The notes under the pieces are model-generated. The model was not told the origin of the DNA and made no database searches. It saw only the letters and a list, made by a program, of their open reading frames with translations. A stretch of 64,000 nucleotides of DNA from Ekhidna lutea (GTDB lineage Bacteria > Bacteroidota > Bacteroidia > Cytophagales > Cyclobacteriaceae), in assembly GCF_900188325.1 (NCBI RefSeq), contig NZ_FZPD01000006.1, forward strand, positions 186,001 through 250,000. The letters are read 5' to 3'. The translations under genes were made by a program, and so were the position numbers. Positions within the stretch are counted from its first letter, which is position 1. Each line of letters begins with the position of its first letter. Below are positions 1 to 64,000 of this stretch, piece after piece.

Positions 1-141
1 ACCGGCCCAATGCTCATAATGTTTGCCATTTCTCCACATTTTGGAGTTCGTCACATCATAAATGACTCCTTTATAGGCGATCCAGATTTCTTCCCGCTCG
101 TTACCGTTTCGAAGGGCCAATTGATGCCTGGTAAATTCCAT
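1..141 (-). CDS. Cytochrome b5-like heme/steroid-binding protein (3' part beyond window)
   Basis: Only the first 47 codons are inside the window; the gene runs off the left edge. It starts at ATG 141-139, and this A is shared with the TAA stop of mutS2 (TAATG), so the two are probably translationally coupled. The visible peptide begins MEFTRHQLALRNG and contains IAYKGVIYDVTNSKMW followed by HYEHWAG. A 'W..Y.G.IYDVT.SK.W..G.HY.HWAG' pattern is typical of the small cytochrome b5-like heme/steroid-binding proteins, in which such histidines can ligate heme. Function is inferred from this fragment only; the second half of the domain cannot be seen. Confidence 0.75.
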   Translation of the reverse strand, partial: MEFTRHQLALRNGNEREEIWIAYKGVIYDVTNSKMWRNGKHYEHWAG

Positions 142-2498
142 TATTGAAGCTTAATGATTGAGATTCCTGCACCTCCCCGATCCGCATGCTCATCCTCCAC
201 ACTTGAAATGCCTGGGTGACCTTTAGTTATATTTCTTACAATTTCTCTCAAAACACCATGCCCTTTTCCATGTACAATTCTGATCTCATCGACACCAACC
301 AGCAGCGCTTCATCAATAAAGGACTCCACCCTGCTTATAGCCTCATCTGCTCTCATTCCACGAATACTGATTTCATGATCAAAATTGGCCATTTTATCTG
401 TCAGGTTGATACCCATTTGCTTGACCTTCTTTTGATAGCTGACCTGTGGGGCATCATTTGCTTTTTGAAGGTTGTCAATAGATACGATTGACTTCAATGC
501 TCCAAATAGCACCTCTGCCTGCTTTCCTTTTATCTTTTGAATCGTACCGGCCGTTTCCTGTCCAATTAATTTAACCACATCTCCTTCTTTTAACGGATTT
601 GGTTTCCTTTTGTCTTGTTCTTTATAATGAGTTTTTTTCCTATCCAGTTTTTCTCTGGCGGCCTTGGTCCGTTCTTTTGACGCTTTACTTTCCTTTATTT
701 CTCGGATGGTTCGTTCCACATCTTTATTTGCGTTTGCTAAAATGTGACTTGCTTCCTTTTTTGCCTCTTTGATGATACGAGCTTTATCTTCTTCAAGCAT
801 CTTTCTAAGCTCCTCATAATCCTTCCTTACCTTATGGATATCCGCTTGATCTTTTTCCAGCTTTTTTGTTTGCTTTTCAAACTTTGCCTTTTCCTTTTCC
901 AGCTGGTTCAAAAGCTGATCATAAGCTACGTGTGAACTCCCTATCTTTTTCCGTGCTGAAGCAATGATCTGATTCGGCAGCCCAATCTTACCAGCAATTT
1001 CAAATGCAAATGAACTACCCGGCTTTCCTACTTCAAGCTCAAACAGGGGTTCAAGCGCATCCAGATCATATTTCATTGCGCCGTTGATTAACCCCGGAGT
1101 TTCATCCCCAATCTTTTTGAGATTTTGATAATGAGTGGTAATAATTCCAAAAGCTCTTTTCTGATTTAACTCATTAAGAACGGACTCTGCGATAGCTCCA
1201 CCAAACTGTGGCTCAGTGCCTTTTCCAAACTCATCAATCAGAAAAAGTGATTTCTTATTGGTGTGCTCAAGAAAGTAATTCATTGAGGTCAAGTGCGAGC
1301 TGTAGGTACTGAGATCGTCCTCTAGTGATTGAGTGTCGCCAATATCAATGAAAATAGAAGAAAATATGCCCATTTTACTTTCCTCACTTATGGGTACTGG
1401 AAGACCTGTTTGGAGCATATACTGCAATAGCCCTACAGTCTTTAACGCTACTGATTTACCGCCCGCATTGGGGCCAGAAATTATCAGTATCCTTTTCTCC
1501 TGATCCAGAGACAAGTTCAATGGTATAACCGGTTTACCACTACCCTTATGGGATAAATACAACAATGGATGGACAGCATTTATCAGGGCAAACTTTGAAG
1601 ACTTCTCAATTTCCGGAACAATCCCATTAATTAAATCGCTAAGGAGTGCTTTGGCATGAATAAAATCAAGTTTTTCAATTAAGTCAGCTCCTTTTTGCAG
1701 ATTTGGCAGATTGGCTCTTACATGATCCGACAGCTCAATCAAAATGCGAATTACCTCACGCTTTTCTGCATATTTTAACTCTCGGACCTGATTATTCAAT
1801 TCCAATACTTCTCCAGGTTCCAGATAGACCGTCTGTCCAGTGGCTGATTCATCATGTACAAACCCCTGAATTCGTTTCTTATGCTCTGCTTTAATCGGAA
1901 TAACCAATCTACCATCACGCACGGTCAACGTACTGTCTTCCTCCGTAAACTGATCTTCTTTTGCACGTTTTAGCACTTTTTGAATAGCCGATCGGACGGC
2001 ACGTTCAGACTTTGAAATCTTAGTCCGTATTTCTGAAAGTTCCTTTGAAGCTGAATCCTTTACCTCTCCTCTTTCATCAATGGTTTTTTCTATGTGAATG
2101 GCAAGATTCGGATCAATTTCTATGTGACTGGATAAAGTCAAAAGCTCTGAATATTCGTTTCCTTTCTTTTGAAAGAATGAAATCCACGAGGTAAGGGTAT
2201 TGACTCCTCGTTTTAGCTCATGGAAGTGTTCAGGATCTAAAAATGATCCCGGAACCTTTACCTGAATCAGGTATTCATCTATATCAGGAAATTCGAATAG
2301 AACATTCTCAGAGCTCGACTTCAAGCGAATCATCTCTTTAGCTTGAGTCAGCCACTTTAATAATACCTCGAATCTCTCGGTAGGCTTTGCTTTTTCAGCC
2401 AGCTCCTCCCCTCGTCTGCTTTGACAAAAACGAATCAGATGCTCCCTAATCTGATCAAAACCAAGTTTATCTTCAATATCCTGCGGATATACCTTCAC
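141..2498 (-). CDS. mutS2: Endonuclease MutS2 (MutS-like ATPase with Smr domain)
   Basis: 785-residue MutS2, the usual length for the family. The N-terminal 300 residues form the clamp/lever-like region. The ATPase follows, with Walker A SGPNAGGKS at 341-349 and Walker B LFLIDEFGKGTEP near 418-430. A long charged coiled coil spans about 525-630, and the C-terminal Smr nuclease domain about 705-785 includes HGKGHGVLRE at 743-752. MutS2 proteins act on branched or recombination intermediates, and in some bacteria on collided ribosomes, rather than in mismatch repair. The start is GTG at 2498, which shares its G with the TAG stop of the upstream DUF4296 gene; a GGAG-like sequence precedes it. 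The 3' end overlaps the cytochrome b5-like gene by one base, so three genes form a tight leftward operon. Confidence 0.96.
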   Translation of the reverse strand: MKVYPQDIEDKLGFDQIREHLIRFCQSRRGEELAEKAKPTERFEVLLKWLTQAKEMIRLKSSSENVLFEFPDIDEYLIQVKVPGSFLDPEHFHELKRGVNTLTSWISFFQKKGNEYSELLTLSSHIEIDPNLAIHIEKTIDERGEVKDSASKELSEIRTKISKSERAVRSAIQKVLKRAKEDQFTEEDSTLTVRDGRLVIPIKAEHKKRIQGFVHDESATGQTVYLEPGEVLELNNQVRELKYAEKREVIRILIELSDHVRANLPNLQKGADLIEKLDFIHAKALLSDLINGIVPEIEKSSKFALINAVHPLLYLSHKGSGKPVIPLNLSLDQEKRILIISGPNAGGKSVALKTVGLLQYMLQTGLPVPISEESKMGIFSSIFIDIGDTQSLEDDLSTYSSHLTSMNYFLEHTNKKSLFLIDEFGKGTEPQFGGAIAESVLNELNQKRAFGIITTHYQNLKKIGDETPGLINGAMKYDLDALEPLFELEVGKPGSSFAFEIAGKIGLPNQIIASARKKIGSSHVAYDQLLNQLEKEKAKFEKQTKKLEKDQADIHKVRKDYEELRKMLEEDKARIIKEAKKEASHILANANKDVERTIREIKESKASKERTKAAREKLDRKKTHYKEQDKRKPNPLKEGDVVKLIGQETAGTIQKIKGKQAEVLFGALKSIVSIDNLQKANDAPQVSYQKKVKQMGINLTDKMANFDHEISIRGMRADEAISRVESFIDEALLVGVDEIRIVHGKGHGVLREIVRNITKGHPGISSVEDEHADRGGAGISIIKLQ

Positions 2499-2839
2499 TA
2501 CTTAAATCTTTTCTCCTTTTCCATTAAAGAATCCACTACTGTTGTATAGATTTTTTCGAACTCATTCGGATTGTCCACGTAGTAATTAAAACTTCGTTCG
2601 TATTGATCCTGTGTGATTCCTAAATCCTGAAAAAGAAGCTTTTCATAATGATCATAAACGACCTGAATAGAATCACCATCTGCAAGGTAAAGGTTAGAGA
2701 TTTTACTCTCCAAAAGATGAATTTCAGTCATCACTTTTACCATCTTCTCCCTATTTATTAGGTCTTCAGGTACGTTTGATCCTGTACAAGAACAAACTAT
2801 TACAAGAACGGTTAAAAAAATACTTCTCAAATCAGTCAA
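2498..2839 (-). CDS. DUF4296-family lipoprotein
   Basis: 113 residues. The N-terminus is a hydrophobic signal followed by a lipobox-like IVCSC at about residues 14-18, so it is probably a lipoprotein. The body (VMTEIHLLESKI..., then ...YYVDNPNEFEKIYTTVVDSL) has the pattern of DUF4296, a small helical family seen in Bacteroidota and of unknown function. The start is weakly determined: I use TTG at 2839-2837, since there is no in-frame ATG close by. It is the first gene of the leftward mutS2 operon and is divergent from the DUF58 gene across 126 bp. Confidence 0.75.
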   Translation of the reverse strand: MTDLRSIFLTVLVIVCSCTGSNVPEDLINREKMVKVMTEIHLLESKISNLYLADGDSIQVVYDHYEKLLFQDLGITQDQYERSFNYYVDNPNEFEKIYTTVVDSLMEKEKRFK

Positions 2840-2965
2840 TATATGTGTGAAAATATAATTTTGAAGGTCAAAGATTGTTTAGATCAATAGCAAAGATCAT
2901 ACAATGCTATGCAATTATCAATGATGCCATATTAATGCCAAACTTGATAAAGCAATAAACTCAAC

Positions 2966-3850
2966 ATGAAGGATATCCTCAAAAGGCTTAGACGGTACGA
3001 AATTCGCATTCGCAAGGCGATTAACTCGCAAATGCAAGGAGATTTCCATTCCATTTTTAAAGGGTCAGGTCTGGAATTTGACGATGTACGCCCGTATCAA
3101 TGGGGAGATGATGTCCGTAACATTGACTGGAAGGTAACAGCAAAAGGACATGGTACCTTCATGAAAACCTTCATTGAAGAAAAAGAACAAACAGTATTTT
3201 TCTTATTGGATGTTTCTGCCTCCCAGGAAATCGGAAAAGACAAACGTCAAAAAATTGATCTGGCGAAAGAGATGACGGGTTTGCTGGCACTTTCTGCCAT
3301 TCGTGAGGGAAGCAAGGTTGGTCTGTTATGCTATTCAGATCAGGTGGAAGACTATGTTAAGCCTAGTAAAACCATCAAACATGCATATGAAATAATTAAT
3401 CGCATGTTTTCCCTTAAGGCTAAATCCAGAAAAACCAATCTGGACGAAGGCATCAAATACACATTAAACCTCTTAAATAAGAAAGCCATCGTTTTCATTA
3501 TTTCTGATTTCATAGATGAAAACTTCACACATTCGATGCGTGGTTTAGCTCGTAAACATGACCTGGTTGTAGTACATATATCAGATAAAAGAGAATCTGC
3601 AGTTCCACATTTAGGCATTGTCCCTCTCTATGAAAAGGAATCTGGCAAAACAGTATGGCTAAATACTTCATCCAAAGAGTTCAAAAATGCAGTAGACAAA
3701 ACACATGGTAAGAATAAGGAGTCGCTCGAAGATTTCTGCAGGAGAAATGATGTGAATTATGTCTCTATTGGTACAGAGGATGATTATGTACCTAAACTCA
3801 TCAAACTATTCAGACACAGAAACAGAAGCAATGCAAGAAAGACGAGGTAA
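2966..3850 (+). CDS. DUF58 domain protein (Bat/MoxR-type locus)
   Basis: 294 residues. It carries the DUF58 signature: FKGSGLEFDDVRPYQWGDD, then VRNIDWKVTAKGHG around residues 31-62, followed by a vWA-like fold with the MIDAS-like DVSASQE near 86-92. DUF58 proteins accompany MoxR ATPases and BatA-type vWA proteins, and are thought to act in assembly or chaperoning of envelope complexes and in oxygen/stress tolerance. The neighbours downstream fit (membrane protein, then BatA). No moxR lies directly upstream; that side holds the divergent DUF4296-mutS2 operon. The next gene starts 20 bp before this one ends. Confidence 0.9.
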   Translation: MKDILKRLRRYEIRIRKAINSQMQGDFHSIFKGSGLEFDDVRPYQWGDDVRNIDWKVTAKGHGTFMKTFIEEKEQTVFFLLDVSASQEIGKDKRQKIDLAKEMTGLLALSAIREGSKVGLLCYSDQVEDYVKPSKTIKHAYEIINRMFSLKAKSRKTNLDEGIKYTLNLLNKKAIVFIISDFIDENFTHSMRGLARKHDLVVVHISDKRESAVPHLGIVPLYEKESGKTVWLNTSSKEFKNAVDKTHGKNKESLEDFCRRNDVNYVSIGTEDDYVPKLIKLFRHRNRSNARKTR

Positions 3851-5087
3851 ATACTTGATCTCTATCATTGTCCTTTTGAGCTCCATCAATCTGGGAGCGC
3901 AGGAAATTACTGTGAAGGGTGGATTTGTAGAGGACAGCCTGCTCATTGGTCAAGATGTAAACTACTGGGTTTCAGCAAGCTATCCGCCTGATTTGGAAAT
4001 GGTATTTCCAGATAGTTTATACTCATTTGCACCCTTTGAATTTAGTAGTAAAATCTACTATCCGACTCAAGTAAAAGAAGGTTTAGCATTTGATTCAACC
4101 GTGTATACAATTCAGTCATTTGAAATAGATAAGGTACAATACCTCAATCTGCCAGTTGCTATCTTAAAAGGTAATGATTCTACCATAATCAACACCCCGA
4201 TCGATTCAATTTACCTGACCGAATTGGCACCAATGGTGACAGATACTACCAAGCTGAAAACAAACCTTGACTATCAGTTAGTGGATACCCAATTCAACTA
4301 TCCACTCATGTATTATATCATTGGCGGATTGATCATTTTGACCATCATCATTCTTTTAGCATTTGGTAAGAAGATTTTACGCTGGTTGAAACTGAAAAAA
4401 TTACATAATGAATACGCCCAATATGCTGACATATTTGCTACATACATAAGGAAATTAAAAACAGACCCTGAACCATCAACAGCTGAAAGGGCGCTATTTC
4501 TTTGGAAGAAGTATCATGAGAGGCTGGAAAAAATACCCTTTACAATTCTTACCACTAAGGAAATCCTCGATTATGAATTCACGTCAGAATTAAAAAATCC
4601 ACTACAAAATGTGGATAGAATGGTATATGGACGTAAGGTTAATGAATTCGTATTTCAGGATTTCCAACAATTGGAAGAATTTTCACAACATCGATACAAT
4701 GAAGCATATAATAAAATAAAGCAAAATCAAACTGATACCATTCCCAAGACAAAAGATGAAGAAACTGAAATAGCGGCAACAAAAATCACCCAGTTTGGAC
4801 TCACTCTAGACCAGCTGAATGAAGAGCTGAGGCATGGAGGCAAATTCGTAATTTACTATTATACCATATCAATAATAGTCTTTTCATTCAGAAGGTCAAG
4901 CAAGGTTAAATTCATAAGTAATGATGAAAATGGAGTAATTAAAGGACTCCCATACACACTGATTACTTTTTTTCTAGGCTGGTGGGGTATACCGTGGGGC
5001 TTCATATACACACCTCACTCACTTTACGTGAATTTAAAAGGAGGTAAGGACGTGACTGCAGAAATATTAAAAGAAAATTCGAATTAG
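3831..5087 (+). CDS. Bat-locus membrane protein with an extra C-terminal membrane domain
   Basis: 418 residues from ATG 3831, inside the 3' end of the DUF58 gene. The frame stays open upstream to 3759, but this ATG is followed directly by a signal peptide (YLISIIVLLSSINLGAQ), so it is preferred. A periplasmic beta-rich region (EITVKGGFVEDSLLIGQDV...) follows, then one strong transmembrane segment (YYIIGGLIILTIIILLAF, about 162-180) and a cytoplasmic helical region. This layout resembles the BatD-like partner found between DUF58 and BatA genes. The last 85 or so residues are different: GGKFVIYYYTISIIVF, FRRSS, then LGWWGIPWGFIYTPHSL and GGKDVT. They look like a separate two-helix membrane domain fused on. 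The Bat assignment rests mainly on context; the C-terminal domain has no name I can give. Confidence 0.72.
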   Translation: MQERRGKYLISIIVLLSSINLGAQEITVKGGFVEDSLLIGQDVNYWVSASYPPDLEMVFPDSLYSFAPFEFSSKIYYPTQVKEGLAFDSTVYTIQSFEIDKVQYLNLPVAILKGNDSTIINTPIDSIYLTELAPMVTDTTKLKTNLDYQLVDTQFNYPLMYYIIGGLIILTIIILLAFGKKILRWLKLKKLHNEYAQYADIFATYIRKLKTDPEPSTAERALFLWKKYHERLEKIPFTILTTKEILDYEFTSELKNPLQNVDRMVYGRKVNEFVFQDFQQLEEFSQHRYNEAYNKIKQNQTDTIPKTKDEETEIAATKITQFGLTLDQLNEELRHGGKFVIYYYTISIIVFSFRRSSKVKFISNDENGVIKGLPYTLITFFLGWWGIPWGFIYTPHSLYVNLKGGKDVTAEILKENSN

Positions 5088-5088
5088 T

Positions 5089-6129
5089 ATGGTCTCAAAA
5101 ATCTCGTGGTTTTCACTCGATTGGTTTTCTCCTTCTAAGCTTCAAAGCTTCGATTGGGCTAATCCGGTTTGGTTTTATGCCATGCTAATTATTCCGTTCA
5201 TTTTTATTCTCAGATGGCTTATTGTTAACCAGTTTAGCCAAAAACTGCCGGTAGCGCTAACCAAAAAAGATCTTAAAAGTGACCCCATCACGTACCTCCG
5301 GTTTATACCACCTGTGTTCTTCATCATCAGCCTTTTATTGATTATGACTAGCCTGGCAAGGCCTCAGACAACCAACGAGCAGGTAGAACAATGGAGTGAA
5401 GGAATTGATATCGTTCTGAATATTGACATTTCCGAATCCATGCAAATCATGGATTTTCTTCCCAACCGATTAGAGGCGGCAAAGGAAGTAGCGAGAAACT
5501 TCGTTGCGGGAAGATTTCAGGACAGAATTGGATTGGTGATCTTCTCAGGAGATGCCCTCCCTTCATGTCCGTTAACAACCGATTACGGGCTTCTCTATGA
5601 ATTAATAGAAGATATTGACTTTGATAAAATTGAAAGTAGAGGCACTGCTATTGGTAATGCCATTACATCAGGCATTAATTTTCTTCGTGAATCTAACTCG
5701 GAATCTAAGGTGATGATCCTGCTAAGTGATGGCGACAATACAGCTGGAAATGTCGACCCCATCACAGCCGCCAATCTGGCCAATGCTTATAACATCAAAA
5801 TGTATGTAATAGCAATCGGAAGGGAGGGCAAAGTACCTTTTGGAACGGACTTTTTCGGTCGGCCAAGAATGGTTGAAAATACCTTTGACGAAACTGCACT
5901 GAGAGAAATTGCGAAAATCGGTAACGGTAAATTTTACCGTGTATCTGATAAAGAAGCGTTGGTTCAGGTATTTGATGAAATAGACCGATTAGAAAAAGCC
6001 GAAATAAAGGAAACACGCTACAAAGACACTACAGATTTCTATTATGTCTATTTGAAATGGGCGGCTGTATTCTTTTTACTTTGGCTACTTACCAAATCCA
6101 CTTTCGTAACCAATGTAATAACAGACTAG
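5089..6129 (+). CDS. batA: BatA-type membrane vWA protein
   Basis: 346 residues. Two N-terminal membrane helices (about 27-45 and 71-89) are followed by a von Willebrand factor A domain with a complete MIDAS: DISES at 113-117, T186 in RGTAIG, and D214 in LLSDGDN. A C-terminal membrane helix (YYVYLKWAAVFFLLWLL) ends the protein. This order is typical of BatA in the Bacteroides aerotolerance (Bat) operon, where it sits in the inner membrane with the vWA domain outside and binds partners through Mg2+. It starts one base after the stop codon region of the preceding gene, so the three are one operon. The usual batB and batC do not follow; only a 47-residue peptide gene does. Confidence 0.9.
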   Translation: MVSKISWFSLDWFSPSKLQSFDWANPVWFYAMLIIPFIFILRWLIVNQFSQKLPVALTKKDLKSDPITYLRFIPPVFFIISLLLIMTSLARPQTTNEQVEQWSEGIDIVLNIDISESMQIMDFLPNRLEAAKEVARNFVAGRFQDRIGLVIFSGDALPSCPLTTDYGLLYELIEDIDFDKIESRGTAIGNAITSGINFLRESNSESKVMILLSDGDNTAGNVDPITAANLANAYNIKMYVIAIGREGKVPFGTDFFGRPRMVENTFDETALREIAKIGNGKFYRVSDKEALVQVFDEIDRLEKAEIKETRYKDTTDFYYVYLKWAAVFFLLWLLTKSTFVTNVITD

Positions 6130-6186
6130 TTTTTTTGCTATCTATCGACCTGTTTGTAACTTCATACATGAATCAAATGGATTGAA

Positions 6187-6330
6187 ATGCATTTACTTTT
6201 TTACTTATTGCTTCTTTTGGATGATCCTGAGCCAATCGAATATGATAGCCTCTATAAAGGTTGGTATTTAATACCCATACTTATCGTCGTACTGCTGATC
6301 GGCTATTGGGTTAGAAAAAAGAGGAAATAG
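6187..6330 (+). CDS. Small membrane protein, 47 residues, after batA
   Basis: ATG 6187 to TAG 6330. The peptide starts with a run of leucine and phenylalanine (MHLLFYLLLLL), then has an acidic stretch DDPEPIEYDS, a strong hydrophobic helix (GWYLIPILIVVLLIGYWV) and a basic tail RKKRK. This fits a single-pass or hairpin inner-membrane protein with a positive-inside C-terminus. It lies 57 bp after batA on the same strand, so it could be the last gene of that operon. I do not recognise a family. It may be a Bat accessory peptide or a relic of a longer locus. Confidence 0.5.
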   Translation: MHLLFYLLLLLDDPEPIEYDSLYKGWYLIPILIVVLLIGYWVRKKRK

Positions 6331-6352
6331 CTCTGATTCTAGGATTTAAATA

Positions 6353-6374
6353 TTTGTATTACATTTGTATTACA
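6353..6374 (+). promoter_or_regulatory. Tandem 11-bp operator/promoter of the toxin-antitoxin pair
   Basis: Two exact head-to-tail copies of TTTGTATTACA (6353-6363 and 6364-6374) end directly at the antitoxin ATG (6375). The junction creates TACATTTG (6360-6367), a perfect match to the Bacteroidota -7 element TAnnTTTG. Transcription would then begin within a few bases of the start codon, giving a nearly leaderless mRNA. Ribbon-helix-helix repressors typically bind short tandem repeats, so self-repression through this site is likely but inferred. Confidence 0.6.
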
Positions 6375-6644
6375 ATGAGAGGTAAGAAAGAAAATATGCT
6401 AAATGTTCGGTTAGATCATGACACCAGCCAAAAATTGACTGAATATAGCCAACAGCATGGTTCTTCTAAATCTGCTATAGTTAAAGAAGCATTAGCCATG
6501 TATTTCAATAAAGAACAATCAAAGCAACTTCCTTTTGCTCTAGGGAGTGATCTATTCGGCACAGCTAAAAGTGGACAAGCGGACCACTCTGTAACCTATA
6601 AAAGCAAAATAAAATCTAAGCTTCATGAGAAACACACTCATTGA
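6375..6644 (+). CDS. Ribbon-helix-helix antitoxin
   Basis: 89 residues starting MRGKKENMLNVRLDHDTSQK. The N-terminal 45 residues have the CopG/Arc-type ribbon-helix-helix pattern: strand 'MLNVRLD', helix 'TSQKLTEYSQQHG', turn, helix 'SSKSAIVKEALAMYF'. The C-terminal half is polar and basic, probably the toxin-neutralising tail. The frame is open upstream to a TTG at 6354, but that would translate the promoter repeat, so ATG 6375 is chosen. It overlaps the PIN toxin gene by 20 bp, the usual coupled antitoxin-toxin order. It should be a labile antitoxin and repressor of its own promoter. Confidence 0.82.
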   Translation: MRGKKENMLNVRLDHDTSQKLTEYSQQHGSSKSAIVKEALAMYFNKEQSKQLPFALGSDLFGTAKSGQADHSVTYKSKIKSKLHEKHTH

Positions 6645-7035
6645 TGCAGGTCCGATTATTGCTCTTTTTGATCGATCCGATAAATATCACTTGAAAGCTG
6701 TCCGCTTTCTGGAAAGCTACGAAGGGTATTTATGGACCACCTGGCCTGTCATTACGGAAGCATCTCACATGTTGGACTTTAGTATTAAAGCTCAATCTGC
6801 ATTACTTGAATGGATTGATCGGGGTGGATTACGAATTTTTGAGTTAAAAGAAGCACATATAGGACGCATCAAGCAACTGACTGATAAGTTCAGTGATGTT
6901 CCGATGGACCTGGCAGATGCATCATTAGTCGTAGTATCGGAACTCTCCGGATATAATGAGATCATATCAATAGATTCAGATTTTTACATTTATCGAGACG
7001 TTCGAAATAAATATCTAACGAACATTTTCAAGTAG
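6625..7035 (+). CDS. PIN-domain toxin (VapC-like RNase)
   Basis: 136 residues forming one PIN domain. Acidic active-site residues are in place: D7 in LIDAGPII, E45 in ITEASHML, D95 and D98 in MDLADAS, and D117/D119 in SIDSDF. PIN toxins are Mg2+-dependent ribonucleases that cleave tRNA or rRNA when their antitoxin is lost. The gene overlaps the antitoxin by 20 bp. The module sits between the shortened Bat locus and a sigma-factor operon, a common setting for acquired toxin-antitoxin pairs, though base use looks like its neighbours. Confidence 0.87.
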   Translation: MRNTLIDAGPIIALFDRSDKYHLKAVRFLESYEGYLWTTWPVITEASHMLDFSIKAQSALLEWIDRGGLRIFELKEAHIGRIKQLTDKFSDVPMDLADASLVVVSELSGYNEIISIDSDFYIYRDVRNKYLTNIFK

Positions 7036-7095
7036 TCAGATTTTTATTTCAATTCTTCTGTAACTTTTCATTCGGCTTCCACATCATCTTGCTGA

Positions 7096-7605
7096 ATGTC
7101 ACACAATCTATACCATAAAGAAATCCTTCCCGCCAGTGATGGCATGTACAGATACGCGTTATCGATCGTACGTGAACCGGAAACGGCAAAGGATATCGTG
7201 CAGGACTGCCTCACGAAAATCTGGAGTATTCGTAAGGATCTGGACAAAGTAGAAAAAGTCAACGCGTGGGCTTTTCGTATTGTCAGAAACCGATGCATCG
7301 AGATCTTGCGAAGAAACCGATATGCAGACCTGGATGAAAAGGTGGTAAATATGCGACATTCAGACCCGGTGGAAGAACAGGCAATCACCAATGATTTTAT
7401 GTCTTTGATGAGGAAGGTTTTAAAAGAGCTACCGGTTAAGCAGCAGGAAGTCTTTCATCTTCGTGAAGTGGAAGACATGAGCTATCAGGATATAGCTGAA
7501 ACATGCGGGCTTACTGAAAGTGATGTAAAAGTCAATATTCATAGGGCTCGAAAAAAAGTAAAAGAAGCAATGCAAAAAATAGACGCTTATGGGATCGCAA
7601 ATTGA
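7096..7605 (+). CDS. ECF-type RNA polymerase sigma factor
   Basis: 169 residues. Region 2 is visible as MYRYALSIVREPETAKDIVQDCLTKIW and region 4 as LPVKQQEVFHLREVEDMSYQDIAETCGLTESDVKVNIHRARKKVKE, the helix-turn-helix that reads the -35 element. There is no extra C-terminal domain. The gene overlaps the following small membrane protein by 17 bp, the classic layout for a sigma factor with its own anti-sigma factor. The signal and regulon cannot be read from the sequence; the two DUF4252 genes and ABC exporter downstream are natural targets. Confidence 0.9.
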   Translation: MSHNLYHKEILPASDGMYRYALSIVREPETAKDIVQDCLTKIWSIRKDLDKVEKVNAWAFRIVRNRCIEILRRNRYADLDEKVVNMRHSDPVEEQAITNDFMSLMRKVLKELPVKQQEVFHLREVEDMSYQDIAETCGLTESDVKVNIHRARKKVKEAMQKIDAYGIAN

Positions 7606-8005
7606 TAAACTACTGGAAAAGTACTGGAATGGAGAGACAAGTCTGGAAGAGGAACAAGTGATCAAGGCTCACTTTAAATCTAATCCAGCTCTCACTAATG
7701 AAGGTCACTATTTTCGGTATCTCGCCAAACAAAAAGAGATAAGGTTTAGTAAAGCCAAAGGGGTCAATAAAAAGAAAGCCTGGCTTTCAGCTGCAGCTAC
7801 TATTACTATAGGGATTATCACAGCAGTGTTGGTTTTCAACGATGCACAGAAAGATCCTTTTGCTATAGAAGATCCTGAAAAAGCATTCCAGGCTACTAAA
7901 GAAGCTTTAATGATGATAGGCGGTCAACTTCAGGAAGGCCAAAACCACACCCTAAAGCTGACGAAGTTTAATAAGGCTAAAGAAGAACTTCAAGAAGATT
8001 CTTGA
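7589..8005 (+). CDS. Probable anti-sigma factor, single-pass membrane protein
   Basis: 138 residues. The cytoplasmic N-terminus (SQIDKLLEKYWNGETSLEEEQVIKAHF) resembles the short helical sigma-binding segment found in many Bacteroidota anti-sigma proteins. One transmembrane helix follows at about 65-83 (AWLSAAATITIGIITAVLVF), then a short outer domain of about 55 residues. It has no zinc-binding HxxxCxxC motif. It starts 17 bp inside the sigma gene, so the pair is co-translated. The role is inferred from topology and position. Confidence 0.7.
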   Translation: MGSQIDKLLEKYWNGETSLEEEQVIKAHFKSNPALTNEGHYFRYLAKQKEIRFSKAKGVNKKKAWLSAAATITIGIITAVLVFNDAQKDPFAIEDPEKAFQATKEALMMIGGQLQEGQNHTLKLTKFNKAKEELQEDS

Positions 8006-8063
8006 AGCACTTTAATTCAGAAAACCGAAACCTTCAATTTAAGACCATTTAAAAAAAGATGAT

Positions 8064-8585
8064 ATGAAAAAGTTAGTATTCTCAATAATGATTTTATCCA
8101 TAGCCGGCCTGGCATATAGCCAGCAAGTAGTAACCAAGTACATGGATAAATATGAAGATGACGAGACCTTCACCAAAGTGTCTGTCAGCAGCAAAATGTT
8201 TTCACTCTTTGCGGAAATGGAAGGAAGTGAAGAAGACGAGCAGCTTTTCTACGATATTACCAGTAAGCTTAAAGGCATGAAAGTAGTAGCCAGTGAAAAA
8301 GTATCCAGTCCTAAAGCAATGTATGATGGTGCTGTTGCAGATGTAGAAAAAGCAGGATTTGAAGAATTAATGACGGTGAAAGATGCTGAGGAAAATGTAA
8401 AAATCTCTATCCGTGAAAAAGGAGGGGTTATTGAAGAACTTATCCTGGTTGCCGGAGGCAAAGAGAAATTCGCGATTGTAAGTATCTATGGAGAGATAGA
8501 CCTGAAACAAATCTCAAAACTTGCCAGCCTCATGCGCGTAAATCAGTTGAAATATCTCGAAAACCTGGATGAAGCAATTGATTAA
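8064..8585 (+). CDS. DUF4252 secreted protein, copy 1
   Basis: 173 residues. A signal peptide (MKKLVFSIMILSIAGLAYSQ) is followed by a mixed alpha/beta domain ending in SIYGEIDLKQISKLASLM. The pattern 'ILVAGGKEKFAIVSIYGEIDLKQISKLA' is typical of DUF4252, a family in Bacteroidota often found beside ECF sigma/anti-sigma genes. Role unknown; export to the periplasm or outer membrane is predicted. It sits 58 bp after the anti-sigma gene and just before a hairpin terminator, so it is probably the last gene of the first transcription unit. Confidence 0.82.
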   Translation: MKKLVFSIMILSIAGLAYSQQVVTKYMDKYEDDETFTKVSVSSKMFSLFAEMEGSEEDEQLFYDITSKLKGMKVVASEKVSSPKAMYDGAVADVEKAGFEELMTVKDAEENVKISIREKGGVIEELILVAGGKEKFAIVSIYGEIDLKQISKLASLMRVNQLKYLENLDEAID

Positions 8586-8599
8586 GACAGTTAGTTGAC

Positions 8600-8640
8600 A
8601 AAGGCAGGTGTGGGATTACCCTATCCTGCCTTTTATTTTA
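8600..8640 (+). terminator. Intrinsic terminator after the first DUF4252 gene
   Basis: A 9-bp stem, AAAGGCAGG (8600-8608) with CCTGCCTTT (8625-8633), is followed by TATTTTA. It lies between the two DUF4252 genes and would end or reduce transcription from the sigma-factor operon before the second DUF4252 and ABC genes. Confidence 0.7.
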
Positions 8641-8647
8641 CTCCTTT

Positions 8648-9133
8648 ATGAAAAAACTTTCACTACTAATTTCAACCTTCACGCTCTCCATGTCTCTTTT
8701 TGCTCAAGAGGCTATCATTAAAGAGTTTGCAGAACCACGAAGGACCACACGCTGGATGAACCCATTATGCTTTTATCCAAGCACACTTCGTATGATTAAC
8801 CTCGCGCAAGAACCAAAATTCAACGAGCTTGTCAATGATATTGACAAAGTATTGATCTACACCCTTGATTCTGCAACTTTGGCTAGTAAATCATATGGCC
8901 AGTTTATGGCAGATTATGAAAAATTAGGCTATGAAGAGTACATCAGCCTATATGGCCAACAGAAAATCAAAGTGATAGGTAAAGGCGAAGAGTACGTAGG
9001 TATTATTGCGACGGAAGACAATGCCATGTGTTTCTATCTGCGCGGATCTATTCCTTTTGCCAAAATCCCCGAACTAATACAAAGCTTTCAAAGCGACGAT
9101 TTGTTACCTATGATAACTGAACAATTCAAATGA
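8648..9133 (+). CDS. DUF4252 protein, copy 2
   Basis: 161 residues with signal peptide MKKLSLLISTFTLSMSLFAQ. The C-terminal half matches the DUF4252 pattern of the preceding gene: GKGEEYVGIIATEDNAMCFYLRGSIPFAKIPELIQSF parallels GGKEKFAIVSIYGEIDLKQISKLA. The N-terminal half is diverged and carries an unusual stretch rich in R, W and C (EPRRTTRWMNPLCFYPS). Its stop overlaps the ABC ATPase start (ATGA), so it is translationally coupled to the exporter genes. Function unknown. Confidence 0.75.
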   Translation: MKKLSLLISTFTLSMSLFAQEAIIKEFAEPRRTTRWMNPLCFYPSTLRMINLAQEPKFNELVNDIDKVLIYTLDSATLASKSYGQFMADYEKLGYEEYISLYGQQKIKVIGKGEEYVGIIATEDNAMCFYLRGSIPFAKIPELIQSFQSDDLLPMITEQFK

Positions 9134-10023
9134 GTGTATTAAAAATCAATAAGCTCACGAAGAAATTCGGCAAGCTAACAGCCGTAGATCAGCTAGACCT
9201 CACCATTGAAGAAGGTCAGGTTTATGGCATATTGGGGCCAAATGGCAGTGGAAAAACGACTACACTAGGAATGATACTCGAGGTAGTAGCACCTTCGAGT
9301 GGTAGCTTCGAGTGGTTTGGAGGAGTTGAAAATGTAGCAGCTCGTCAGAAAATAGGCGCTATCCTGGAGACACCATGCTTCTATAGTTATTTGACTGCTG
9401 TACAGAACCTCCGCATTGTGGCCCACATAAAAAAATGCGGCACTTCCAATATTGATAACATCCTGAAGCAAGTCAACCTCTTCGAGCGCAGGAATGACAA
9501 ATTCAAAAATTTCAGTCTGGGTATGAAGCAACGTCTTTCACTTGCTGCTGCCCTCCTCTCCGACCCTCCTGTACTTATGCTGGATGAACCCACAAATGGA
9601 TTGGATCCTGAAGGAATCGCTGAAGTACGACAGCTGATTAGAGACATTGCGGCACAAGGTAAAACCATCATCATGGCAAGTCACCTGCTGGATGAAGTGC
9701 AAAAGGTATGCACTGATTTCTGCATCCTCAGAAAAGGTGTGAAACTGCATGAAGGATCCGTACATGAAATACTAGGAGAAACCAATGTAGTTGAAATTTC
9801 ATCAACTGATTTAGATCAGCTTACCACTACAGTATCAAAGTTTGAAGGGCTGGAAAAATTAGAAAAGGAAAATGGATCTTTAAAAGCATTTTTAAAGGAA
9901 GGCCAATCTTCGGATCATCTCAATCGCTTTTGCTTTGATCAGGGCATTGCACTTAAAAAGCTGATCCCGCAATCAAAATCACTCGAACAAGAATTCTTAA
10001 AAATCCTCAAGGAAAATGATTAG
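9130..10023 (+). CDS. ABC transporter ATP-binding protein
   Basis: 297 residues. Motifs in order: Walker A GPNGSGKTT (36-44), signature NFSLGMKQRL (127-136), Walker B VLMLDEPTNGLDP (148-160), and switch histidine in MASHLLDEV. The C-terminal extension of about 80 residues is typical of drug, lantibiotic or Nat-type exporters. It energises the membrane protein encoded next, which starts 8 bp before this gene ends. Substrate unknown; the position after sigma/anti-sigma and DUF4252 genes suggests an envelope-stress role. Confidence 0.92.
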   Translation: MSVLKINKLTKKFGKLTAVDQLDLTIEEGQVYGILGPNGSGKTTTLGMILEVVAPSSGSFEWFGGVENVAARQKIGAILETPCFYSYLTAVQNLRIVAHIKKCGTSNIDNILKQVNLFERRNDKFKNFSLGMKQRLSLAAALLSDPPVLMLDEPTNGLDPEGIAEVRQLIRDIAAQGKTIIMASHLLDEVQKVCTDFCILRKGVKLHEGSVHEILGETNVVEISSTDLDQLTTTVSKFEGLEKLEKENGSLKAFLKEGQSSDHLNRFCFDQGIALKKLIPQSKSLEQEFLKILKEND

Positions 10024-10855
10024 AGCTTTTACTCTCGAATGGCTTAAACTTAAGCACTACAAGGTATTCTGGATCCTTTTTGGCCTCTATCTTTTGGCTC
10101 AACTGATTATAACCAATGGAGGAATATTTTTCCTGGAGTGGCTCCAAAGCAAGGAAATTGATATAGAGGGGATAGACCCAACCATTTTACCCATTTATGA
10201 CTTTCCGGACATTTGGCATAATGCTACCTGGCTAGGATCATTTGTTAAAATTCTCATCTCTTTTATCATTATTGTTTCTGTGAATAATGAGCTGTCTTAC
10301 AACACATTAAGACAAAATATTATCGATGGTATAAGTAAAAGAGAGTTTCTGCTATCAAAACTATCGCTAATTCTGTTTCTGGCTGGCGTTTGCACATTGG
10401 TGCTGTTCACCTCAGGATTGATTGCGGGTTTTATGTACTCGCATGTAACCGATCTGAAATATGTATTCAGCAATATGGAACACCTTGTTGCCTATTTCAT
10501 GCAACTTGTTGTTTTCAGCCTATTTGCGTTCAGTGTAGCTATGGTTATAAAAAAGGCTGGTTTTGCCATTGTACTAATATTCCTATATAGCATGGTGTTT
10601 GAGCCAATCATCACAGCCATTTTAGAATTTGCTCCATTCACGAAAGACTATACCGAAGGAATCGTAAAGTTTTTTCCGATTTACTCGATTGAGAAACTGT
10701 GTGGTAAATTCTACGAAAGTCCCTTTGCAAGATATATTTTTCAGGAAATTAAAGAAGGACCACTATGGTTTGAGTGGATTATTCCTGTCATTTGGGCATT
10801 CATTTACCTTACTTTTATTACCTGGATTCTCAACAAAAGAGACTTAAAATCCTGA
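10016..10855 (+). CDS. ABC transporter permease (ABC-2 type)
   Basis: 279 residues with about six membrane helices, beginning AFTLEWLKLKHYKVFWILFGLYLLAQLI. The segment NTLRQNIIDGISKREFLLSKLSLILFL is characteristic of ABC-2 permeases of the bacitracin/Nat type. It overlaps the ATPase gene by 8 bp and forms a two-gene exporter with it. A hairpin terminator follows about 45 bp after the stop codon. Confidence 0.88.
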   Translation: MIRAFTLEWLKLKHYKVFWILFGLYLLAQLIITNGGIFFLEWLQSKEIDIEGIDPTILPIYDFPDIWHNATWLGSFVKILISFIIIVSVNNELSYNTLRQNIIDGISKREFLLSKLSLILFLAGVCTLVLFTSGLIAGFMYSHVTDLKYVFSNMEHLVAYFMQLVVFSLFAFSVAMVIKKAGFAIVLIFLYSMVFEPIITAILEFAPFTKDYTEGIVKFFPIYSIEKLCGKFYESPFARYIFQEIKEGPLWFEWIIPVIWAFIYLTFITWILNKRDLKS

Positions 10856-10900
10856 ACGACAGTATTCTGCGTTTCACCTACATTTTTACACTTCTTAACT

Positions 10901-10928
10901 AAAACCTTCATACCAAGTGAGGGTTTTT
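10901..10928 (+). terminator. Intrinsic terminator after the ABC permease gene
   Basis: Stem AAAACCTTC (10901-10909) pairs with GAGGGTTTT (10919-10927) with one G-U pair and a 9-base loop, and the 3' arm runs into a T-run. It closes the DUF4252/ABC transcription unit. Confidence 0.65.
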
Positions 10929-10966
10929 CACGTTGTTTGTGTTAGAATAAGTAAAGAAAGCAGGTT

Positions 10967-11308
10967 ATGATCAAGTTTGTATTAATACTCGTATCGGTAG
11001 TCTCATTCAACTTTGTTGTTTCCTATACTACCACAATGGAAAATACACAGCCAAATGAAGTAGCTGTTGTATTTAGCGATGAGGCCGTTGCTATAGAAAG
11101 CGGTCAACCCGTATTCACTAAAGGAACTAAAATATGGGTAACTAATCCTAACAAAGAAGATATTAAAGTATACCTCAATGAAAAAGAGGATAAAATCAGC
11201 GATGAAAAAGTTGATTTATCCCAGATCACGAATCTAAATGAGGGTACTTATACGTTAGTATTGAACACTGACTCAGAGGAAAAAGTGTTTGGTTTTACAA
11301 TACAATAG
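10967..11308 (+). CDS. Small secreted protein of unknown function
   Basis: 113 residues. The N-terminal 20 residues are a signal peptide (MIKFVLILVSVVSFNFVVSY). The rest looks like one small beta-sandwich: short strands (IWVTNPNKEDIKVYLNE, GTYTLVLNTDSEEKVFGFTIQ) of the kind seen in type IX-associated or Ig-like modules. I recognise no family. It stands alone between two terminators, so it is its own transcription unit. Confidence 0.6.
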   Translation: MIKFVLILVSVVSFNFVVSYTTTMENTQPNEVAVVFSDEAVAIESGQPVFTKGTKIWVTNPNKEDIKVYLNEKEDKISDEKVDLSQITNLNEGTYTLVLNTDSEEKVFGFTIQ

Positions 11309-11336
11309 TTTAGGTTAGTTAGGTTGTTAAAAAGGT

Positions 11337-11373
11337 AAAAAGCGCGTCACCTATTGGCTGATGCGCTTTTTTT
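11337..11373. terminator. Strong terminator, probably bidirectional
   Basis: AAAAAGCGC (11337-11345) pairs with GCGCTTTTT (11363-11371), with further pairing TCA/TGA inside, flanked by A-run and T-run. It serves the secreted protein on the plus strand and, by its A-run, can also end the leftward EEP-family gene that stops at 11397. Confidence 0.85.
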
Positions 11374-11396
11374 GTTTAAAACATATTCCGTGCGCA

Positions 11397-12437
11397 TCAC
11401 AAGCTTGCTAAAATTTCCTTCGCCTCTTCTTTATCCTCCCTGTCTGCATGTTCTTTAGAGGCCAAAGCATGTGCTGATGGATTTAGCGTGACTTCAGCCA
11501 GAATAGGAAAGTGATCGGAATTAAAATTATCGAGACGTTTTAATTTCTTTATTCTAAAATGATGGCTAAGGAAAATATGGTCTAAAGGCCAGCGTAGAAG
11601 CGGACGTTCTGCATGAAAAGTATTATAAAAGCCACGTCCCATTCGAGGGTCCAGTAATCCACTTACCCGCATGAATAGACGAGTGGTATGAGACCATGCG
11701 ACATCATTCATATCACCTGCAACGATAACCGGCAAGCTAGTTTCCCGCGCCATCCTTCCTACTATTACAAGCTCTGCATCCCTTGGAGTAGATTCATCGT
11801 TCTCTCCCGGAGCAGGGGGCCTTGGATGAAGCCCATAAAATTGCATCAACTCACCTGAGGGGTGCTTTAACTTGGTGTGAATAGAGGGAACATCCTTCTC
11901 CACTAAGAATTTGACTTCAGAATCCTGTAAAGGTAATTTCGAATAGAGCATCATGCCATACGTATTGTCCAACGGATGAAGCACTTGATACTTGTATTCC
12001 TTTGAAAGTGTTGGATGAATATGCTCCTTCCATATCTCATTTACTTCCACTAGCAGCAAAATATCCGGTTCCGCTCTCTTTTGAAGCTTTAAAAAACCGT
12101 CAAAATCATCATTGGTCATCAATACATTCGCTGAAAGAATACTGATTGGATTCGAGTCTTTACTTTTTGGCAAAGGTGGGCGTTTAAGTGAAGTATAAGG
12201 CCAAATGACGATCAATCGATAGGCAAAAAAGGTCATGGTCAAACTACAAATAATACCATCAATCCAACCTTGGGGAAAATGAAACAACAGCCACTCAATC
12301 GTGCACCATAGTCCCAGCACGGCAAACTGAAGGTAAGGGAAATCAAAAGCCCTGATCCACCATTCAGCCCTTTTAGATAAGGTTGCGAATGAACCAATAA
12401 TAAATATGATACTTAAAATGAGCAGAATAAGCTTCAT
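11397..12437 (-). CDS. Membrane-anchored endonuclease/exonuclease/phosphatase-family protein
   Basis: 346 residues. Two to three N-terminal membrane helices (first 75 residues) anchor an EEP (DNase I-like) domain. Catalytic motifs are present: SANVLMTN (N binding metal), LLVEVNE (metal-binding E), GLHP (catalytic H), GDMNDVAW (D and N), PLDHIFLS and the final SDHFPI with D-H. EEP enzymes cleave phosphodiesters in nucleic acids, lipids or inositol phosphates; the membrane-anchored form is common in bacteria and its substrate is not known. The C-terminal 25 residues are highly charged. It is divergent from the SPFH gene. Confidence 0.87.
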   Translation of the reverse strand: MKLILLILSIIFIIGSFATLSKRAEWWIRAFDFPYLQFAVLGLWCTIEWLLFHFPQGWIDGIICSLTMTFFAYRLIVIWPYTSLKRPPLPKSKDSNPISILSANVLMTNDDFDGFLKLQKRAEPDILLLVEVNEIWKEHIHPTLSKEYKYQVLHPLDNTYGMMLYSKLPLQDSEVKFLVEKDVPSIHTKLKHPSGELMQFYGLHPRPPAPGENDESTPRDAELVIVGRMARETSLPVIVAGDMNDVAWSHTTRLFMRVSGLLDPRMGRGFYNTFHAERPLLRWPLDHIFLSHHFRIKKLKRLDNFNSDHFPILAEVTLNPSAHALASKEHADREDKEEAKEILASL

Positions 12438-12755
12438 GCTGTTAAGATAACATACCTTTCACAAAAGCTAATACATTCGCTCATGCAACTACACCATCAT
12501 TGATATTTTAGTAAAAGAGATCAAAAATCAACGTGATATAATTCTGAATATTCTGATTATAATTATTTAAATAATATTATGAACTGTATTATTTAATATT
12601 TATTGCATTTTATTTCTACTAATACTTAGTACTCAAAATTATTCTACTGTTATCGTAACCCAATCAATTATAAATGCGTTAAATATTATGTGTATTTGTA
12701 AATGCAACTATACGAATGATTAAAATTATGTTTCACCATTAAAATTTGAAAACCT
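12438..12755. other. AT-rich divergent intergenic region, no gene seen
   Basis: 318 bp between the leftward EEP-family gene and the rightward SPFH gene. It is strongly AT-rich with several short palindromic AT stretches (around 12565-12600). It must hold promoters for both genes, but I find no clean TTTG-TAnnTTTG pair and no RNA or reading frame that I can support. Confidence 0.4.
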
Positions 12756-14111
12756 ATGATCTTACTTGGTATTCTTATTATTCTATTTGGTTTGTTTATG
12801 TTCTATCTCCGGCCGCAATTGAGCGACCAGGATCAATTTGAGGATGGCGTCCTTATCAGGAGAAAAGCTCCACCCTTCTTCCTGATGTTTACAAAGAAAA
12901 TATCACTTTTTATTGCGGGGACTGGATTTATGGTTGCAATGCTTCCATACTTGTTTTTCTGGGCTGAACCAGGCTATCAGTACTTCCTGGTCTACCCGAC
13001 AGGTCACAGTGATGTGGTTATGAATCAGGGTATTAAATTTCGGGGCTTTGCTAAGGTAGTACCGTGGCAAAAGTATATAGATGTGAAAGTGACTGATCCG
13101 GACGATGAAGTTAAGGACATAGAAGGCTTAATGAAGCCGATCCCTATCCGATTTATTGATCAGGTAACTGCAGAAGTAAAAATCTCCGGAAGGTTTCAGC
13201 TACCAACCGTAGAAGAGGACTTCATCACACTTGCTATCAAGTACCGTACGATGGACAACCTCGTACAAAACACGTTGATCCCAACTATCAGAGAGCAAAC
13301 GAACAACACCGGTTACATGTATGCTGCACAGGATTACATATCCGGCGAGGCACAAAGTTTCCGACAAACGCTAGACGAACAGCTAAAAGATGGAGCGTAT
13401 GCGGTCATCAAGATTGAGCACAAAGATACGGTATTTAATGAGGTCCAAAAAACAAATACCGACCGTGCCATCAAAGAGATACGCACAAGCTACACGGTGG
13501 AAAAAGTATTGGAAAATGGGCTTCCAAAGCGGATTCCTCACGAGTTGACCGAGAACAACATCATAGTATCTCAGGTAATTGTGGATGACGTGGTGTTGGA
13601 ACCAATCTTTAAGCAGCGATTGGAGGCGCAACGAGATGAGTCTGCAAAACGTCAGATTGAGCAGCAAAAGGTAGAGACTGCCAAGGCGGCACAGGCACGT
13701 ATCATTGCCGAAGGAGAGCGAGATAAAGCCGGGGAACGTGTGGCTCAGGAGAAAGAGCAGGTTAAGCAACTGATTGCTATAGAAACGAAGCTGAAACAAG
13801 AGCGCACAAACAAGGAGTTGGCTGCTATAGCCCTGGAAACAGAGCGGCTGAAAGCACAGCAAAAGAAAGTGTCTGCCGATGCGAAAGCATATGAAAATGC
13901 GAAGCTTGTAATCGCGGGACTTACACCTCAGGAAAGGGCGGAGTGGCAATACAAAACTTCTGTTGGAGTAGCAGCCGAGCTGTCTAAACTCACCTTCCCA
14001 CAAACGATGATTATCGGAGGGGAAGATTCCGGAGGAACACCACTGGAGTCATTGATAGGTGCCGCTATGGCAAAACAACTGACAACAGATAACTCGAATT
14101 TCTCTAACTAA
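12756..14111 (+). CDS. SPFH/Band 7 domain membrane protein
   Basis: 451 residues. Two hydrophobic N-terminal segments (about 1-18 and 46-70) are followed by an SPFH-like beta domain (about 75-290; YFLVYPTGHSDVVMNQGIKFRG...), then a long Ala/Glu/Lys/Gln-rich coiled coil (about 290-395), and a short C-terminus with GLTPQERAEWQYKTSVGVAAELSKL. SPFH proteins form large ring-like scaffolds at membranes. This long form with double anchor resembles Band 7 proteins that also occur in large phages, but nothing else here is phage-like. It is monocistronic, closed by a terminator. Confidence 0.85.
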   Translation: MILLGILIILFGLFMFYLRPQLSDQDQFEDGVLIRRKAPPFFLMFTKKISLFIAGTGFMVAMLPYLFFWAEPGYQYFLVYPTGHSDVVMNQGIKFRGFAKVVPWQKYIDVKVTDPDDEVKDIEGLMKPIPIRFIDQVTAEVKISGRFQLPTVEEDFITLAIKYRTMDNLVQNTLIPTIREQTNNTGYMYAAQDYISGEAQSFRQTLDEQLKDGAYAVIKIEHKDTVFNEVQKTNTDRAIKEIRTSYTVEKVLENGLPKRIPHELTENNIIVSQVIVDDVVLEPIFKQRLEAQRDESAKRQIEQQKVETAKAAQARIIAEGERDKAGERVAQEKEQVKQLIAIETKLKQERTNKELAAIALETERLKAQQKKVSADAKAYENAKLVIAGLTPQERAEWQYKTSVGVAAELSKLTFPQTMIIGGEDSGGTPLESLIGAAMAKQLTTDNSNFSN

Positions 14112-14114
14112 ACG

Positions 14115-14135
14115 AAGGGGCTTTTGCCCCTTTTT
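14115..14135 (+). terminator. Intrinsic terminator after the SPFH gene
   Basis: Stem AAGGGGC (14115-14121), loop TTTT, stem GCCCCTT (14126-14132), then T-run. Strong and compact. Confidence 0.9.
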
Positions 14136-14149
14136 AAATGAAGACGACC

Positions 14150-15631
14150 CTACTCAACCAAATCCTGATACTCATTTCCATCCCAAACCTGGCATCTAAT
14201 TGCATTTCTAAGCACTCTAGGCTTGAATAGTGGCTTTCCCATCAAAATACGCCCACATTCTTGAATGCCTTCAATAATGGATGGGTGTGGGTGAATCAGT
14301 TCTGCCAATTCTTTGATACTGTTGTCTTGTGAAATCAAAAGGGCAACTGCCTGAATAGCACTGGAGGCATGCTCTCCTACCACACGCATACCCAGAATGT
14401 TCATCTCATCATCATTTGTCACCAGGACCTTGATAAAGCCCTGCGTGTTTCGCATAGCCGTAGCACGGGAGATGGTCTCGTAGTTCAAGCTGACCATTTT
14501 GTACTGCAAGCCTGCTTGCTTTGCCTGTATTTCATTCATTCCTACCCCTGCTACTTCTGGATCAAGGAACATTATTGTGGATATATTCTTATAAATCAGT
14601 GGCTGTTCCGGCTTGCCAAAAATGCGTTCCACCGCATAGCGTCCCTCCAATTCACCAACATTTACCAGGGATATATCTGCGGTAATATCTCCAACCGCAT
14701 AAATATTTGACACAGATGTTTGGGTCAGGTCATCTTTAATTCCACGATCATCTATCTCTACCCCAAGGCTATCATCCAATAACTTATCATACTGCGGAAC
14801 GCGACCAATAGAAATCAATCCCTTTTCTACCCTGAAACTTTCTTTGTTCCCATCTGTATATTCAAGAATGTATACAACCTCTTCTTCCTCCACTCTCATC
14901 TCTATCAGTTTGGAGTTTCTATGAATTAAAACCCCTTTTGCTTCAAGATTTTTCTCTATCACCTTAACAACGTCTTCATCTTCGAATGGTAGAATCCGAT
15001 CTCCTTTATCAATTAAGTGAACCTTGGTGTGTCCAAAATTGGAAAATATGGTTGCAAACTCACATCCAATCACCCCGGCACCCACAATCACAATTGACTT
15101 GGGGAAGTGGGTAAGGTTACTAAGTCCATCGGAGGTAAAGACAATTTCTTCATCTATAGGAAGGTGCGGTAATTTTCGAGGCACACTTCCAGTCGCTAAA
15201 ATGATGTACTGAGCCTCCAGGCATTGATCCTGACCGTTTCCGGAAACTTCCACGGTATTCTTACTTGTCACCCGGCCTGTTCCGTGAATATATTCAAACA
15301 GATCACCACCCAAACCCAGGTTGATGTTCTGCATGTGATGTGTGAGCAGATTCACACGCTGATCTACCGCCTGTGCAACTTCTCCTTTTACTTTCTCATA
15401 GCTGAACTCGGTGCTCCCTACATTGAGGGCATTTCCATGCACGTTTATCATTCGAGCTTCTCGGGAGATTTCCCACCATGTTTTGCTCCAAAGTGCACCT
15501 TGATGGATTCCTGCACCTCCTAATTTATCTTTTTCAATTAGGGCTACACTTTTACCGAAATCGATGGCTCGCATAGCTGCAGCATATCCTGCAGGGCCGC
15601 CACCGATGACACAGACGTCAAATTTCTTCAT
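14150..15631 (-). CDS. Dihydrolipoamide dehydrogenase-like flavoprotein lacking redox cysteines
   Basis: 493 residues with the full class I pyridine nucleotide-disulfide oxidoreductase fold: FAD site GGGPAG (10-15), NAD(P) site GAGVIG (194-199), second FAD motif IYAVGD (310-315), and the C-terminal dimer domain with HPHPSIIE (H447, H449, E454). The usual redox motif GGTCLNVGCIPSK is replaced by GGAGIHQGALWSK (38-50): both active-site cysteines are gone. It therefore cannot act as a disulfide reductase. Soluble transhydrogenase-like or other hydride-transfer chemistry with FAD is possible. It starts 80 bp downstream of non-coding RNA copy A and runs in the same direction. Confidence 0.85.
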   Translation of the reverse strand: MKKFDVCVIGGGPAGYAAAMRAIDFGKSVALIEKDKLGGAGIHQGALWSKTWWEISREARMINVHGNALNVGSTEFSYEKVKGEVAQAVDQRVNLLTHHMQNINLGLGGDLFEYIHGTGRVTSKNTVEVSGNGQDQCLEAQYIILATGSVPRKLPHLPIDEEIVFTSDGLSNLTHFPKSIVIVGAGVIGCEFATIFSNFGHTKVHLIDKGDRILPFEDEDVVKVIEKNLEAKGVLIHRNSKLIEMRVEEEEVVYILEYTDGNKESFRVEKGLISIGRVPQYDKLLDDSLGVEIDDRGIKDDLTQTSVSNIYAVGDITADISLVNVGELEGRYAVERIFGKPEQPLIYKNISTIMFLDPEVAGVGMNEIQAKQAGLQYKMVSLNYETISRATAMRNTQGFIKVLVTNDDEMNILGMRVVGEHASSAIQAVALLISQDNSIKELAELIHPHPSIIEGIQECGRILMGKPLFKPRVLRNAIRCQVWDGNEYQDLVE

Positions 15632-15711
15632 TTGGCTAGGCGATTGTTTTCCCTAAAGATAAGGATTTGGTTGATTTAAATATATCAGAAGAAATACGGA
15701 GGGGTGAAAAA

Positions 15712-15949
15712 GCAAAAAGGGCGAAGAATCATTGACTGATTTTCGCCCTTCTAATACTGCAACTGCCGAAGCAACTGCAATATTTCAAACTACTGTTCGG
15801 ACTCCCTTCGGATGCGCCTTCAAAAGTTGCCTTTTGATTCGCTTTTCTTCAACAATCATTCAAACTTCGCTGATCCAAGCCAAACTTAAAATCAACTTCC
15901 CTTTGTCTGATTGGAAACGTGAGTTTCAGTTTCCTATCCCTTGTTTGAT
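15712..15949 (-). ncRNA. Structured non-coding RNA, copy A
   Basis: About 236 nt from a start near 15949 to a T-run at 15718-15714. A close copy lies at 17488-17722. Shared structure, in RNA order: a 5' hairpin with GGAAAC/GUUUCC arms (15934-15913); a long-range stem CAAUCA/UGAUUG (15913-15908 with 15858-15853); inside it GUUGAU/AUCAGC (15896-15891 with 15874-15869) enclosing the highly conserved core; a 7-bp hairpin with a GCAA loop (15837-15820); a 14-bp hairpin with a UUCG loop (15784-15753); and an intrinsic terminator hairpin GGGCGAA...UUCGCCC. It is not coding: the corresponding frame has no start codon and an in-frame stop. I do not recognise the family; 6S-like or regulatory RNA are possibilities. 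Confidence 0.8.
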
Positions 15950-15953
15950 GATA

Positions 15954-15984
15954 CTAATGTAGAGTATAACTTTACATCTTCAAA
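15954..15984 (-). promoter_or_regulatory. Promoter of non-coding RNA A
   Basis: On the minus strand, TTTG (15984-15981), 19 bases, TACATTAG (15961-15954). This is the Bacteroidota sigma pattern with one mismatch in TAnnTTTG. The same two elements with the same 19-base gap occur before copy B. Confidence 0.75.
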
Positions 15985-16000
15985 AATTGTAAGTGCTTAG

Positions 16001-16043
16001 TTTTCAACAAGTTTTACCATAGTTTTCCACCTAGTTATTCACA
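16001..16043 (-). promoter_or_regulatory. Four phased upstream boxes of RNA A / M48 gene
   Basis: Plus-strand boxes TTTTCAACA (16001), TTTTACCA (16012), TTTTCCACC (16023) and TTATTCACA (16035) begin 11, 11 and 12 bp apart, one helical turn each. Copy B has the same boxes at the same spacing. The last one resembles a DnaA box (TTATNCACA). They lie just upstream of the RNA A promoter and just before the divergent M48 start at 16058, so they may bend DNA or bind an activator or DnaA for both. Confidence 0.6.
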
Positions 16044-16057
16044 TATTGTACTGGTTA

Positions 16058-17467
16058 ATGAAAAGGATTGCCCAAAGTCTGGTGATGACCCTGGTTACAT
16101 TTTCTATTCAAGCTCAACAGGTTAATTACCCAAGTCTGACTGTCTTTGATAAAGGATCAACCGAACTAATCCGGGATTTGAAAGATCAGAAAGATGAAGA
16201 AATAAAAGAGCAGCGCATCCCCACTTCAAGTGATTATGCTTCGGTTTACGATCAAACCACCGATTATCTTATTAATCTGGTTGAAAACGAAAAATTCATC
16301 AATGACGATGAGATCCAGGCATACATCGATGAGATCAATGAAAAACTCACCATTCATAACCCGGAGGTAAAAAAGATCAAAAAACTGCTTATCGCGAGAG
16401 ATGGTTTGCAAAATGCAATTTCCTACGGAGAAGGTACGGTATCTATTAACCTGGGACTTATCGCTCAAGCAGAAAGTGAGGATATGATCGCATTTATACT
16501 TGCGCATGAACGAGCACATTATCATTTAAATCACCTAAGAAAGCGGATTGACAGTCACCTGCGAAGAGCATCCACAAGATCTGTTGAACGAAGAATCAAA
16601 AAGATTCCGGAAGGAACCATGACGCTTGAAGACTTGGAATATGTGCAATATTGGTTCAGCACAATGTTTATGAAAAGTAGAGGTAATGAACTAGAAGCAG
16701 ATTCACTTGCATTACTCATGTTAAAAAATAGCGGTTACAGTGTGCATGCCTCCATTGAAGCACTCAAAAAGTTAAAATCTGCCTACCATCCGATTTATCC
16801 TTTAAAAACATCACTTTTTGATGCATTCATCTTCAAGGAGATCCCTTTCAAGAAGCGATGGTTAACACCAAGAAAAGCTTTGCAAGCCGATGATTTATTC
16901 AGGCACTTACTAAATAATGATTCGATTGAAACACATCCCGATCTAGACCTTAGGGTACAAAGGATAATAGCTGAAACGATGAATACGGCACCTAGAACGT
17001 CCACGCCAATCCCATCAAACTTAAAAAGTGTTTCGCATAACAATCTTGTCGATTGTTTTTATGAAACAAAATTTTATGATTTAGGTATACATCATGCCTT
17101 GCAGCTCAAAGCACAAGCCGACAACAAGAGCTACTTTGATTTTGAGATCGGAAGGATGCTCTATGAAATAGCCCTCGCTAAAAACGATAAAATATTACCT
17201 GGTGTAATAAGGATTAACATCGATCATTATCCCGATGAAACCAAAGCGCTCAACTATTTTCTCTACAATCTGACGGTTGCTGAGGCGGCTGAAATTTCAT
17301 ACCTCTATGTCAAGAAAAACTTTGATCCGCAAAACCCTGATCATTACAGAGTGCTGCACAACATCTTATTAATCACTAACAGGTTTTCGGAGGATAAAGA
17401 GCTGAGAAAAAAATTCAGGAAGACTTTTTCGGGAGAAAGTTTAAACAAATATTCAGACGCGGATTAG
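16058..17467 (+). CDS. M48-family zinc metalloprotease, secreted
   Basis: 469 residues from ATG 16058 (a TTG at 16046 is in frame but less likely). A short signal peptide (MKRIAQSLVMTLVTFSIQAQ) leads to a peptidase domain with zinc motif HERAH at 150-154 and the third ligand in GNELEADSLAL downstream, the M48 HExxH...ExxAD layout. The C-terminal 200 residues are helical and resemble the repeat extension of BepA/Oma1-type envelope proteases that degrade misfolded outer-membrane proteins. The gene stands alone on the plus strand between the two minus-strand RNA copies, and shares its upstream control region with RNA A. Confidence 0.88.
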   Translation: MKRIAQSLVMTLVTFSIQAQQVNYPSLTVFDKGSTELIRDLKDQKDEEIKEQRIPTSSDYASVYDQTTDYLINLVENEKFINDDEIQAYIDEINEKLTIHNPEVKKIKKLLIARDGLQNAISYGEGTVSINLGLIAQAESEDMIAFILAHERAHYHLNHLRKRIDSHLRRASTRSVERRIKKIPEGTMTLEDLEYVQYWFSTMFMKSRGNELEADSLALLMLKNSGYSVHASIEALKKLKSAYHPIYPLKTSLFDAFIFKEIPFKKRWLTPRKALQADDLFRHLLNNDSIETHPDLDLRVQRIIAETMNTAPRTSTPIPSNLKSVSHNNLVDCFYETKFYDLGIHHALQLKAQADNKSYFDFEIGRMLYEIALAKNDKILPGVIRINIDHYPDETKALNYFLYNLTVAEAAEISYLYVKKNFDPQNPDHYRVLHNILLITNRFSEDKELRKKFRKTFSGESLNKYSDAD

Positions 17468-17487
17468 TTCTTAAACCAGGATAATAA

Positions 17488-17722
17488 CAAAAAGGGCGAA
17501 GAATCAGATTGATCTTCACCCTTTCAATACTGCAACTGCCGTAGCAACTGCAATATTTCAAACTACTGTTCGGATTCCCCTTCAATGCGCTTTCTGGAGT
17601 TGCCTCCAAAACCGCTTCTTCAAAGCAGTCATTCAAACTTCGTTGATCCAAGCCAAACTTAAAATCAACTTCCCTTTGCCTGACTGGAAACATTTGTTTC
17701 AGTTTCCTATCCCTTGTTTGAT
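17488..17722 (-). ncRNA. Structured non-coding RNA, copy B
   Basis: Same order of elements as copy A: GGAAAC/GUUUCC hairpin; long-range stem CAGUCA/UGACUG (17686-17681 with 17631-17626), where the A-U pair of copy A has become G-C; GUUGAU/AUCAAC; a GCAA-loop hairpin UUUGGAG/CUCCAGA (17610-17593) in which three pairs changed on both sides and a fourth became G-U; a 14-bp hairpin with UACG loop (17557-17526), still of UNCG type; and a terminator hairpin with T-run at 17493-17489. Two-sided changes that keep pairing are direct evidence for a functional folded RNA. It lies between phhA and the 3' end of the M48 gene. A 92-codon open frame across it is judged accidental. Confidence 0.8.
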
Positions 17723-17726
17723 GATA

Positions 17727-17757
17727 CTAATGTAGACCATAATTTTACATCTCCAAA
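17727..17757 (-). promoter_or_regulatory. Promoter of non-coding RNA B
   Basis: On the minus strand, TTTG (17757-17754), 19 bases, TACATTAG (17734-17727). Both elements and the spacer length equal those of copy A, while the spacer sequence has diverged. Confidence 0.75.
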
Positions 17758-17773
17758 CTTTGTAACCTTCTAG

Positions 17774-17816
17774 TTTTCAACAACTTTTACCCTGGTTTTC
17801 CACCAGGTTATGCACA
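17774..17816 (-). promoter_or_regulatory. Four phased upstream boxes of RNA B
   Basis: Plus-strand boxes TTTTCAACA (17774), TTTTACCC (17785), TTTTCCACC (17796) and TTATGCACA (17808), with 11, 11 and 12 bp between starts as in copy A. The last box touches the stop codon of phhA, so the element occupies the whole gap between that gene and the RNA promoter. Confidence 0.6.
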
Positions 17817-18542
17817 TTATGCTATAGCTGCCAACTTCTCCTGCATTAGCTTTTTTATCTCCGGAATAGAATTATATAACTGTTCGTATGATTCCGTGAT
17901 AAAATACTCGGTTTGAAATACATCTTTTCTATAACCGGTCTCAAGCATATGCTCGATGCTGAACTTATGTTTAGGAGGCTCCTCGCTTAGTGAAAATTTG
18001 GTTTCGCCCGCTGAGGAGAGAATGCCGGCCCCATATATTCTTAGCCCCTCTTTTTCCTGAATCAATCCAAACTCTACGGTAAACCAGTACACTCTTGAAA
18101 GCAGCTGAATGGCGTAATCATTTCCCACATACTCCAGCCCAATCTTACTAAGCTCCTCCAGGAAGTTGACAAAATGCTGATTGGTAAGTAGGGGCACATG
18201 CGCAAACACATCGTGAAACATATCCGGCTCTTCCAGGTAATCCAGCTCTTTCATTTTCCTTAACCATGTTGTGGCTGGAAATCGCTTGTTAGCCATCAGT
18301 TCAAAGAAAGTATAATCAGGCACAATCCCCGGCACCACGGCCAGCTGCCAGCCGGTAGTGTCTTGAAGAATCTGGTTTGTTTCCTTAAAATCAGGTATCA
18401 GCCCCGTCTCAAAGTCTGCAATCTTTAACCCTTTTTTATAAGCATCACATGCATGGGTTGGAAATTGCTTCATCTGCCGATCAAACAAAATCTTCCAAAC
18501 CTCAAAATCCTCCTGTGTGTAGTTGTCGTAAATCTGCCTCAT
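17817..18542 (-). CDS. phhA: Phenylalanine 4-monooxygenase
   Basis: 241 residues, the size of bacterial single-domain aromatic amino-acid hydroxylases. Iron ligands are in place: H110 and H115 in PDMFHDVFAHVPLL, and E157 in VYWFTVEFGL. It converts phenylalanine to tyrosine using O2 and a pterin cofactor. It has no N-terminal regulatory ACT domain. It starts 2 bp after the DAHP synthase stop and is the last gene of the trp operon, so tyrosine supply would be co-controlled with tryptophan synthesis. Confidence 0.93.
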   Translation of the reverse strand: MRQIYDNYTQEDFEVWKILFDRQMKQFPTHACDAYKKGLKIADFETGLIPDFKETNQILQDTTGWQLAVVPGIVPDYTFFELMANKRFPATTWLRKMKELDYLEEPDMFHDVFAHVPLLTNQHFVNFLEELSKIGLEYVGNDYAIQLLSRVYWFTVEFGLIQEKEGLRIYGAGILSSAGETKFSLSEEPPKHKFSIEHMLETGYRKDVFQTEYFITESYEQLYNSIPEIKKLMQEKLAAIA

Positions 18543-18544
18543 AT

Positions 18545-19549
18545 CTAATTCGCCATGCTATTTAATACTCTCAATTTTTCTATCAGTTGATTCGCTTCAT
18601 TAAAGTCTAAGGTTTGCTGCCCATCAGAAAACGCCTCCTCCGGCCTGCAATGTGTTTCAAAGATGATCCCATCTGCACCTGCAACAGCTGATGCCATTGC
18701 TACAGGACCTACATGGTCTCTGATTCCAATTCCATGAGATGGATCTGCGATCACCGGAAGGTGTGATTTCTCTTTAAGGATAGGAATTGCATTGATGTCA
18801 AAAGTGTTTCTGGATGCTTTCTCATAGGTGCGAATCCCACGCTCACATAAAAGCAAGCGTTCATTGCCGCCTGAGAATACATACTCAGCACTATGTAACA
18901 ACTCATCGATGGTTCCTGATATTCCCCGTTTGATCATCACCGGTTTATCTACCCTACCTAATTCATCCAACAGATTGTAATTCTGTGTGTTTCGGGCACC
19001 TACCTGAAACATATCTACATAATCATGCATTGCTTCTATCTGGGAAACCTGCATCACCTCAGAGACGATCTTGATCCCATTTTCTCGTGCGAGTTGGTGC
19101 CACAGTTTCAACCCATCAATTCCCAATCCTCTGAATGAGTAGGGGGAACTTCGTGGTTTATACACACCTCCACGCATGATTTTGATATCATTGGCTTTAA
19201 GCAAATTGATGGTATCCATGATATTCTCCTCTCCCTCAATGCTGCAAGGTCCGGCCATCAATGCAAAATGACCTCCTCCTATTTTGACATCATCACCCAG
19301 GTCGATCACCGTTGGGTTCACTTTCCATTTGGCCGAAACCAGCTTATAATCATCCGATACAACATGGATATCTTTGATTCCTTTAAGGTGTCCTATTTTT
19401 CGTATATCAAACTGCCTCTTACCTGTCCCAATAAGATAGCTCCCGTACTGCGTTTTGACGTGAGTCGTCTTGTATTTCAATGACTTAAGCTCTTGCTCTA
19501 CTGAACTGAGTACCTCGCCATTTACACCGTTTTCTAATTGTATGATCAT
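18545..19549 (-). CDS. aroF: 3-deoxy-7-phosphoheptulonate (DAHP) synthase
   Basis: 334 residues. A ferredoxin-like N-terminal domain (about 1-70, starting MIIQLENGVNGEVLSSVEQELK) precedes the barrel, as in the Thermotoga-type enzyme where it mediates feedback by Phe/Tyr. Active-site motifs: LMAGPCSIEG, RGGVYKPRSSPYSFRG, QVGARNTQN, KRGISGTIDE, LLCERGIRTYE, IADPSHGIG, and ETHCRPEEAFSDG. It condenses phosphoenolpyruvate and erythrose 4-phosphate, the first step of the shikimate pathway. Its place in the attenuated trp operon lets Trp level set entry of carbon to the whole pathway. Confidence 0.94.
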   Translation of the reverse strand: MIIQLENGVNGEVLSSVEQELKSLKYKTTHVKTQYGSYLIGTGKRQFDIRKIGHLKGIKDIHVVSDDYKLVSAKWKVNPTVIDLGDDVKIGGGHFALMAGPCSIEGEENIMDTINLLKANDIKIMRGGVYKPRSSPYSFRGLGIDGLKLWHQLARENGIKIVSEVMQVSQIEAMHDYVDMFQVGARNTQNYNLLDELGRVDKPVMIKRGISGTIDELLHSAEYVFSGGNERLLLCERGIRTYEKASRNTFDINAIPILKEKSHLPVIADPSHGIGIRDHVGPVAMASAVAGADGIIFETHCRPEEAFSDGQQTLDFNEANQLIEKLRVLNSMAN

Positions 19550-19597
19550 TTTAATTAATCGCTAAGATTCCTGAGTAATTCACAGAGAAAACCGAGC

Positions 19598-20383
19598 TTA
19601 TTTTTTAATTCCTTTTACAAATTCTTTTATAGCACTATCTGAAGCATCATTTTTCAATTGTTTGATAAATGCACTTCCTATTATGGCTCCATCGGCATAC
19701 TTGCATGCCGTCTGGTAGGTCTCCTTATCAGAAATGCCAAAGCCAATCAATCTTCGGTTTTTGAGTTTCATTTCCTGTATCCGTTGATAATAGGCTAGTT
19801 GACCTTCTTGCACACCAGTTTTAGCACCAGTAATGCTTGAGGATGAAACCACATAGATAAAACCACTGGAGTTTTCATCAATCTCCCGAATACGAGTTTC
19901 GGTAGTATTGGGACTTATGAGGAAAATATTGTGAATCCCTTTCTCTTTAAAGTTAGCTTCATAATGGTCAAGGTATTCCTGCATGGGTAAATCGGGTACA
20001 ATCACTCCATCTATTCCAACTTCTGCACATTTATCACAGAATCTTTCGATTCCATACTGTATGATTGGGTTCACATACCCCATAAGTAAAACCGGAATCG
20101 TCACATGTTCTCTGAGGCTCTTTAATTGTCCGAAAAGCACCTCGATGGTCATTCCATTCTCCAAAGCCTGCTGAGAGCTCTCCTGGATGGTTGGGCCATC
20201 AGCGACCGGATCAGAAAAAGGAATACCTATTTCCAGCATATCTGCTCCTGCCTCTTCAAGAGATCGTGCGACACTAATGGTATCGTCCAATACAGGATAT
20301 CCAGCTGTGAAGTACACATTTAGGGTGTCATTCCTTTCAATAAATACATGGTCTATTCTATTCATTACCGTCAACTTCTCCAT
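19598..20383 (-). CDS. trpA: Tryptophan synthase alpha chain
   Basis: About 261 residues. Catalytic Glu in MLEIGIPFSDPVADGPTIQ and Asp in GVDGVIVPDLPM are present, with the phosphate loop IGFGISDKE. It cleaves indole-3-glycerol phosphate to indole and passes it to TrpB. Two starts are possible: ATG 20383, 3 bp after trpB, or ATG 20365, which has GGAGAAG at a good distance upstream and yields the common MNRI start. Confidence 0.95.
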   Translation of the reverse strand: MEKLTVMNRIDHVFIERNDTLNVYFTAGYPVLDDTISVARSLEEAGADMLEIGIPFSDPVADGPTIQESSQQALENGMTIEVLFGQLKSLREHVTIPVLLMGYVNPIIQYGIERFCDKCAEVGIDGVIVPDLPMQEYLDHYEANFKEKGIHNIFLISPNTTETRIREIDENSSGFIYVVSSSSITGAKTGVQEGQLAYYQRIQEMKLKNRRLIGFGISDKETYQTACKYADGAIIGSAFIKQLKNDASDSAIKEFVKGIKK

Positions 20384-20386
20384 TTC

Positions 20387-21571
20387 TCAGTATTTACCCC
20401 ATTTGATGTATGTTTCCAGGTCTTTATCACCTCTCCCTGAAAGGTTTAGAACCACAACTTCGTCTCGCTCAAACCTTCTATTCTCCAAAACAGCCAATGC
20501 GTGTGCTGATTCAATTGCCGGAATGATTCCTTCCAGTTTGCTAAGCTCTATGCCTGCAATCATCGCCTCTTCATCAGTGATGCTGTAAAATTCAGCTCTA
20601 CCCGCATCAAATAGATGCGCATGCATAGGTCCAATGCCCGGATAATCCAACCCCGCTGAAATGCTATAAGGTTCCACAACCTGCCCATCATCTGTTTGCA
20701 TCAGAATGGTCTTGCTTCCATGAAGCACACCCGGTTTACCTAGCGTGGTTGTAGCCGCGGATCTTCCGGACGCCACACCTTCTCCGGCTGCTTCCGAGGC
20801 AATCAGGTTAACTGATTCGTCATCCAGAAAATGATAAAAAGCCCCTGCCGCATTGCTACCTCCCCCGACACAGGCAATCACATGATCAGGTGCGTTTCTT
20901 CCTTCTACTTCCTGAAGCTGGCTTTGAATCTCTGCACTGATGACCGACTGGAAACGGGCCACCATATCCGGATATGGGTGTGGGCCAACAACAGAGCCGA
21001 TGATATAATGCGTATCATCTGGATTGTTAATCCAGTGACGCATCGCTTCATTTGTTGCATCCTTGAGGGTCTTGCTACCGGAAGATGCCGGCCTTACTTC
21101 GGCACCTAATATTTTCATTCGTTCCACATTGGGCTTTTGCCTGGCCATATCAATCTCCCCCATGTACACCACACATTCCATACCCATTAGCGCACAAACA
21201 GTGGCAGTAGCTACCCCGTGCTGCCCCGCTCCGGTCTCGGCAATGATCCTTGATTTACCCAATCGCTTGGCCAAAAGAATCTGACCTATGGTGTTGTTAA
21301 CCTTATGCGCTCCGGTGTGACATAAATCTTCACGTTTGAGGTAAATTTTGGTATTGTGCTTTTCAGAAAGCCTTGAAGCAAAGTATAAGGGTGTTGGTCG
21401 TCCCACATAAGTTTTAAGCAACTGATCGAATTCGCCTTTAAAATCATCGGATTCAATAATCTGTAAGTAATTCTGCCTCAGCTCTTCCACATTGGGGTAG
21501 AGCATCTCAGGGATATAGGCACCTCCAAATTGCCCGTAGTATCCTTTTTCATCCACATTGAACCTACTCAT
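20387..21571 (-). CDS. trpB: Tryptophan synthase beta chain
   Basis: 394 residues. The PLP lysine is in [18 protein letters not shown], the glycine-rich phosphate loop in [12 protein letters not shown], and the sodium/serine-site region in LDYPGIGP. It makes tryptophan from indole and serine with TrpA. The start overlaps the trpF stop (ATGA), so translation is coupled. Length is typical of the TrpB1 type. Confidence 0.97.
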
Positions 21572-22188
21572 AGTGCCTCCTTTAATAACTTTAACTTCTC
21601 AATGTCTTTCAAAGCGGGTTCCACCTCAAACCGGCTATTGACATCCACGCCCACCAGTTTTTCGATATTCATTTCCTTAATCTGATCAATGTCTTCAAGC
21701 TGTACTCCACCACTCAAGAGAAAGGGAACATTGATATTATAAGTACGCAGGATGTTCCAGTCGAAGTGACGCCCTGAGCCGCCGTAGTTCATTGATTGGG
21801 TATCAAAAAGAAAATAATCAGCAATACCTTCATACTGTTTAGCTACGAAGGGGATTGTATCCATCACCCGAAACACTTTGATGACTTTAAGACCCTTCTC
21901 CCTTATTGCCTTAGCGAAATCCAAATCCTCATCCCCATGAAGCTGTATGTACTCCAATCCATATTTATCTGCCAGAGTGACAATATTTTCCAGGCTTTCA
22001 TTCACAAAAACACCAACCTTATGAATGCTCAATGGAATACGCATGACGAAATCCCCATCCATTTCATCCACATACCTGGGTGATTTTGGATAGAAAATAA
22101 ATCCAATAAAATCAGGCCTAAGGTCAAGCAACCCACTGATATTTTCAGGGTCGCGCATACCACAGACTTTTAGTTTTAGGTTATTCAT
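21568..22188 (-). CDS. trpF: Phosphoribosylanthranilate isomerase
   Basis: 206 residues from ATG 22188 ([17 protein letters not shown]). Active-site Cys is in KVCGMRD and the Asp in [18 protein letters not shown]. The frame extends upstream to 22227 but through the palindromic repeat, so the later ATG is chosen. It converts phosphoribosylanthranilate to the carboxyphenylamino-deoxyribulose phosphate. A 103-bp gap holding a repeat separates it from trpC. Confidence 0.95.
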
Positions 22189-22206
22189 TATTGTAAAATT
22201 TTTATA

Positions 22207-22256
22207 ACATCCCCCTCCCACGCTCACCCTCTCGCACCCCCCTTCAAAGGGGGAAT
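22207..22256 (-). repeat. 50-bp palindromic repeat before trpF (copy 1)
   Basis: On the plus strand it begins ACATCCCCCTCCC and ends TCGCACCCCCCTTCAAAGGGGGAAT. The end can fold as CCCCCTT/AAAGGGGG. A same-length, same-orientation copy lies at 24647-24696 before trpG. Immediately downstream (22257-22285) is a further small hairpin, ATCCCC/GGGGAT. This looks like a REP-type mobile intergenic repeat. Confidence 0.75.
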
Positions 22257-22291
22257 ATCCCCTTTAGGGGATTACAGGGGTGTTTAATATT

Positions 22292-23083
22292 TTATTCAAT
22301 TTCCAATTGTTTTATAAACTCCTTTGCAGCCTTTTCAGGTCGTCCATTTTTCATGAAAGTCTCACCCATGAGAAACCCTTCGAATCCTTCCTTCTTTAAT
22401 TCTTTGATTATTTCCGGATCAGCCAATCCACTCTCAGAAACCTTCACAAAATCCGCAGGGATCTTCTCAACCAAATCCATTGAGGTCTTCACATCAGTTT
22501 CAAAGGTTTTGAGGTTTCGATTATTCACACCGATCAAATCAACCTTGTCGGTAATACTTCTCTCGAGTTCTTCTTCATTATGAACCTCAAGTAGCACTTC
22601 CATACCTAATCCCTGAGCCAATTTTCCCAGCTTCTCGATCTCTTTCTTATCGAGGACAGCAGCAATCAAAAGGATAACATCCGCTCCTAAAGATTTTGCT
22701 TCGATGACCTGATATTCATCAATCATAAAGTCCTTGCGGAGAATAGGACAAAAATTGAATGATCTGGCTACTTTCAAATCCTCCGGAGAACCTCCGAAGT
22801 AGTCTTTATCTGTGAGCACAGACAAACCGGAAGCACCCGCCTGCATGTAACCAATAGAAGTGCGCTCAACCGAGACATGTGCGTTGATCATCCCCTTCGA
22901 GGGAGATTTCCGTTTTATCTCGGCGATAATTCCCGATTTATCCTCTCTTTGGAGGTATTTTTTTAGTGAAACCGGTTTACCGTCAAAGTACATGCTTTTT
23001 TCGAGCAATTTTACCGGGTAAAGCTCCTTACTCGCCTCTACTTCCTTTCGCTTATTCGCTACTATTTCAGACAGGATATCCAT
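22292..23083 (-). CDS. trpC: Indole-3-glycerol phosphate synthase
   Basis: 263 residues. Family motifs: IIAEIKRKSPSKG (catalytic Glu and Lys), LSVLTDKDYFGGS, LRKDFMIDEYQ, LLEVHNEEEL, IGVNNRNLKTF and SESGL. It performs ring closure to indole-3-glycerol phosphate. The start shares one base with the trpD stop (TAATG). Confidence 0.96.
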   Translation of the reverse strand: MDILSEIVANKRKEVEASKELYPVKLLEKSMYFDGKPVSLKKYLQREDKSGIIAEIKRKSPSKGMINAHVSVERTSIGYMQAGASGLSVLTDKDYFGGSPEDLKVARSFNFCPILRKDFMIDEYQVIEAKSLGADVILLIAAVLDKKEIEKLGKLAQGLGMEVLLEVHNEEELERSITDKVDLIGVNNRNLKTFETDVKTSMDLVEKIPADFVKVSESGLADPEIIKELKKEGFEGFLMGETFMKNGRPEKAAKEFIKQLEIE

Positions 23084-24075
23084 TAACTATTGATGCTTAA
23101 AAAGTTTTTAAATGATTTTAGGGCTTTTCCACTTTCCAATGAAATTCTTGCTTCATTTACTCCTTCTTCAAATGTGCTTTGTTTTACAGTGGAAATAGCC
23201 AAACCAGCATTTGCCAGCACGGCATGATTTTGGGCTATTGTTCCTTCCCCGGATAAAATCTTATTGAAAATGTTTGCCGCTTCCTCCACTGTTTCTCCTC
23301 CATGAAGTTGATCCTGATGCAGCGTATCAAACCCCATATCATCGGGAGCAACCAATTTTTCAGTACCATTGGAAATGAGCTTAAATTCACTTGTCAATGA
23401 AATTTCATCGTATCCATCGAGTGAATGGACGATAGAGAAATTTTTGTCTGTATTTTGATATAAATAGCCGTACAATCGTGCCAGTTCCAGACTGAAAACT
23501 CCTACCAATTGATTGGGCGGAAAGGAAGGATTAACCATCGGACCAAGCATGTTGAAAAAGGTTTTCACCCCTAGTTCCTTCCGAATAGGCCCAACATTTT
23601 TCATGGCTGGGTGAAATAGTGGAGCATGCATAAAACATATGCCTGATGCATCCATCGATTTTTTCATTTGATCCGAATCTCCCGAAAACTTTGCGCCCAG
23701 ATGTTCAAGCACATTGGATGACCCACTAACCGATGACACACCATAGTTGCCATGCTTGGCCACATTCACACCCGCTCCTGCGACGATGAAGGAAGAAATC
23801 GTTGAGATATTAAATGTATTCTTACCATCACCGCCCGTTCCGCAAACATCAATAGCGTTATATCCTTCCAGATCAACCGGATTGCATAAATCGAGCATCG
23901 CATCTCTAAAACCCTCCAGCTCTTCTACTCTGATAGGTCTCATAAGATAAACAGTGAGAAATGAGGCAATCTGGCTGTTATTATACTGTCCGGTCGCAAG
24001 ACCTGTCAAGACTTCCTTCGCCTCATCTCGCGACAGTATTTGGTTGTTTATTAATCTGTTTAGTATTTCTTTCAT
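23083..24075 (-). CDS. trpD: Anthranilate phosphoribosyltransferase
   Basis: 330 residues. PRPP loop VCGTGGDGKNTFNIST (about 78-93) and KHGNYGVSSVSGSSNVLE are clear. It transfers phosphoribose to anthranilate. The start overlaps the trpG stop by four bases (ATGA). Separate from trpG, unlike the fused enterobacterial form. Confidence 0.96.
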   Translation of the reverse strand: MKEILNRLINNQILSRDEAKEVLTGLATGQYNNSQIASFLTVYLMRPIRVEELEGFRDAMLDLCNPVDLEGYNAIDVCGTGGDGKNTFNISTISSFIVAGAGVNVAKHGNYGVSSVSGSSNVLEHLGAKFSGDSDQMKKSMDASGICFMHAPLFHPAMKNVGPIRKELGVKTFFNMLGPMVNPSFPPNQLVGVFSLELARLYGYLYQNTDKNFSIVHSLDGYDEISLTSEFKLISNGTEKLVAPDDMGFDTLHQDQLHGGETVEEAANIFNKILSGEGTIAQNHAVLANAGLAISTVKQSTFEEGVNEARISLESGKALKSFKNFLSINS

Positions 24076-24644
24076 AGTTCCACCCAGTTTTTCATCAGCT
24101 GTTTCCCATGCTCTGTCATAATGGATTCCGGGTGGAATTGTACACCCCGAACATTATATTCCTTATGCTTAAAAGACATGATATTGCCATTTTCAGCTAC
24201 ACTTGTCACCTCCAATTCATCCGGAAGGCTCTCTTTATCCACGACCCAAGAATGATACCTGCAGACATTAAATGATGCCGGTAGACCCTCGAAAAGTTGA
24301 TCGTTTGCTCTCAATTCAATCGGGGTAACCATGCCATGATAAACCTTCGGTAGATTCAAGAGCGTAGCTCCAAATGCCTCTCCTATCCCCTGGTGCCCAA
24401 GACAAACGCCCAATATGTTTTTAGTGGATGCATATTTCGCAATCACATTCGGCATGAGTCCGGCATCTTTAGGCAAGCCCGGGCCTGGCGACAGAAGTAC
24501 ATGACTGTAATTTTCTACTTCGCTTAATTCAAATTGATCATTTCGAACGATTCGCATGTCTTCCGCAACACCTAACTCTCGAAGAATATGCACCAGGTTG
24601 TAGGTAAAGGAATCGTAGTTATCTATGATTAGTACTTTCTTCAT
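24072..24644 (-). CDS. trpG: Anthranilate synthase glutamine amidotransferase component
   Basis: 190 residues from ATG 24644 (MKKVLIIDNYDSFTYNL). Class I glutamine amidotransferase: oxyanion motif LSPGPGLP, nucleophile C81 in GVCLGHQGIGE, and His-Glu in QFHPESIMTEHG. It supplies ammonia to TrpE. An ATG six bases earlier (24650) lies inside the 50-bp repeat; the GGAGGG given by that repeat is better placed for 24644. A PabA-type double role in folate synthesis is possible, but the trp context is clear. Confidence 0.94.
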   Translation of the reverse strand: MKKVLIIDNYDSFTYNLVHILRELGVAEDMRIVRNDQFELSEVENYSHVLLSPGPGLPKDAGLMPNVIAKYASTKNILGVCLGHQGIGEAFGATLLNLPKVYHGMVTPIELRANDQLFEGLPASFNVCRYHSWVVDKESLPDELEVTSVAENGNIMSFKHKEYNVRGVQFHPESIMTEHGKQLMKNWVEL

Positions 24645-24646
24645 TG

Positions 24647-24696
24647 ACATCCCCCTCCCTCTCTTTGTCTATCGCACCCCCCTTCAAAGGGGGAAT
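24647..24696 (-). repeat. 50-bp palindromic repeat before trpG (copy 2)
   Basis: Same length, ends and orientation as the copy at 22207-22256; only the middle (about 24660-24672) differs. Its edge supplies the purine-rich sequence directly before the trpG start, so it may influence trpG translation. Confidence 0.75.
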
Positions 24697-24740
24697 TTTC
24701 ACCTGAAAATGTATTTATATTTTTCATAGTTATTTCTCAA

Positions 24741-26120
24741 TCACAGATTTTCCGCCTCCTTAATCGCATGTTCCAATGCACCTACTTTATTAAACACTTC
24801 CTGTAATTCGTTTTCCGGTTTAGATTGGGCAACTACTCCAGCTCCCGCCTGAAACTTCAAAGTGTTGTTTTGACTCAGAAAACTTCGGATCATAATCGCA
24901 TGGTTGAAGTTTCCCTTAAAATCCATAAACCCAACCGCTCCTCCATAAAAACCTCTGGGTGTATTTTCGTTTTCCTCTATGATTTCCATTGCCCTGATTT
25001 TTGGCGCTCCTGAGAGTGTCCCAGCCGGGAATGTTTCAGCAACAATGTCCATGAACGAAGCACCCTTTTTTATTTCTCCAGTCACCTTAGAAACAAGGTG
25101 AATGACATGAGAATAATACTGAACCTCTTTGTAGGTTTCTACCTTAACATTATCACAACTTCGACTCAGGTCGTTTCTAGCAAGGTCGACCAACATCACG
25201 TGCTCTGAATCCTCTTTTGGATCATTTATAAGCTTTTCAGCTAGTTCTGAGTCAGCTTTATCGTTACCTGTTCGTCGGAAAGTACCTGCTATTGGATGGA
25301 TTTCTGCCTTACCATCCTTTAATACAATCTGAGCTTCTGGTGATGAACCAAAAACCCTGAAGCTACCATAATCGAAATAGAATAAGTATGGTGATGGATT
25401 AACTGACCGCAGGGTCCTATATACTTGGAAATCATCGCCTTGATAAGGTATTTTGAAGTTTCTGGATAATACGACCTGGAAGACATCACCTACATGACAA
25501 TGATGAATTCCTTTTTTTACCATATCCAGATACTCTTCATCCGACTTGTTTGATATTGCTTTTCCTTGTGTACTAAAGGGATATCCGGGAATGTTTCGCT
25601 GCTGAATCAGAGATTTTACCTCCTCGAATAACACATCATCCGGCTGATCTAAAAAGGCTTCTATTATGTGACATTCATTTTTGAAGTGGTCAAGTGCTAT
25701 AATGAATTGAAAAAGATGATACTGAGCAACTGGTATTGAATCATCAGCTTGCTTGATTTTTAAATCTCCAAATTCTGCCTTGGCATCATAATTAAAGTAG
25801 CCAAATAAACCCGATCTGATAAAACCATTGGTATCTTCTGAACTGAATGATCCTGCGAATTTATCTATTTCTAATTTCAGGTCCTTTAAAGGGTACTTCT
25901 CAGATTTTCTGCCGGGAAGCATCTTATCAACTTCTCCTTTGCTTACTTTAATATGAGCCAATGGGGAACAACAGATATACGAAAAACTATTTTCTGCTCC
26001 ATGATAATCCGAGCTTTCCAGTAGGAAAGAATTGGCAAATCTGTCTCGCAGTTTTAAAAAAATACTCACCGGAGTGATTGTATCCGCCAAAATCTTATGT
26101 TCTCGTGTATATATTTTCAT
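24741..26120 (-). CDS. trpE: Anthranilate synthase component I
   Basis: 459 residues from ATG 26120 (MKIYTREHKILADTIT). The tryptophan-feedback motif LLESS is at 33-37. The chorismate-binding C-terminal half shows PIAGTFRRTG, HVMLVDLARNDL, GTLSGAPKIRAME and GAGVVAQSKPENELQE. It makes anthranilate from chorismate with TrpG ammonia. A TTG at 26129 is in frame but less likely. The gene follows the attenuator hairpin by about 20 bp, so its expression depends on antitermination. Confidence 0.96.
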   Translation of the reverse strand: MKIYTREHKILADTITPVSIFLKLRDRFANSFLLESSDYHGAENSFSYICCSPLAHIKVSKGEVDKMLPGRKSEKYPLKDLKLEIDKFAGSFSSEDTNGFIRSGLFGYFNYDAKAEFGDLKIKQADDSIPVAQYHLFQFIIALDHFKNECHIIEAFLDQPDDVLFEEVKSLIQQRNIPGYPFSTQGKAISNKSDEEYLDMVKKGIHHCHVGDVFQVVLSRNFKIPYQGDDFQVYRTLRSVNPSPYLFYFDYGSFRVFGSSPEAQIVLKDGKAEIHPIAGTFRRTGNDKADSELAEKLINDPKEDSEHVMLVDLARNDLSRSCDNVKVETYKEVQYYSHVIHLVSKVTGEIKKGASFMDIVAETFPAGTLSGAPKIRAMEIIEENENTPRGFYGGAVGFMDFKGNFNHAIMIRSFLSQNNTLKFQAGAGVVAQSKPENELQEVFNKVGALEHAIKEAENL

Positions 26121-26140
26121 TTTTATCAATGCTTAGAAAC

Positions 26141-26170
26141 AAAAAAACCCTGACGAAACTGTCAGGGTTT
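26141..26170 (-). terminator. trp attenuator terminator
   Basis: RNA stem AAACCCUGAC (26170-26161), loop AGUUUC, stem GUCAGGGUUU (26154-26145), then a U-run. It lies between the leader peptide and trpE. The alternative pairing is UUGACGAG (26202-26195), which includes the leader stop codon, with UUCGUCAG (26157-26150) in the loop and 3' arm. A ribosome at the stop codon would block this pairing and allow termination. Confidence 0.88.
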
Positions 26171-26198
26171 ATATATTTTTAAACACAGCAGTGGCTCG

Positions 26199-26252
26199 TC
26201 AACAATCAAAATTGTCTACATGCCACCACCAATATGTTTTTGTCGTAATCAT
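26199..26252 (-). CDS. trpL: trp operon leader peptide
   Basis: ATG 26252 to TGA 26199 encodes the 17-residue peptide MITTKTYWWWHVDNFDC with three consecutive Trp codons at positions 8-10. It lies 30 bp before a strong terminator hairpin and about 80 bp before trpE, the classic attenuator layout. When charged tRNA-Trp is scarce the ribosome stalls at the Trp codons, leaving the antiterminator segment at the stop codon free; when Trp is ample it reaches the stop and covers it. Comparable leaders upstream of trp genes are known in Bacteroidota (Bacteroid-trp RNA). There is no obvious Shine-Dalgarno sequence. Confidence 0.87.
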   Translation of the reverse strand: MITTKTYWWWHVDNFDC

Positions 26253-26376
26253 TATGGTCGCTAAGCTAATTGTATTTAGTTTTAAAAAACAAGAATGAAA
26301 TAAAAAATCTAAACTTTTTTTTAACCAGTTGTGTAACTCATTCCAGCTATTAATGATTTTAAACTAAATTTCCGCC

Positions 26377-26793
26377 ATGTTATCGCACGAAGAACAAATA
26401 AGTATACTGGCTCACCTATCCAAAGCTGATAATGTAGTAGCTGAAGAGGAATATCGACTGATCATGTTTATAGCTGATGGTTTGGGTATTCCTGAGGAGA
26501 AAACTGCTGAGATAGTTAACAACCCCAGACCTATACCAAAACTGAAGGATTTACCACCTGATGAAAAGTTTAATTATCTATTTAACATCATTAGAATGAT
26601 GAAAGCAGATGGTAAGGTTCATTCGAACGAGATTAAATTTTGTGAAAAGCTGGCTTTGAATTTGGGATATAAGCCTGGCGTGATTGCGGATCTTTCTGCT
26701 TATATCTATAAAGATCCAAGTATCAATTCAAACAAAAATTTCTTGCGGTCAATCGCTGACCAGCATCTAATCCCTTTGGATGAACAGAACTAA
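26377..26793 (+). CDS. TerB-like helical protein
   Basis: 138 residues, all helical. The pattern LSHEEQISILAHLSKADNVVAEEEYRLIMFIADGLGI and later NIIRMMKADGKVHSNEIKFCEKLALNLG shows two repeats of the 'KADGxVxxxE' metal-site motif of the TerB-like family. Such proteins are small cytosolic metal-binding modules often near membranes. It overlaps the DUF5916 gene by 14 bp, so the two are co-transcribed, although a functional link is not known. Confidence 0.72.
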   Translation: MLSHEEQISILAHLSKADNVVAEEEYRLIMFIADGLGIPEEKTAEIVNNPRPIPKLKDLPPDEKFNYLFNIIRMMKADGKVHSNEIKFCEKLALNLGYKPGVIADLSAYIYKDPSINSNKNFLRSIADQHLIPLDEQN

Positions 26794-29056
26794 AAAAGCA
26801 CTTACACTTTCTTTCTTATTGGCATTTGTTTGTGGGTGGGCTCAAAATCAACCTGATGGCGTAGATTATTATATTGAATCTACTGATGAGTTTATTGAGC
26901 TCGATGGCCGTCTCGATGAGGCAATTTGGAAACAACTTCCTAGAGCTGGAGGCTTTTATCAAACATTCCCAACAGACAATCAGCCTGCATTAGACAGCAC
27001 CCAATTTATGATCACTTACACAGACAAGTCGATCATTATAGGTGTGATTTGCTATGATTATTTAGAAGGAGACGATATTTCAACGACCAGAAGAAGAGAT
27101 TTTGATTGGAGTTCCAATGACAATGTGGCCTTCTACCTGGATCCTTATGATGATAAAACCAATGGCTTTTCCTTTCAGGTGACACCTAACAATGTGCAAC
27201 GAGAAGGATTAGTATTACTTGGTGGTGACGTTAGAGACGACTGGGATAACAAATGGTACAGTGCCGTATCCAAAGGTGAAAACTACTGGTCTGCTGAAAT
27301 TTCTATTCCATTTAAAACCATTCGATATAACAATACACCTGAATGGAACCTTCAGGTATTAAGAAATAACCTAAAACGTAATGAGCGAACCGCTTGGATT
27401 CAGGTGCCTCAAGGGTATCGTATGAGTAATATGACTTTTTCAGGTCGGTTGAATTGGGATGAACCTCCCAAACCAGCAGGACCAAATGTTACGGTAATAC
27501 CCTATATAGCTTCCAGTGCTGGAAAAGATCATGAAGAAGGCGAGCCTGCTGAATACAAACTTGATGGAGGATTTGATGCCAAGGTAGCTGTATCCAGCTC
27601 AATAAATGTGGACCTCACATTCAACCCGGACTTTTCCCAGGTAGAAGTTGATCAGCAGGTAACAAATCTTCAGCGCTTTGAGCTATTCTTTCCAGAAAGA
27701 AGACAGTTTTTTCTTGAGAATCAAGACCTTTTTGCTGATGGAGGATTTTTTAGAAGCAGGCCTTTCTTTTCACGAAGAATTGGCATTCAGGGATCTGGTG
27801 ATACAAGGAGGAATGTCCCAATCATTGCAGGAGCCAGACTTAGTGGTAAAATTGGCAGTAAGTGGCGAGTTGGCGCCCTTAACATGATGACCAATAGAGA
27901 TGAGACTTCTGAAGAAATTTCTCCTGCTCAAAATTACTCCGTCGCTGTATTGGAAAGGCAAATATTTAGTCGTTCTCGTTTAAGCGCAATTTTCGTTGGC
28001 AGGAATAATTTAGGTGAATCCGCTGTAACGTACGATTCAACCACCCTAGCAAATACGGGTGATCTTCAAGATCAGTTTGGAAATGAACTGAACCCGAAGG
28101 ATACGCTGGTCACCTTATCTGAATACAATTATGTTTTTGGCCTTGATTACAATCTTGCCAACATCGACAATAGCTGGGAAGGAGATTTTTTTTATCACAG
28201 GTCATTGGATCCTGGTGTTAGTTCTGACGAAAAGTATGCTACTGGTGCTTTCCTGAGATATCAAAAACCCACTTTTGGGGCTCGGGTTAATTTTCAGCGA
28301 ATAGGAGAAAATCACAATGCAGAAGTGGGATTTGTACCCCGACCTGGAGTTACAAATTACGGTGCAGGTACCGAGTTTAATATATTTCCAGCAGAAGGTA
28401 GTATTGTGCAGCGACATGGACCAGGAATTGGTTTTGGAGGTGTTCTCACAAACGATTGGGAAAGACTAGATAATGATGCCGGATTCGAGTATCGAATATC
28501 ATTTCTAAATACCTCATATCTAGAGATTGGTTCAGGATGGGATTTTGTTTCATTGACCTCTTCATTCGATCCATCAGGATCTGATGGGCGAGAACTTGAG
28601 GAAAACACACGTCATAGTTGGTATCGCTACAGAATATTCTACCGAACCGATAGAAGAAAAAATTTCATTGTAAGAGCTTCTGTAAGTAACGGCGGATTTT
28701 TCAATGGGAAACGATTTAATGCCGAGCTTGGACTCACTTTCAGATTACCACCCGTCATGCAAATACAATTAAATGGCGAGTATAATAAGGTTAATTTACC
28801 AGCTCCTTACAATGATGCTGACTTATTCCTGATAGGTCCGCGGTTTGACTTAACGCTGAGTAACAAAGTGTTTTTCACTACTTTCATCCAGTATAATTCA
28901 CAGCGCGAAAACCTGGGACATAATTCAAGATTCCAGTGGCGGTTCAAGCCAGTTTCTGATATCTTTCTTGTTTACACTGACAATTATATAACGGATGGAT
29001 TCCAGACAAGGAACAGGGCCATCGTTTTCAAAGTCAACTACTGGCTTAACCTCTAG
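26780..29056 (+). CDS. DUF5916 outer-membrane protein with CBM9-like domain
   Basis: 758 residues. Signal peptide (TKKALTLSFLLAFVCGWAQ), then a carbohydrate-binding family 9-like beta-sandwich (about 28-220; FIELDGRLDEAIWKQLPR..., SAEISIPFKTIRYN), then a long DUF5916 region with many alternating strands ending NRAIVFKVNYWLNL, like an outer-membrane barrel. The conserved LFFPERRQFFLENQDLF is typical of this family. The family's role is unsettled; surface binding or transport of a glycan is plausible. It converges with alkB and the stop codons overlap by 4 bp. Confidence 0.82.
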   Translation: MNRTKKALTLSFLLAFVCGWAQNQPDGVDYYIESTDEFIELDGRLDEAIWKQLPRAGGFYQTFPTDNQPALDSTQFMITYTDKSIIIGVICYDYLEGDDISTTRRRDFDWSSNDNVAFYLDPYDDKTNGFSFQVTPNNVQREGLVLLGGDVRDDWDNKWYSAVSKGENYWSAEISIPFKTIRYNNTPEWNLQVLRNNLKRNERTAWIQVPQGYRMSNMTFSGRLNWDEPPKPAGPNVTVIPYIASSAGKDHEEGEPAEYKLDGGFDAKVAVSSSINVDLTFNPDFSQVEVDQQVTNLQRFELFFPERRQFFLENQDLFADGGFFRSRPFFSRRIGIQGSGDTRRNVPIIAGARLSGKIGSKWRVGALNMMTNRDETSEEISPAQNYSVAVLERQIFSRSRLSAIFVGRNNLGESAVTYDSTTLANTGDLQDQFGNELNPKDTLVTLSEYNYVFGLDYNLANIDNSWEGDFFYHRSLDPGVSSDEKYATGAFLRYQKPTFGARVNFQRIGENHNAEVGFVPRPGVTNYGAGTEFNIFPAEGSIVQRHGPGIGFGGVLTNDWERLDNDAGFEYRISFLNTSYLEIGSGWDFVSLTSSFDPSGSDGRELEENTRHSWYRYRIFYRTDRRKNFIVRASVSNGGFFNGKRFNAELGLTFRLPPVMQIQLNGEYNKVNLPAPYNDADLFLIGPRFDLTLSNKVFFTTFIQYNSQRENLGHNSRFQWRFKPVSDIFLVYTDNYITDGFQTRNRAIVFKVNYWLNL

Positions 29057-30117
29057 GCCGCCTGTGCCAATCCTTGCTGTTGAATTTGCTTAATACGAGG
29101 GTTCATTATAGCAAACCAAAGTGGCGGAAATATTGCCAAAATCATCATTCCGGGATAGCCTGTTGGCATTTGTGGGCTTTCATCAATGTGTCGCAAGATT
29201 TGATATTTTCTACTTGCTATATAATGATGATCCGAATGACGTGACAATTCAAACAAGATGATACGTCCAAGTTTATGATCTGAATTCCATGAATGGTGAG
29301 GCATTACACGCTCATACACATCACCTTTTTTGTTTCTCTCCAGTCCATAATGTTCAATATAATTTACTGTCTCAAGCAGTAAAAAGCCCATGATTGCGGC
29401 AGCAATGAAATAGCCCATTACAATCCACCCAAATAGAAGCCCAATGCCTAGTGTAAAAGCCACTTGTATGATTTGGAACCTCAACATTTCATTGTGAATT
29501 GAAAATGGTGACACCCCCTTTTTTTTCAATCTTTTAGCTTCAAGTTTCCATGCTGAGAGGTAAGCAAAAACAACAGATCGAACCCAGAATGTGTAGAGCA
29601 TTTCTCCATATCGGGCTGAGGATGGATCTTCTTTGGTACTCACATGTTTGTGATGTCCTCGATTATGCTCAATGAAAAAGTGCATATATAATGAAGTAAG
29701 GAGCAAAGCTTTAGCCATCAGCTGTTCATACCATGTGTTTCTATGACCCAACTCATGTGCTACATTTATTCCAATAACACCACACATAAGCCCCATAGCG
29801 GTAATTCGGCCTATTTGATCAACAAGGGTCAGGCCGGGCTCACTCATGGAAATAAAGAACATTCCTAATATTAGGAACTGAATTGGCACCATAATATAGA
29901 GCTGCCAGTCGTAAATGGAATCATTCTTTCGTTCCTCCTCTCTTTCCTTGGAAAAATTTGCCGGATTGGGTTTAAATGTGAGTTCGAGTAAAGGGATGAA
30001 CGCAAACGCCTCGATGAGAGGTAGGTACGTAAGCCATCCGTGTGTGTTGAAACTGACAATAGCCAAAAGTGGCAAAATCAACACGTTCATATACTTTAAT
30101 GCACGAATTTTATTCAT
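29053..30117 (-). CDS. alkB: Alkane 1-monooxygenase (AlkB type)
   Basis: 354 residues, six membrane helices. The three histidine boxes for the di-iron centre and the AlkB signature are complete: HELGH (121-125), EHNRGHHKHVS (150-160), NYIEHYGLER (252-261) and LSRHSDHH (291-298). It hydroxylates the terminal carbon of medium-chain alkanes with O2 and electrons from rubredoxin. No rubredoxin gene is adjacent. The start overlaps the stop of the barrel gene (ATGA), which suggests co-transcription with it. Confidence 0.93.
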   Translation of the reverse strand: MNKIRALKYMNVLILPLLAIVSFNTHGWLTYLPLIEAFAFIPLLELTFKPNPANFSKEREEERKNDSIYDWQLYIMVPIQFLILGMFFISMSEPGLTLVDQIGRITAMGLMCGVIGINVAHELGHRNTWYEQLMAKALLLTSLYMHFFIEHNRGHHKHVSTKEDPSSARYGEMLYTFWVRSVVFAYLSAWKLEAKRLKKKGVSPFSIHNEMLRFQIIQVAFTLGIGLLFGWIVMGYFIAAAIMGFLLLETVNYIEHYGLERNKKGDVYERVMPHHSWNSDHKLGRIILFELSRHSDHHYIASRKYQILRHIDESPQMPTGYPGMMILAIFPPLWFAIMNPRIKQIQQQGLAQAA

Positions 30118-30797
30118 TCAGTTTCCTTTTTATTGAGGGAAATCATATAACCAACTGTAAACCCTACCATCCAATGATTTGAAAGGTCCGGTGTTTCCGT
30201 TGTTAGATCTCCAGCATCTATAAAATTACTGAAACTGTAACTAAAAAATCCTTCTAATTGGAACGTTCCGATTGATAAATCTCTAAACAATCCTCCTCCA
30301 ATTCTGCCGCCATAACCAAACTCACGATCGCGATCCTTTTCATAGGTATAGAAGTCGGCTCCTCCCCTGTTTTCAGAATCGGGTTCAGGGTCCAATGAAT
30401 AGCTCATCAAAAATTCTGCATAGAATCCCGCTGAAATGAAGTATTTGTTTTCACCACCAAAATACCCAATCCCTTCCAGAGGAATCTCGAGGTAGTTCAT
30501 TCGAGCCTTGTAGTTGGGCTCATCCGTGAAGAAAGTCTGCTTCCAACCCTTCTGAACATAATTCGCTCCAACCTGAATTCCTGAATTCAGAAATGAATTG
30601 CCTGCTTTGGGCAAGTATTTGATAAATATCCCGCCATTGGTTCCCGGAAGGAAAGTAGAATTGTGGTTTAAATTGAAAATAGTGTGTTCAATAAAAGCCG
30701 TTGAAACATGGCCACCTGCCTTAACCCCCACATATGTTTTTTGAGCAACACCTGTGTGCACAAGACACAAAGTGCAGATCAGCCATACTACCCTCAT
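30114..30797 (-). CDS. Outer-membrane beta-barrel protein
   Basis: 227 residues. Signal peptide ending HTGVAQ, then alternating strands with aromatic girdles (KTYVGVKAGGHVS, LNSGIQVGANYVQKGW, YLEIPLEGIGYFG, YFISAGFYAEFLMSYSL, FGYGGRIGGGLF) and an end strand MVGFTVGYMISL. The type is the PorT/OmpW-like small barrel common in Bacteroidota. It is translationally coupled to alkB; a role in uptake of hydrophobic substrates is a reasonable guess but not shown. Confidence 0.75.
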   Translation of the reverse strand: MRVVWLICTLCLVHTGVAQKTYVGVKAGGHVSTAFIEHTIFNLNHNSTFLPGTNGGIFIKYLPKAGNSFLNSGIQVGANYVQKGWKQTFFTDEPNYKARMNYLEIPLEGIGYFGGENKYFISAGFYAEFLMSYSLDPEPDSENRGGADFYTYEKDRDREFGYGGRIGGGLFRDLSIGTFQLEGFFSYSFSNFIDAGDLTTETPDLSNHWMVGFTVGYMISLNKKETE

Positions 30798-30800
30798 TTA

Positions 30801-30944
30801 CTACTTCTTTTTAGTTGATTTCTTTGCTGTTGACTTTTTAGTCGGTTGTTCAGCGGTCTTTTTGTTGGCACTTCTGGGTCTGGTTACGCCATAAGTGCCT
30901 TTTGATATTTTACCTCTTCTGGTTTTTTTATCTCCTTTTCCCAT
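30801..30944 (-). CDS. 30S ribosomal protein THX
   Basis: 47 residues from ATG 30944: MGKGDKKTRRGKISKGTYG, then VTRPRSANKK and a Lys/Thr/Ser-rich tail. The first 27 residues match the short basic THX peptide (MGKGD.RTRRGKI..GTYG..RPR) that sits in the head of the 30S subunit. The frame is open further upstream to 30986, but that extension is not ribosomal-protein-like. The lysine-rich tail is longer than in the Thermus form. Confidence 0.9.
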   Translation of the reverse strand: MGKGDKKTRRGKISKGTYGVTRPRSANKKTAEQPTKKSTAKKSTKKK

Positions 30945-31022
30945 AATTGTATTTTTTTCAAAAATAAAAGAATCAGGGATACTCAAAGGAAATGATTATC
31001 CTTGAAGTTTAATCACAACAAC

Positions 31023-32264
31023 ATGGACCAACCTATTATCACAAATGATGCCGTAATTTTTGGAATACTAATGCTCATGCTTGGGGCTGTATTTTACACC
31101 TCTGCATTAGATCATCCCGGCTGGAAAAAATTCTACAGTTACGTTCCGGCTTTGCTGGTATGCTATTTCCTTCCCTCCCTCATGAAGGCAGTAGGTCTCA
31201 TAGATCCATCTCAATCAAATCTCTACTTTGTTTCCTCCAGATACCTATTGCCTGCCAGTTTGGTTTTACTGACCATCAGTGTGGACTTAAAAGAAATTGC
31301 TAAATTGGGTTCGAAGGCAGTCATCATGTTCGTGACCGGTACGGTTGGAATCATGATCGGAGGTCCTCTTACGATCTTGATCTTCTCTCAAATAGCTCCT
31401 GACCTGGTAGGTGGAGTTGCTCCAAACGAAGTATGGCGTGGTATGACCACTATTGCAGGGTCCTGGATTGGGGGTGGCGCCAATCAAGCAACCATGAAAG
31501 AGGTTTTTGAAGTGAGTGATGAACTGTTTTCAACGATGGTTACGGTAGATATCATCGTAGGGAATGCCTGGCTTGGAGTTTTGATTGCAGGTGTTGCGGT
31601 TACCAAACTAATAGACCGGAAGCTAAAGGCTGATTCTTCTGCTATTGAATCCTTAAAGGTAAAAATGGAAAACTACCAGGCTAGTGTTTCCAAAATTCCT
31701 AATCTCACAGACTTGATGAAGGTGTTGATGATCGGGTTTGCCTGTACAGGTTTTGCGCATTTCTGTAGTGACCTGATAGTGCCGTACCTAAAGCAGTATC
31801 CTGCTTTAGAACAATACAGTCTTACTTCAGGCTTTTTCTGGATTGTGGTAATTGCCACAACCCTGGGAGTGATCCTTTCTTTCACAAAAGTCCGTGAATT
31901 AGAAGGTGTTGGTGCTTCCAGAATTGGACGTGCATTTATCTACATTCTTGTAGCCGCCATTGGTATGAATATGGACATCCTGGCTATTTTTTCAAACCCA
32001 GGGTATTTCTTCCTCGGTATTACCTGGATTCTATTTCATGTGCTCCTATTAGCTATTGTGGCTAAACTGATCAAAGCACCTTACTTCTTCATTGCAGTGG
32101 GTAGCACAGCGAATGTTGGAGGGGCAGCTTCAGCTCCCGTCATCGCTTCAGAGTTTCATCCGTCACTAGCGCCTGTAGGGGTTTTAATGGCTGTATTAGG
32201 ATATGTGCTGGGTACGTACGGAGCATACTTATGTGGATTAATGATGCAGATGGTGGCAGGGTAA
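31023..32264 (+). CDS. DUF819 family membrane transporter
   Basis: 413 residues from ATG 31023. About ten to twelve helices. Family landmarks: SSRYLLPASLVLLTISVDLKEI, the re-entrant-like GSWIGGGANQATMKEVF, and GSTANVGGAASAPVIASEF near the end. DUF819 proteins resemble anion/cation symporters; the substrate is unknown. The frame begins earlier with TTG 31002, but ATG fits better. A short palindrome (32285-32307) follows the gene. Confidence 0.85.
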   Translation: MDQPIITNDAVIFGILMLMLGAVFYTSALDHPGWKKFYSYVPALLVCYFLPSLMKAVGLIDPSQSNLYFVSSRYLLPASLVLLTISVDLKEIAKLGSKAVIMFVTGTVGIMIGGPLTILIFSQIAPDLVGGVAPNEVWRGMTTIAGSWIGGGANQATMKEVFEVSDELFSTMVTVDIIVGNAWLGVLIAGVAVTKLIDRKLKADSSAIESLKVKMENYQASVSKIPNLTDLMKVLMIGFACTGFAHFCSDLIVPYLKQYPALEQYSLTSGFFWIVVIATTLGVILSFTKVRELEGVGASRIGRAFIYILVAAIGMNMDILAIFSNPGYFFLGITWILFHVLLLAIVAKLIKAPYFFIAVGSTANVGGAASAPVIASEFHPSLAPVGVLMAVLGYVLGTYGAYLCGLMMQMVAG

Positions 32265-32284
32265 TTGACTCTTAACCCGTCCTT

Positions 32285-32307
32285 AAATCCCCTCAAATGA
32301 GGGGTTT
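32285..32307. repeat. Palindrome after the DUF819 gene
   Basis: AAATCCCCTCA (32285-32295), AA, TGAGGGGTTT (32298-32307). It lacks a clear T-run, so it may be a REP-like unit or a weak terminator. It resembles the C-rich hairpins in the trp operon gaps. Confidence 0.55.
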
Positions 32308-32327
32308 GTATCGTAATTAAATTCAAG

Positions 32328-32960
32328 ATGGCAGAACAACATCACATAGACGTAACTGTAAAAGCTTCCTACTACACCCTCAATGAGTTGACAGAAAAGA
32401 CCGAGCGAATATGGCTTGTTTTCCACGGATATGGTCAATTGGCTGAGTACTTCATCAAAAAATTTGAAGGGCTGGATCCGGAGAAGAACTTCATCATTGC
32501 TCCCCAGGGACTCTCTAAGTATTATCTTGATGGTGTATACGGAAGAGTAGGTGCGTCCTGGATGACGAAAGAAGACCGGTTAACCGAGATCGATAATCAG
32601 TATTCTTACATTGATTCCGTTCTAAATCAATTTGATCTTTCAAATAAAGGATTGATCTATTTCGGTTTCTCACAAGGCACTGCCACTATGGGCAGGTATG
32701 CGGCTCATGCAAAAATTCCATTTGAGCAAATGATTATCTGGGCAGGTACGTTTCCACCCGATACAGATCCGAATGACTGGAAGTACCTCAAGGGCAATGA
32801 GGGGATACACTACTACACAAGCAGGGAAGACAAGTACTTCAAAGAAGAGATGATTGAAAATCAAAGCAACGTCTTAAAAACAGCAATGAATCGCGAACCG
32901 GAACTTCATTGGTATGATGGTGGGCATAGGGTGGTTTCGGAGATTGTGGCCGAACTGTGA
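32328..32960 (+). CDS. Alpha/beta hydrolase (carboxylesterase/phospholipase-like)
   Basis: 210 residues, no signal peptide. The nucleophile elbow GFSQGT (about 114-119) and the final histidine in WYDGGHRVVSE, plus LVFHGYGQ at the oxyanion site, match the small phospholipase/carboxylesterase group. The acid residue is probably in TSREDKYF. Such enzymes cleave short acyl esters; the true substrate is unknown. Confidence 0.83.
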   Translation: MAEQHHIDVTVKASYYTLNELTEKTERIWLVFHGYGQLAEYFIKKFEGLDPEKNFIIAPQGLSKYYLDGVYGRVGASWMTKEDRLTEIDNQYSYIDSVLNQFDLSNKGLIYFGFSQGTATMGRYAAHAKIPFEQMIIWAGTFPPDTDPNDWKYLKGNEGIHYYTSREDKYFKEEMIENQSNVLKTAMNREPELHWYDGGHRVVSEIVAEL

Positions 32961-33069
32961 TAGCACACTTCAATCACTCAACCTCGCCCTCCCTCCCTTC
33001 AAAGAAGGAATTCACATTTCATCAAAAGGTTGTCGTAATTGATCGAACATATTTTCTAATTTTCTATCC

Positions 33070-34428
33070 ATGAAAAATTTAATAACCCTCCTGCTACTGC
33101 TCCCGACACTTTCTTTTTCGCAGCATGAAGAGATGATCAAGAAGATTTATGATGAAACACTCACGGATGGGCATGTGTATGAAAACCTACGTGTGTTGTG
33201 TAAAGACATAGGTAATCGTCTTTCAGGATCTCCTGAAGCTGCTGCAGCCGTGGAATACACCAGGCAACTCATGGAGTCATACGGTTTTGATACGGTGTAT
33301 TTACAACCGGTGATGGTGCCTCACTGGGTAAGAGGTAAGAAAGAGGTCGTACGGGCAATCAACTCAGAAAAGCATGGGACTTTTGAAATGAATGCGCTTG
33401 CTCTGGGCAATTCTGTTGGAACCGGTTCGGATGGCATCCTGGCAGAGGTGATTGAAGTCAGCGGGATCGATGAAGTCAATGAGCTGGGGAAAAAAGTGGA
33501 AGGAAAAATTGTGTTCTACAATGGCGAGATGGACCCTACTATCATTAATACCTTCGGTGCATATGGAGGGGCTGTTATTCAGCGGTCATCCGGCGCTTCT
33601 GAAGCAGCTAAATTCGGCGCAAAAGCTATCATTATTCGTTCGGTAACCAACCGGCAGGATGATATACCTCATACCGGATCACTTCGTTACAAACCGCTCA
33701 TTAATCAAATACCGGCCGTTGCAATCAGTACCAACGACGCTGATAAACTAAGTCAGGTATTAAAGGAACAAAAACTGAAGGTGTATATAGAGACTCACTG
33801 CAAACAGCTACCCGATGTTCTTTCTTACAATGTCATTGGAGAGTTACGTGGTTCTGAGTTTCCCGATGAAATTATTGCAGTTGGTGGTCACCTGGACTCA
33901 TGGGATGTGGGCGAAGGAGCACACGATGATGGTGCAGGTTGTATGCAGGCCATTGAGGCCGTTCGATTGTTTAAAGCGCTGGGAATCACTCCCAAACGAA
34001 CACTTCGTGCGGTGATGTGGATGAATGAAGAAAATGGCTTGAGAGGTGGACGTGAATATGCACGGGTAGCGAAAGAAAAAAATGAAAAGCACATTGCTGC
34101 TTTGGAGTCTGATTCCGGAGGCTTTCAGCCGCTGGGTTTCTCAATGTCCGGCACAGACGAGCAAAAAGATCAGGTAAAAAAATGGAGGGATTACTTTACC
34201 CCTTACCGGGTATGGGATTTTACACAAAATGGTGGTGGAGCAGATATTGGTCCCTTAAGTCCACAGGGCACCTTACTCATTGGATTACGGCCAAGCACTC
34301 AACGATACTTTATTTATCATCACACACCTGCGGATGTGTTTGAAGTCGTAGACCAGCGAGAGCTCGAGCTCGGGGCTGCAAGCATGGGTGCGATGATGTA
34401 TCTGTTGGATCAGGAAGGGTTGAAATAG
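33070..34428 (+). CDS. M28-family aminopeptidase/carboxypeptidase Q-like, secreted
   Basis: 452 residues. Signal peptide (MKNLITLLLLLPTLSFS) precedes a co-catalytic two-zinc peptidase. Ligands are visible: GGHLDSWDVG, HDDGAGC, NEENGLRGG, ESDSGGF and YHHTPADV. Between the first 110 residues and the zinc domain is a PA-like insert (about 115-245). It should remove single residues from peptides outside the cytoplasm. It stands alone; the following 290 bp carry palindromes. Confidence 0.9.
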   Translation: MKNLITLLLLLPTLSFSQHEEMIKKIYDETLTDGHVYENLRVLCKDIGNRLSGSPEAAAAVEYTRQLMESYGFDTVYLQPVMVPHWVRGKKEVVRAINSEKHGTFEMNALALGNSVGTGSDGILAEVIEVSGIDEVNELGKKVEGKIVFYNGEMDPTIINTFGAYGGAVIQRSSGASEAAKFGAKAIIIRSVTNRQDDIPHTGSLRYKPLINQIPAVAISTNDADKLSQVLKEQKLKVYIETHCKQLPDVLSYNVIGELRGSEFPDEIIAVGGHLDSWDVGEGAHDDGAGCMQAIEAVRLFKALGITPKRTLRAVMWMNEENGLRGGREYARVAKEKNEKHIAALESDSGGFQPLGFSMSGTDEQKDQVKKWRDYFTPYRVWDFTQNGGGADIGPLSPQGTLLIGLRPSTQRYFIYHHTPADVFEVVDQRELELGAASMGAMMYLLDQEGLK

Positions 34429-34718
34429 AAGCGTATATTTGAAATAGACCTTACGATTATCGAGTGCTGTTCATATACTACAAAAAACGCTTTTATAATT
34501 GTGAATCAATTAGTTATAAAAAAGCGCGTCAAAATGTATAAGGTAGCTAAACGCCACTAGTGGCGTTAATGTTAAGGTTGACAACAACCGATAAAATAGC
34601 CTCTAATCGAAATAAAAAATACTAAACACTACAACTAAGCATACATCTATTCTTTTAACGAAATTCCTATACAGCAAAAGTTTAATCTAAAACCGAATAA
34701 AAATGACCAGTAGTTCAA
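34429..34718. other. Intergenic region with an 18-bp perfect palindrome
   Basis: No gene is seen. An imperfect inverted repeat of about 14 bp lies around 34484-34526, with one arm CGCTTTTATAATTG. At 34550-34567 is the perfect palindrome AACGCCACTAGTGGCGTT. The latter lies 150 bp before the LytTR gene and has no T-run, so an operator is likelier than a terminator. Confidence 0.5.
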
Positions 34719-35459
34719 ATGAATAAACTGAATCCATCTATCAAATACCATTTACTGGTAGGTTTATTCTTTGCCCTATGGGGTTTCCTCTTCATGTATA
34801 TGGTGAAACCCTTTAGTGATCAAACAACTGGGTTCATTTTTTGGATTCGGTCCAGCATAGGATTCAATTTGATCGCGTTCATAACCTATGGACTTATAGC
34901 TGTGATCCAAAAGGCAATTTTTGAAAAAATCCAGAGATGGTCTGTTGGCCTTGAAGTTAGCACGCTATTATTTTTTTACATCATTCATACTATCGGCACA
35001 TTTGCGCTGTATAAAAGCCCAATAATTAATGGTGGCTATACTTTCCTTGAATGGAACACCGAAATCATGTTGAGGGCGGCAATTGTAAACCTAACTATCC
35101 TGGCCATTGCCAGAAGCTACCTTATCAAACTAATACCTGAAAAGGAGGACACCCTGACCATAAAGGGAGATAATAAACTAGATATATTAAAAATTAAGAA
35201 GGCAGAATTGATCTGTGTATCCAATGCACAAAACTATGTCGAGATCTTCTACACCCAAAGCAATACGCTCCATTCCAAACTCATTCGCACCTCATTAAGG
35301 AACTTAAAAGCGGAATTTAATTTCTTATTGCAAGTACACCGCTCACACCTCATCAACCCCACTCATTTCAAGTCATGGAAAGACTCAAACACCATATACC
35401 TGACCGAAATAGAGCTTCCCGTTTCCAAAACTTTCAATAAGGAACTTCTGTCTGCATAG
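34719..35459 (+). CDS. Membrane-anchored LytTR transcription regulator
   Basis: 246 residues. Four predicted membrane helices (about 12-30, 47-64, 78-97, 112-128) replace the usual receiver domain. The C-terminal 100 residues are a LytTR DNA-binding domain: IKKAELICVSNAQNYVEIFY, then IRTSLRNLKAEFNFLLQVHRSHLINPTHF. Membrane sensing linked directly to DNA binding is typical of this group in Bacteroidota. The CPBP protease gene next to it, with repeated motifs between the two, is a likely target or partner. Confidence 0.85.
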   Translation: MNKLNPSIKYHLLVGLFFALWGFLFMYMVKPFSDQTTGFIFWIRSSIGFNLIAFITYGLIAVIQKAIFEKIQRWSVGLEVSTLLFFYIIHTIGTFALYKSPIINGGYTFLEWNTEIMLRAAIVNLTILAIARSYLIKLIPEKEDTLTIKGDNKLDILKIKKAELICVSNAQNYVEIFYTQSNTLHSKLIRTSLRNLKAEFNFLLQVHRSHLINPTHFKSWKDSNTIYLTEIELPVSKTFNKELLSA

Positions 35460-35466
35460 TTTTTTG

Positions 35467-35536
35467 TACCTAAAATCGGGGCTTTCCTACCAGTCGATTT
35501 TACGGTAGAATCTTTATACCTAAAAGTGGCACTTTT
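35467..35536 (+). promoter_or_regulatory. Repeated motifs between LytTR and CPBP genes
   Basis: TACCTAAAA occurs at 35467-35475 and again at 35517-35525, 50 bp apart. The second copy overlaps a 15-bp palindrome AAAAGTGGCACTTTT (35522-35536). Two spaced direct elements are what a dimeric LytTR regulator would bind. The CPBP start is 76 bp further on. Confidence 0.4.
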
Positions 35537-35612
35537 GTACCAAAACATACTTAATGTGTCAATTGAGCAGATTTTTGATTCACCTTTGTTTCAAATCAAA
35601 AAACAAAGGACA

Positions 35613-36275
35613 ATGAACAAAATCACCTTACGACAAATATTAATACCATTAATCACTGTTTCTATCATTTGCTTTTTATGGTTTGGACCAATGGAAAGAA
35701 TGATCATAGAGAATATCATTATTTCTGTACTAATCATTATAGCTAATTATATAGAATATAAAGGAAAGCCATTTTCAGCCCTTGGCTTTAAACGTGAAAA
35801 TTTCAATTTCAAAAACATCTTCGTGATGGCTCCAATAGTTGCATTAGGGCTCTTTGCATTGTATGCCTTTGTATTAGTTCCTGGAATTACGATACTTACT
35901 GGGGCTCCTATAGATTATTCTAATTTTGATCAATTGGAAGGAAACCTTGCTGCCTGTTTAATTGCTTTACCGATAGTATGGCTTACTGCGGGGTTTGGAG
36001 AAGAAATAATCTTTCGCGGTTATTTTATGCGACAATTCGTGAAATTCTTTGGTGATAGCAAAGCCAGTATTATGCTTAACATTATCCTATTTGCTTGCTT
36101 TTTTGGTTTTATGCATAGCCAGCAGGGGATTACAGGGCAACTTGTTACAGGAACTGTAGGAGCTCTCTTGGCCCTGATTTTCTACTTACGTAAATACGAT
36201 TTGTGGTTTGTTATTGCTGTACATGGTATTTTTGACACCATTGCTTTAATATGTATTTACTTTGGTTTGGCGTAA
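35613..36275 (+). CDS. CPBP family intramembrane protease
   Basis: 220 residues from ATG 35613 (MNKITLRQILIPLI). Six to eight helices. Motif 1 is GFGEEIIFRGYF (the EExxxR glutamates), motif 2 is FMHSQQG, and motif 3 is AVHGIFDT, so the Abi/Rce1-type catalytic residues are complete. These act as membrane proteases or as immunity factors for peptides. The frame extends back to a GTG at 35526, but that would run through the palindrome, so the ATG is chosen. Confidence 0.88.
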   Translation: MNKITLRQILIPLITVSIICFLWFGPMERMIIENIIISVLIIIANYIEYKGKPFSALGFKRENFNFKNIFVMAPIVALGLFALYAFVLVPGITILTGAPIDYSNFDQLEGNLAACLIALPIVWLTAGFGEEIIFRGYFMRQFVKFFGDSKASIMLNIILFACFFGFMHSQQGITGQLVTGTVGALLALIFYLRKYDLWFVIAVHGIFDTIALICIYFGLA

Positions 36276-36465
36276 TGATATTAGCAATAATCTCATGAAT
36301 AAGGCAATTGTCAACAAACACTATCGTCTATAAGCAAGCTAATGGAAAAAAGGCGAACAGGTAACAGCCTTTAGATTCACCCCATTGAACTATTCCAAAG
36401 TCAGTGAAAAACTTTCAACTATCTTTTGCGTGAGGCAGTTTTTACCTTCAAGGCTCAGTCACTAA

Positions 36466-36918
36466 TCAAAACCACCTCCTCACTTTCGTGCAATAATCTT
36501 CATAGTCTTTGCCAAAGATTTTGGTTAGGGAAGCTTCTTCCGGTTTGATCTGAAATATGGTCATATACCAAAAGAAAAACAGGATGCCTATCACAGCAAT
36601 CGGACTGCCAATCCGAATCCAACCACCTATTAATACCAGCCCCATCCCCAGGTACATCGGATTTCTGGTGTACTGATAGATGCCTCGTGTGACTAGCGAA
36701 GATGCTTTCTCCGGGCGCAAAGGATCTACAGTTGTGCCTTTCATCCGGAAAGAAATGATACCGGAAAAGGCACATAGGACGCCTATACCGAGAAAAATTC
36801 TCGAAAGCATCGTTTGGTATTGAAAAGAGTAAACCACTTCAGCTGTGAGGTAATAAACCCCAAACATGATGCCTAGGCTGAGAAAGAAAATGATTACCGG
36901 AGGTATTTTTAGTTTCAT
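36466..36918 (-). CDS. Isoprenylcysteine methyltransferase-like membrane methyltransferase
   Basis: 150 residues from ATG 36918, four to five helices. The conserved LVTRGIYQYTRNPMYLGM, then KPEEASLTKIFGKDYEDYCTKVRRWF, is the SAM-binding signature of the ICMT/PEMT-like family. In bacteria these methylate small lipids or unknown substrates. The gene runs leftward, downstream of the terminator of the giant Ig-repeat gene. Confidence 0.85.
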   Translation of the reverse strand: MKLKIPPVIIFFLSLGIMFGVYYLTAEVVYSFQYQTMLSRIFLGIGVLCAFSGIISFRMKGTTVDPLRPEKASSLVTRGIYQYTRNPMYLGMGLVLIGGWIRIGSPIAVIGILFFFWYMTIFQIKPEEASLTKIFGKDYEDYCTKVRRWF

Positions 36919-36940
36919 AAAGGGAAGATAGTAAAACACA

Positions 36941-36968
36941 AAAAAAGGCCACTCCTCGAGTGGCCTTT
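36941..36968 (-). terminator. Terminator of the giant Ig-repeat gene
   Basis: 10-bp stem AAAGGCCACT/AGTGGCCTTT (36944-36953 with 36959-36968) with a 5-base loop. On the minus strand it is followed by a run of seven T. It lies 30 bp after the stop codon at 36998. Confidence 0.9.
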
Positions 36969-36997
36969 AGCCATAGCCTCAGCTAAAGCTGCCTTAG

Positions 36998-39900
36998 TTA
37001 TTTTTTCACAATTCGTTTAAGCACTTGTTTTTTAGACCGATCTGTGATCTGAATCAGGTACAACCCCTGCTCAATTTCACCGAAACTGATTGCTGTATTT
37101 CCGGATACTAAATCCCATGATTTTATCCGAACACCGCCTAGTGTGTATAATTCAACTGATTCTAAATTTTGACCATCAATAAATAGCTTGTTAGCCACCG
37201 GATTCGGATAAATAGTTACAACAACCTTTTCACTTAAGCCTGTTGGAATTTCTTCAGCTTCAATCACCAGCTCCTGCGATATATCCTCTGCTGTCTCATA
37301 GTTGTCATTTCCAGCTTGGCTTGCTGTGATCGTTGTTGTTCCTGCACCAACAATCGTCACCATGCTTCCCGATATAGTGGCAACACTTACATCTGAACTG
37401 GTGAATGTGATCGGGTTGCCAGAATCACCTCCAGTAGCTACCAGCTCAAAATCAGCATCGCCAAAGGTCTTAGCTTCTATAGCTTCAAAACTGATCGTTT
37501 GACTTTGCTTACCTACTATCAATTCTTGAGTGACATCCGTAGCTGCTTCATAAGTGTCATCTCCACCCTGACTTGCGGTGATCGTTGTTGTGCCTGCACC
37601 TACAATCGTTACCATACTTCCCGAAACTGTCGCTACGCTCTCGTCTGAACTGATGAACGCGACCGGATTACCGGAATCACCTCCTGTGGCAACCAGCTCA
37701 AAATCAGGGTCTCCAAAGGTCTTGGATTCTATCGCCTCAAAACTGAGCGTTTGACTTTGTTTACCTACAATTAGCTCTTGATTTACATCAGTAGCAGCTT
37801 CATAGTTATCATTACCTACCTGACTTGCGGTGATCGTTGTTGTGCCTGCGCCTACAATCGTCACCATGCTTCCCGATACAATCGTAACACCCTCGTCTGA
37901 ACTGGTGAACGTAATCGGATTACCTGAATCACCTCCGGTGGCGAACAACTCAAAATCAGCGTCTCCAAAGGTCTTGGATTCTATAGCTTCAAAACTGATC
38001 GTTTGACTTTGCTTGCCTACTATCAGCTCTTGAGTGACATCTGTAGCAGTTTCATAAGTGTCATTTCCAGCCTGACTTGCGGTAATCGTTGTTGCACCTG
38101 CACCTACAATCGTCACCGTACTTCCCGATACAGTCGCGACACTCTCATCTGAACTGGTGAACGTTACCGAATTGTCCGAATCACCTCCTGTGACGACCAG
38201 CTCAAAATCCGTATCTCCAAAGGTCTTGGGTTCTATAGCTTCAAAAGTGATCGTTTGACTTTGTTTACCAACTATCACCTCCTGAGTTACATCAGTAGCA
38301 GCTTCATAGTTATCACTCCCTGCCTGACTCGCGGTAATCACTGTTGAGCCTGCGCCTACAATCGTCACCATGCTTCCCGAAACAATCGCAACACTCTCGT
38401 CTGAACTGATGAACGTTACCGGGTTACCTGAATCACCTCCTGTGGCGACCAGTTCAAAATCAGCGTCTCCAAAGGTCTTGGATTCTATAGCTTCAAAACT
38501 GATCGTTTGACTTTGCTTGCCTACTATCAGCTCTTGAGTGACATCTGTAGCAGCTTCATAAGTGTCATTTCCAGCCTGACTTGCGGTAATCGCTGTTGTG
38601 CCTGCGCCTACGATTGTCACCGTGTTGCTCGATACAGTCGCGACACTCTCATCTGAACTGGTGAACGTTACCGGATTGCCGGAATCACCTCCGGTGGCGA
38701 CCAGCTCAAAATCAGGGTCTCCATAGGACTTGGATTCTATCGCCTCAAGAGTGATCGTTTGACTTTGCTTGCCTACTATCAATTCTTGAGTTGCATCAGT
38801 CGCAGCTTCATAAGTGTCATTCCCTGCCTGACTTGCAGTAATCGTTGTTGCACCCGCGCCTACAATCGTCACCGTACTTCCCGATACAGTCGCGACACTC
38901 TCTTCTGAACTGGTGAACGTTACCGGATTACCGGAATCACCTCCAGTGGCGACCAGTTCAAAATCAGCATCTCCAAAGGACTTGGATTCTATCGCCTCAA
39001 AAGTGATCGTTTGACTTTGCTTGCCTACTATCAATTCTTGAGTTGCATCAGTAGCAGCTTCATAAGTGTCATTCCCTGCCTGACTTGCGGTAATCGTTGT
39101 TGCACCCGCGCCTACAATCGTCACCGTACTTCCCGATACAGTCGCGACACTCTCATCTGAACTGATGAAAGTAACCGGATTGCCGGAATTACCACCTGTA
39201 GCTATAAGATCGAACGTTGGATCATCTATGTACTTGGCTTCAAGTGGTGTAAAGATGATGGATTGACTCGCCTTTTCCACAATCAAATCTTGGCTCACGT
39301 TTGCCGCTGCATTATACGTATCATCACCCGACTGAATGGCAGTAATGGTGGTGGTTCCAGCACCAAGAATAGTTACTGTATAACCATCTACCATGGCCAC
39401 ATTTTCGTTGGAGCTGGCATACGTAACCTCAAGGTTGGAACTGCTACTGGCCGTCAAATCAAAGTCAACATCTCCGTAAACTTTATTGGCTAGCGCTTCA
39501 AACGTGATCGTCTGATCCAGCTTGTCGGTTTGAAACGTATTGCTGAGCGTACTCGAACTAATATTCCCAACGTCATCCTCCGCTACATAGAACAGCTCAT
39601 ACTCCTGCCCGGCACTCAACCCTGTCACCATAAAACTTACTACCTCCCCTTCTGTGGCCACAACCTTCGATCCGGAAATTAAAGCTGCCTGATCGGTTTC
39701 CGTTTTACCCGTTTTCACCTGGGCTGGTGACGGACTGGTAACGATGCTGCCGTCCAAGACGAAGTAAAAGGTGCCCGCCTCGTCTAAGGAGAATGAAAAA
39801 GTAGCTTCTTCAGAAGTAACAGACACTTCAGTCAGGAACGTAGGTGTTATGGCCGGTGCTTTTAGGTCAGCAGTAGTAGCAAATAGCTTCACCGGCGTAC

Positions 39901-42900
39901 CGCTGCTGTTCGAATGTTCATCCTCTGCCACCACATAAAAGTCGTATGCTACCTCTGAAGTCAAGCCAGAAAGACTAAGCACGCCCAATTCGTTCATGGT
40001 CAGCGACAATGAGTTGGAGCTTATAGCCAGACTACCATCGCTATTATTTCCTGCTTTCACCTGAGCAAAAGAGGGTGCCGTTTCTCCTGAAAGTTGCGCT
40101 ACTCCATAAATGGTGCCCCCTTCATTTATTTTCACTTCAATATCTACAACTGTCTCATCAATTGCCAAGATTGTCGGAAACCCACTTACAAATTCAGGAA
40201 CGATATCATCAATCGTTGTAAAATCAATCTTCACTGCTACAGGCTGAAGGTTTTCACTCGCATCTTCTGCAACCAACCACACATCGTATTCACGGTCTTC
40301 GGTCAGCCCCGTGAGTGTAAAGCCGGTTGCGCTGGCATCTACAAACCCCTCATCCAGCGCGCCAAAATTGTTTCCGTTTTTGAGATTTGCCGGAAAACGT
40401 GTGGTACTGCTACTGCCAAAAACCGCATAGTACACTTTACCTGTTTCCTCATTCAAATCGATCAGTACCTCTGCTTCCAGGGATGAAATGGTGCCCATCT
40501 TAGGATAAGTACCACTCCACTCGGGTGCGGTACGATCATCGGTGACCACATCTAGTTTGGTCACGAACGGAGATAGGTTAAAGCTTTCATCTGCCACAGC
40601 CAGGTATATATCATAGGCCGTTGATTCTGCTAACCCGCTGATTTGCGATTGACTGTTTTCAACTCCAGCCTCCAGCGAGAATGCTGATCCGCTTTTAAAT
40701 GCTGCCGAACCACTGGCATTGTTTCCGTTTTTGATTTGGTCTGGCGTTGGCTCTGAGCTACCATCCGGTTCTACGACATAGTACACATTGCCATTTTCGG
40801 TAAGCTGAAGAAAAAGCTTGTAAGCACCGCAGCAGAAATAGTCAAACTGGGGATAACCCGTATCAAAAGTTACCGTGACGCCCGCTCCCACAGTAAGCGA
40901 TCTGTTCACCGTGGGTGCTGCAGTATAGGTAGCATCTCCTGCCTGATCTGCAGATATCGTGGTAGTTCCTTCTCCCACGATACTCACCGTACTGCCGGTC
41001 ACTGTCGCCACTGCAGTGTTTGAACTCATGTAAGTAACTGTCAGATTGCTACTGGCTGTGGCCGTCAAATCAAAGTCAGCATCTTGCACCGTTTTATCCG
41101 GAATCGGATCAAATGTGATTGTTTGACTTAGTTTATCGACCGTAAAAGATTGCGCTTGGCTAGTGGCTGAATGGTAATACGCATCTCCTTCCTGTGAAGC
41201 CGAGAGCGTAGTGGTGCCAGCTCCTATAATATTCAGAACCGATCCTGTGATATCCGCGACTGAAGTTTGAGAACTTACTACTGTTGGGCTAAGGCCCGAT
41301 GATACGGTGATATAATCCCAAATCTGAAAGTCATCATCTGTGACTAGTTTGTTGGGAACGGGCGAAAAAGTAATGGTCTGATTGGCTTTTTCTACAGTCA
41401 GTGCTTGATCTACATCCGAAGCAGCATTCCAATCACTATTCCCACCAAGACTTGCGGTTATAGTGATGGTTCCTGGTTTCTTTGGATCCACGTTTCCAAG
41501 GGAAAGCACCGCAGCGATCAAATCATCCGAACCCGACCAACTGATTTGGCGTCCACTTTTTGTAGAGGCTAAGTTATCCAGATCAAAATCAGCCACATTC
41601 CATACCACATTGTCCAATGCGTTGAATGTAATAACATCATCGCCTTTATTGACCGTGAGGGTGCGCTCCACATTGGGGGCGGCATTCCATTCGGCATCCC
41701 CAGACTGACTGGCTGTAATGGTGACCGTACCGGCTTTTAGGGGGGTGGCCATACCATCTACAATTTGCAAAATATCTGTTGGATTTGCTTGGTAGCTTAC
41801 TGCCAAGCCGGAACTGGCTGTAGCTCCCAAATCAAAGGCGGCTGCTCCTACTTTGGTGTTTGACGGCTGGTTAAATGTGATGGTCTGATCCCGCACGATG
41901 TACACATCTTTGGTAATTGTGGAGGTGGTCTCTCCCGTGCATGGATTAACAATTCGCACGCCTACCTGCCCACTGGTGGCATCAGCCGGAACAGCGACAG
42001 TCACATTTACGGTGGTGTAATTGGTGACTTCCCACCCGGCAGGCAGCACCCACTCGAAGAAAGAGTCTAGCTCATCATCTCCGCCTGAGTAACCACTCAA
42101 ATTGAATGAACCTGTGCCTCCCGCATCTGTGAAGCTGGATGGGCCATTTAGTGTGAATCCACCGACATAGGTTTCAAGCGCACTCATGTCATACAGACTA
42201 CAGGGTCTTAGCGTAAGCAATTTGCCCCCGGACTCTACATTGTCATTATTTCGGGAAGCGACACGCATCGTGTATTCATCCCCGCTGAGGTTCGCCGCAG
42301 TAAAATCGTACGAGGTGTTCGGGCCATTGTAAGCATTGAATGTGGTGCCAGGATTCCAGGAAACCTCATACGTCAACGCATGACTCACTGCTTTTACATC
42401 GTCATTGGCCCAGTTGATTTGAATCACCGGACTGGTGCCATGATTAGCAACGATCACCGGTTGCAGCAGTTTTGGTGCTACTGGTGCTGCCTCGAGAAAA
42501 GACACATTTACTTCATCGCTGGCCGGGCAGCCTTGATTGTTTCTGACAGCCACTGAATACGTGCCGTCTGTAGTCACCTGAATGGTGCGTGAGGTAGCCC
42601 CAGTCGACCATTCGTAAGACTGGCCAATAGGTAAGGACGCCCCCAGTGTTTCGGTTTGCCCTTCTGTAGAAACAATGTCTTCTCCTAGATCAACACTTGG
42701 TGGACCGGAGCATTGTGCATAGGCATACGTACTGCTGCCGCTGCTGCCCACTAAAATATTCTCCCCATTTGCCCCTTGTACCATTTGGTGAATCGTATTT
42801 GACCCTGAGTTAAAATGCGAAACATCCGTCTGATTTCCATCGGTATCAAAGCTGGCCGATCCAGGATGACTGGTGCCCGACTCTACGACCTTTCCTCCTA

Positions 42901-44017
42901 TTTTCAGGGTACTTCCATCTTTGAAAATGGTCTTCCCTGCCGAGCTACTGCTCCCATGGGTAGCTGACAGCAGGTTTTCATACTGGATAACTCCTGTTGC
43001 ATTTAACTTCATGAGCAGCATCTCCTCATGACCCGATACGGTCTTAGATCCTGTGACGTAGACATCCATGGGTGTGTTGTCGTTAACCGTGAGGTCATTG
43101 AGTGTGTAGGTGCTGGTGAAGGTTTTGGTGAACTCACCTGAGATTCCGTCAAAATCATAAATATCAAATACTCGATACCGGTAGCTGCCTGAAGTCAGCT
43201 TTGCCAGTACAACCAGTTCCGTATTGGAATAATAGGATGTGGCATCTATGATCTCTTCCACTGAACTACCAATGCTATAGCTTCTATTTTCCGTTGCTTC
43301 AGCATTTGATGCAAAATCACCCAACCAACCTTCTACCTGAACAGATGTTGATTTTCGAATGATCATAAATGTTCGTGTACCAGCAAAAACCAGTTGTTCC
43401 GGAATATCATCATCACTTGTGTCGTATTTGGTCGAAGCTTCAAAGTTTAACGAGCTATCAAAACGCCACAATCGAGCCTCAAGCCCCATGCCCCCACTCG
43501 CAGCACGAGAGGTAGTTATGTAGATATCGGAGTAGGATGGATGGTCTATGAAACCAATATCATAACCAATATTTCCAAATTTGACAGTGGCATTATTTAC
43601 ACTTTCATAATCAGACAGGAGTGTTCCACTGGCATTGTACTTCTGTATGAGAATGCCATTGGCCACCGCCGAGTTTTGTGCATCATCCGGGTTGATATTG
43701 ATTAGAATAAAGACATTGTCATTCAAATCTACAGAAAGGGCTGCTCCATAATCTTCGGAGCTTCCATAGCCAGACGAGTAGGTTTTTGTCCAGTCATGAT
43801 TCCCGTCTTCGTCAAACTTGACTAGAATGGCATCATAATCCGACCCGGTAAACAGCGTTCCTAAAACATACGTTTCACCTATCGAGCTGGTGGCAGACTC
43901 TGTCATTTCAAAGGACCCAGCAGCAGAGTAGCTGGCTGTCCACTTGTCAACATAAGGTTGGCCAAAACAAAGCTGAAAGGCTAAAAAACTAAAAAGGCAG
44001 TAATACAATCGTTTCAT
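36998..44017 (-). CDS. Giant T9SS-secreted Ig-like repeat protein (2339 residues)
   Basis: Starts at ATG 44017 (MKRLYYCLFSFLAFQLCFGQ, a signal peptide). Order of parts: about 450 residues of propeller-like repeats (SIGETYVLGTLF..., LVKFDEDGNHDWTKTY); a PKD/Ig-like SVDLGEDIVSTEGQTETLGA module; a fibronectin-like module; four diverged Ig-like units; four to five modules with 'LTGLTEDREYDVWLVAEDASEN'; nine Ig-like units of 84 residues, the last eight nearly identical; and a type A T9SS sorting domain (VTIYPNPVANKLFIDG ... GLYLIQI). It is exported and anchored to the cell surface or released. Adhesion or matrix binding is likely from the repeat design but not shown. It is upstream-neighboured by a two-component system in the same orientation. 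Confidence 0.85.
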   Translation of the reverse strand: MKRLYYCLFSFLAFQLCFGQPYVDKWTASYSAAGSFEMTESATSSIGETYVLGTLFTGSDYDAILVKFDEDGNHDWTKTYSSGYGSSEDYGAALSVDLNDNVFILININPDDAQNSAVANGILIQKYNASGTLLSDYESVNNATVKFGNIGYDIGFIDHPSYSDIYITTSRAASGGMGLEARLWRFDSSLNFEASTKYDTSDDDIPEQLVFAGTRTFMIIRKSTSVQVEGWLGDFASNAEATENRSYSIGSSVEEIIDATSYYSNTELVVLAKLTSGSYRYRVFDIYDFDGISGEFTKTFTSTYTLNDLTVNDNTPMDVYVTGSKTVSGHEEMLLMKLNATGVIQYENLLSATHGSSSSAGKTIFKDGSTLKIGGKVVESGTSHPGSASFDTDGNQTDVSHFNSGSNTIHQMVQGANGENILVGSSGSSTYAYAQCSGPPSVDLGEDIVSTEGQTETLGASLPIGQSYEWSTGATSRTIQVTTDGTYSVAVRNNQGCPASDEVNVSFLEAAPVAPKLLQPVIVANHGTSPVIQINWANDDVKAVSHALTYEVSWNPGTTFNAYNGPNTSYDFTAANLSGDEYTMRVASRNNDNVESGGKLLTLRPCSLYDMSALETYVGGFTLNGPSSFTDAGGTGSFNLSGYSGGDDELDSFFEWVLPAGWEVTNYTTVNVTVAVPADATSGQVGVRIVNPCTGETTSTITKDVYIVRDQTITFNQPSNTKVGAAAFDLGATASSGLAVSYQANPTDILQIVDGMATPLKAGTVTITASQSGDAEWNAAPNVERTLTVNKGDDVITFNALDNVVWNVADFDLDNLASTKSGRQISWSGSDDLIAAVLSLGNVDPKKPGTITITASLGGNSDWNAASDVDQALTVEKANQTITFSPVPNKLVTDDDFQIWDYITVSSGLSPTVVSSQTSVADITGSVLNIIGAGTTTLSASQEGDAYYHSATSQAQSFTVDKLSQTITFDPIPDKTVQDADFDLTATASSNLTVTYMSSNTAVATVTGSTVSIVGEGTTTISADQAGDATYTAAPTVNRSLTVGAGVTVTFDTGYPQFDYFCCGAYKLFLQLTENGNVYYVVEPDGSSEPTPDQIKNGNNASGSAAFKSGSAFSLEAGVENSQSQISGLAESTAYDIYLAVADESFNLSPFVTKLDVVTDDRTAPEWSGTYPKMGTISSLEAEVLIDLNEETGKVYYAVFGSSSTTRFPANLKNGNNFGALDEGFVDASATGFTLTGLTEDREYDVWLVAEDASENLQPVAVKIDFTTIDDIVPEFVSGFPTILAIDETVVDIEVKINEGGTIYGVAQLSGETAPSFAQVKAGNNSDGSLAISSNSLSLTMNELGVLSLSGLTSEVAYDFYVVAEDEHSNSSGTPVKLFATTADLKAPAITPTFLTEVSVTSEEATFSFSLDEAGTFYFVLDGSIVTSPSPAQVKTGKTETDQAALISGSKVVATEGEVVSFMVTGLSAGQEYELFYVAEDDVGNISSSTLSNTFQTDKLDQTITFEALANKVYGDVDFDLTASSSSNLEVTYASSNENVAMVDGYTVTILGAGTTTITAIQSGDDTYNAAANVSQDLIVEKASQSIIFTPLEAKYIDDPTFDLIATGGNSGNPVTFISSDESVATVSGSTVTIVGAGATTITASQAGNDTYEAATDATQELIVGKQSQTITFEAIESKSFGDADFELVATGGDSGNPVTFTSSEESVATVSGSTVTIVGAGATTITASQAGNDTYEAATDATQELIVGKQSQTITLEAIESKSYGDPDFELVATGGDSGNPVTFTSSDESVATVSSNTVTIVGAGTTAITASQAGNDTYEAATDVTQELIVGKQSQTISFEAIESKTFGDADFELVATGGDSGNPVTFISSDESVAIVSGSMVTIVGAGSTVITASQAGSDNYEAATDVTQEVIVGKQSQTITFEAIEPKTFGDTDFELVVTGGDSDNSVTFTSSDESVATVSGSTVTIVGAGATTITASQAGNDTYETATDVTQELIVGKQSQTISFEAIESKTFGDADFELFATGGDSGNPITFTSSDEGVTIVSGSMVTIVGAGTTTITASQVGNDNYEAATDVNQELIVGKQSQTLSFEAIESKTFGDPDFELVATGGDSGNPVAFISSDESVATVSGSMVTIVGAGTTTITASQGGDDTYEAATDVTQELIVGKQSQTISFEAIEAKTFGDADFELVATGGDSGNPITFTSSDVSVATISGSMVTIVGAGTTTITASQAGNDNYETAEDISQELVIEAEEIPTGLSEKVVVTIYPNPVANKLFIDGQNLESVELYTLGGVRIKSWDLVSGNTAISFGEIEQGLYLIQITDRSKKQVLKRIVKK
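37270..39537 (-). repeat. Nine 252-bp coding tandem repeats
   Basis: Within the giant gene, 84-codon units repeat with an exact 252-bp period (for example the codons of GKQSQT recur at about 37511, 37763 and so on). Seven begin GKQSQT; the two upstream ones are more diverged. Near identity suggests recent expansion or gene conversion. Confidence 0.9.
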
Positions 44018-44129
44018 AAGGCAACTTTTTTGATTGGTAATCAAGTTGCCTAAGAGTCGTCAGGACTAAAACTGGTATTTAGTGAAGGGATTGATTTTTT
44101 TAGGGAACGAACACTTATACCGAGTAAGC

Positions 44130-44825
44130 CTAAAGCATACTGAGGCTTTCAATAAAGTCTTTACGATACGATTTTCCAATCTGTACCTTGTGTCCTTTCA
44201 GGAAAACGTACCCTTCGGACAAGGAATCTACATGCGCAAAGTTGATGAGATACGATCGATGAACACGCATAAATCCAAAGGGCAGAAGCTTTCCCTCCAC
44301 ACTTTTAAGCGTATGGCTGATGATGAATTTCTCTTTTTCGGTAAAGACGTTGGCATAGTTATCAAATGCCTCCACGTAGACGATATCAGAAGACATCACC
44401 GATATGATTTCCTGTCCGTTCTTCAGAAACAATTTTTCAGGTGCCTTTGAGTCGGCTGGCTTTTCTTTCCTTCTCGATAGAGCGATCTCTACATTGGCGA
44501 TCAAGTCTCGCTCATTGAAAGGCTTTACGATATACCCTGAGGGATTGACTTGTTTGGCTCGGTCGAGTGTCTTTTGATCATAGTAGGAGGTCAAAAAAAT
44601 GAATGGTACTTTGAGGTGTTTGGACAGCTCAATGCCATCCATCGTCCCATCAATATTGACATCCAGAATAGCCAGATCAGGGGCATTGTCCTCGAAAAAT
44701 TCGAGCACCTTCTTGCCATTAAAAAAGGTACTGACCACCTCATACCCATGTCGCTCAAGGGTGTCAAGGATGTCATCAGCGATTAAAGGCTCATCTTCCA
44801 CTACGACTATCGATGCTTTGCTCAT
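44130..44825 (-). CDS. LytTR-family response regulator
   Basis: 231 residues. Receiver domain with acidic pair E10-D11, phospho-acceptor D55 in LAILDVN, T in FLTSYYD and K in IVKPF; then a LytTR DNA-binding domain (about 130-231; IVYVEAFDNYANVFTE, FMRVHRSYLINF). Its start overlaps the kinase stop (ATGA), so the pair is a cognate two-component system. The adjacent giant surface protein is a possible target. Confidence 0.94.
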   Translation of the reverse strand: MSKASIVVVEDEPLIADDILDTLERHGYEVVSTFFNGKKVLEFFEDNAPDLAILDVNIDGTMDGIELSKHLKVPFIFLTSYYDQKTLDRAKQVNPSGYIVKPFNERDLIANVEIALSRRKEKPADSKAPEKLFLKNGQEIISVMSSDIVYVEAFDNYANVFTEKEKFIISHTLKSVEGKLLPFGFMRVHRSYLINFAHVDSLSEGYVFLKGHKVQIGKSYRKDFIESLSML

Positions 44826-46720
44826 GCTACCAGTTTGTATTGTGAAAGTTTCAGTTGGACATGGGTTCCTGCTCCGCTTAAGATATCTATTTCGGCCTCC
44901 AGTTTTCTGGACAGTGAGCGAATCATCTTCCAGCCAAACGAGTCTGAAGTTTCCAGTTTGCTCTTATCCATCCCTTTACCATTGTCCGCCACAGACACCA
45001 CAAGTTGATTGTTATGCTCTTCAAGTGAAATGGTGATTTTTCCTTCTTTCGATTGATCAAAAGCATATTTGAGCGTGTTAGTGATGAGCTCATTCACGAT
45101 GAGTCCCAAAGGAATAACCGTGTCGATATCCAGCTTTATACCCGAAGAATTCACCTGATAATCAACCAGCTCCTCATTCACCCCAAAGGAGTAAAAAAGC
45201 TCAGATAAGAGGTTCTCAAAATAGTCTTGCGCATCTACCCCTTTCAGATCGGTGGTGCCATACAGCCGCTGATGTATCAGGGCCATGGCTTTCACTCTGC
45301 TCTCCCCTTCTTTCACTGCTTTTTGGGCCGCCTCATCTTCCAGGTTACCAGCTTGCAGCTTGAGCAGGCTGGAGATTACCTGCAGATTGTTTTTCACCCG
45401 ATGATGAATTTCCTGAATCAGGACTTCCTTTTCCTGAAGAGATTTTTTCTTTTGTCTGAACATGACAATGGCCAACCCTGCCACCACCGATAGCAATACC
45501 GCGAAGATGATGAGCCCATTTCGCTGCTGATCTTTCTTGCTTAGGGAGACCGCCTGTAGCTGTGTTTCTGCATTCAGCTGGGCAATCTCTGCTTCCCGCT
45601 TGTCCTTCTCATAGAGCTGCTCCAGTTCGGTTGTTTTAGTGAGCACCTCATTATCCCAGAGTTGCTCCTTTTGTTTTATGGCTTTTTTTAGATGAGTTAA
45701 GGAACGTTTTGGTTCTCCTAATTTTTCATAAACATTGGCCGCCAGATTATTGTACTCATAAGCAATATCCGGTTTTACCTTATCGTCAATGACTTCCCCC
45801 ATTCGGGTCAGATACTTTTTTGATCGTGCCAGATCGTCCTGCTCAAAGTAAAACAGCACAAGTGCATTCAGCACCTGAGCTTTTGTGTCATAGGGACTGT
45901 CATCCTTGAGCAAACCAGCCGATTCTTCGTAATACTTCAATGCCGCATTTCGATTGTCAAGGGCTTCATGTGCGATCGCCAGGTTTATTAATTCATGTAG
46001 GTAAGCTGTTTCATTTTGCAGCTCACTGGCAAGCTGTAGAGCTTTGTTTGAATAGTATACTGAGCTATCGTATTCGTTGAGAAACCGACAAGCTGCGCTG
46101 ATGTTCGTGAGCGTATTCAGTATACCATTTTGATCATCTCTCTTTTCCTTGTACATCAATGATTTCTGGTACGACTCTTTGGCCAAAGCATACTTTTCTG
46201 TCTTACGGAAGATAATCCCCATGTTATTATATAGAATCCCCAACATCCGAGTATCATCAATTTCCACATAAGTCCGGGAGGCTTCTTTGTACTTTTCAAT
46301 GGCCGCTTCCAACTCCCCTTTGAATGAGTGAACCACTCCCAGGTTGAATACTGCATTAGCAAGACCTATCACATCATCATGATAAATAGCATGATCGGCC
46401 GCTTTTTGATAGTAGGCAATAGCTGAGTCAAACTCATTTTGATAATCGTATGCAAGCCCTTGTGCCCTGATTCCTTTGCCAATGATAATGGGGTTGTCCA
46501 ATTGATGCCCCAACTCGAGCACCTTACCGGCATAGTACCAGGCAGAATCAAAATCATACTCCGCCCATTGGTAGTTCAGATCGCTATATAATAGAGCTCG
46601 AAGGCTATCATTACTCACATGCTCCGCTGAATCAGTTAGTGATCTGATCAGTTGAATATTTTGAGTAAATGCAAAAGAAAATTGAAAAAAAATAAAGTGG
46701 TAAACCAGCAGTTTTCGCAT
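44822..46720 (-). CDS. TPR-containing sensor histidine kinase
   Basis: 632 residues from ATG 46720. Signal sequence, then about six TPR units outside the membrane (roughly 40-370; for example DSAIAYYQKAADHAI and ALAKESYQKSLMY), coiled coil, one membrane helix (402-421), and a kinase core of the HisKA_2 type with EIHHRVKNN (437-445; H439/H440 phosphorylated) and HATPase motifs GLIVNELITNTLKYAF and VADNGKGMD. It probably senses periplasmic protein or peptide partners through the TPRs and signals to the LytTR regulator encoded next. Confidence 0.93.
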   Translation of the reverse strand: MRKLLVYHFIFFQFSFAFTQNIQLIRSLTDSAEHVSNDSLRALLYSDLNYQWAEYDFDSAWYYAGKVLELGHQLDNPIIIGKGIRAQGLAYDYQNEFDSAIAYYQKAADHAIYHDDVIGLANAVFNLGVVHSFKGELEAAIEKYKEASRTYVEIDDTRMLGILYNNMGIIFRKTEKYALAKESYQKSLMYKEKRDDQNGILNTLTNISAACRFLNEYDSSVYYSNKALQLASELQNETAYLHELINLAIAHEALDNRNAALKYYEESAGLLKDDSPYDTKAQVLNALVLFYFEQDDLARSKKYLTRMGEVIDDKVKPDIAYEYNNLAANVYEKLGEPKRSLTHLKKAIKQKEQLWDNEVLTKTTELEQLYEKDKREAEIAQLNAETQLQAVSLSKKDQQRNGLIIFAVLLSVVAGLAIVMFRQKKKSLQEKEVLIQEIHHRVKNNLQVISSLLKLQAGNLEDEAAQKAVKEGESRVKAMALIHQRLYGTTDLKGVDAQDYFENLLSELFYSFGVNEELVDYQVNSSGIKLDIDTVIPLGLIVNELITNTLKYAFDQSKEGKITISLEEHNNQLVVSVADNGKGMDKSKLETSDSFGWKMIRSLSRKLEAEIDILSGAGTHVQLKLSQYKLVA

Positions 46721-46740
46721 CGGATAAAAATAAACCAATA

Positions 46741-46778
46741 AAAATAAAAAGCCCCATCCGCATGGCAGACAGGGCTTT
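46741..46778 (-). terminator. Terminator of the first subtilase gene
   Basis: Minus-strand stem AAAGCCC/GGGCTTT (46778-46772 with 46754-46748), with further inner pairing, followed by TTTATTTTTA. It lies 20 bp after the stop at 46798 and just upstream of the kinase start. Confidence 0.8.
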
Positions 46779-46797
46779 CGATTAGGTTAGGTTTAAG

Positions 46798-49700
46798 TTA
46801 TTCTTTGACGAATTTCTTCATGATAGATTTACCACCTTCATCTACAAGGTGGATCATGTACATGCCTGAGTTCAAATTACCTAGGTGTACTTTGCCATTC
46901 ACTAACTGTCCAGACTTAACAATCTGACCATTCAGGTTTGTGATTTTATATGACTCTTCTGCTCTGTTCGAAGCGATGCTCAATCGATCTTCCACTCTGT
47001 AGTTTGGATACATGCTCACGCTAACAGCCGTTCCTGTTGTGAACGATGAATGTATCACGTAAGAAGATGTAGCTCCGCCTACACAGAAGTTGGTTGTCTC
47101 ACTTGAGCCAAATGCTCCACCGGATGCAAGCGTAGTGCCACCATCTGTCAGACTGTAAGAGCCATTCCCATAAGAGCAGCAAATACCGTCTCCGTATGAA
47201 TCATTGATCACAAAGTCATAGCATCCTGCAGCCAGAGAAATGTTCTCTGTCACTGTAGATCCGTCAGGCTGTGAGCCGTACGTTCCACCAGAAGCTACCA
47301 CTGTTCCACCATCTCTGATCTGCCAGCTGGTCTCCTCAGGATAGTTATCCAATGTGATGCTTAAAGTCACTGTAGTATTTCCGCCACCAGCAGTTACCTG
47401 CAGATCATCAACAGCGATATCACTAGACCATCCGTTTCCGGTTGTTCCTACGATTCGCAGCTTCACATCACCTCCAAGGTAAGAAGCCATATCAATGCTG
47501 GCTGTCTGCCATGAGTTGCCCTGGTTGCCTGAAAGCGTCCAGATGTTCGTCCAGCTATTGCCGTCCGTAGAAGCTTGTGCAGTTAAAGACCCAATGTTGC
47601 TTCCATACATGTGGTACTGGAATGAGAACGTTGCTGCGCTTTCTCCTGAAAGATCAAAACATGGGCTTTCAAGGATTGCTGTTGCATTGTGACCGATCTG
47701 TCCGGTGCTTCCGTTTGTTGAAGCTTCAAGGAACATGTAATACGATCCTTGTGCTGCTGAGCTTGGTCCTGTGTTTGATGAAGGGGTTCCGTTGGCATCT
47801 CTAACCCAGTTGCCATCATCTCCTGTAATCTGCGTCCATCCATCATTGCTTTCGAAACCTTCGCTGTAAGGAAGGGTCTCAGTAGATGAACAAGACATGC
47901 CAGGACTCTGAGTAGTGACATTCACCGCGTTGCTTGCTGCTGACTCATTGCCAGCTGCATCTTTTGCAGTCACAGTGAAAGTATAAGATGTACCAGAAGT
48001 AAGTCCTGTCACATTCGCAGTTGTGTTGGTTACAGTTCCAATGTTGGTAGACCCTTGATACACATCATAACCGGTTACTCCTACATTATCTGTAGATGCA
48101 GTCCAGTTTAGTGTAAGGGTGGTCTCTGTTACGTTAGATGCTGCAAGGTTGGTAGGTGCTGTCGGTGCTTCTGTGTCTCCACCACCTCCAGTGATGTTCA
48201 CTGTATAATCTTCAACCTCACCATAAGTGAATGACTCACAAGCGGTAGGAACTGCATTATACTTCATCGAAACTCTCATTCGGGTATTACCTTCAACAGC
48301 ACTGCTTGGTACTGTAAAGCTTCCTGAAACAGGAGTTGTTTGCGTTGCAGACTGTGTCCACACTTGCTCTCCTGCATCTGAAAAATCACCATCCTTGTTA
48401 TAGTCAATCCAAACGCTGTATGCTTCGTTGTAAACTGTTCCTGTCCAGGTTGGAGTCACAGTAATCGTCGCAGAAGCGTCTTTCGCAAGATCAGTAGACT
48501 GGCTTGTGTAGTCACCATATCCTCCGGAAGATGCTCCAGTGGAATTATCGATACTTCCAAGCTGGACTCTGCTTATGTACTCATCGCTTGTATTATTACC
48601 ATTTGACGCACAGTAGTTTAACTGCACTTCAGTTGTAGTAAAGTTTACTGAACTGGAGTAAGAAGAATTAGATCCGTCAGAACACTTGCTTCTCACTTGT
48701 GCTTCGTACTGCGTTTCAGCGGTCAGTCCGGTAAGACTTGCAGAAGCACCCGAAGAAGCTTGTGTGGTCCAAGTTGTAGTACCTGTCTGACGATATCTTA
48801 CGTCGTAAGTAGCTCCTGAAACCGGATCCCAGCTAAGTGTAGCTGTAGATGATCCAACATTAGAAGATGAAAGTCCGGTAGGAGTGGTTGCCGTACAAGG
48901 CACTGAAGCTCCGAGACCAGTTACAACCAATGAAAAGTCCTGACTACCTCCGGAAAGAGATCCTTTGTGAGTAACAGTGATTGTATATGATCCTGTTGCA
49001 TTGGCAATATCAACTCTTTCGTATGGATCAACATTGTTATCGCCAGTTCCATTTGAGTTGATACCAGTCAATCTATAAGGATTGTAAGTTGTTCCTCCCT
49101 GAGAAACTCTAATATCAAGGTCATTTACAAGTACCGGAGTTGTTTGGTTTGCTGTTCCAGTATTAGCTGTTCCAGCCGGATCTGTCCAGGAGATAGATGC
49201 CAATAACGGACTACTTCCATCAGAGTCAACATTCAATGTATAAGTCTGGCCAGGATTCAGCGTAAGCTCCGAAACTACAGAAGCTCCACCATTAGAGCTG
49301 ATTACCTCAGCAGCTTTTTTGGCGTTAAGCAGTCCCCATCCGTAAACTACGTCCGGACCGGAGATACCTGCATCATCAGCAGTATGAAGTGCCACCCCTT
49401 TTAGGGTTGCAGCTCTCATGAAAGAGCCATTCAAATTGTTGTAATGCTGCTGAAGAAGTAATAGTGTTCCGGTCACGTTAGGTGATGCCATGGAAGTACC
49501 ACTGATAGAGTTGTAAGCTACATCACTGTTGTCGTACGTAGAGTAAACACCTGTACCATTACCAGTAATGTCCGGCTTGATTCTGTAATCATCTGTAGGA
49601 CCTTCACTACTGCTACTGTTAATTGTCACTGAATTGAAAGTACCATCATTGTTGACATTTGCATCTTGCCCGTTGGCAACAACCATGTTGTTTTTGGAAG

Positions 49701-50556
49701 TCGAGTGACCAGTAAGTTTATCATATGCGGACTGACCGGCAAGTGGGTTTCCGTTTGAGGAATTGTCATTACCGTCATTACCAGCAGCAACTACCATCAA
49801 GTAAAATGGAGAGTTGTACATCAAATTATCCCAATCTCTAGATTCATCGATATATGCCCCAAAGTACCAATCAGGTACCAGGTCCGCTCTAAATCCATAC
49901 GAGTGATTTGAAATCAACATCCCGCTTGCCGCTTCAGTGGTAGCTTCCGAAAGGTCATTGTTCCAATCATGGGTAAGTGCTCTAGCTTGTGGAGCCATTC
50001 CTTTAGCAGCTGCTTGTACACCTGATGCAACAATAGTACCGGTAACATGCTGTGCGTGGAAGCTATTTCCATTCAAACCCGTCACTCCATCATTGATTGT
50101 AACCCGGTTGTTTCCACCCGGCCCATCAAACTCCTGGTGTGTTACTCGGGTTGGTCCTCCATCCCATACATGAGCAGTCATGTTTTGGCCATCAAGACTT
50201 AAACCAAGTGAACCCCCAATATTGAGGTGATCTGCTCGTGTAGACCGTGCAGCATCCTCATTATAGATTGTGTAATAAATAGGTTGGCCGTCTTTTGATA
50301 CTGCTACCAATTCATCTACAGAACCATCCGAATTTGCTTTGAGGATTTCCCAACCTCGTAGGGAGGCCATGTTAATGGCTTGAGCTTTTCTGTTGTCCTC
50401 TTTGGCTTTAAAGCTCTGTTTTAGTTGGGTAAGTTTTACTTTGTCATACTTGTTGCTAATCTCTTGCCGCTGCTCTGGAGTCTGGGCAAAAGTGGTCATA
50501 GTGGACAAGGTAAAGGCGAGCAACAACGCCTTAACCTGTCGCTTGTTTCTTCTCAT
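46798..50556 (-). CDS. Secreted S8 serine peptidase (subtilase) with T9SS sorting domain
   Basis: 1252 residues. Signal peptide ends TTFAQ. Catalytic triad: D132 in HVWDGGP, H167 in [12 protein letters not shown]355 in GTSMASP, with oxyanion N260 in AAGNDG. A PPC-like beta domain follows (about 420-560), then a fibronectin type III module, a GEVED-type domain ([13 protein letters not shown]), a second fibronectin module, a MAM-like sandwich ([22 protein letters not shown]), a short Cys-rich repeat domain, and a T9SS sorting domain ([12 protein letters not shown] ... [19 protein letters not shown]). It should be an active surface or released protease. Confidence 0.93.
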
Positions 50557-50858
50557 AATAAAACGATCTAGGTTACTAATTAATCCGACGAATATAAGGT
50601 TATTTTTTACGGACTTCCAACAAGCTTTGCTTTAAAAAAACAAAATCAATACTTTATTTTGTTTATAAACAAAAATTAAAATTTTAAACTGTTATTATTA
50701 TTTTTTCAGAACGAGCTAAGAATCTATTGCACTTTACATAGATAAAAATGTATTATCAAATGATAATGAAAGTTACAATCTGTCGACGAATCAGTCTATT
50801 GTGTAGACGAAATAGTTTAAATTGATCCTAAATTCAGGATTTATACGATAATGTCGTT
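50557..50858. other. Divergent control region with TTATCA-AA-TGATAA inverted repeat
   Basis: 302 bp between the subtilase and a rightward lipoprotein gene; no reading frame is convincing. It is very AT-rich. At 50753-50766 is the inverted repeat TTATCAAATGATAA followed by TG; nearly the same 14-bp sequence occurs at 57927-57940 before another protease gene. Confidence 0.5.
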
Positions 50859-51278
50859 ATGTATAAAATATTAAAAGGAATCACAATTTTAGTTTGGCTA
50901 TTTTTTGGTTGTGCTGCTCAAAAACCTAAAATTGAGAAAGGTACATTAAAAGGTGTAACAGGAGTTTATGAAGGGAATTGCATGCCTGGGCCGGGAAGAC
51001 CTCCGTGTGAGCCAAGACCTGTTTCAATAACAATTTTGATTACTGACGTAAGTGAATCTTACGATGAAAATAAACTGGTAAAAAAAATTAAGTCAGATGA
51101 TAATGGCGAGTATCAGACAGATCTTCCTGTCGGAAGATATAGTTTATTCTTAAATGATGCTGATCAGGTAGTATGTACGATAATCCAATGTCCGGAAACA
51201 TGCATTTGTCATCCATTTGAAATTAAGTCAGATTCCACCACTACTATTGATGCGAATCTGGATCATGCAGTTTGGTGA
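50859..51278 (+). CDS. Lipoprotein with carboxypeptidase-regulatory-like fold
   Basis: 139 residues. Lipobox WLFFGCAAQ gives Cys at about residue 18. The body has the shape of a small transthyretin/Cna-B-like sandwich: GTLKGVTGVYEGNC, VSITILITD, then DDNGEYQTDLPVGRYSLFLND, with cysteines in CTIIQCPETCICHPF. No family name can be given with confidence. It is probably anchored in the outer membrane. Confidence 0.65.
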   Translation: MYKILKGITILVWLFFGCAAQKPKIEKGTLKGVTGVYEGNCMPGPGRPPCEPRPVSITILITDVSESYDENKLVKKIKSDDNGEYQTDLPVGRYSLFLNDADQVVCTIIQCPETCICHPFEIKSDSTTTIDANLDHAVW

Positions 51279-51294
51279 GTGTTGAATAGTCCTG

Positions 51295-51654
51295 CTAATC
51301 CTCATTTTTTCGTTCTACCAAAAGAACGAATCCTTCGTCGAGCAGAAGGTAACCCTGTTCATAGCAAAACCGGTAGATATCTCCAGCTTTCGTTGTGTAG
51401 CTATTCGTATAAAAATCAAAGTCAAATCCTTTCTTTAATAATTTGTCTTTGTGCGTCTTTTTCTTGCCATCCGGGTTTAGTTCAAGCAATATTCTTCGAT
51501 TCTTAGCCAATGTGTTGTTCACATTTCTCATGTAATTGGTTGTGGCTGAATTCGCCTTATTATTAAAGGCATTTCGACATGCATCTGAGCAAAATTTTTT
51601 ATCAATCCGACCGTGAACAGGTCTGCCGCACTCCGGGCATTCTCTATTTTTCAT
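51295..51654 (-). CDS. Zinc-ribbon protein
   Basis: 119 residues. A short zinc ribbon at the N-terminus has ECPECGRPVHGR and KKFCSDACRNAF: four cysteines at 6, 9, 22 and 26, like the DUF2116/'CxxC...CSxxCR' ribbons. The remainder is basic and helical with an end strand (GYLLLDEGFVLLVERK). Nucleic-acid binding is likely. Small and isolated; it converges with the lipoprotein gene. Confidence 0.72.
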   Translation of the reverse strand: MKNRECPECGRPVHGRIDKKFCSDACRNAFNNKANSATTNYMRNVNNTLAKNRRILLELNPDGKKKTHKDKLLKKGFDFDFYTNSYTTKAGDIYRFCYEQGYLLLDEGFVLLVERKNED

Positions 51655-51834
51655 TTTTCTAAAGTATTGACTTTCAATAAAAAATCCAATTACAAACGAC
51701 TACAAACGGATACTAAATGACTACAAATATTTAAAAACCGAATCAAGTTTGTGACCTACCCAACCTTTGCCATCGTCAAACGACAAATTCATCTACCAAC
51801 AGGTGAATCATTAACAATTAAAATTTTTATTATC

Positions 51835-52170
51835 ATGACAAGTTTAAAGAACCACGTACAACTAATTGGTAGATTAGGTAACGATCCAGAAGTAAGAACT
51901 TTCGAAAGCGGCAAAAAAATGGCCACATTCTCACTCGCTACAAACGAGACGTATTACAATAACAAAGGTGAAAAAGTAGAAGATACTCAATGGCACAACA
52001 TTGTGGTGTGGGGTAAGAAAGCGGATGTAGTCGAAAACTATCTTAATAAAGGAAGCGAGATCGCGCTGGGAGGTAAGTTGATTAATCGATCATATGAAAA
52101 AGAGGGTGAGAAAAAATACATCACCGAGATTAGCTTGAGCGAACTACACATGATGGGTAAGAAAGATTGA
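51835..52170 (+). CDS. ssb: Short single-stranded DNA-binding protein
   Basis: 111 residues from ATG 51835 (MTSLKNHVQLIGRLGNDPEVR). A complete OB fold: FSLATNETYYNNKGEKVEDTQWHNIVVWGKKADVVENYLNKGSEIALGGKL. The usual long linker and acidic tip (DDDxPF) are absent; the protein ends ELHMMGKKD. It therefore binds single-stranded DNA but should not recruit partners through the tip. The frame extends upstream to 51751, but that part is not SSB-like. A perfect hairpin terminator follows. Confidence 0.93.
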   Translation: MTSLKNHVQLIGRLGNDPEVRTFESGKKMATFSLATNETYYNNKGEKVEDTQWHNIVVWGKKADVVENYLNKGSEIALGGKLINRSYEKEGEKKYITEISLSELHMMGKKD

Positions 52171-52195
52171 TTATCAATTTTATCGTTGACTAAAA

Positions 52196-52225
52196 AAGCC
52201 CTGCATCGTTAACGATGCAGGGCTT
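52196..52225. terminator. Bidirectional terminator between ssb and the leftward sigma operon
   Basis: AAGCCCTGCATCGTT followed by AACGATGCAGGGCTT is a perfect 30-bp palindrome with an A-run before and a T-run after. It ends ssb on the plus strand and the leftward operon on the minus strand. Confidence 0.92.
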
Positions 52226-52243
52226 ACTTTTTTTTAATCAATT

Positions 52244-53383
52244 TTAATCCCTCTTCTTTGTCACACTTATTTTCTTAAGCGCACTTTCCTTAGAGAGTGA
52301 GCCACTGTCATAGCCTTTAAGCACTTCTCCTTTTACACTCACCTCAATTTCTTCAGGCATTTCACATCCCCGACATTCGGTAAGCTTAACTTTGAAAGTC
52401 AACATCTCTTCTGGTTTCATACTTCTAATGGTCCGTCCGTAATCAAGAAGGTTTTCCTTGAATGTTTGCTCAAACTGAGGATACATAGCGTTGACCTTTT
52501 CGTTACGCTCTTCCTGAGATAATCCGGTTTCTCCAGTTGTACGAATCGTGTGGATTCCTCCATCACTGGTCGAGGAGTACATCTTCATACTGAAGGTCAC
52601 TCCGTATCCTTCAAGATTGGTATAACCAATACTTCTGGAAGACATGTAATAGGTAGATGATAGATCCGGCTCATATAATCTGGCGAAAATCGTTGCAAAT
52701 AACTCAAGGTCTTTAGCAACCTCCTTATTTTCATTAGATGTGAAGGAGATTTTACCAATCACTTCACTCCTATCTAGTTTACCCTGTTTAAATGCGATCA
52801 AGTCACTTTTCAGGATTTGAGCCGTAAGACCAGACTGCTTTTTCACTGAGTTTCTTCCACTCACAAAAATCCGATCGTTTTTGCCACTGGTTTGTACTAT
52901 AATTCTATCCGATGGCTTAAGCTGTCCAATCAAATCTGCATAGTCCACCAAAAAAGTGGTCATTTGCTCCCTGAGGTTTTCTTCAGCAAGCTCAGCAAGT
53001 TCATCTCCCTTGATCTCTACACGCCTTTTATCTTCAATCACTCTTCGCTCCTCATCATCTGGCTCTGGTGCTTCAGGTGCTACAACTACCGCTGAACCGC
53101 CTCCACTTGACCGATATACAACACTTGAGCCCGATGCTTTAAAAACAAAAGTTGATTGCGGAATGCTAAAGATCACACCATAGTCCTGAATGTAGTTGCT
53201 CTCCACATTGTCGTAAAATATTGATCTACTTTCCCCTCTTGCCAGTGTACTAAGGATATTCTCAGCAATTTTTAAATCACGATCCATGCGTTCTTCATCA
53301 AATGATTGAGCATAGGTAAAATCGACGCTCGCACATAGAAGCATTCCTGCTATTATTAGTCTTATTGTTTTCATTCGTTTCAT
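52244..53383 (-). CDS. Secreted protein of unknown function, with two similar halves
   Basis: 379 residues with signal peptide (MKRMKTIRLIIAGMLLCASVDFTYAQ). It seems to be built from two similar halves: SNYIQDYGVIFSIPQSTFVFKASG (about 63-86) is echoed by IGYTNLEGYGVTFSMKMYSSTSD (about 250-272). A serine/glycine/valine-rich loop (SSGGGSAVVVAPEAPEPDDEE) and a charged helix lie between. It is the third gene of the sigma-anti-sigma operon, so it may be regulated by, or signal to, that pair. No family recognised. Confidence 0.65.
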   Translation of the reverse strand: MKRMKTIRLIIAGMLLCASVDFTYAQSFDEERMDRDLKIAENILSTLARGESRSIFYDNVESNYIQDYGVIFSIPQSTFVFKASGSSVVYRSSGGGSAVVVAPEAPEPDDEERRVIEDKRRVEIKGDELAELAEENLREQMTTFLVDYADLIGQLKPSDRIIVQTSGKNDRIFVSGRNSVKKQSGLTAQILKSDLIAFKQGKLDRSEVIGKISFTSNENKEVAKDLELFATIFARLYEPDLSSTYYMSSRSIGYTNLEGYGVTFSMKMYSSTSDGGIHTIRTTGETGLSQEERNEKVNAMYPQFEQTFKENLLDYGRTIRSMKPEEMLTFKVKLTECRGCEMPEEIEVSVKGEVLKGYDSGSLSKESALKKISVTKKRD

Positions 53384-53403
53384 TTTTTAGTCCTTCTTAA
53401 AAT

Positions 53404-54198
53404 TCAATACTGGTTTGGGTCTTCAACTGTCGAGATAATATTTGCTAATATCTGATTGGTTTGGAATTGATTTAGCTCAGCATCATCTTGAAAATTTTCA
53501 AATCTAGTTTGGATGAGCTCAAGATCGTTTTGCCTTTGAATATCCAGAAAGATGGCAAAGTCTGTAAGCACCTGATCCGTATATTTCTTTTGCTCTAACT
53601 CAGAGCTTTCGACCATTTTTCGTAGCTGCTCCAGGTATTGTTTCTTTTGTTTTTCAAAATCATCTACTACATGGTCAGGCTTATAGCTTACTAATTGATT
53701 TTGAAGCGATTGATTGCTTTCAGAGACCAAATTCCTCATATCTTCTTTAGCGAGTTGGATGTCTTCAGACAAACGTTTATTGTTTTTTTCAATCGCTTCG
53801 GCAACCAGCTTTTCAATGTCCTGTTGATTTTGTTCACCAGCTTGATGGCCATATGCTAATTCAAATCCTTGATTATTTAATGTCACTCGAAAATTTGTGA
53901 GGTATCCCATAAATAGGATGAGCGCAATGCTTGCAGCAATAGCCAATGTTCTTTGCCAAAACGACATTGTGGATGCTCCAACCACAACCTTGCGGGGATT
54001 TTCAAATGAAAACGTAGGGACCTCAACTTCCTTATCTTCCAGCTGTCCCATGATTGAAAGGGTGGATTTCAATCCATTCAACTCTTTTCTTGCATCCTCA
54101 TTGTCTGCAAGGTATTTCTCCACTTTATCAAGTTCTTTTCCTACCAGCTCACCACACAGGTAAGCAATTAAGGTCGACTCTTCCGGTTTATAGCTCAT
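53404..54198 (-). CDS. Putative anti-sigma factor
   Basis: 264 residues. The cytoplasmic N-terminus (MSYKPEESTLIAYLCGELVGKELDKVEKYLADNEDARKEL) resembles the zinc-less anti-sigma helical domain. One membrane helix at about 80-100 (RTLAIAASIALILFMGYLTNF) leads to a long extracytoplasmic coiled coil (about 125-264). It overlaps the sigma gene by 11 bp, the usual arrangement. The coiled coil may sense a partner, perhaps the secreted protein encoded next. Confidence 0.75.
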   Translation of the reverse strand: MSYKPEESTLIAYLCGELVGKELDKVEKYLADNEDARKELNGLKSTLSIMGQLEDKEVEVPTFSFENPRKVVVGASTMSFWQRTLAIAASIALILFMGYLTNFRVTLNNQGFELAYGHQAGEQNQQDIEKLVAEAIEKNNKRLSEDIQLAKEDMRNLVSESNQSLQNQLVSYKPDHVVDDFEKQKKQYLEQLRKMVESSELEQKKYTDQVLTDFAIFLDIQRQNDLELIQTRFENFQDDAELNQFQTNQILANIISTVEDPNQY

Positions 54199-54820
54199 AG
54201 CTTAATGTTTCTTTCGTAATTCGTTCTTCTTCCAAATAATTTTTCAGGAGTTTTAAGCCCCTGTACATCCAGGTCTTCACCGTGTTTTCTGAAGTATCCA
54301 TTACCTCAGCGATCTCTCTAAACTTCATCCCCTCATACTCTTTCATAATAATCACACTCCGTTGATCTTCTGAAATTTTCTGAAGACTGGCAAAAAGAAT
54401 TCGTTGCATCTCTTGCTGCCTATAGCTCATCTCAGGGTTGTAAAACGCCCCCTCTGCCTGACCTTCTTCCCTGATCATTGTTTCACCATCATCTCCTTGG
54501 GATGTGGTGAATGGAACCGTTCGAGAACGTGACCATTTTCTACCCTCCTCATGACAATAGTTTGTTGCTATCCGATATATCCATGGTTTAAATCTGGTTA
54601 TATCTTTCAGCTTCGCCAGGTTTCTAAACACCGAAATGAAGGTTCGCTGTGTGATATCAGATGCGAGCTCTTCAACAGAACATTGCTTCAGTACATAATT
54701 GTAAATCCTTTTGTACCAAAGACTAACCAATTGATTGAATGACCGCTCATCGCCGGTCATTGCTTTTTCAATCAGGTCATCCATATTCACCATAGCAGTG
54801 GTTACCTGACTGACTTGCAT
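54188..54820 (-). CDS. ECF-type RNA polymerase sigma factor
   Basis: 210 residues. Region 2: SFNQLVSLWYKRIYNYVLKQCSVEELASDITQRTFISVFRNL. Region 4: ISEDQRSVIIMKEYEGMKFREIAEVMDTSENTVKTWMYRGLKLLKNYL. An acidic, disordered linker of about 45 residues separates them. It heads an operon with an anti-sigma and a secreted protein. The exact start (54820, or a Met nine or twelve codons later) is uncertain. Confidence 0.9.
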   Translation of the reverse strand: MQVSQVTTAMVNMDDLIEKAMTGDERSFNQLVSLWYKRIYNYVLKQCSVEELASDITQRTFISVFRNLAKLKDITRFKPWIYRIATNYCHEEGRKWSRSRTVPFTTSQGDDGETMIREEGQAEGAFYNPEMSYRQQEMQRILFASLQKISEDQRSVIIMKEYEGMKFREIAEVMDTSENTVKTWMYRGLKLLKNYLEEERITKETLSYEL

Positions 54821-54982
54821 AATGTTCGATTAGTATTTTCTAATGTTTCCATCATAAGGCTTGGTTTCTTCTAAGATGACATAGCCTTAAAAAAAGTTTT
54901 AATCAGGAAGAAAAAACTTTGATTTGCGTGAAAATGCTATTAATCAGAATGAATTTACCGAAAATTGATCTATTCCGCTGAG

Positions 54983-57775
54983 TTATCGGATGAGTATCCT
55001 ACCGCATAATGCCTGGCCATCCACATTCAACCGGTAATAATAAATGCCTGGTTCAAACCCTATAGTAGGTATGTTATCTTGTGAGCCTTGAACTTCCTGT
55101 GAATGAATAAGTGCCCCCCGTTGATCTATCAGCTCGAGCAAGGGAGTTCGATCTGCAAACTCTTTTGTAATTATGGTAATTGGTTCTCCTGAAGAAACCG
55201 GATTGGGAAACACCCTGACTGGAATTTCAGTCAGGTAGAAGGTAGATCCGGCTGATAAGGTCAACTCTTCACCGTTAATGAATCTGATAGTAGCTCTATG
55301 TTCATTATACCCTTGATTTGGATTACCATCCAAAATGCTAATTTCTTCAGATACCAGTACCATTTCTGACAAATTAGCTATTTGGGTATATCCACTTATT
55401 ATATCATTCCGTTCAAATACTATTTCATCAATTCCGTAAGTAGTGCCAAGACGTAGGTTTAAATAAATTCCAGTATCCAGTGCGACAGACTGAAAAAAGG
55501 AGGATACATAACAACCGACTCCTTGCAGGGTGTAATCAAACGTAGGAGTAGGCAATAGTTCTTCACCATTTATCAGTCTTGGTTTGATCGAAAATCTGGT
55601 GTCAGGTAGTGTTTCAACATTCGGAATGATTAGAAATGTATCGCTCGTAATGGCAAACTCTTCTAAAGCATCATCCCCAAGCCTTGAAACTGCATATTCG
55701 TCAGCATTTTGGGATCGATCCCACCTAAGCATTAAGGAATCAGCGCAATTGAACCCAAGAGATGCTTGCAATGGTTCTGAGACGGTAAAAATATCTGTTT
55801 CAAAAACTTCCATCCCAATAGTCATTCTTGCACGAATGCTGTTATTCAACATCGGGGGATTATTCCAGCGCCAGTAGCCATTTTTTAACTCTACTGCCGC
55901 ATCTAATACAATCCAGTCAATCCCATCAATTGAATAAGACAATTCTCCAATTCCATCTTTTGTTGTATCCCATCTGAAGTATGATCCCGACTCTCCATTA
56001 TAGGGCATATTATCACTCCCGGTTGGATAATCCCACTCGAAAGAGTCGCTCAATTCATATTCCCAGGCTATAAAATAATCCTGATCTGTAAGCAAATCTG
56101 CTCCTTCTATTTCTATTGTATAGGAAGTCGATGGATTTGGTATGGTGACTTGTTCAACGTTATTTAGTTCATCCACAGACCTGGTTGCTTGTTTCGACAG
56201 ATTCTCAACGTTTGGGCTAGCGTCAAGCACCCATGGCAATATCGTGTCTACTCCATCGGTAACTCTCAAATCAAGATTATTTACTAAGGCTGGAAAATCT
56301 CCAATATTGGCTGCCGGATCGGTCCAGCAAAGTGTCACCTTAAGGTTAACAGCATTAGCGGGAAGTGTCAGGGTAAGAGTTTCTATTTCATTATTTGCAA
56401 CAGTTCCTGAGGCGTATTGCAAATTCTGTAGCATCTGTAAGCTTTTCCAGGCGTTTATATTTCCATAGCCCGTCAGATAGTCCAACCCAGTGGGTCCAAC
56501 GTCATCTGCTCCATTTATGAGCAATGCTTTGGTTAAAGCCGATGGCATCTCAGCTCCCCCGTTACCCTGCCTATATTGTTGTTGCAAGAGGATGGATATA
56601 CCTGAAGCCAAAGCTGCTGAATTGGAACTTCCAACTGCACTATATGTTACTACTTCGGGTTTCACCCTGCCATCATAGGCCGGCCCACGAGAAACAAATG
56701 AAGGAATATTACCAACAGTATCAACTGATCCTACAACCAAAGAATTTTTCGTCATTTTGATATTGCCTGTCAGATTAGCAAATCCTTCAATACCTGAATA
56801 AATACCATCCGATGAGACTTCACGCCCCTCGTTACCACTTGAAAAGATATGTAGCAGACTCTTGTTAGCTACCGAGCTTTGATCAAATGCTCTTGCTTCC
56901 ACCCCATAATCGCTTGATCGAGGAATTCCGTACGAATGATTCTGTGTGAGAACACCAAGTTCCGCATACGATTGATCTGAATCAGGCATAGCATCCAAAA
57001 AATCCGATGAAGTAATTGTTACTCTATTTGCAACACCACGACCGGTAATAAATGAATTACCTGCTCCGGCTATGATTGTCGCCATTTCTGTTGCATGGCT
57101 GTTGGTCGTCTCACTCTCAAGCCCAGAAGCTAAACTACGCCCTAACAAATCGATATCGCTTTCATCAAATCTGTTTTCCTGAATAGATACAACCTCAGTT
57201 GATCCGTTTAAGTCAGGGTAGCTGTGGTGAATTTTATTTACTCTATTAGGATTAAGGTTCATGTCAATCACCCTGCTTTCGACAGATGGACTGTTTACCT
57301 TATCAGTGATATGAATTACTTCAGGATGTGGAATCAATATTTCCTCTACTTTGGACCACTTACCTTTTATTAAATAGGTATTACTTGATTCGTAAAATCT
57401 GACTATTTCAAAAGAATCCTGTAAATCAAAATTGAATAGCTCAGTAACTACCACATAATAGTGATCCACATGCCTGCTTTCTTTCAGGCTTAACTTCCAT
57501 TCGTTGGATACACTCCAGTAATGATCAGCCTCTATTCCGTTAAAGGTTCCTCTTGTGATATGATGCATTCGGTCAAACGACCTTAATATTTTTAATTTAG
57601 GATTTGCTTCCAGAATCTTCCTGACTGAACCATTAAGTAAGAGTGTACCTTCAGACTCACCTAACTTTGAGATGCTGATTTTAGCGCTAATGCTCTCTTT
57701 CCATAGTTCTGCCTTTTGGGTAAATCCCACAACAGACCAAACAAACAATACCAGGTTTAAAACAATTCCTCTCAT
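54983..57775 (-). CDS. S8-family subtilase-like protein with altered catalytic Asp and T9SS domain
   Basis: 930 residues. Signal peptide ends GFTQ. A prodomain-like region of about 150 residues precedes a subtilase domain with H227 in NSHATEMATI, N315 in SSGNEG and S384 in GSSNSAALA. At the place of the catalytic Asp the sequence is VVSIQENRFDESDIDL, so Glu (E200) replaces Asp, and the usual D-S/T-G is missing. A PPC-like region and Ig-like modules follow, and a T9SS sorting domain ends it (VFPNPVSSGEPITI ... GIYYYRLNV). It may be a low-activity or specialised peptidase. The gene is divergent from the M57 protease gene. Confidence 0.85.
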   Translation of the reverse strand: MRGIVLNLVLFVWSVVGFTQKAELWKESISAKISISKLGESEGTLLLNGSVRKILEANPKLKILRSFDRMHHITRGTFNGIEADHYWSVSNEWKLSLKESRHVDHYYVVVTELFNFDLQDSFEIVRFYESSNTYLIKGKWSKVEEILIPHPEVIHITDKVNSPSVESRVIDMNLNPNRVNKIHHSYPDLNGSTEVVSIQENRFDESDIDLLGRSLASGLESETTNSHATEMATIIAGAGNSFITGRGVANRVTITSSDFLDAMPDSDQSYAELGVLTQNHSYGIPRSSDYGVEARAFDQSSVANKSLLHIFSSGNEGREVSSDGIYSGIEGFANLTGNIKMTKNSLVVGSVDTVGNIPSFVSRGPAYDGRVKPEVVTYSAVGSSNSAALASGISILLQQQYRQGNGGAEMPSALTKALLINGADDVGPTGLDYLTGYGNINAWKSLQMLQNLQYASGTVANNEIETLTLTLPANAVNLKVTLCWTDPAANIGDFPALVNNLDLRVTDGVDTILPWVLDASPNVENLSKQATRSVDELNNVEQVTIPNPSTSYTIEIEGADLLTDQDYFIAWEYELSDSFEWDYPTGSDNMPYNGESGSYFRWDTTKDGIGELSYSIDGIDWIVLDAAVELKNGYWRWNNPPMLNNSIRARMTIGMEVFETDIFTVSEPLQASLGFNCADSLMLRWDRSQNADEYAVSRLGDDALEEFAITSDTFLIIPNVETLPDTRFSIKPRLINGEELLPTPTFDYTLQGVGCYVSSFFQSVALDTGIYLNLRLGTTYGIDEIVFERNDIISGYTQIANLSEMVLVSEEISILDGNPNQGYNEHRATIRFINGEELTLSAGSTFYLTEIPVRVFPNPVSSGEPITIITKEFADRTPLLELIDQRGALIHSQEVQGSQDNIPTIGFEPGIYYYRLNVDGQALCGRILIR

Positions 57776-58023
57776 AGGTTCGCCAAATTAGACAAAACAC
57801 CACATATCATCGATGAACAAATTTAATTTGTCGATTAATGGACATTTTCAATAGACTATACTTTATTCATTAAATATTTCGATTTATAATTGGATATTTT
57901 AAATATAGTGCAGAATATTATTTGTTTTATCAAGTGATAATGTTGATAAAAAAATAGAATATTATTTTTATTTCTTAAATCATAGTTTTTATATTGGCAG
58001 TAAATGTTTAACCTAATATTATT
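57776..58023. other. Divergent control region with TTATCA-AG-TGATAA inverted repeat
   Basis: 248 bp between the second subtilase and the M57 protease, AT-rich and without a gene. The inverted repeat TTATCAAGTGATAA with following TG lies at 57927-57940, 84 bp before the M57 start. The sister site at 50753-50766 lies 93 bp before its plus-strand gene. Confidence 0.5.
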
Positions 58024-58860
58024 ATGAGAAGATTAAATTTATCGCTTTGGAGCGTCGTTGTGATGTTCCTGGCAATTGGTTTCACCTCTTGTTCATCTGA
58101 AGAAGAGGCACCTGTGGCCGACGAAATCTCTGACGAGGTTTTAGCTCAATTTACTGACATTGGATTTGATGTAAGTGACATTCAAATTGTCAACCAGAAA
58201 AATCCATTAACAGGAGAGGTCACAAGAGGGTACTTACTGGAGCAGGACATGTTCGTTCCTATGGACAAATTAAGAGAAATGGTCAATAGTGACTTTTTCG
58301 GTCAATTGGAACAGTACAGGACCACTAATTTGGTTTCGTCTAGCAATTACAACATTGACATCATTGGTTATACTGGTGGGTCATATGCGCTAGACAACAC
58401 AATGAGGACTGCTCTTCAGTGGGCTGTCAACAATTACAACAGACTAAATATTGGTCTAAACTTCAACCTTTCTTACGGAACAAACTACAGTAGCAAAGAC
58501 ATTGTAGTTTATAAAGTAAGTGGTGGTGGAGGTGGTTCTGCTGGATTCCCTTCAGGAGGTAAGCCTTACAAGTGGGTTCAAATTCACTCTGGAACCAGCA
58601 GTTATGGAACTAATGTAGTCGAGCATGTTATCACACATGAAATTGGTCACTGTGTAGGATTCCGTCACACTGACTATTTCGACAGATCTATTTCTTGTGG
58701 GTCTGGAGGAAACGAAGGATCTGCCGGGGTTGGAGCACACCATGTTCCTGGAACTCCAACTGGAGCTGACATGAATTCTATTATGCTTGCTTGCTTTAGC
58801 TCAAGTGAGGATGGTGAATTTGGCAGCTATGACATAACTGCCCTTGAGTATCTTTACTAA
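58024..58860 (+). CDS. M57 (dual-action HEIGH) metalloprotease, lipoprotein
   Basis: 278 residues. Lipobox AIGFTSC with Cys 23. The zinc site HEIGHCVGFRHTD (205-217) gives H205, E206, H209 and H215, with the Met-turn in MNSIMLACF, so it belongs to the metzincin-like M57 group found in Bacteroidota. The N-terminal 100 residues may be an inhibitory prodomain. It is expected at the outer membrane. The gene is closed by a terminator and is monocistronic. Confidence 0.9.
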   Translation: MRRLNLSLWSVVVMFLAIGFTSCSSEEEAPVADEISDEVLAQFTDIGFDVSDIQIVNQKNPLTGEVTRGYLLEQDMFVPMDKLREMVNSDFFGQLEQYRTTNLVSSSNYNIDIIGYTGGSYALDNTMRTALQWAVNNYNRLNIGLNFNLSYGTNYSSKDIVVYKVSGGGGGSAGFPSGGKPYKWVQIHSGTSSYGTNVVEHVITHEIGHCVGFRHTDYFDRSISCGSGGNEGSAGVGAHHVPGTPTGADMNSIMLACFSSSEDGEFGSYDITALEYLY

Positions 58861-58887
58861 GAGCAAATAATTGCCCTCACCAAAAAG

Positions 58888-58917
58888 GGAAAGCCGGCCA
58901 ATAGGTCGGCTTTTTTT
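58888..58917 (+). terminator. Terminator of the M57 gene
   Basis: Stem AAAGCCG (58890-58896) with CGGCTTT (58907-58913) plus inner pairs, followed by a T-run. It overlaps the end of the converging GreA/B-like gene. Confidence 0.85.
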
Positions 58918-59365
58918 ATGCTATAGATTTTATTTTATGTGTCTGGGTATTGAATGAGAAGCTTTCACCAACTGTTTTGCCCGCCATTTCTTGAGCCAAT
59001 GGGGCGCTTGATGAAATTACAAATATTTGCTTATTCTCAAAGGTCATCTGACCAAATGGAACACTTATAAAAAACGTCCCTTTATCCGTTTCCACCAAAC
59101 TACCCTGCCGAATCCTTTCATGAGTTTTCTCAACTTCAATCATTTCAAGTGTGGTGAGTTGATTTAGTAGTATTTCTAATTGCCCATTTAGTTTGTTCTT
59201 TTCCTGCATCATCACTTCCCTTCCTGTCTCATACTTATCCCCCATACTGCTCTTAGTGTCTGAGATGGCCGACTCCTGCACAGCATCAATTTCTGATTTG
59301 ATCTCCTTAATTTTATTTCTGAGCATCCCAAGGCACTCCTTCTGTATTCTTTTTTTCAATTCCAT
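58916..59365 (-). CDS. GreA/GreB-like protein
   Basis: 149 residues. An N-terminal coiled-coil region (about 1-75) contains SSMGDKYETGREVMMQEKNKL, followed by a small beta domain (GSLVETDKGTFFISVPFG..., then SAPLAQEMAGKTVGESFSF). That pattern is the GreA/GreB-family C-terminal fold preceded by a helical hairpin. In Bacteroidota this family is often misannotated as a 3-oxoacyl-ACP synthase. It may bind the RNA polymerase secondary channel; the acidic tip is not clearly conserved, so cleavage-stimulating activity is uncertain. Confidence 0.75.
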   Translation of the reverse strand: MELKKRIQKECLGMLRNKIKEIKSEIDAVQESAISDTKSSMGDKYETGREVMMQEKNKLNGQLEILLNQLTTLEMIEVEKTHERIRQGSLVETDKGTFFISVPFGQMTFENKQIFVISSSAPLAQEMAGKTVGESFSFNTQTHKIKSIA

Positions 59366-59448
59366 ATCTTATTCAAACTTAATTCTAAAATCAGTAGGGT
59401 AAAATTCAAATCAACTGTAACACTAAAGGAATGATGCGGCGACACTCG

Positions 59449-59456
59449 TATATTTG
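59449..59456 (+). promoter_or_regulatory. -7 element of the sigma-FecR-TonB locus
   Basis: TATATTTG matches TAnnTTTG exactly and ends 16 bp before the sigma-factor ATG (59473). No TTTG is seen at the -33 position. It supports ATG 59473 over an in-frame ATG at 59431, which would lie upstream of the promoter. Confidence 0.55.
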
Positions 59457-59472
59457 GGTACTATTGCTCAAA

Positions 59473-59988
59473 ATGAAAGTCACCAGACCATTTACTAAGA
59501 ATGACCTAAAGGATCTCTATGATGAGTATTTCGAAAGTATTCGTGGGTTTTTGTATTATAAATGTAGCAATATCGATCTCGCTGATGATCTGGTACAAGA
59601 GACGTTTATAAAAATTTGGAGCAAGAGAGATGACATAAAAAAGGAGACGGTGAAAAGTCTGCTATATACAATTGCAAATAATTTGCTAATGAACCACTTT
59701 AATCATCAAAAAGTGGTTAGAGAACATCAGAAAAGTGCAAATGTTAGCATCTCCTCAAATACTGTATCGCCTCAATTCCAAATGGAAGAGGCTGAGTTTG
59801 AGTCCAAATTAAACAATGCGATTGCAAAACTGCCGGATGACTGCAGGGAAGTATTTTTGATGAATAGAATTGATAAATTGAAGTATGCTGAAATAGCAGA
59901 GCGGCTAAACCTGAGTGTGAAAGCCATAGAAAAACGAATGAGCAAAACAATAGGATTGTTAAAAGAATCCCTGGGGATGAAGATATAA
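59473..59988 (+). CDS. FecI-like ECF sigma factor
   Basis: 171 residues from ATG 59473 (MKVTRPFTKNDLKDLYDEYF). Region 2 FLYYKCSNIDLADDLVQETFIKIWSKRD and region 4 LPDDCREVFLMNRIDKLKYAEIAERLNLSVKAIEKRMSKTIGLLKE are complete. FecI-type sigma factors in this phylum switch on a TonB receptor when its substrate is bound. The stop overlaps the FecR start (ATGA-type), and the receptor follows, so this is the regulator of the locus. Confidence 0.93.
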   Translation: MKVTRPFTKNDLKDLYDEYFESIRGFLYYKCSNIDLADDLVQETFIKIWSKRDDIKKETVKSLLYTIANNLLMNHFNHQKVVREHQKSANVSISSNTVSPQFQMEEAEFESKLNNAIAKLPDDCREVFLMNRIDKLKYAEIAERLNLSVKAIEKRMSKTIGLLKESLGMKI

Positions 59989-60875
59989 TGAGTGATTTAG
60001 ACAAATATCGAAAAGTACTAAATCATGAATCTGATGAGGTCAATGATTCGCTTTCTGAATTTCTAAAGAAAGCCGCCAACGCTCGTGTGCCTGAAGGAAA
60101 AGGGAAAGATGAAATTTGGGCAAATATTGATGATCGCATCAGCAATGAGTCACAAGAAAAGAAAGTGATGCCAATCTGGCGCTATATAAGCGTAGCTGCC
60201 TCTCTCCTTATTATTGCCACTTTTGCATTTTTATATTACTATCAGGAATCACCTGCCAAATCAATTGAAGTAAATACCACAATTGCTGAGTCAAGGATGA
60301 TTGAATTACCGGATGGCTCAACGGTTTCTCTAAATGCTAATTCAAGCATTTCCTATTCTGAGGAATGGAACAGGGAATTGCAATTAAGCGGTGAAGCATT
60401 TTTTGAGGTTGAAAAAGGCGATAAATTCATAGTTAAAACGTCAATAGGCTCTGTTGAGGTTTTAGGTACTTCCTTCAACGTGTTTGCCCGGGATTCCACA
60501 TTCGAAGTAGCTTGTAAAACAGGGAAGGTGCGTGTAGATGTGCCATCCAAAGCAGTAAGTGAACAACTCTCACCAGGTCAATCGATCCGGCTTGAAAAAG
60601 ATACTGTGAAAAGAACATCGCTTGACACTGAACTTGTGGGTAAATGGCAAGCCGGTGAATTCTACTTCAATGAGCAGCGACTCTCGGATGTATTGAATGA
60701 GGTAGAACGCCAATTCGACGTTACAATCACTCTATCAGATTCTTCAGATCATGTTTTCTCCGGCTATTTCACCAATAAAAATATTGAAAGCGCCTTAGAT
60801 ATGGTTTGTCTGCCTCTTGGTCTTACCTATGAGAAAACAGAAGGCAGTACCTATACTGTACGGCAAACAGAATAA
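59988..60875 (+). CDS. FecR-like anti-sigma regulator with DUF4974
   Basis: 295 residues. Cytoplasmic N-terminus (about 1-60), one membrane helix (about 65-84), then a FecR domain with the conserved IELPDGSTVSLNANSSISYSEEW, GEAFFEV, VEVLGTSFNVFA and the C-terminal DUF4974 module (FYFNEQRLSDVLNEVERQFDVTI). It inhibits or activates the adjacent sigma factor according to the state of the TonB receptor. The receptor starts 5 bp later. Confidence 0.95.
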   Translation: MSDLDKYRKVLNHESDEVNDSLSEFLKKAANARVPEGKGKDEIWANIDDRISNESQEKKVMPIWRYISVAASLLIIATFAFLYYYQESPAKSIEVNTTIAESRMIELPDGSTVSLNANSSISYSEEWNRELQLSGEAFFEVEKGDKFIVKTSIGSVEVLGTSFNVFARDSTFEVACKTGKVRVDVPSKAVSEQLSPGQSIRLEKDTVKRTSLDTELVGKWQAGEFYFNEQRLSDVLNEVERQFDVTITLSDSSDHVFSGYFTNKNIESALDMVCLPLGLTYEKTEGSTYTVRQTE

Positions 60876-60880
60876 AGGCA

Positions 60881-63532
60881 ATGCGGACGCTTACCACCTC
60901 TATCATACTGCTTTTAACTATAGCTTCCTTTGCGCAACAATCCTTTGAGGTTTCTGCAGAAAATGAATCCCTAACTACAGTAATTAAGTCACTCTCGAAA
61001 GCGTATAATCTTAAATTTTCGTATAGTCCGCGCGTATTATCTAAACATAAGGTTACTCTAAGAATAAAGGCCAAATCTCAAGCTGAGCTTATTAGTAAAG
61101 TATTCGAAAACCTCCCTTTTGAGCTAAAGCTTACTGATGGAGTATACCTTATTATCCCTAAAAAAGAAGAACCAAAACAAACACCGATTATTGGACAAGT
61201 GTACGATGGTAGCAGTGGTGAGCCTCTCGCCTATGCACATGTTCAAACAAAGGATAAAGGAACTCTTAGTTCACAGAATGGTAGATTTAGTTTGCCACCA
61301 AGCCGTGATACCATTACTTTATCCGTTAGCTACATTGGCTACAAGAATATAGAACTAAAAGTACCTCCTAACGAAGAAAATTTAACGCTAAAGTTGGATC
61401 AGAACCCTCAGGAACTACAGGAGGTAGTGCTCACTGCAGAATCTGACAATTTCAATCCGGACCCGTCATTTTTTAGTCTCAACCCCCAACAATTCAGCTC
61501 TCTACCTATGCTTGGAGAGACAGATGTTTTTAAAACTCTGCAGCTTTTACCCGGTGTGAGAGCTACTGATGAAACCTCTTCCGGGCTTGTTGTTAGAGGC
61601 AGTTTGCCATCTCAAAACCTAGTATTGATGGATGGATTTACACTTTATAATCTGGATCATTTTTTTGGAATTTTCAGCACATTAAATCCAAATGCAATCA
61701 ACAATATCGATTTTTATAAAGGTGGGTTTGGCCCTCAATTTGGTGGCCGGGTTTCCTCAGTCATTGATGTGGCAGGAAAAAATGGAGCTGTTGAGAAGTT
61801 TGGAGGACAAGTGGGTTTAAATATGCTATCGTTTAATACCACGTTCAATATTCCATTTGGTAGTAAGACGTCTGCACTGATTGCCTTCCGTCAGTCATTC
61901 ACAGATGTTGTTAACTCAGACTTATATCAGGATTTCCTTACTTCCAGTAGACAAAATTATCTTGAGTCCATCAGTTCAGAGTTAACAGCCCTAAACCTAT
62001 CACCATCACTTCAGTTCCACGATATTAATGCTAAAGTGCAGCATCGATTTAGTGAACGCTCCATTTTTGATGTCAATTTTTACGTAAGTGAGGACTTTTA
62101 TGCCGGAAATTACCAGGAGAGCAATGACTTTGCTGAGTATGTTGTCCTTGACGAATCCAACTGGGCCAATGCTGGAATTAGCTTCAATCTGAAAAGCCAG
62201 TTTAGGCCCAATTGGTTCAATAGCACCACGCTGAGTGCGTCGGAATACCGTGAAGATGAATCTTTATCCATCACCCAAACCTTTTTTCAGGACATTGCAT
62301 TTGATGGTGATAGCATCGAAGCAAATGAAAGCATAGAATATTTCAATTACAGTATTGGCAGTTCTGTGGGTGACGTAACCATCAAATCACATAATGAAAT
62401 CGATATCGATCATCAGAACACCCTATCCGGAGGTGTTGAGATCAACGCTATCAATACAGATTACGAAACAAGACAAAGCTACCTTGTAAACCTGGCAACC
62501 ACCGAAGGATACACTGATACGCTCACGATTGAAGCCAGCATTTTTAGCTTATATGGAAATTACCGCTTCCACAAGGAAGATATCACCGCAAATATCGGAA
62601 TACGATCATCTTACTATGAGCCAACAGACAAGTGGTATGTTGAGCCCCGGTTTGACATGGGGATTAAAATAAGTGATCAGTTTGCCTTAAAGGGGGCAGC
62701 CTCATTTCATCATCAGTTTATTACCCAAACCTCACTATCCATCCTTCAAAACTCAGACCAGTTTTACTGGATTCTTGCAGACGACAAGATCATTCCCGTT
62801 CAGCGAAGTGCTCATTTTATTTTTGGAGGTAATTACGCATTTAATGATAACTGGTCCGTAGATCTGGAATACTACAACAAACGTACAGAGGGAATCATAG
62901 AAAGTCAGTTCCTTGTGCTCCCTCCTGAGATCATCGAACTGTTGCTAGAGCAAAACTTGAATCTCTCAGGAGAAAATAACGCTGAAGGAATGGACCTGTT
63001 TGTTAAGTATAGAATCAAAACATTTACCTCTATGCTCAGCTACTCGTTGGGTAGATCCGAGAACTCATTTTGGTATCGGAATCAAAACAATGACTACCCT
63101 TCCGTACAAGACCAACGTCATGAGCTAAACTTTACGAATATTCTGAAACTCGGTAAATGGGAGCTTTCTAGCGTGTATTTATTAGGTACGGGTCAGCGAT
63201 ATACGCCTGCAAACCCTGAGTACAGCCTTGAAAATGATTCTGATTCATTTTATGATCTTACCCGAATAAATCAGGAAAAATTACCGGCCTACAAGAGACT
63301 TGATCTTTCTGCTAAATACAACTTCAATATCGGAAGCCTATCGTGTGAGTCCGGAGTTACCTTATTCAATTTGCTCAACAACAAGAATATTAAATCAAGA
63401 AAGCTTACCGTCAGGTATGTATTTGACGAACAAACTGATGCTAGCAATGCCACAGATGAGTTAGAGGTGGTGCCTCTGGACACACATCTGCTTGGGTTTA
63501 CTCCTAATTTTTTCTTCAACATAAGGTTCTAA
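60881..63532 (+). CDS. TonB-dependent receptor with STN domain
   Basis: 883 residues. Signal peptide (RTLTTSIILLLTIASFAQ), then STN signalling domain (about 20-95; ENESLTTVIKSLSKAYNLKFSYSP), a carboxypeptidase-like regulatory domain (about 104-180), plug domain (LPGVRATDETSSGLVVRGSLPSQNLVLMDGF) and a 22-strand barrel ending LLGFTPNFFFNIRF. The STN domain should contact FecR in the periplasm and relay substrate binding to the FecI-like sigma factor. The substrate cannot be inferred; a partner lipoprotein follows. Confidence 0.95.
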   Translation: MRTLTTSIILLLTIASFAQQSFEVSAENESLTTVIKSLSKAYNLKFSYSPRVLSKHKVTLRIKAKSQAELISKVFENLPFELKLTDGVYLIIPKKEEPKQTPIIGQVYDGSSGEPLAYAHVQTKDKGTLSSQNGRFSLPPSRDTITLSVSYIGYKNIELKVPPNEENLTLKLDQNPQELQEVVLTAESDNFNPDPSFFSLNPQQFSSLPMLGETDVFKTLQLLPGVRATDETSSGLVVRGSLPSQNLVLMDGFTLYNLDHFFGIFSTLNPNAINNIDFYKGGFGPQFGGRVSSVIDVAGKNGAVEKFGGQVGLNMLSFNTTFNIPFGSKTSALIAFRQSFTDVVNSDLYQDFLTSSRQNYLESISSELTALNLSPSLQFHDINAKVQHRFSERSIFDVNFYVSEDFYAGNYQESNDFAEYVVLDESNWANAGISFNLKSQFRPNWFNSTTLSASEYREDESLSITQTFFQDIAFDGDSIEANESIEYFNYSIGSSVGDVTIKSHNEIDIDHQNTLSGGVEINAINTDYETRQSYLVNLATTEGYTDTLTIEASIFSLYGNYRFHKEDITANIGIRSSYYEPTDKWYVEPRFDMGIKISDQFALKGAASFHHQFITQTSLSILQNSDQFYWILADDKIIPVQRSAHFIFGGNYAFNDNWSVDLEYYNKRTEGIIESQFLVLPPEIIELLLEQNLNLSGENNAEGMDLFVKYRIKTFTSMLSYSLGRSENSFWYRNQNNDYPSVQDQRHELNFTNILKLGKWELSSVYLLGTGQRYTPANPEYSLENDSDSFYDLTRINQEKLPAYKRLDLSAKYNFNIGSLSCESGVTLFNLLNNKNIKSRKLTVRYVFDEQTDASNATDELEVVPLDTHLLGFTPNFFFNIRF

Positions 63533-63617
63533 ATCCACTTTTTTCCTGAATTCGAATTTTTCGGTAGGGTAAATCTCGACACACCTGTACCACTACTGAA
63601 ACACAAATTCGAATCTT

Positions 63618-64000
63618 ATGAAAACTAAAAAATCAATTATCGCCTCTCTTTGGATTGCACTCGCAATTCTGGTTTGGTCATGTAATGACAGCAGTGAATC
63701 ACCTGTTGATGTACAGCAAGAAAATATTGTTGCAGACAATCTTTTGGTTAATTCCAACTCTGCACTAAATAGGTTAAGAAGCAATGGTATCGGAGGCCCG
63801 ATGGGAGCCCTTTTTGGGAACTTTCAAAGTAGCAATGGAGGAAGAACAGATCAATCTCCTTCTGCAATGTTTAGAAATGCACGGTCTGCCAATGACTCTA
63901 CTGATACTGAGCCAACATGCCTTGTGGAAACATGGGAAGATGACGGTCAGGGTAATTATACCTACACCCTCGACTTTGGTGATGGATGTGATTATTACGG
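63618..64000 (+). CDS. Lipoprotein linked to the TonB receptor (3' end beyond window)
   Basis: 127 codons visible, open to the window edge. Signal peptide MKTKKSIIASLWIALAILVW with lipobox SC (Cys 22). A Ser/Asn-rich linker follows (VNSNSALNRLRSNGIGG and beyond), and the last part (CLVETWEDDG..., LDFGDGCDYYG) looks like the start of a beta domain with paired cysteines. It is encoded 85 bp after the receptor and is probably its surface-exposed partner. Its family cannot be decided from this part. Confidence 0.75.
   Translation, partial: MKTKKSIIASLWIALAILVWSCNDSSESPVDVQQENIVADNLLVNSNSALNRLRSNGIGGPMGALFGNFQSSNGGRTDQSPSAMFRNARSANDSTDTEPTCLVETWEDDGQGNYTYTLDFGDGCDYY

Follow-up and report, generated by a model that had tools for sequence, protein, structure and literature searches.

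A structured RNA gene family of the Cytophagales with phased DnaA-box-like sites at its promoters

Two RNA genes and their parts

The window analysed here, a stretch of 64,000 nucleotides from Ekhidna lutea, holds two predicted gene copies on its minus strand, at 15949-15712(-) and 17722-17488(-). Each leads from a Bacteroidota-type promoter through a structured RNA of about 235 nt to a terminator. An earlier note on this DNA had described two minus-strand segments sharing promoter elements, hairpins and a terminator, and all of these parts could be located in both copies, which are 86% identical over the RNA (87% by BLAST). Both promoters read TTTG-N19-TACATTAG. In Flavobacterium psychrophilum the -7 box is placed from -12 to -5 (PMC9723704); if this rule applies, transcription would start at 15949 and 17722, exactly the ends given to the two segments at the outset.

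In copy 1 (15712-15949, minus strand, about 238 nt) the -7 element TACATTAG lies at 15954-15961(-) and the -33 element TTTG at 15981-15984(-), 19 bp away. The RNA is closed by a helix, P1, that joins UCAAAC (15943-15948(-)) to GUUUGA (15785-15790(-)). An internal loop adjoins it, with AAGGGAUA on its 5' side (15935-15942(-); nearly invariant in alignment A5, 55 sequences) and AACAGUA on its 3' side (15791-15797(-); nearly invariant in alignment A4, 56 sequences). Immediately 3' of P1 the predicted fold has a 14-bp hairpin with a UUCG loop (15753-15784(-)), followed by an intrinsic terminator (15713-15752(-)) whose hairpin and U run are retained in alignments A2 and A4. The same parts recur in copy 2 (17488-17722, minus strand, about 235 nt): the -7 element TACATTAG at 17727-17734(-), conserved among relatives as it is in copy 1, and TTTG at 17754-17757(-); the P1 strands UCAAAC at 17716-17721(-) and GUUUGA at 17558-17563(-), both found in the P1 pairing test; the loop sides AAGGGAUA at 17708-17715(-) (A5) and AACAGUA at 17564-17570(-) (A4); a predicted 14-bp hairpin at 17526-17557(-), capped by UACG and so keeping the UNCG type, as the note had observed; and a terminator at 17488-17525(-), evident in sequence, fold and alignment A4. 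This make-up is that of a predicted stand-alone RNA gene in each copy.

The note had overlooked that each promoter is preceded, on its upstream side, by four DnaA-box-like sites in a row spanning about 43 bp. At copy 1 this row occupies 16001-16043(+) and consists of TTTTCAACA, TTTTACCAT, TTTTCCACC and TTATTCACA, starting at 16001, 16012, 16023 and 16035; at copy 2 it occupies 17774-17816(+), with TTTTCAACA, TTTTACCCT, TTTTCCACC and TTATGCACA starting at 17774, 17785, 17796 and 17808. The steps are 11, 11 and 12 in both.

Fold and covariation

Both copies fold far better than shuffled sequences (z -6.1 for copy 1 and -5.9 for copy 2; none of 200 shuffles was as good in either case), and every one of the 46 short forms has z below -2 against 40 shuffles of its own. 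In the consensus fold the short helix P1 closes a multi-branched core. Read 5' to 3', P1 with the enclosed internal loop and variable arms is followed by a hairpin, usually UNCG-capped, and the terminator. Length varies from about 220 to 675 nt, the upper value being reached in Roseivirga. What is nearly invariant is the internal loop adjoining P1, RAGRGAUA facing AACNGUA, which we take to resemble the bulged-G 'loop E' motif.

All five positions of P1 hold standard pairs in each of the 72 loci counted, two-sided changes included, with its strands 127-583 nt apart; 23 further matches without an anchor were left out of this count. Across 17 sequences, with consensus structures predicted from the same alignments that were used for the pairing tests, 95.6% of 980 cells pair, against 88.4% in shuffles and 52.1% at best when the structure is slid. 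Two-sided changes affect 28 pairs as opposed to 14.4 in the shuffles, and further pair types are slightly above expectation (63 against 58.2, a value reached by 13 of 500 shuffles). In a structure-blind MAFFT alignment of the 46 short forms, evaluated with a tree-based null, the 11 highest-ranking column pairs out of 27,028 belong without exception to the fold predicted from that alignment; by this strict criterion only four of the 27,028 have E<=0.05.

The substitutions that first suggested a selected RNA are present as described: three A-U pairs of the GCAA hairpin become G-C, G-C and U-A and a C-G becomes U-G, and an A-U of the long-range stem becomes G-C. Retention of the pairings in homologues was the test set beforehand for this reading, and they are retained, in support of a selected structured RNA. 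Beyond the genus and the relatives closest to it, however, neither the GCAA hairpin nor the central core, which had been noted as almost unchanged, is kept. A pseudoknot that would join the loop of the middle hairpin to a strand further downstream was considered in close relatives and found weak (a 4-bp pairing formed by a mean of 12.8 of 16). Nor does the RNA look like an obvious protein gene: in 43 of the 46 short forms each of the three sense frames is interrupted by stops, and no ATG reading frame is longer than 36 aa, so that an encoded small protein was judged unlikely.

Distribution among relatives

DNA similarity reveals homologues in 7 of 10 genomes of the genus. Within the family, probably Cyclobacteriaceae, a whole-RNA model finds them in 61 of 245 genomes and the most sensitive model, R3, built on the promoter and 5' end, in 147 of 245 (about 60%); they often occur in pairs. 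Nine small genomes of a second Cytophagales family carry them too. Two genus genomes (G002, G008) gave no match in the DNA similarity, whole-RNA or promoter/5'-end searches and a third, G009, only a weak match to model R1, so the RNA may be dispensable there or may have been missed. As a cross-check within loci, the 3' module R2 lies downstream on the same strand in 14 of 14 loci chosen from R3 matches, one of which belonged to the training set. A sequence pattern picked 38 loci; five of these, from the genus, were set aside, and R1 places the RNA in 28 of the other 33.

Spread beyond the Cytophagales was rejected. Across 395 genomes of the phylum R2 gives nine matches, seven in its own family and two elsewhere at E 0.007, which is chance level. 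Five genomes of families f19 and f13 show R1 matches with E-values of 3e-5 to 0.007; none of the six loci concerned was confirmed by R3 and R2 matched them weakly or not at all, for which reason these families are not counted as carriers. Loci from Polaribacter (a weak match), Tenacibaculum and Dolichospermum and two viral contigs were likewise judged chance. Viral carriage was dismissed as well, as the first search pattern gave no viral hit and the second gave two contigs, both without the RNA.

Together, the promoter and terminator sequences, the conserved fold and the wide recurrence of these predicted genes show that they form a family.

Gene neighbourhood

The two copies were described as flanking an M48 protease gene. 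This position is incidental, and a link to the protease was rejected, because the genes between copies differ or are absent from genome to genome. Over 20 loci from 13 genera no neighbour is common to the family, and the widest gene cluster reaches four genera. The first gene downstream shares the strand of the RNA at 11 of these loci and lies opposite at nine. Partial neighbourhoods are common to some genera, and two of them have a homologous gene on the strand of the RNA at 69-82 bp downstream (cluster 30); given these a cis role may exist in some lineages. As a general account, a cis-regulatory leader (a riboswitch or attenuator) or a part of a mobile element is very improbable. The two copies flanking a gene and the homologous downstream gene in two genera speak for it; against it stand the RNA's own terminator, the opposite orientation of the next gene in 9 of 20 loci, the lack, in the 13 genera, of a conserved downstream gene on the same transcript, the different genes or none between tandem copies, and the absence of any blastn match to copy 2 among 72,556 plasmid and 50,697 phage records.

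Relation to known RNA classes

The RNA had been called unrecognised, matching neither 6S, tmRNA, RNase P, SRP nor a known riboswitch, and this description holds for Rfam 15. None of its 4,227 families reaches the gathering score anywhere in the window. When the two copies and 20 homologous loci were scanned permissively, the matches were all sub-threshold, the best at 23-24 bits with chance E-values, and a gathering-level scan of 11 loci, long forms included, placed no family on the RNA. Elsewhere in those 11 stretches the latter scan recorded an unrelated cobalamin riboswitch and a tRNA. For tmRNA, with its tRNA-like domain and tag ORF, neither ARAGORN nor Rfam reports a match in the window, and covariance-model matches to RNase P RNA and SRP RNA are absent from the window, the copies and the homologous loci. 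A literature search did not find the RNA named in titles or abstract openings, though subscription papers were incompletely covered and its absence from print is not thereby shown.

A further class is 6S RNA, which binds RNA polymerase and templates a product RNA, folds as a single long hairpin whose central bubble resembles an open promoter, and is present in two copies in some bacteria. We consider it improbable that the new RNA is a functional analogue of 6S acting on RNA polymerase. Such an analogue would account for the empty 6S model in relatives G000 and G005, where RF00013 is silent in two of two whole genomes, and the tandem paralogues recall the paired 6S copies; the silence means little, however, since the model also missed a Bacteroides control. 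The consensus fold, which branches several times above a short closing helix, lacks the long 6S-type hairpin with its central bubble, and Rfam scans of the window, copies and loci match neither RF00013 nor 6S-Flavo, RF01685, which is listed for Bacteroidetes (PMC2864571).

Promoters and DnaA-box-like rows

The DnaA-box consensus has been published as TTATCCACA, and the arrayed low-affinity sites of Escherichia coli oriC are described as lying exactly two bp apart, that is at an 11-bp step, in one direction (PMC4451416). The boxes at the promoters are close to this consensus, lie on the same strand and follow at steps of 11-12 bp, and in consensus, single orientation and gap of about 2 bp the rows qualify as candidate DnaA-box arrays. 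TGTGGATAA occurs exactly in 35 of 74 promoters (0.1 in shuffled sequence); allowing one mismatch raises this to 69 of 74 (4.7 in shuffled sequence). From one box to the next the distance is 11 or 12 in 109 of 192 cases. The window copies have no perfect box, their best site showing one mismatch to TTATCCACA.

When 1.30 Mb of locus sequence, most of it chosen because it bears the RNA, was scanned for chains of at least three boxes, 17 (16 distinct) were found, all at RNA promoters, two of them assigned through R3; the reversed box gave none. Most RNA promoters, those of both window copies among them, have fewer than three boxes at this cut-off. In relative G005 the number of TTATCCACA sites is at chance (47 against 50 for the reversed control), and the case for DnaA boxes therefore rests on clustering, phase and place. 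As a general motif the row was rejected: a two-box pattern with up to three mismatches occurs at six places in G000 and G005, four of them RNA genes (one or two mismatches) and two others with three, as opposed to four places for the reversed control. A position at the replication origin was also rejected for G005, whose 4.17-Mb chromosome has the RNA pair at 3.45 Mb and dnaA at 1.23 Mb, with no GC-skew switch at the RNA in 20 sampled 20-kb stretches.

Could the row itself be the functional element, with the RNA as a by-product of its promoter? Its conservation in place and phase across many genera would suit a DnaA-titration site of the datA or DARS kind. We think this account has little chance of being right, as a by-product would not show RNA pairings under selection over 127-583 nt. 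Moreover, three of the six second-family promoters inspected show just two boxes by eye, and the RNA stays.

Proposed function

The account we favour, tentatively and at somewhat less than an even chance, is a new family of trans-acting, protein-binding structured RNAs whose synthesis would be tied to DnaA. Each copy would be an independent gene; the invariant internal loop would serve as docking site of a protein, the variable arms would be species-specific, and the RNA may act in trans as scaffold of an RNA-protein particle. DnaA would fill the same-strand row cooperatively, in which case the promoter would follow the DnaA, and hence replication, state of the cell. The fuller picture, in which an oriC-like DnaA filament array drives the family and couples it to replication state as the RNA arm of a DnaA circuit, and in which the RNA might, as a ribonucleoprotein, feed back on DnaA or on chromosome replication, is a possible but rather doubtful extension.

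Similarly doubtful, though conceivable, is that the same new family consists of ordinary regulatory RNAs that base-pair with mRNAs through exposed variable arms, and that the row belongs to some other activator. The rapid change of the arms would fit, as would a gene that stands alone with a promoter and terminator of its own, and TGTGGATAA, which in G005 occurs exactly about as often as chance predicts, could serve another protein. Yet the best-conserved part is the closing helix with its internal loop and not an exposed seed, and the box equals the published DnaA consensus, with step and single orientation matching DnaA arrays.

About 60% of the sampled family genomes (147/245) carry a structured RNA with no Rfam 15 match, with compensatory change over hundreds of nucleotides backing its pairings, a threefold size range and phased replication-initiator-like sites at its promoter. 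If control by DnaA is true, replication state would be linked to a dedicated RNA, and Roseivirga and Marinoscillum offer cultured carriers.

Comparison with known systems

Close by description are the Rfp sRNAs of F. psychrophilum, independent structured transcripts in the Bacteroidota, where the main promoters carry TAnnTTTG (PMC9723704). The new RNA would likewise be an independent structured transcript, and differs by description in that model R2 finds only chance-level matches outside its own family among the 395 phylum genomes. The row resembles the E. coli oriC array in having several same-direction 9-bp sites 2-3 bp apart (PMC4451416), but it lies upstream of an RNA promoter and, in G005, far from dnaA; the likeness is one of sites. 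With 6S and 6S-Flavo (RF00013, RF01685) the RNA has in common that it is a stand-alone bacterial RNA with its own promoter and, in its short forms, about 200 nt long, whereas it is multi-branched with a short closing helix, extends to about 675 nt and is unmatched by their covariance models. OLE, GOLLD, ROOL and raiA are large, lineage-restricted bacterial RNAs, intergenic and structured, RNP-like or of unknown partner, with peripheral domains of variable size. The new RNA is of this kind in being intergenic and structured with peripheral domains that vary in size, and it differs from them in lacking an Rfam match, in its core, size range and host range, and in the phased DnaA-like array upstream.

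A pair of RNA genes and their relatives

The window almost certainly holds two members of a new RNA family. They lie on its minus strand amid three genes, which encode an lpd-like pyridine-nucleotide-disulphide oxidoreductase (14150–15631), an M48 peptidase (plus strand; PF01435, E 5e-16) and a biopterin-dependent aromatic amino acid hydroxylase (PF00351, E 1e-49). Copy 1 (15949–15712) and copy 2 (17722–17488) are 86% identical across the RNA, with similarity continuing beyond the start site for about 95 bp upstream. Both fold about six standard deviations better than dinucleotide shuffles, and both end in a hairpin and U run. Their promoters read TTTG-N19-TACATTAG, near the Bacteroidota -33/-7 layout. 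Since the F. psychrophilum -7 box spans -12 to -5 (PMC9723704), +1 would fall at 15949 and 17722.

By DNA similarity the RNA is present in seven of ten genus genomes, its own included, and six of these seven carry two copies with starts 0.4–1.8 kb apart. Homologues were aligned (A2, 17 sequences) to yield a whole-RNA model, R1, which matches 61 of 245 family genomes (27 of 84 genera). Across the order it matches 24 of 291 genomes: ten in the window's own family, nine in a second Cytophagales family, f8, whose matching genomes measure 1.2–1.6 Mb, and five in two further families that we left uncounted as carriers. Each of the nine f8 genomes has two matches, which overlap slightly in G298, leaving eight clear pairs.

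Considerably more is matched by R3, a model built from 55 sequences of the promoter and the RNA's opening nucleotides: at E≤0.01 it finds 147 of 245 family genomes and 57 of 84 genera. A single genome can hold as many as five matches, and chance may account for two or three of the weakest. An independent model of the 3' module, R2, was found downstream on the same strand in 14 of 14 loci picked from R3 matches; L297 among them was a training sequence, and R2 had earlier matched G159 and G087. Among named genomes, a promoter-plus-5'-end pattern matches 36 contigs, including an Algoriphagus MAG, Marinoscillum pacificum and cultured Roseivirga species; in Roseivirga the RNA is about 460–675 nt long. 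Searching 395 phylum genomes with R2 gave nothing convincing outside the window's family. One contig labelled as a Rickettsiales MAG (L196, PBTY01000046.1) also carries the RNA and is probably a mislabelled bin from a genome of this family. A divergent branch in genus g86 (L151, L154; compare L155, L156, L157) was found by both R3 and R2 and scores low or partially with R1; in L151 and L154 CACTAAGTCAAACATTGA replaces the usual 5' motif.

A conserved fold closed by P1

RNAalifold predicts 58 pairs on A2, 28 of them with two-sided changes. Counted on this structure, which is favoured by having been predicted from A2 itself, 95.6% of 980 cells are paired against a shuffled mean of 88.4% (none of 500 as high) and 52.1% or less after sliding. 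Two-sided cells number 83 versus 27.2 in shuffles, the covariation score is 0.350 versus 0.212, and further pair types number 63 versus 58.2 (13 of 500 as high). For a separate covariation test, MAFFT aligned 46 distinct short forms of both families with no structural information; two more, lacking a locatable 5' motif, were outside it. As a null, the parsimony substitutions of each branch were re-scattered along a FastTree tree. With 236 columns kept, 27,028 column pairs were scored, and the top 11 all fall within that alignment's RNAalifold fold. Four of them reach E≤0.05; P1 holds two of these, and an inner stem and the 3' hairpin hold one each. Fold z lies below -2 in all 46 forms, and stops interrupt all three sense frames in 43.

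P1, the short helix that joins the 5' end to a point far downstream, is the decisive helix of the fold. Motifs placed both its strands in 72 of 95 hits (the other 23 had no anchor), and in all 72 loci five of five pairs are standard, one of these positions being fixed by the 5' motif itself, with strands 127–583 nt apart and variants including CTGAAC/GTTCAG and CCAATC/GATTGG. A sixth position pairs in 59 of the 72. Inside P1 lies a loop with strands RAGRGAUA and AACNGUA, with few exceptions; its AGUA strand may form a bulged-G (loop E) motif. Variable arms follow, then usually a UNCG-capped hairpin, and then the terminator.

Gene neighbourhood and paired copies

No neighbouring gene is common to all 20 loci compared from 13 genera. 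The widest cluster, an FtsX-like permease (assigned by eye), covers four genera; dnaE-like and thioredoxin-like genes (likewise by eye) lie 3.4–4.3 kb downstream in three (L128, L129, L130), and in two a homologous gene follows on the same strand at a distance of 69–82 bp. At 11 of the 20 loci the nearest gene downstream shares the strand of the RNA, and at nine it runs the opposite way. These data fit a gene that stands alone and is passed on in surroundings that change slowly; that the RNA is a cis element or a mobile element we consider very improbable.

Within the genus, the pair is flanked by lpd on one side and the hydroxylase gene on the other. The copies enclose the protease gene in the window, an unrelated gene of 181 aa that matches no Pfam family in G005, and less than 200 bp of gene-free DNA in G003 and G006. 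In four related genus genomes the copies form two lines (a-a 84–92%, b-b 81–92%, a-b 76–84%), unlike G005, whose two copies are 96% alike. Close pairs also occur in other genera (L160:5196-5956, L144:4742-5847, L300:8491-9701), which suggests that paired copies arose, or were retained, more than once. Family f8 gives a separate example of a gene enclosed by tandem copies: four of its eight loci (L227, L231, L233, L234) hold a sialidase-like BNR-repeat gene, assigned to PF13088 with E-values of 3e-33 and 1e-35 in the two loci compared with Pfam, L227 and L231. In G007, the sole single-copy genus member among those matched by DNA, two ORFs of 296 and 102 aa take the protease's place (L124:5903-7303), possibly a broken version of that gene.

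A promoter row of DnaA-box-like sites

Upstream of -33, repeated boxes in one orientation occur in 74 distinct promoters, namely those with a located 5' motif among 95 hits. The box TGTGGATAA (reverse complement TTATCCACA) is exact in 35 of them (0.1 in shuffles) and present with at most one mismatch in 69 (4.7 in shuffles). Of 192 spacings between adjacent boxes, 109 measure 11 or 12 bp and most others about two or three such steps; positions peak at -14, -25, -37, -48, -60 and -72, counted from where the scanned region ends. All 17 chains of at least three boxes (16 distinct) in 1.30 Mb, most of it chosen because it carries the RNA, lie at RNA promoters, two being assigned through R3; the reversed box gives none. 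Most RNA promoters, including the window's two, fall short of three boxes at this cut-off. Each window copy has four boxes at steps of 11, 11 and 12, of which the best differs from consensus by one mismatch. At 17808–17820 the outermost box of copy 2 adjoins the hydroxylase stop codon.

A location at the replication origin was considered and rejected for G005, where the RNA lies elsewhere. Two exact TTATCCACA sites fall close together just once in that genome (G005:C1:2347371-2347399; L287:4372-4400), within AT-rich intergenic DNA about 390 bp long; this is a candidate origin, with local gene directions not clearly supportive. Single TTATCCACA sites in G005 occur at chance level (47 versus 50 for the reversed control). 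We think it improbable that the row is a titration site and the RNA its by-product.

We tentatively favour, at somewhat less than even confidence, a combined mechanism in which the RNA would act in trans. DnaA, or another protein with that site, would fill the row and set promoter activity; the RNA would fold around P1 and present the invariant loop to a protein partner, its arms free to vary. Of its two parts, DnaA control is the more specific, and the scaffold role has had less testing. The strongest rival, a base-pairing sRNA governed by a different activator, appears rather unlikely.

Comparison with known systems

Rfam 15 has no gathering-level match anywhere in the window, and permissive scans of both copies and of 20 homologous 3-kb loci return only sub-threshold, chance-level scores. 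Eleven loci scanned at gathering level, forms of about 430–675 nt among them, likewise leave the RNA itself unmatched, and ARAGORN reports neither tRNA nor tmRNA in the window. The 6S model RF00013 is silent in G000 and G005, and it misses a Bacteroides control too; a 6S analogue is, in our view, as improbable as titration. None of the tested features of known RNA families is found.

This RNA family with its promoter layout did not appear in the sources searched; stand-alone structured RNAs are themselves a known kind. The row has a counterpart in the arrayed low-affinity DnaA sites of E. coli oriC, which are separated by exactly two base pairs, point in one direction, fill cooperatively and follow the consensus TTATCCACA (PMC4451416). 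From this spacing, direction and consensus we infer that DnaA may bind the row, which shares the layout of such an array.
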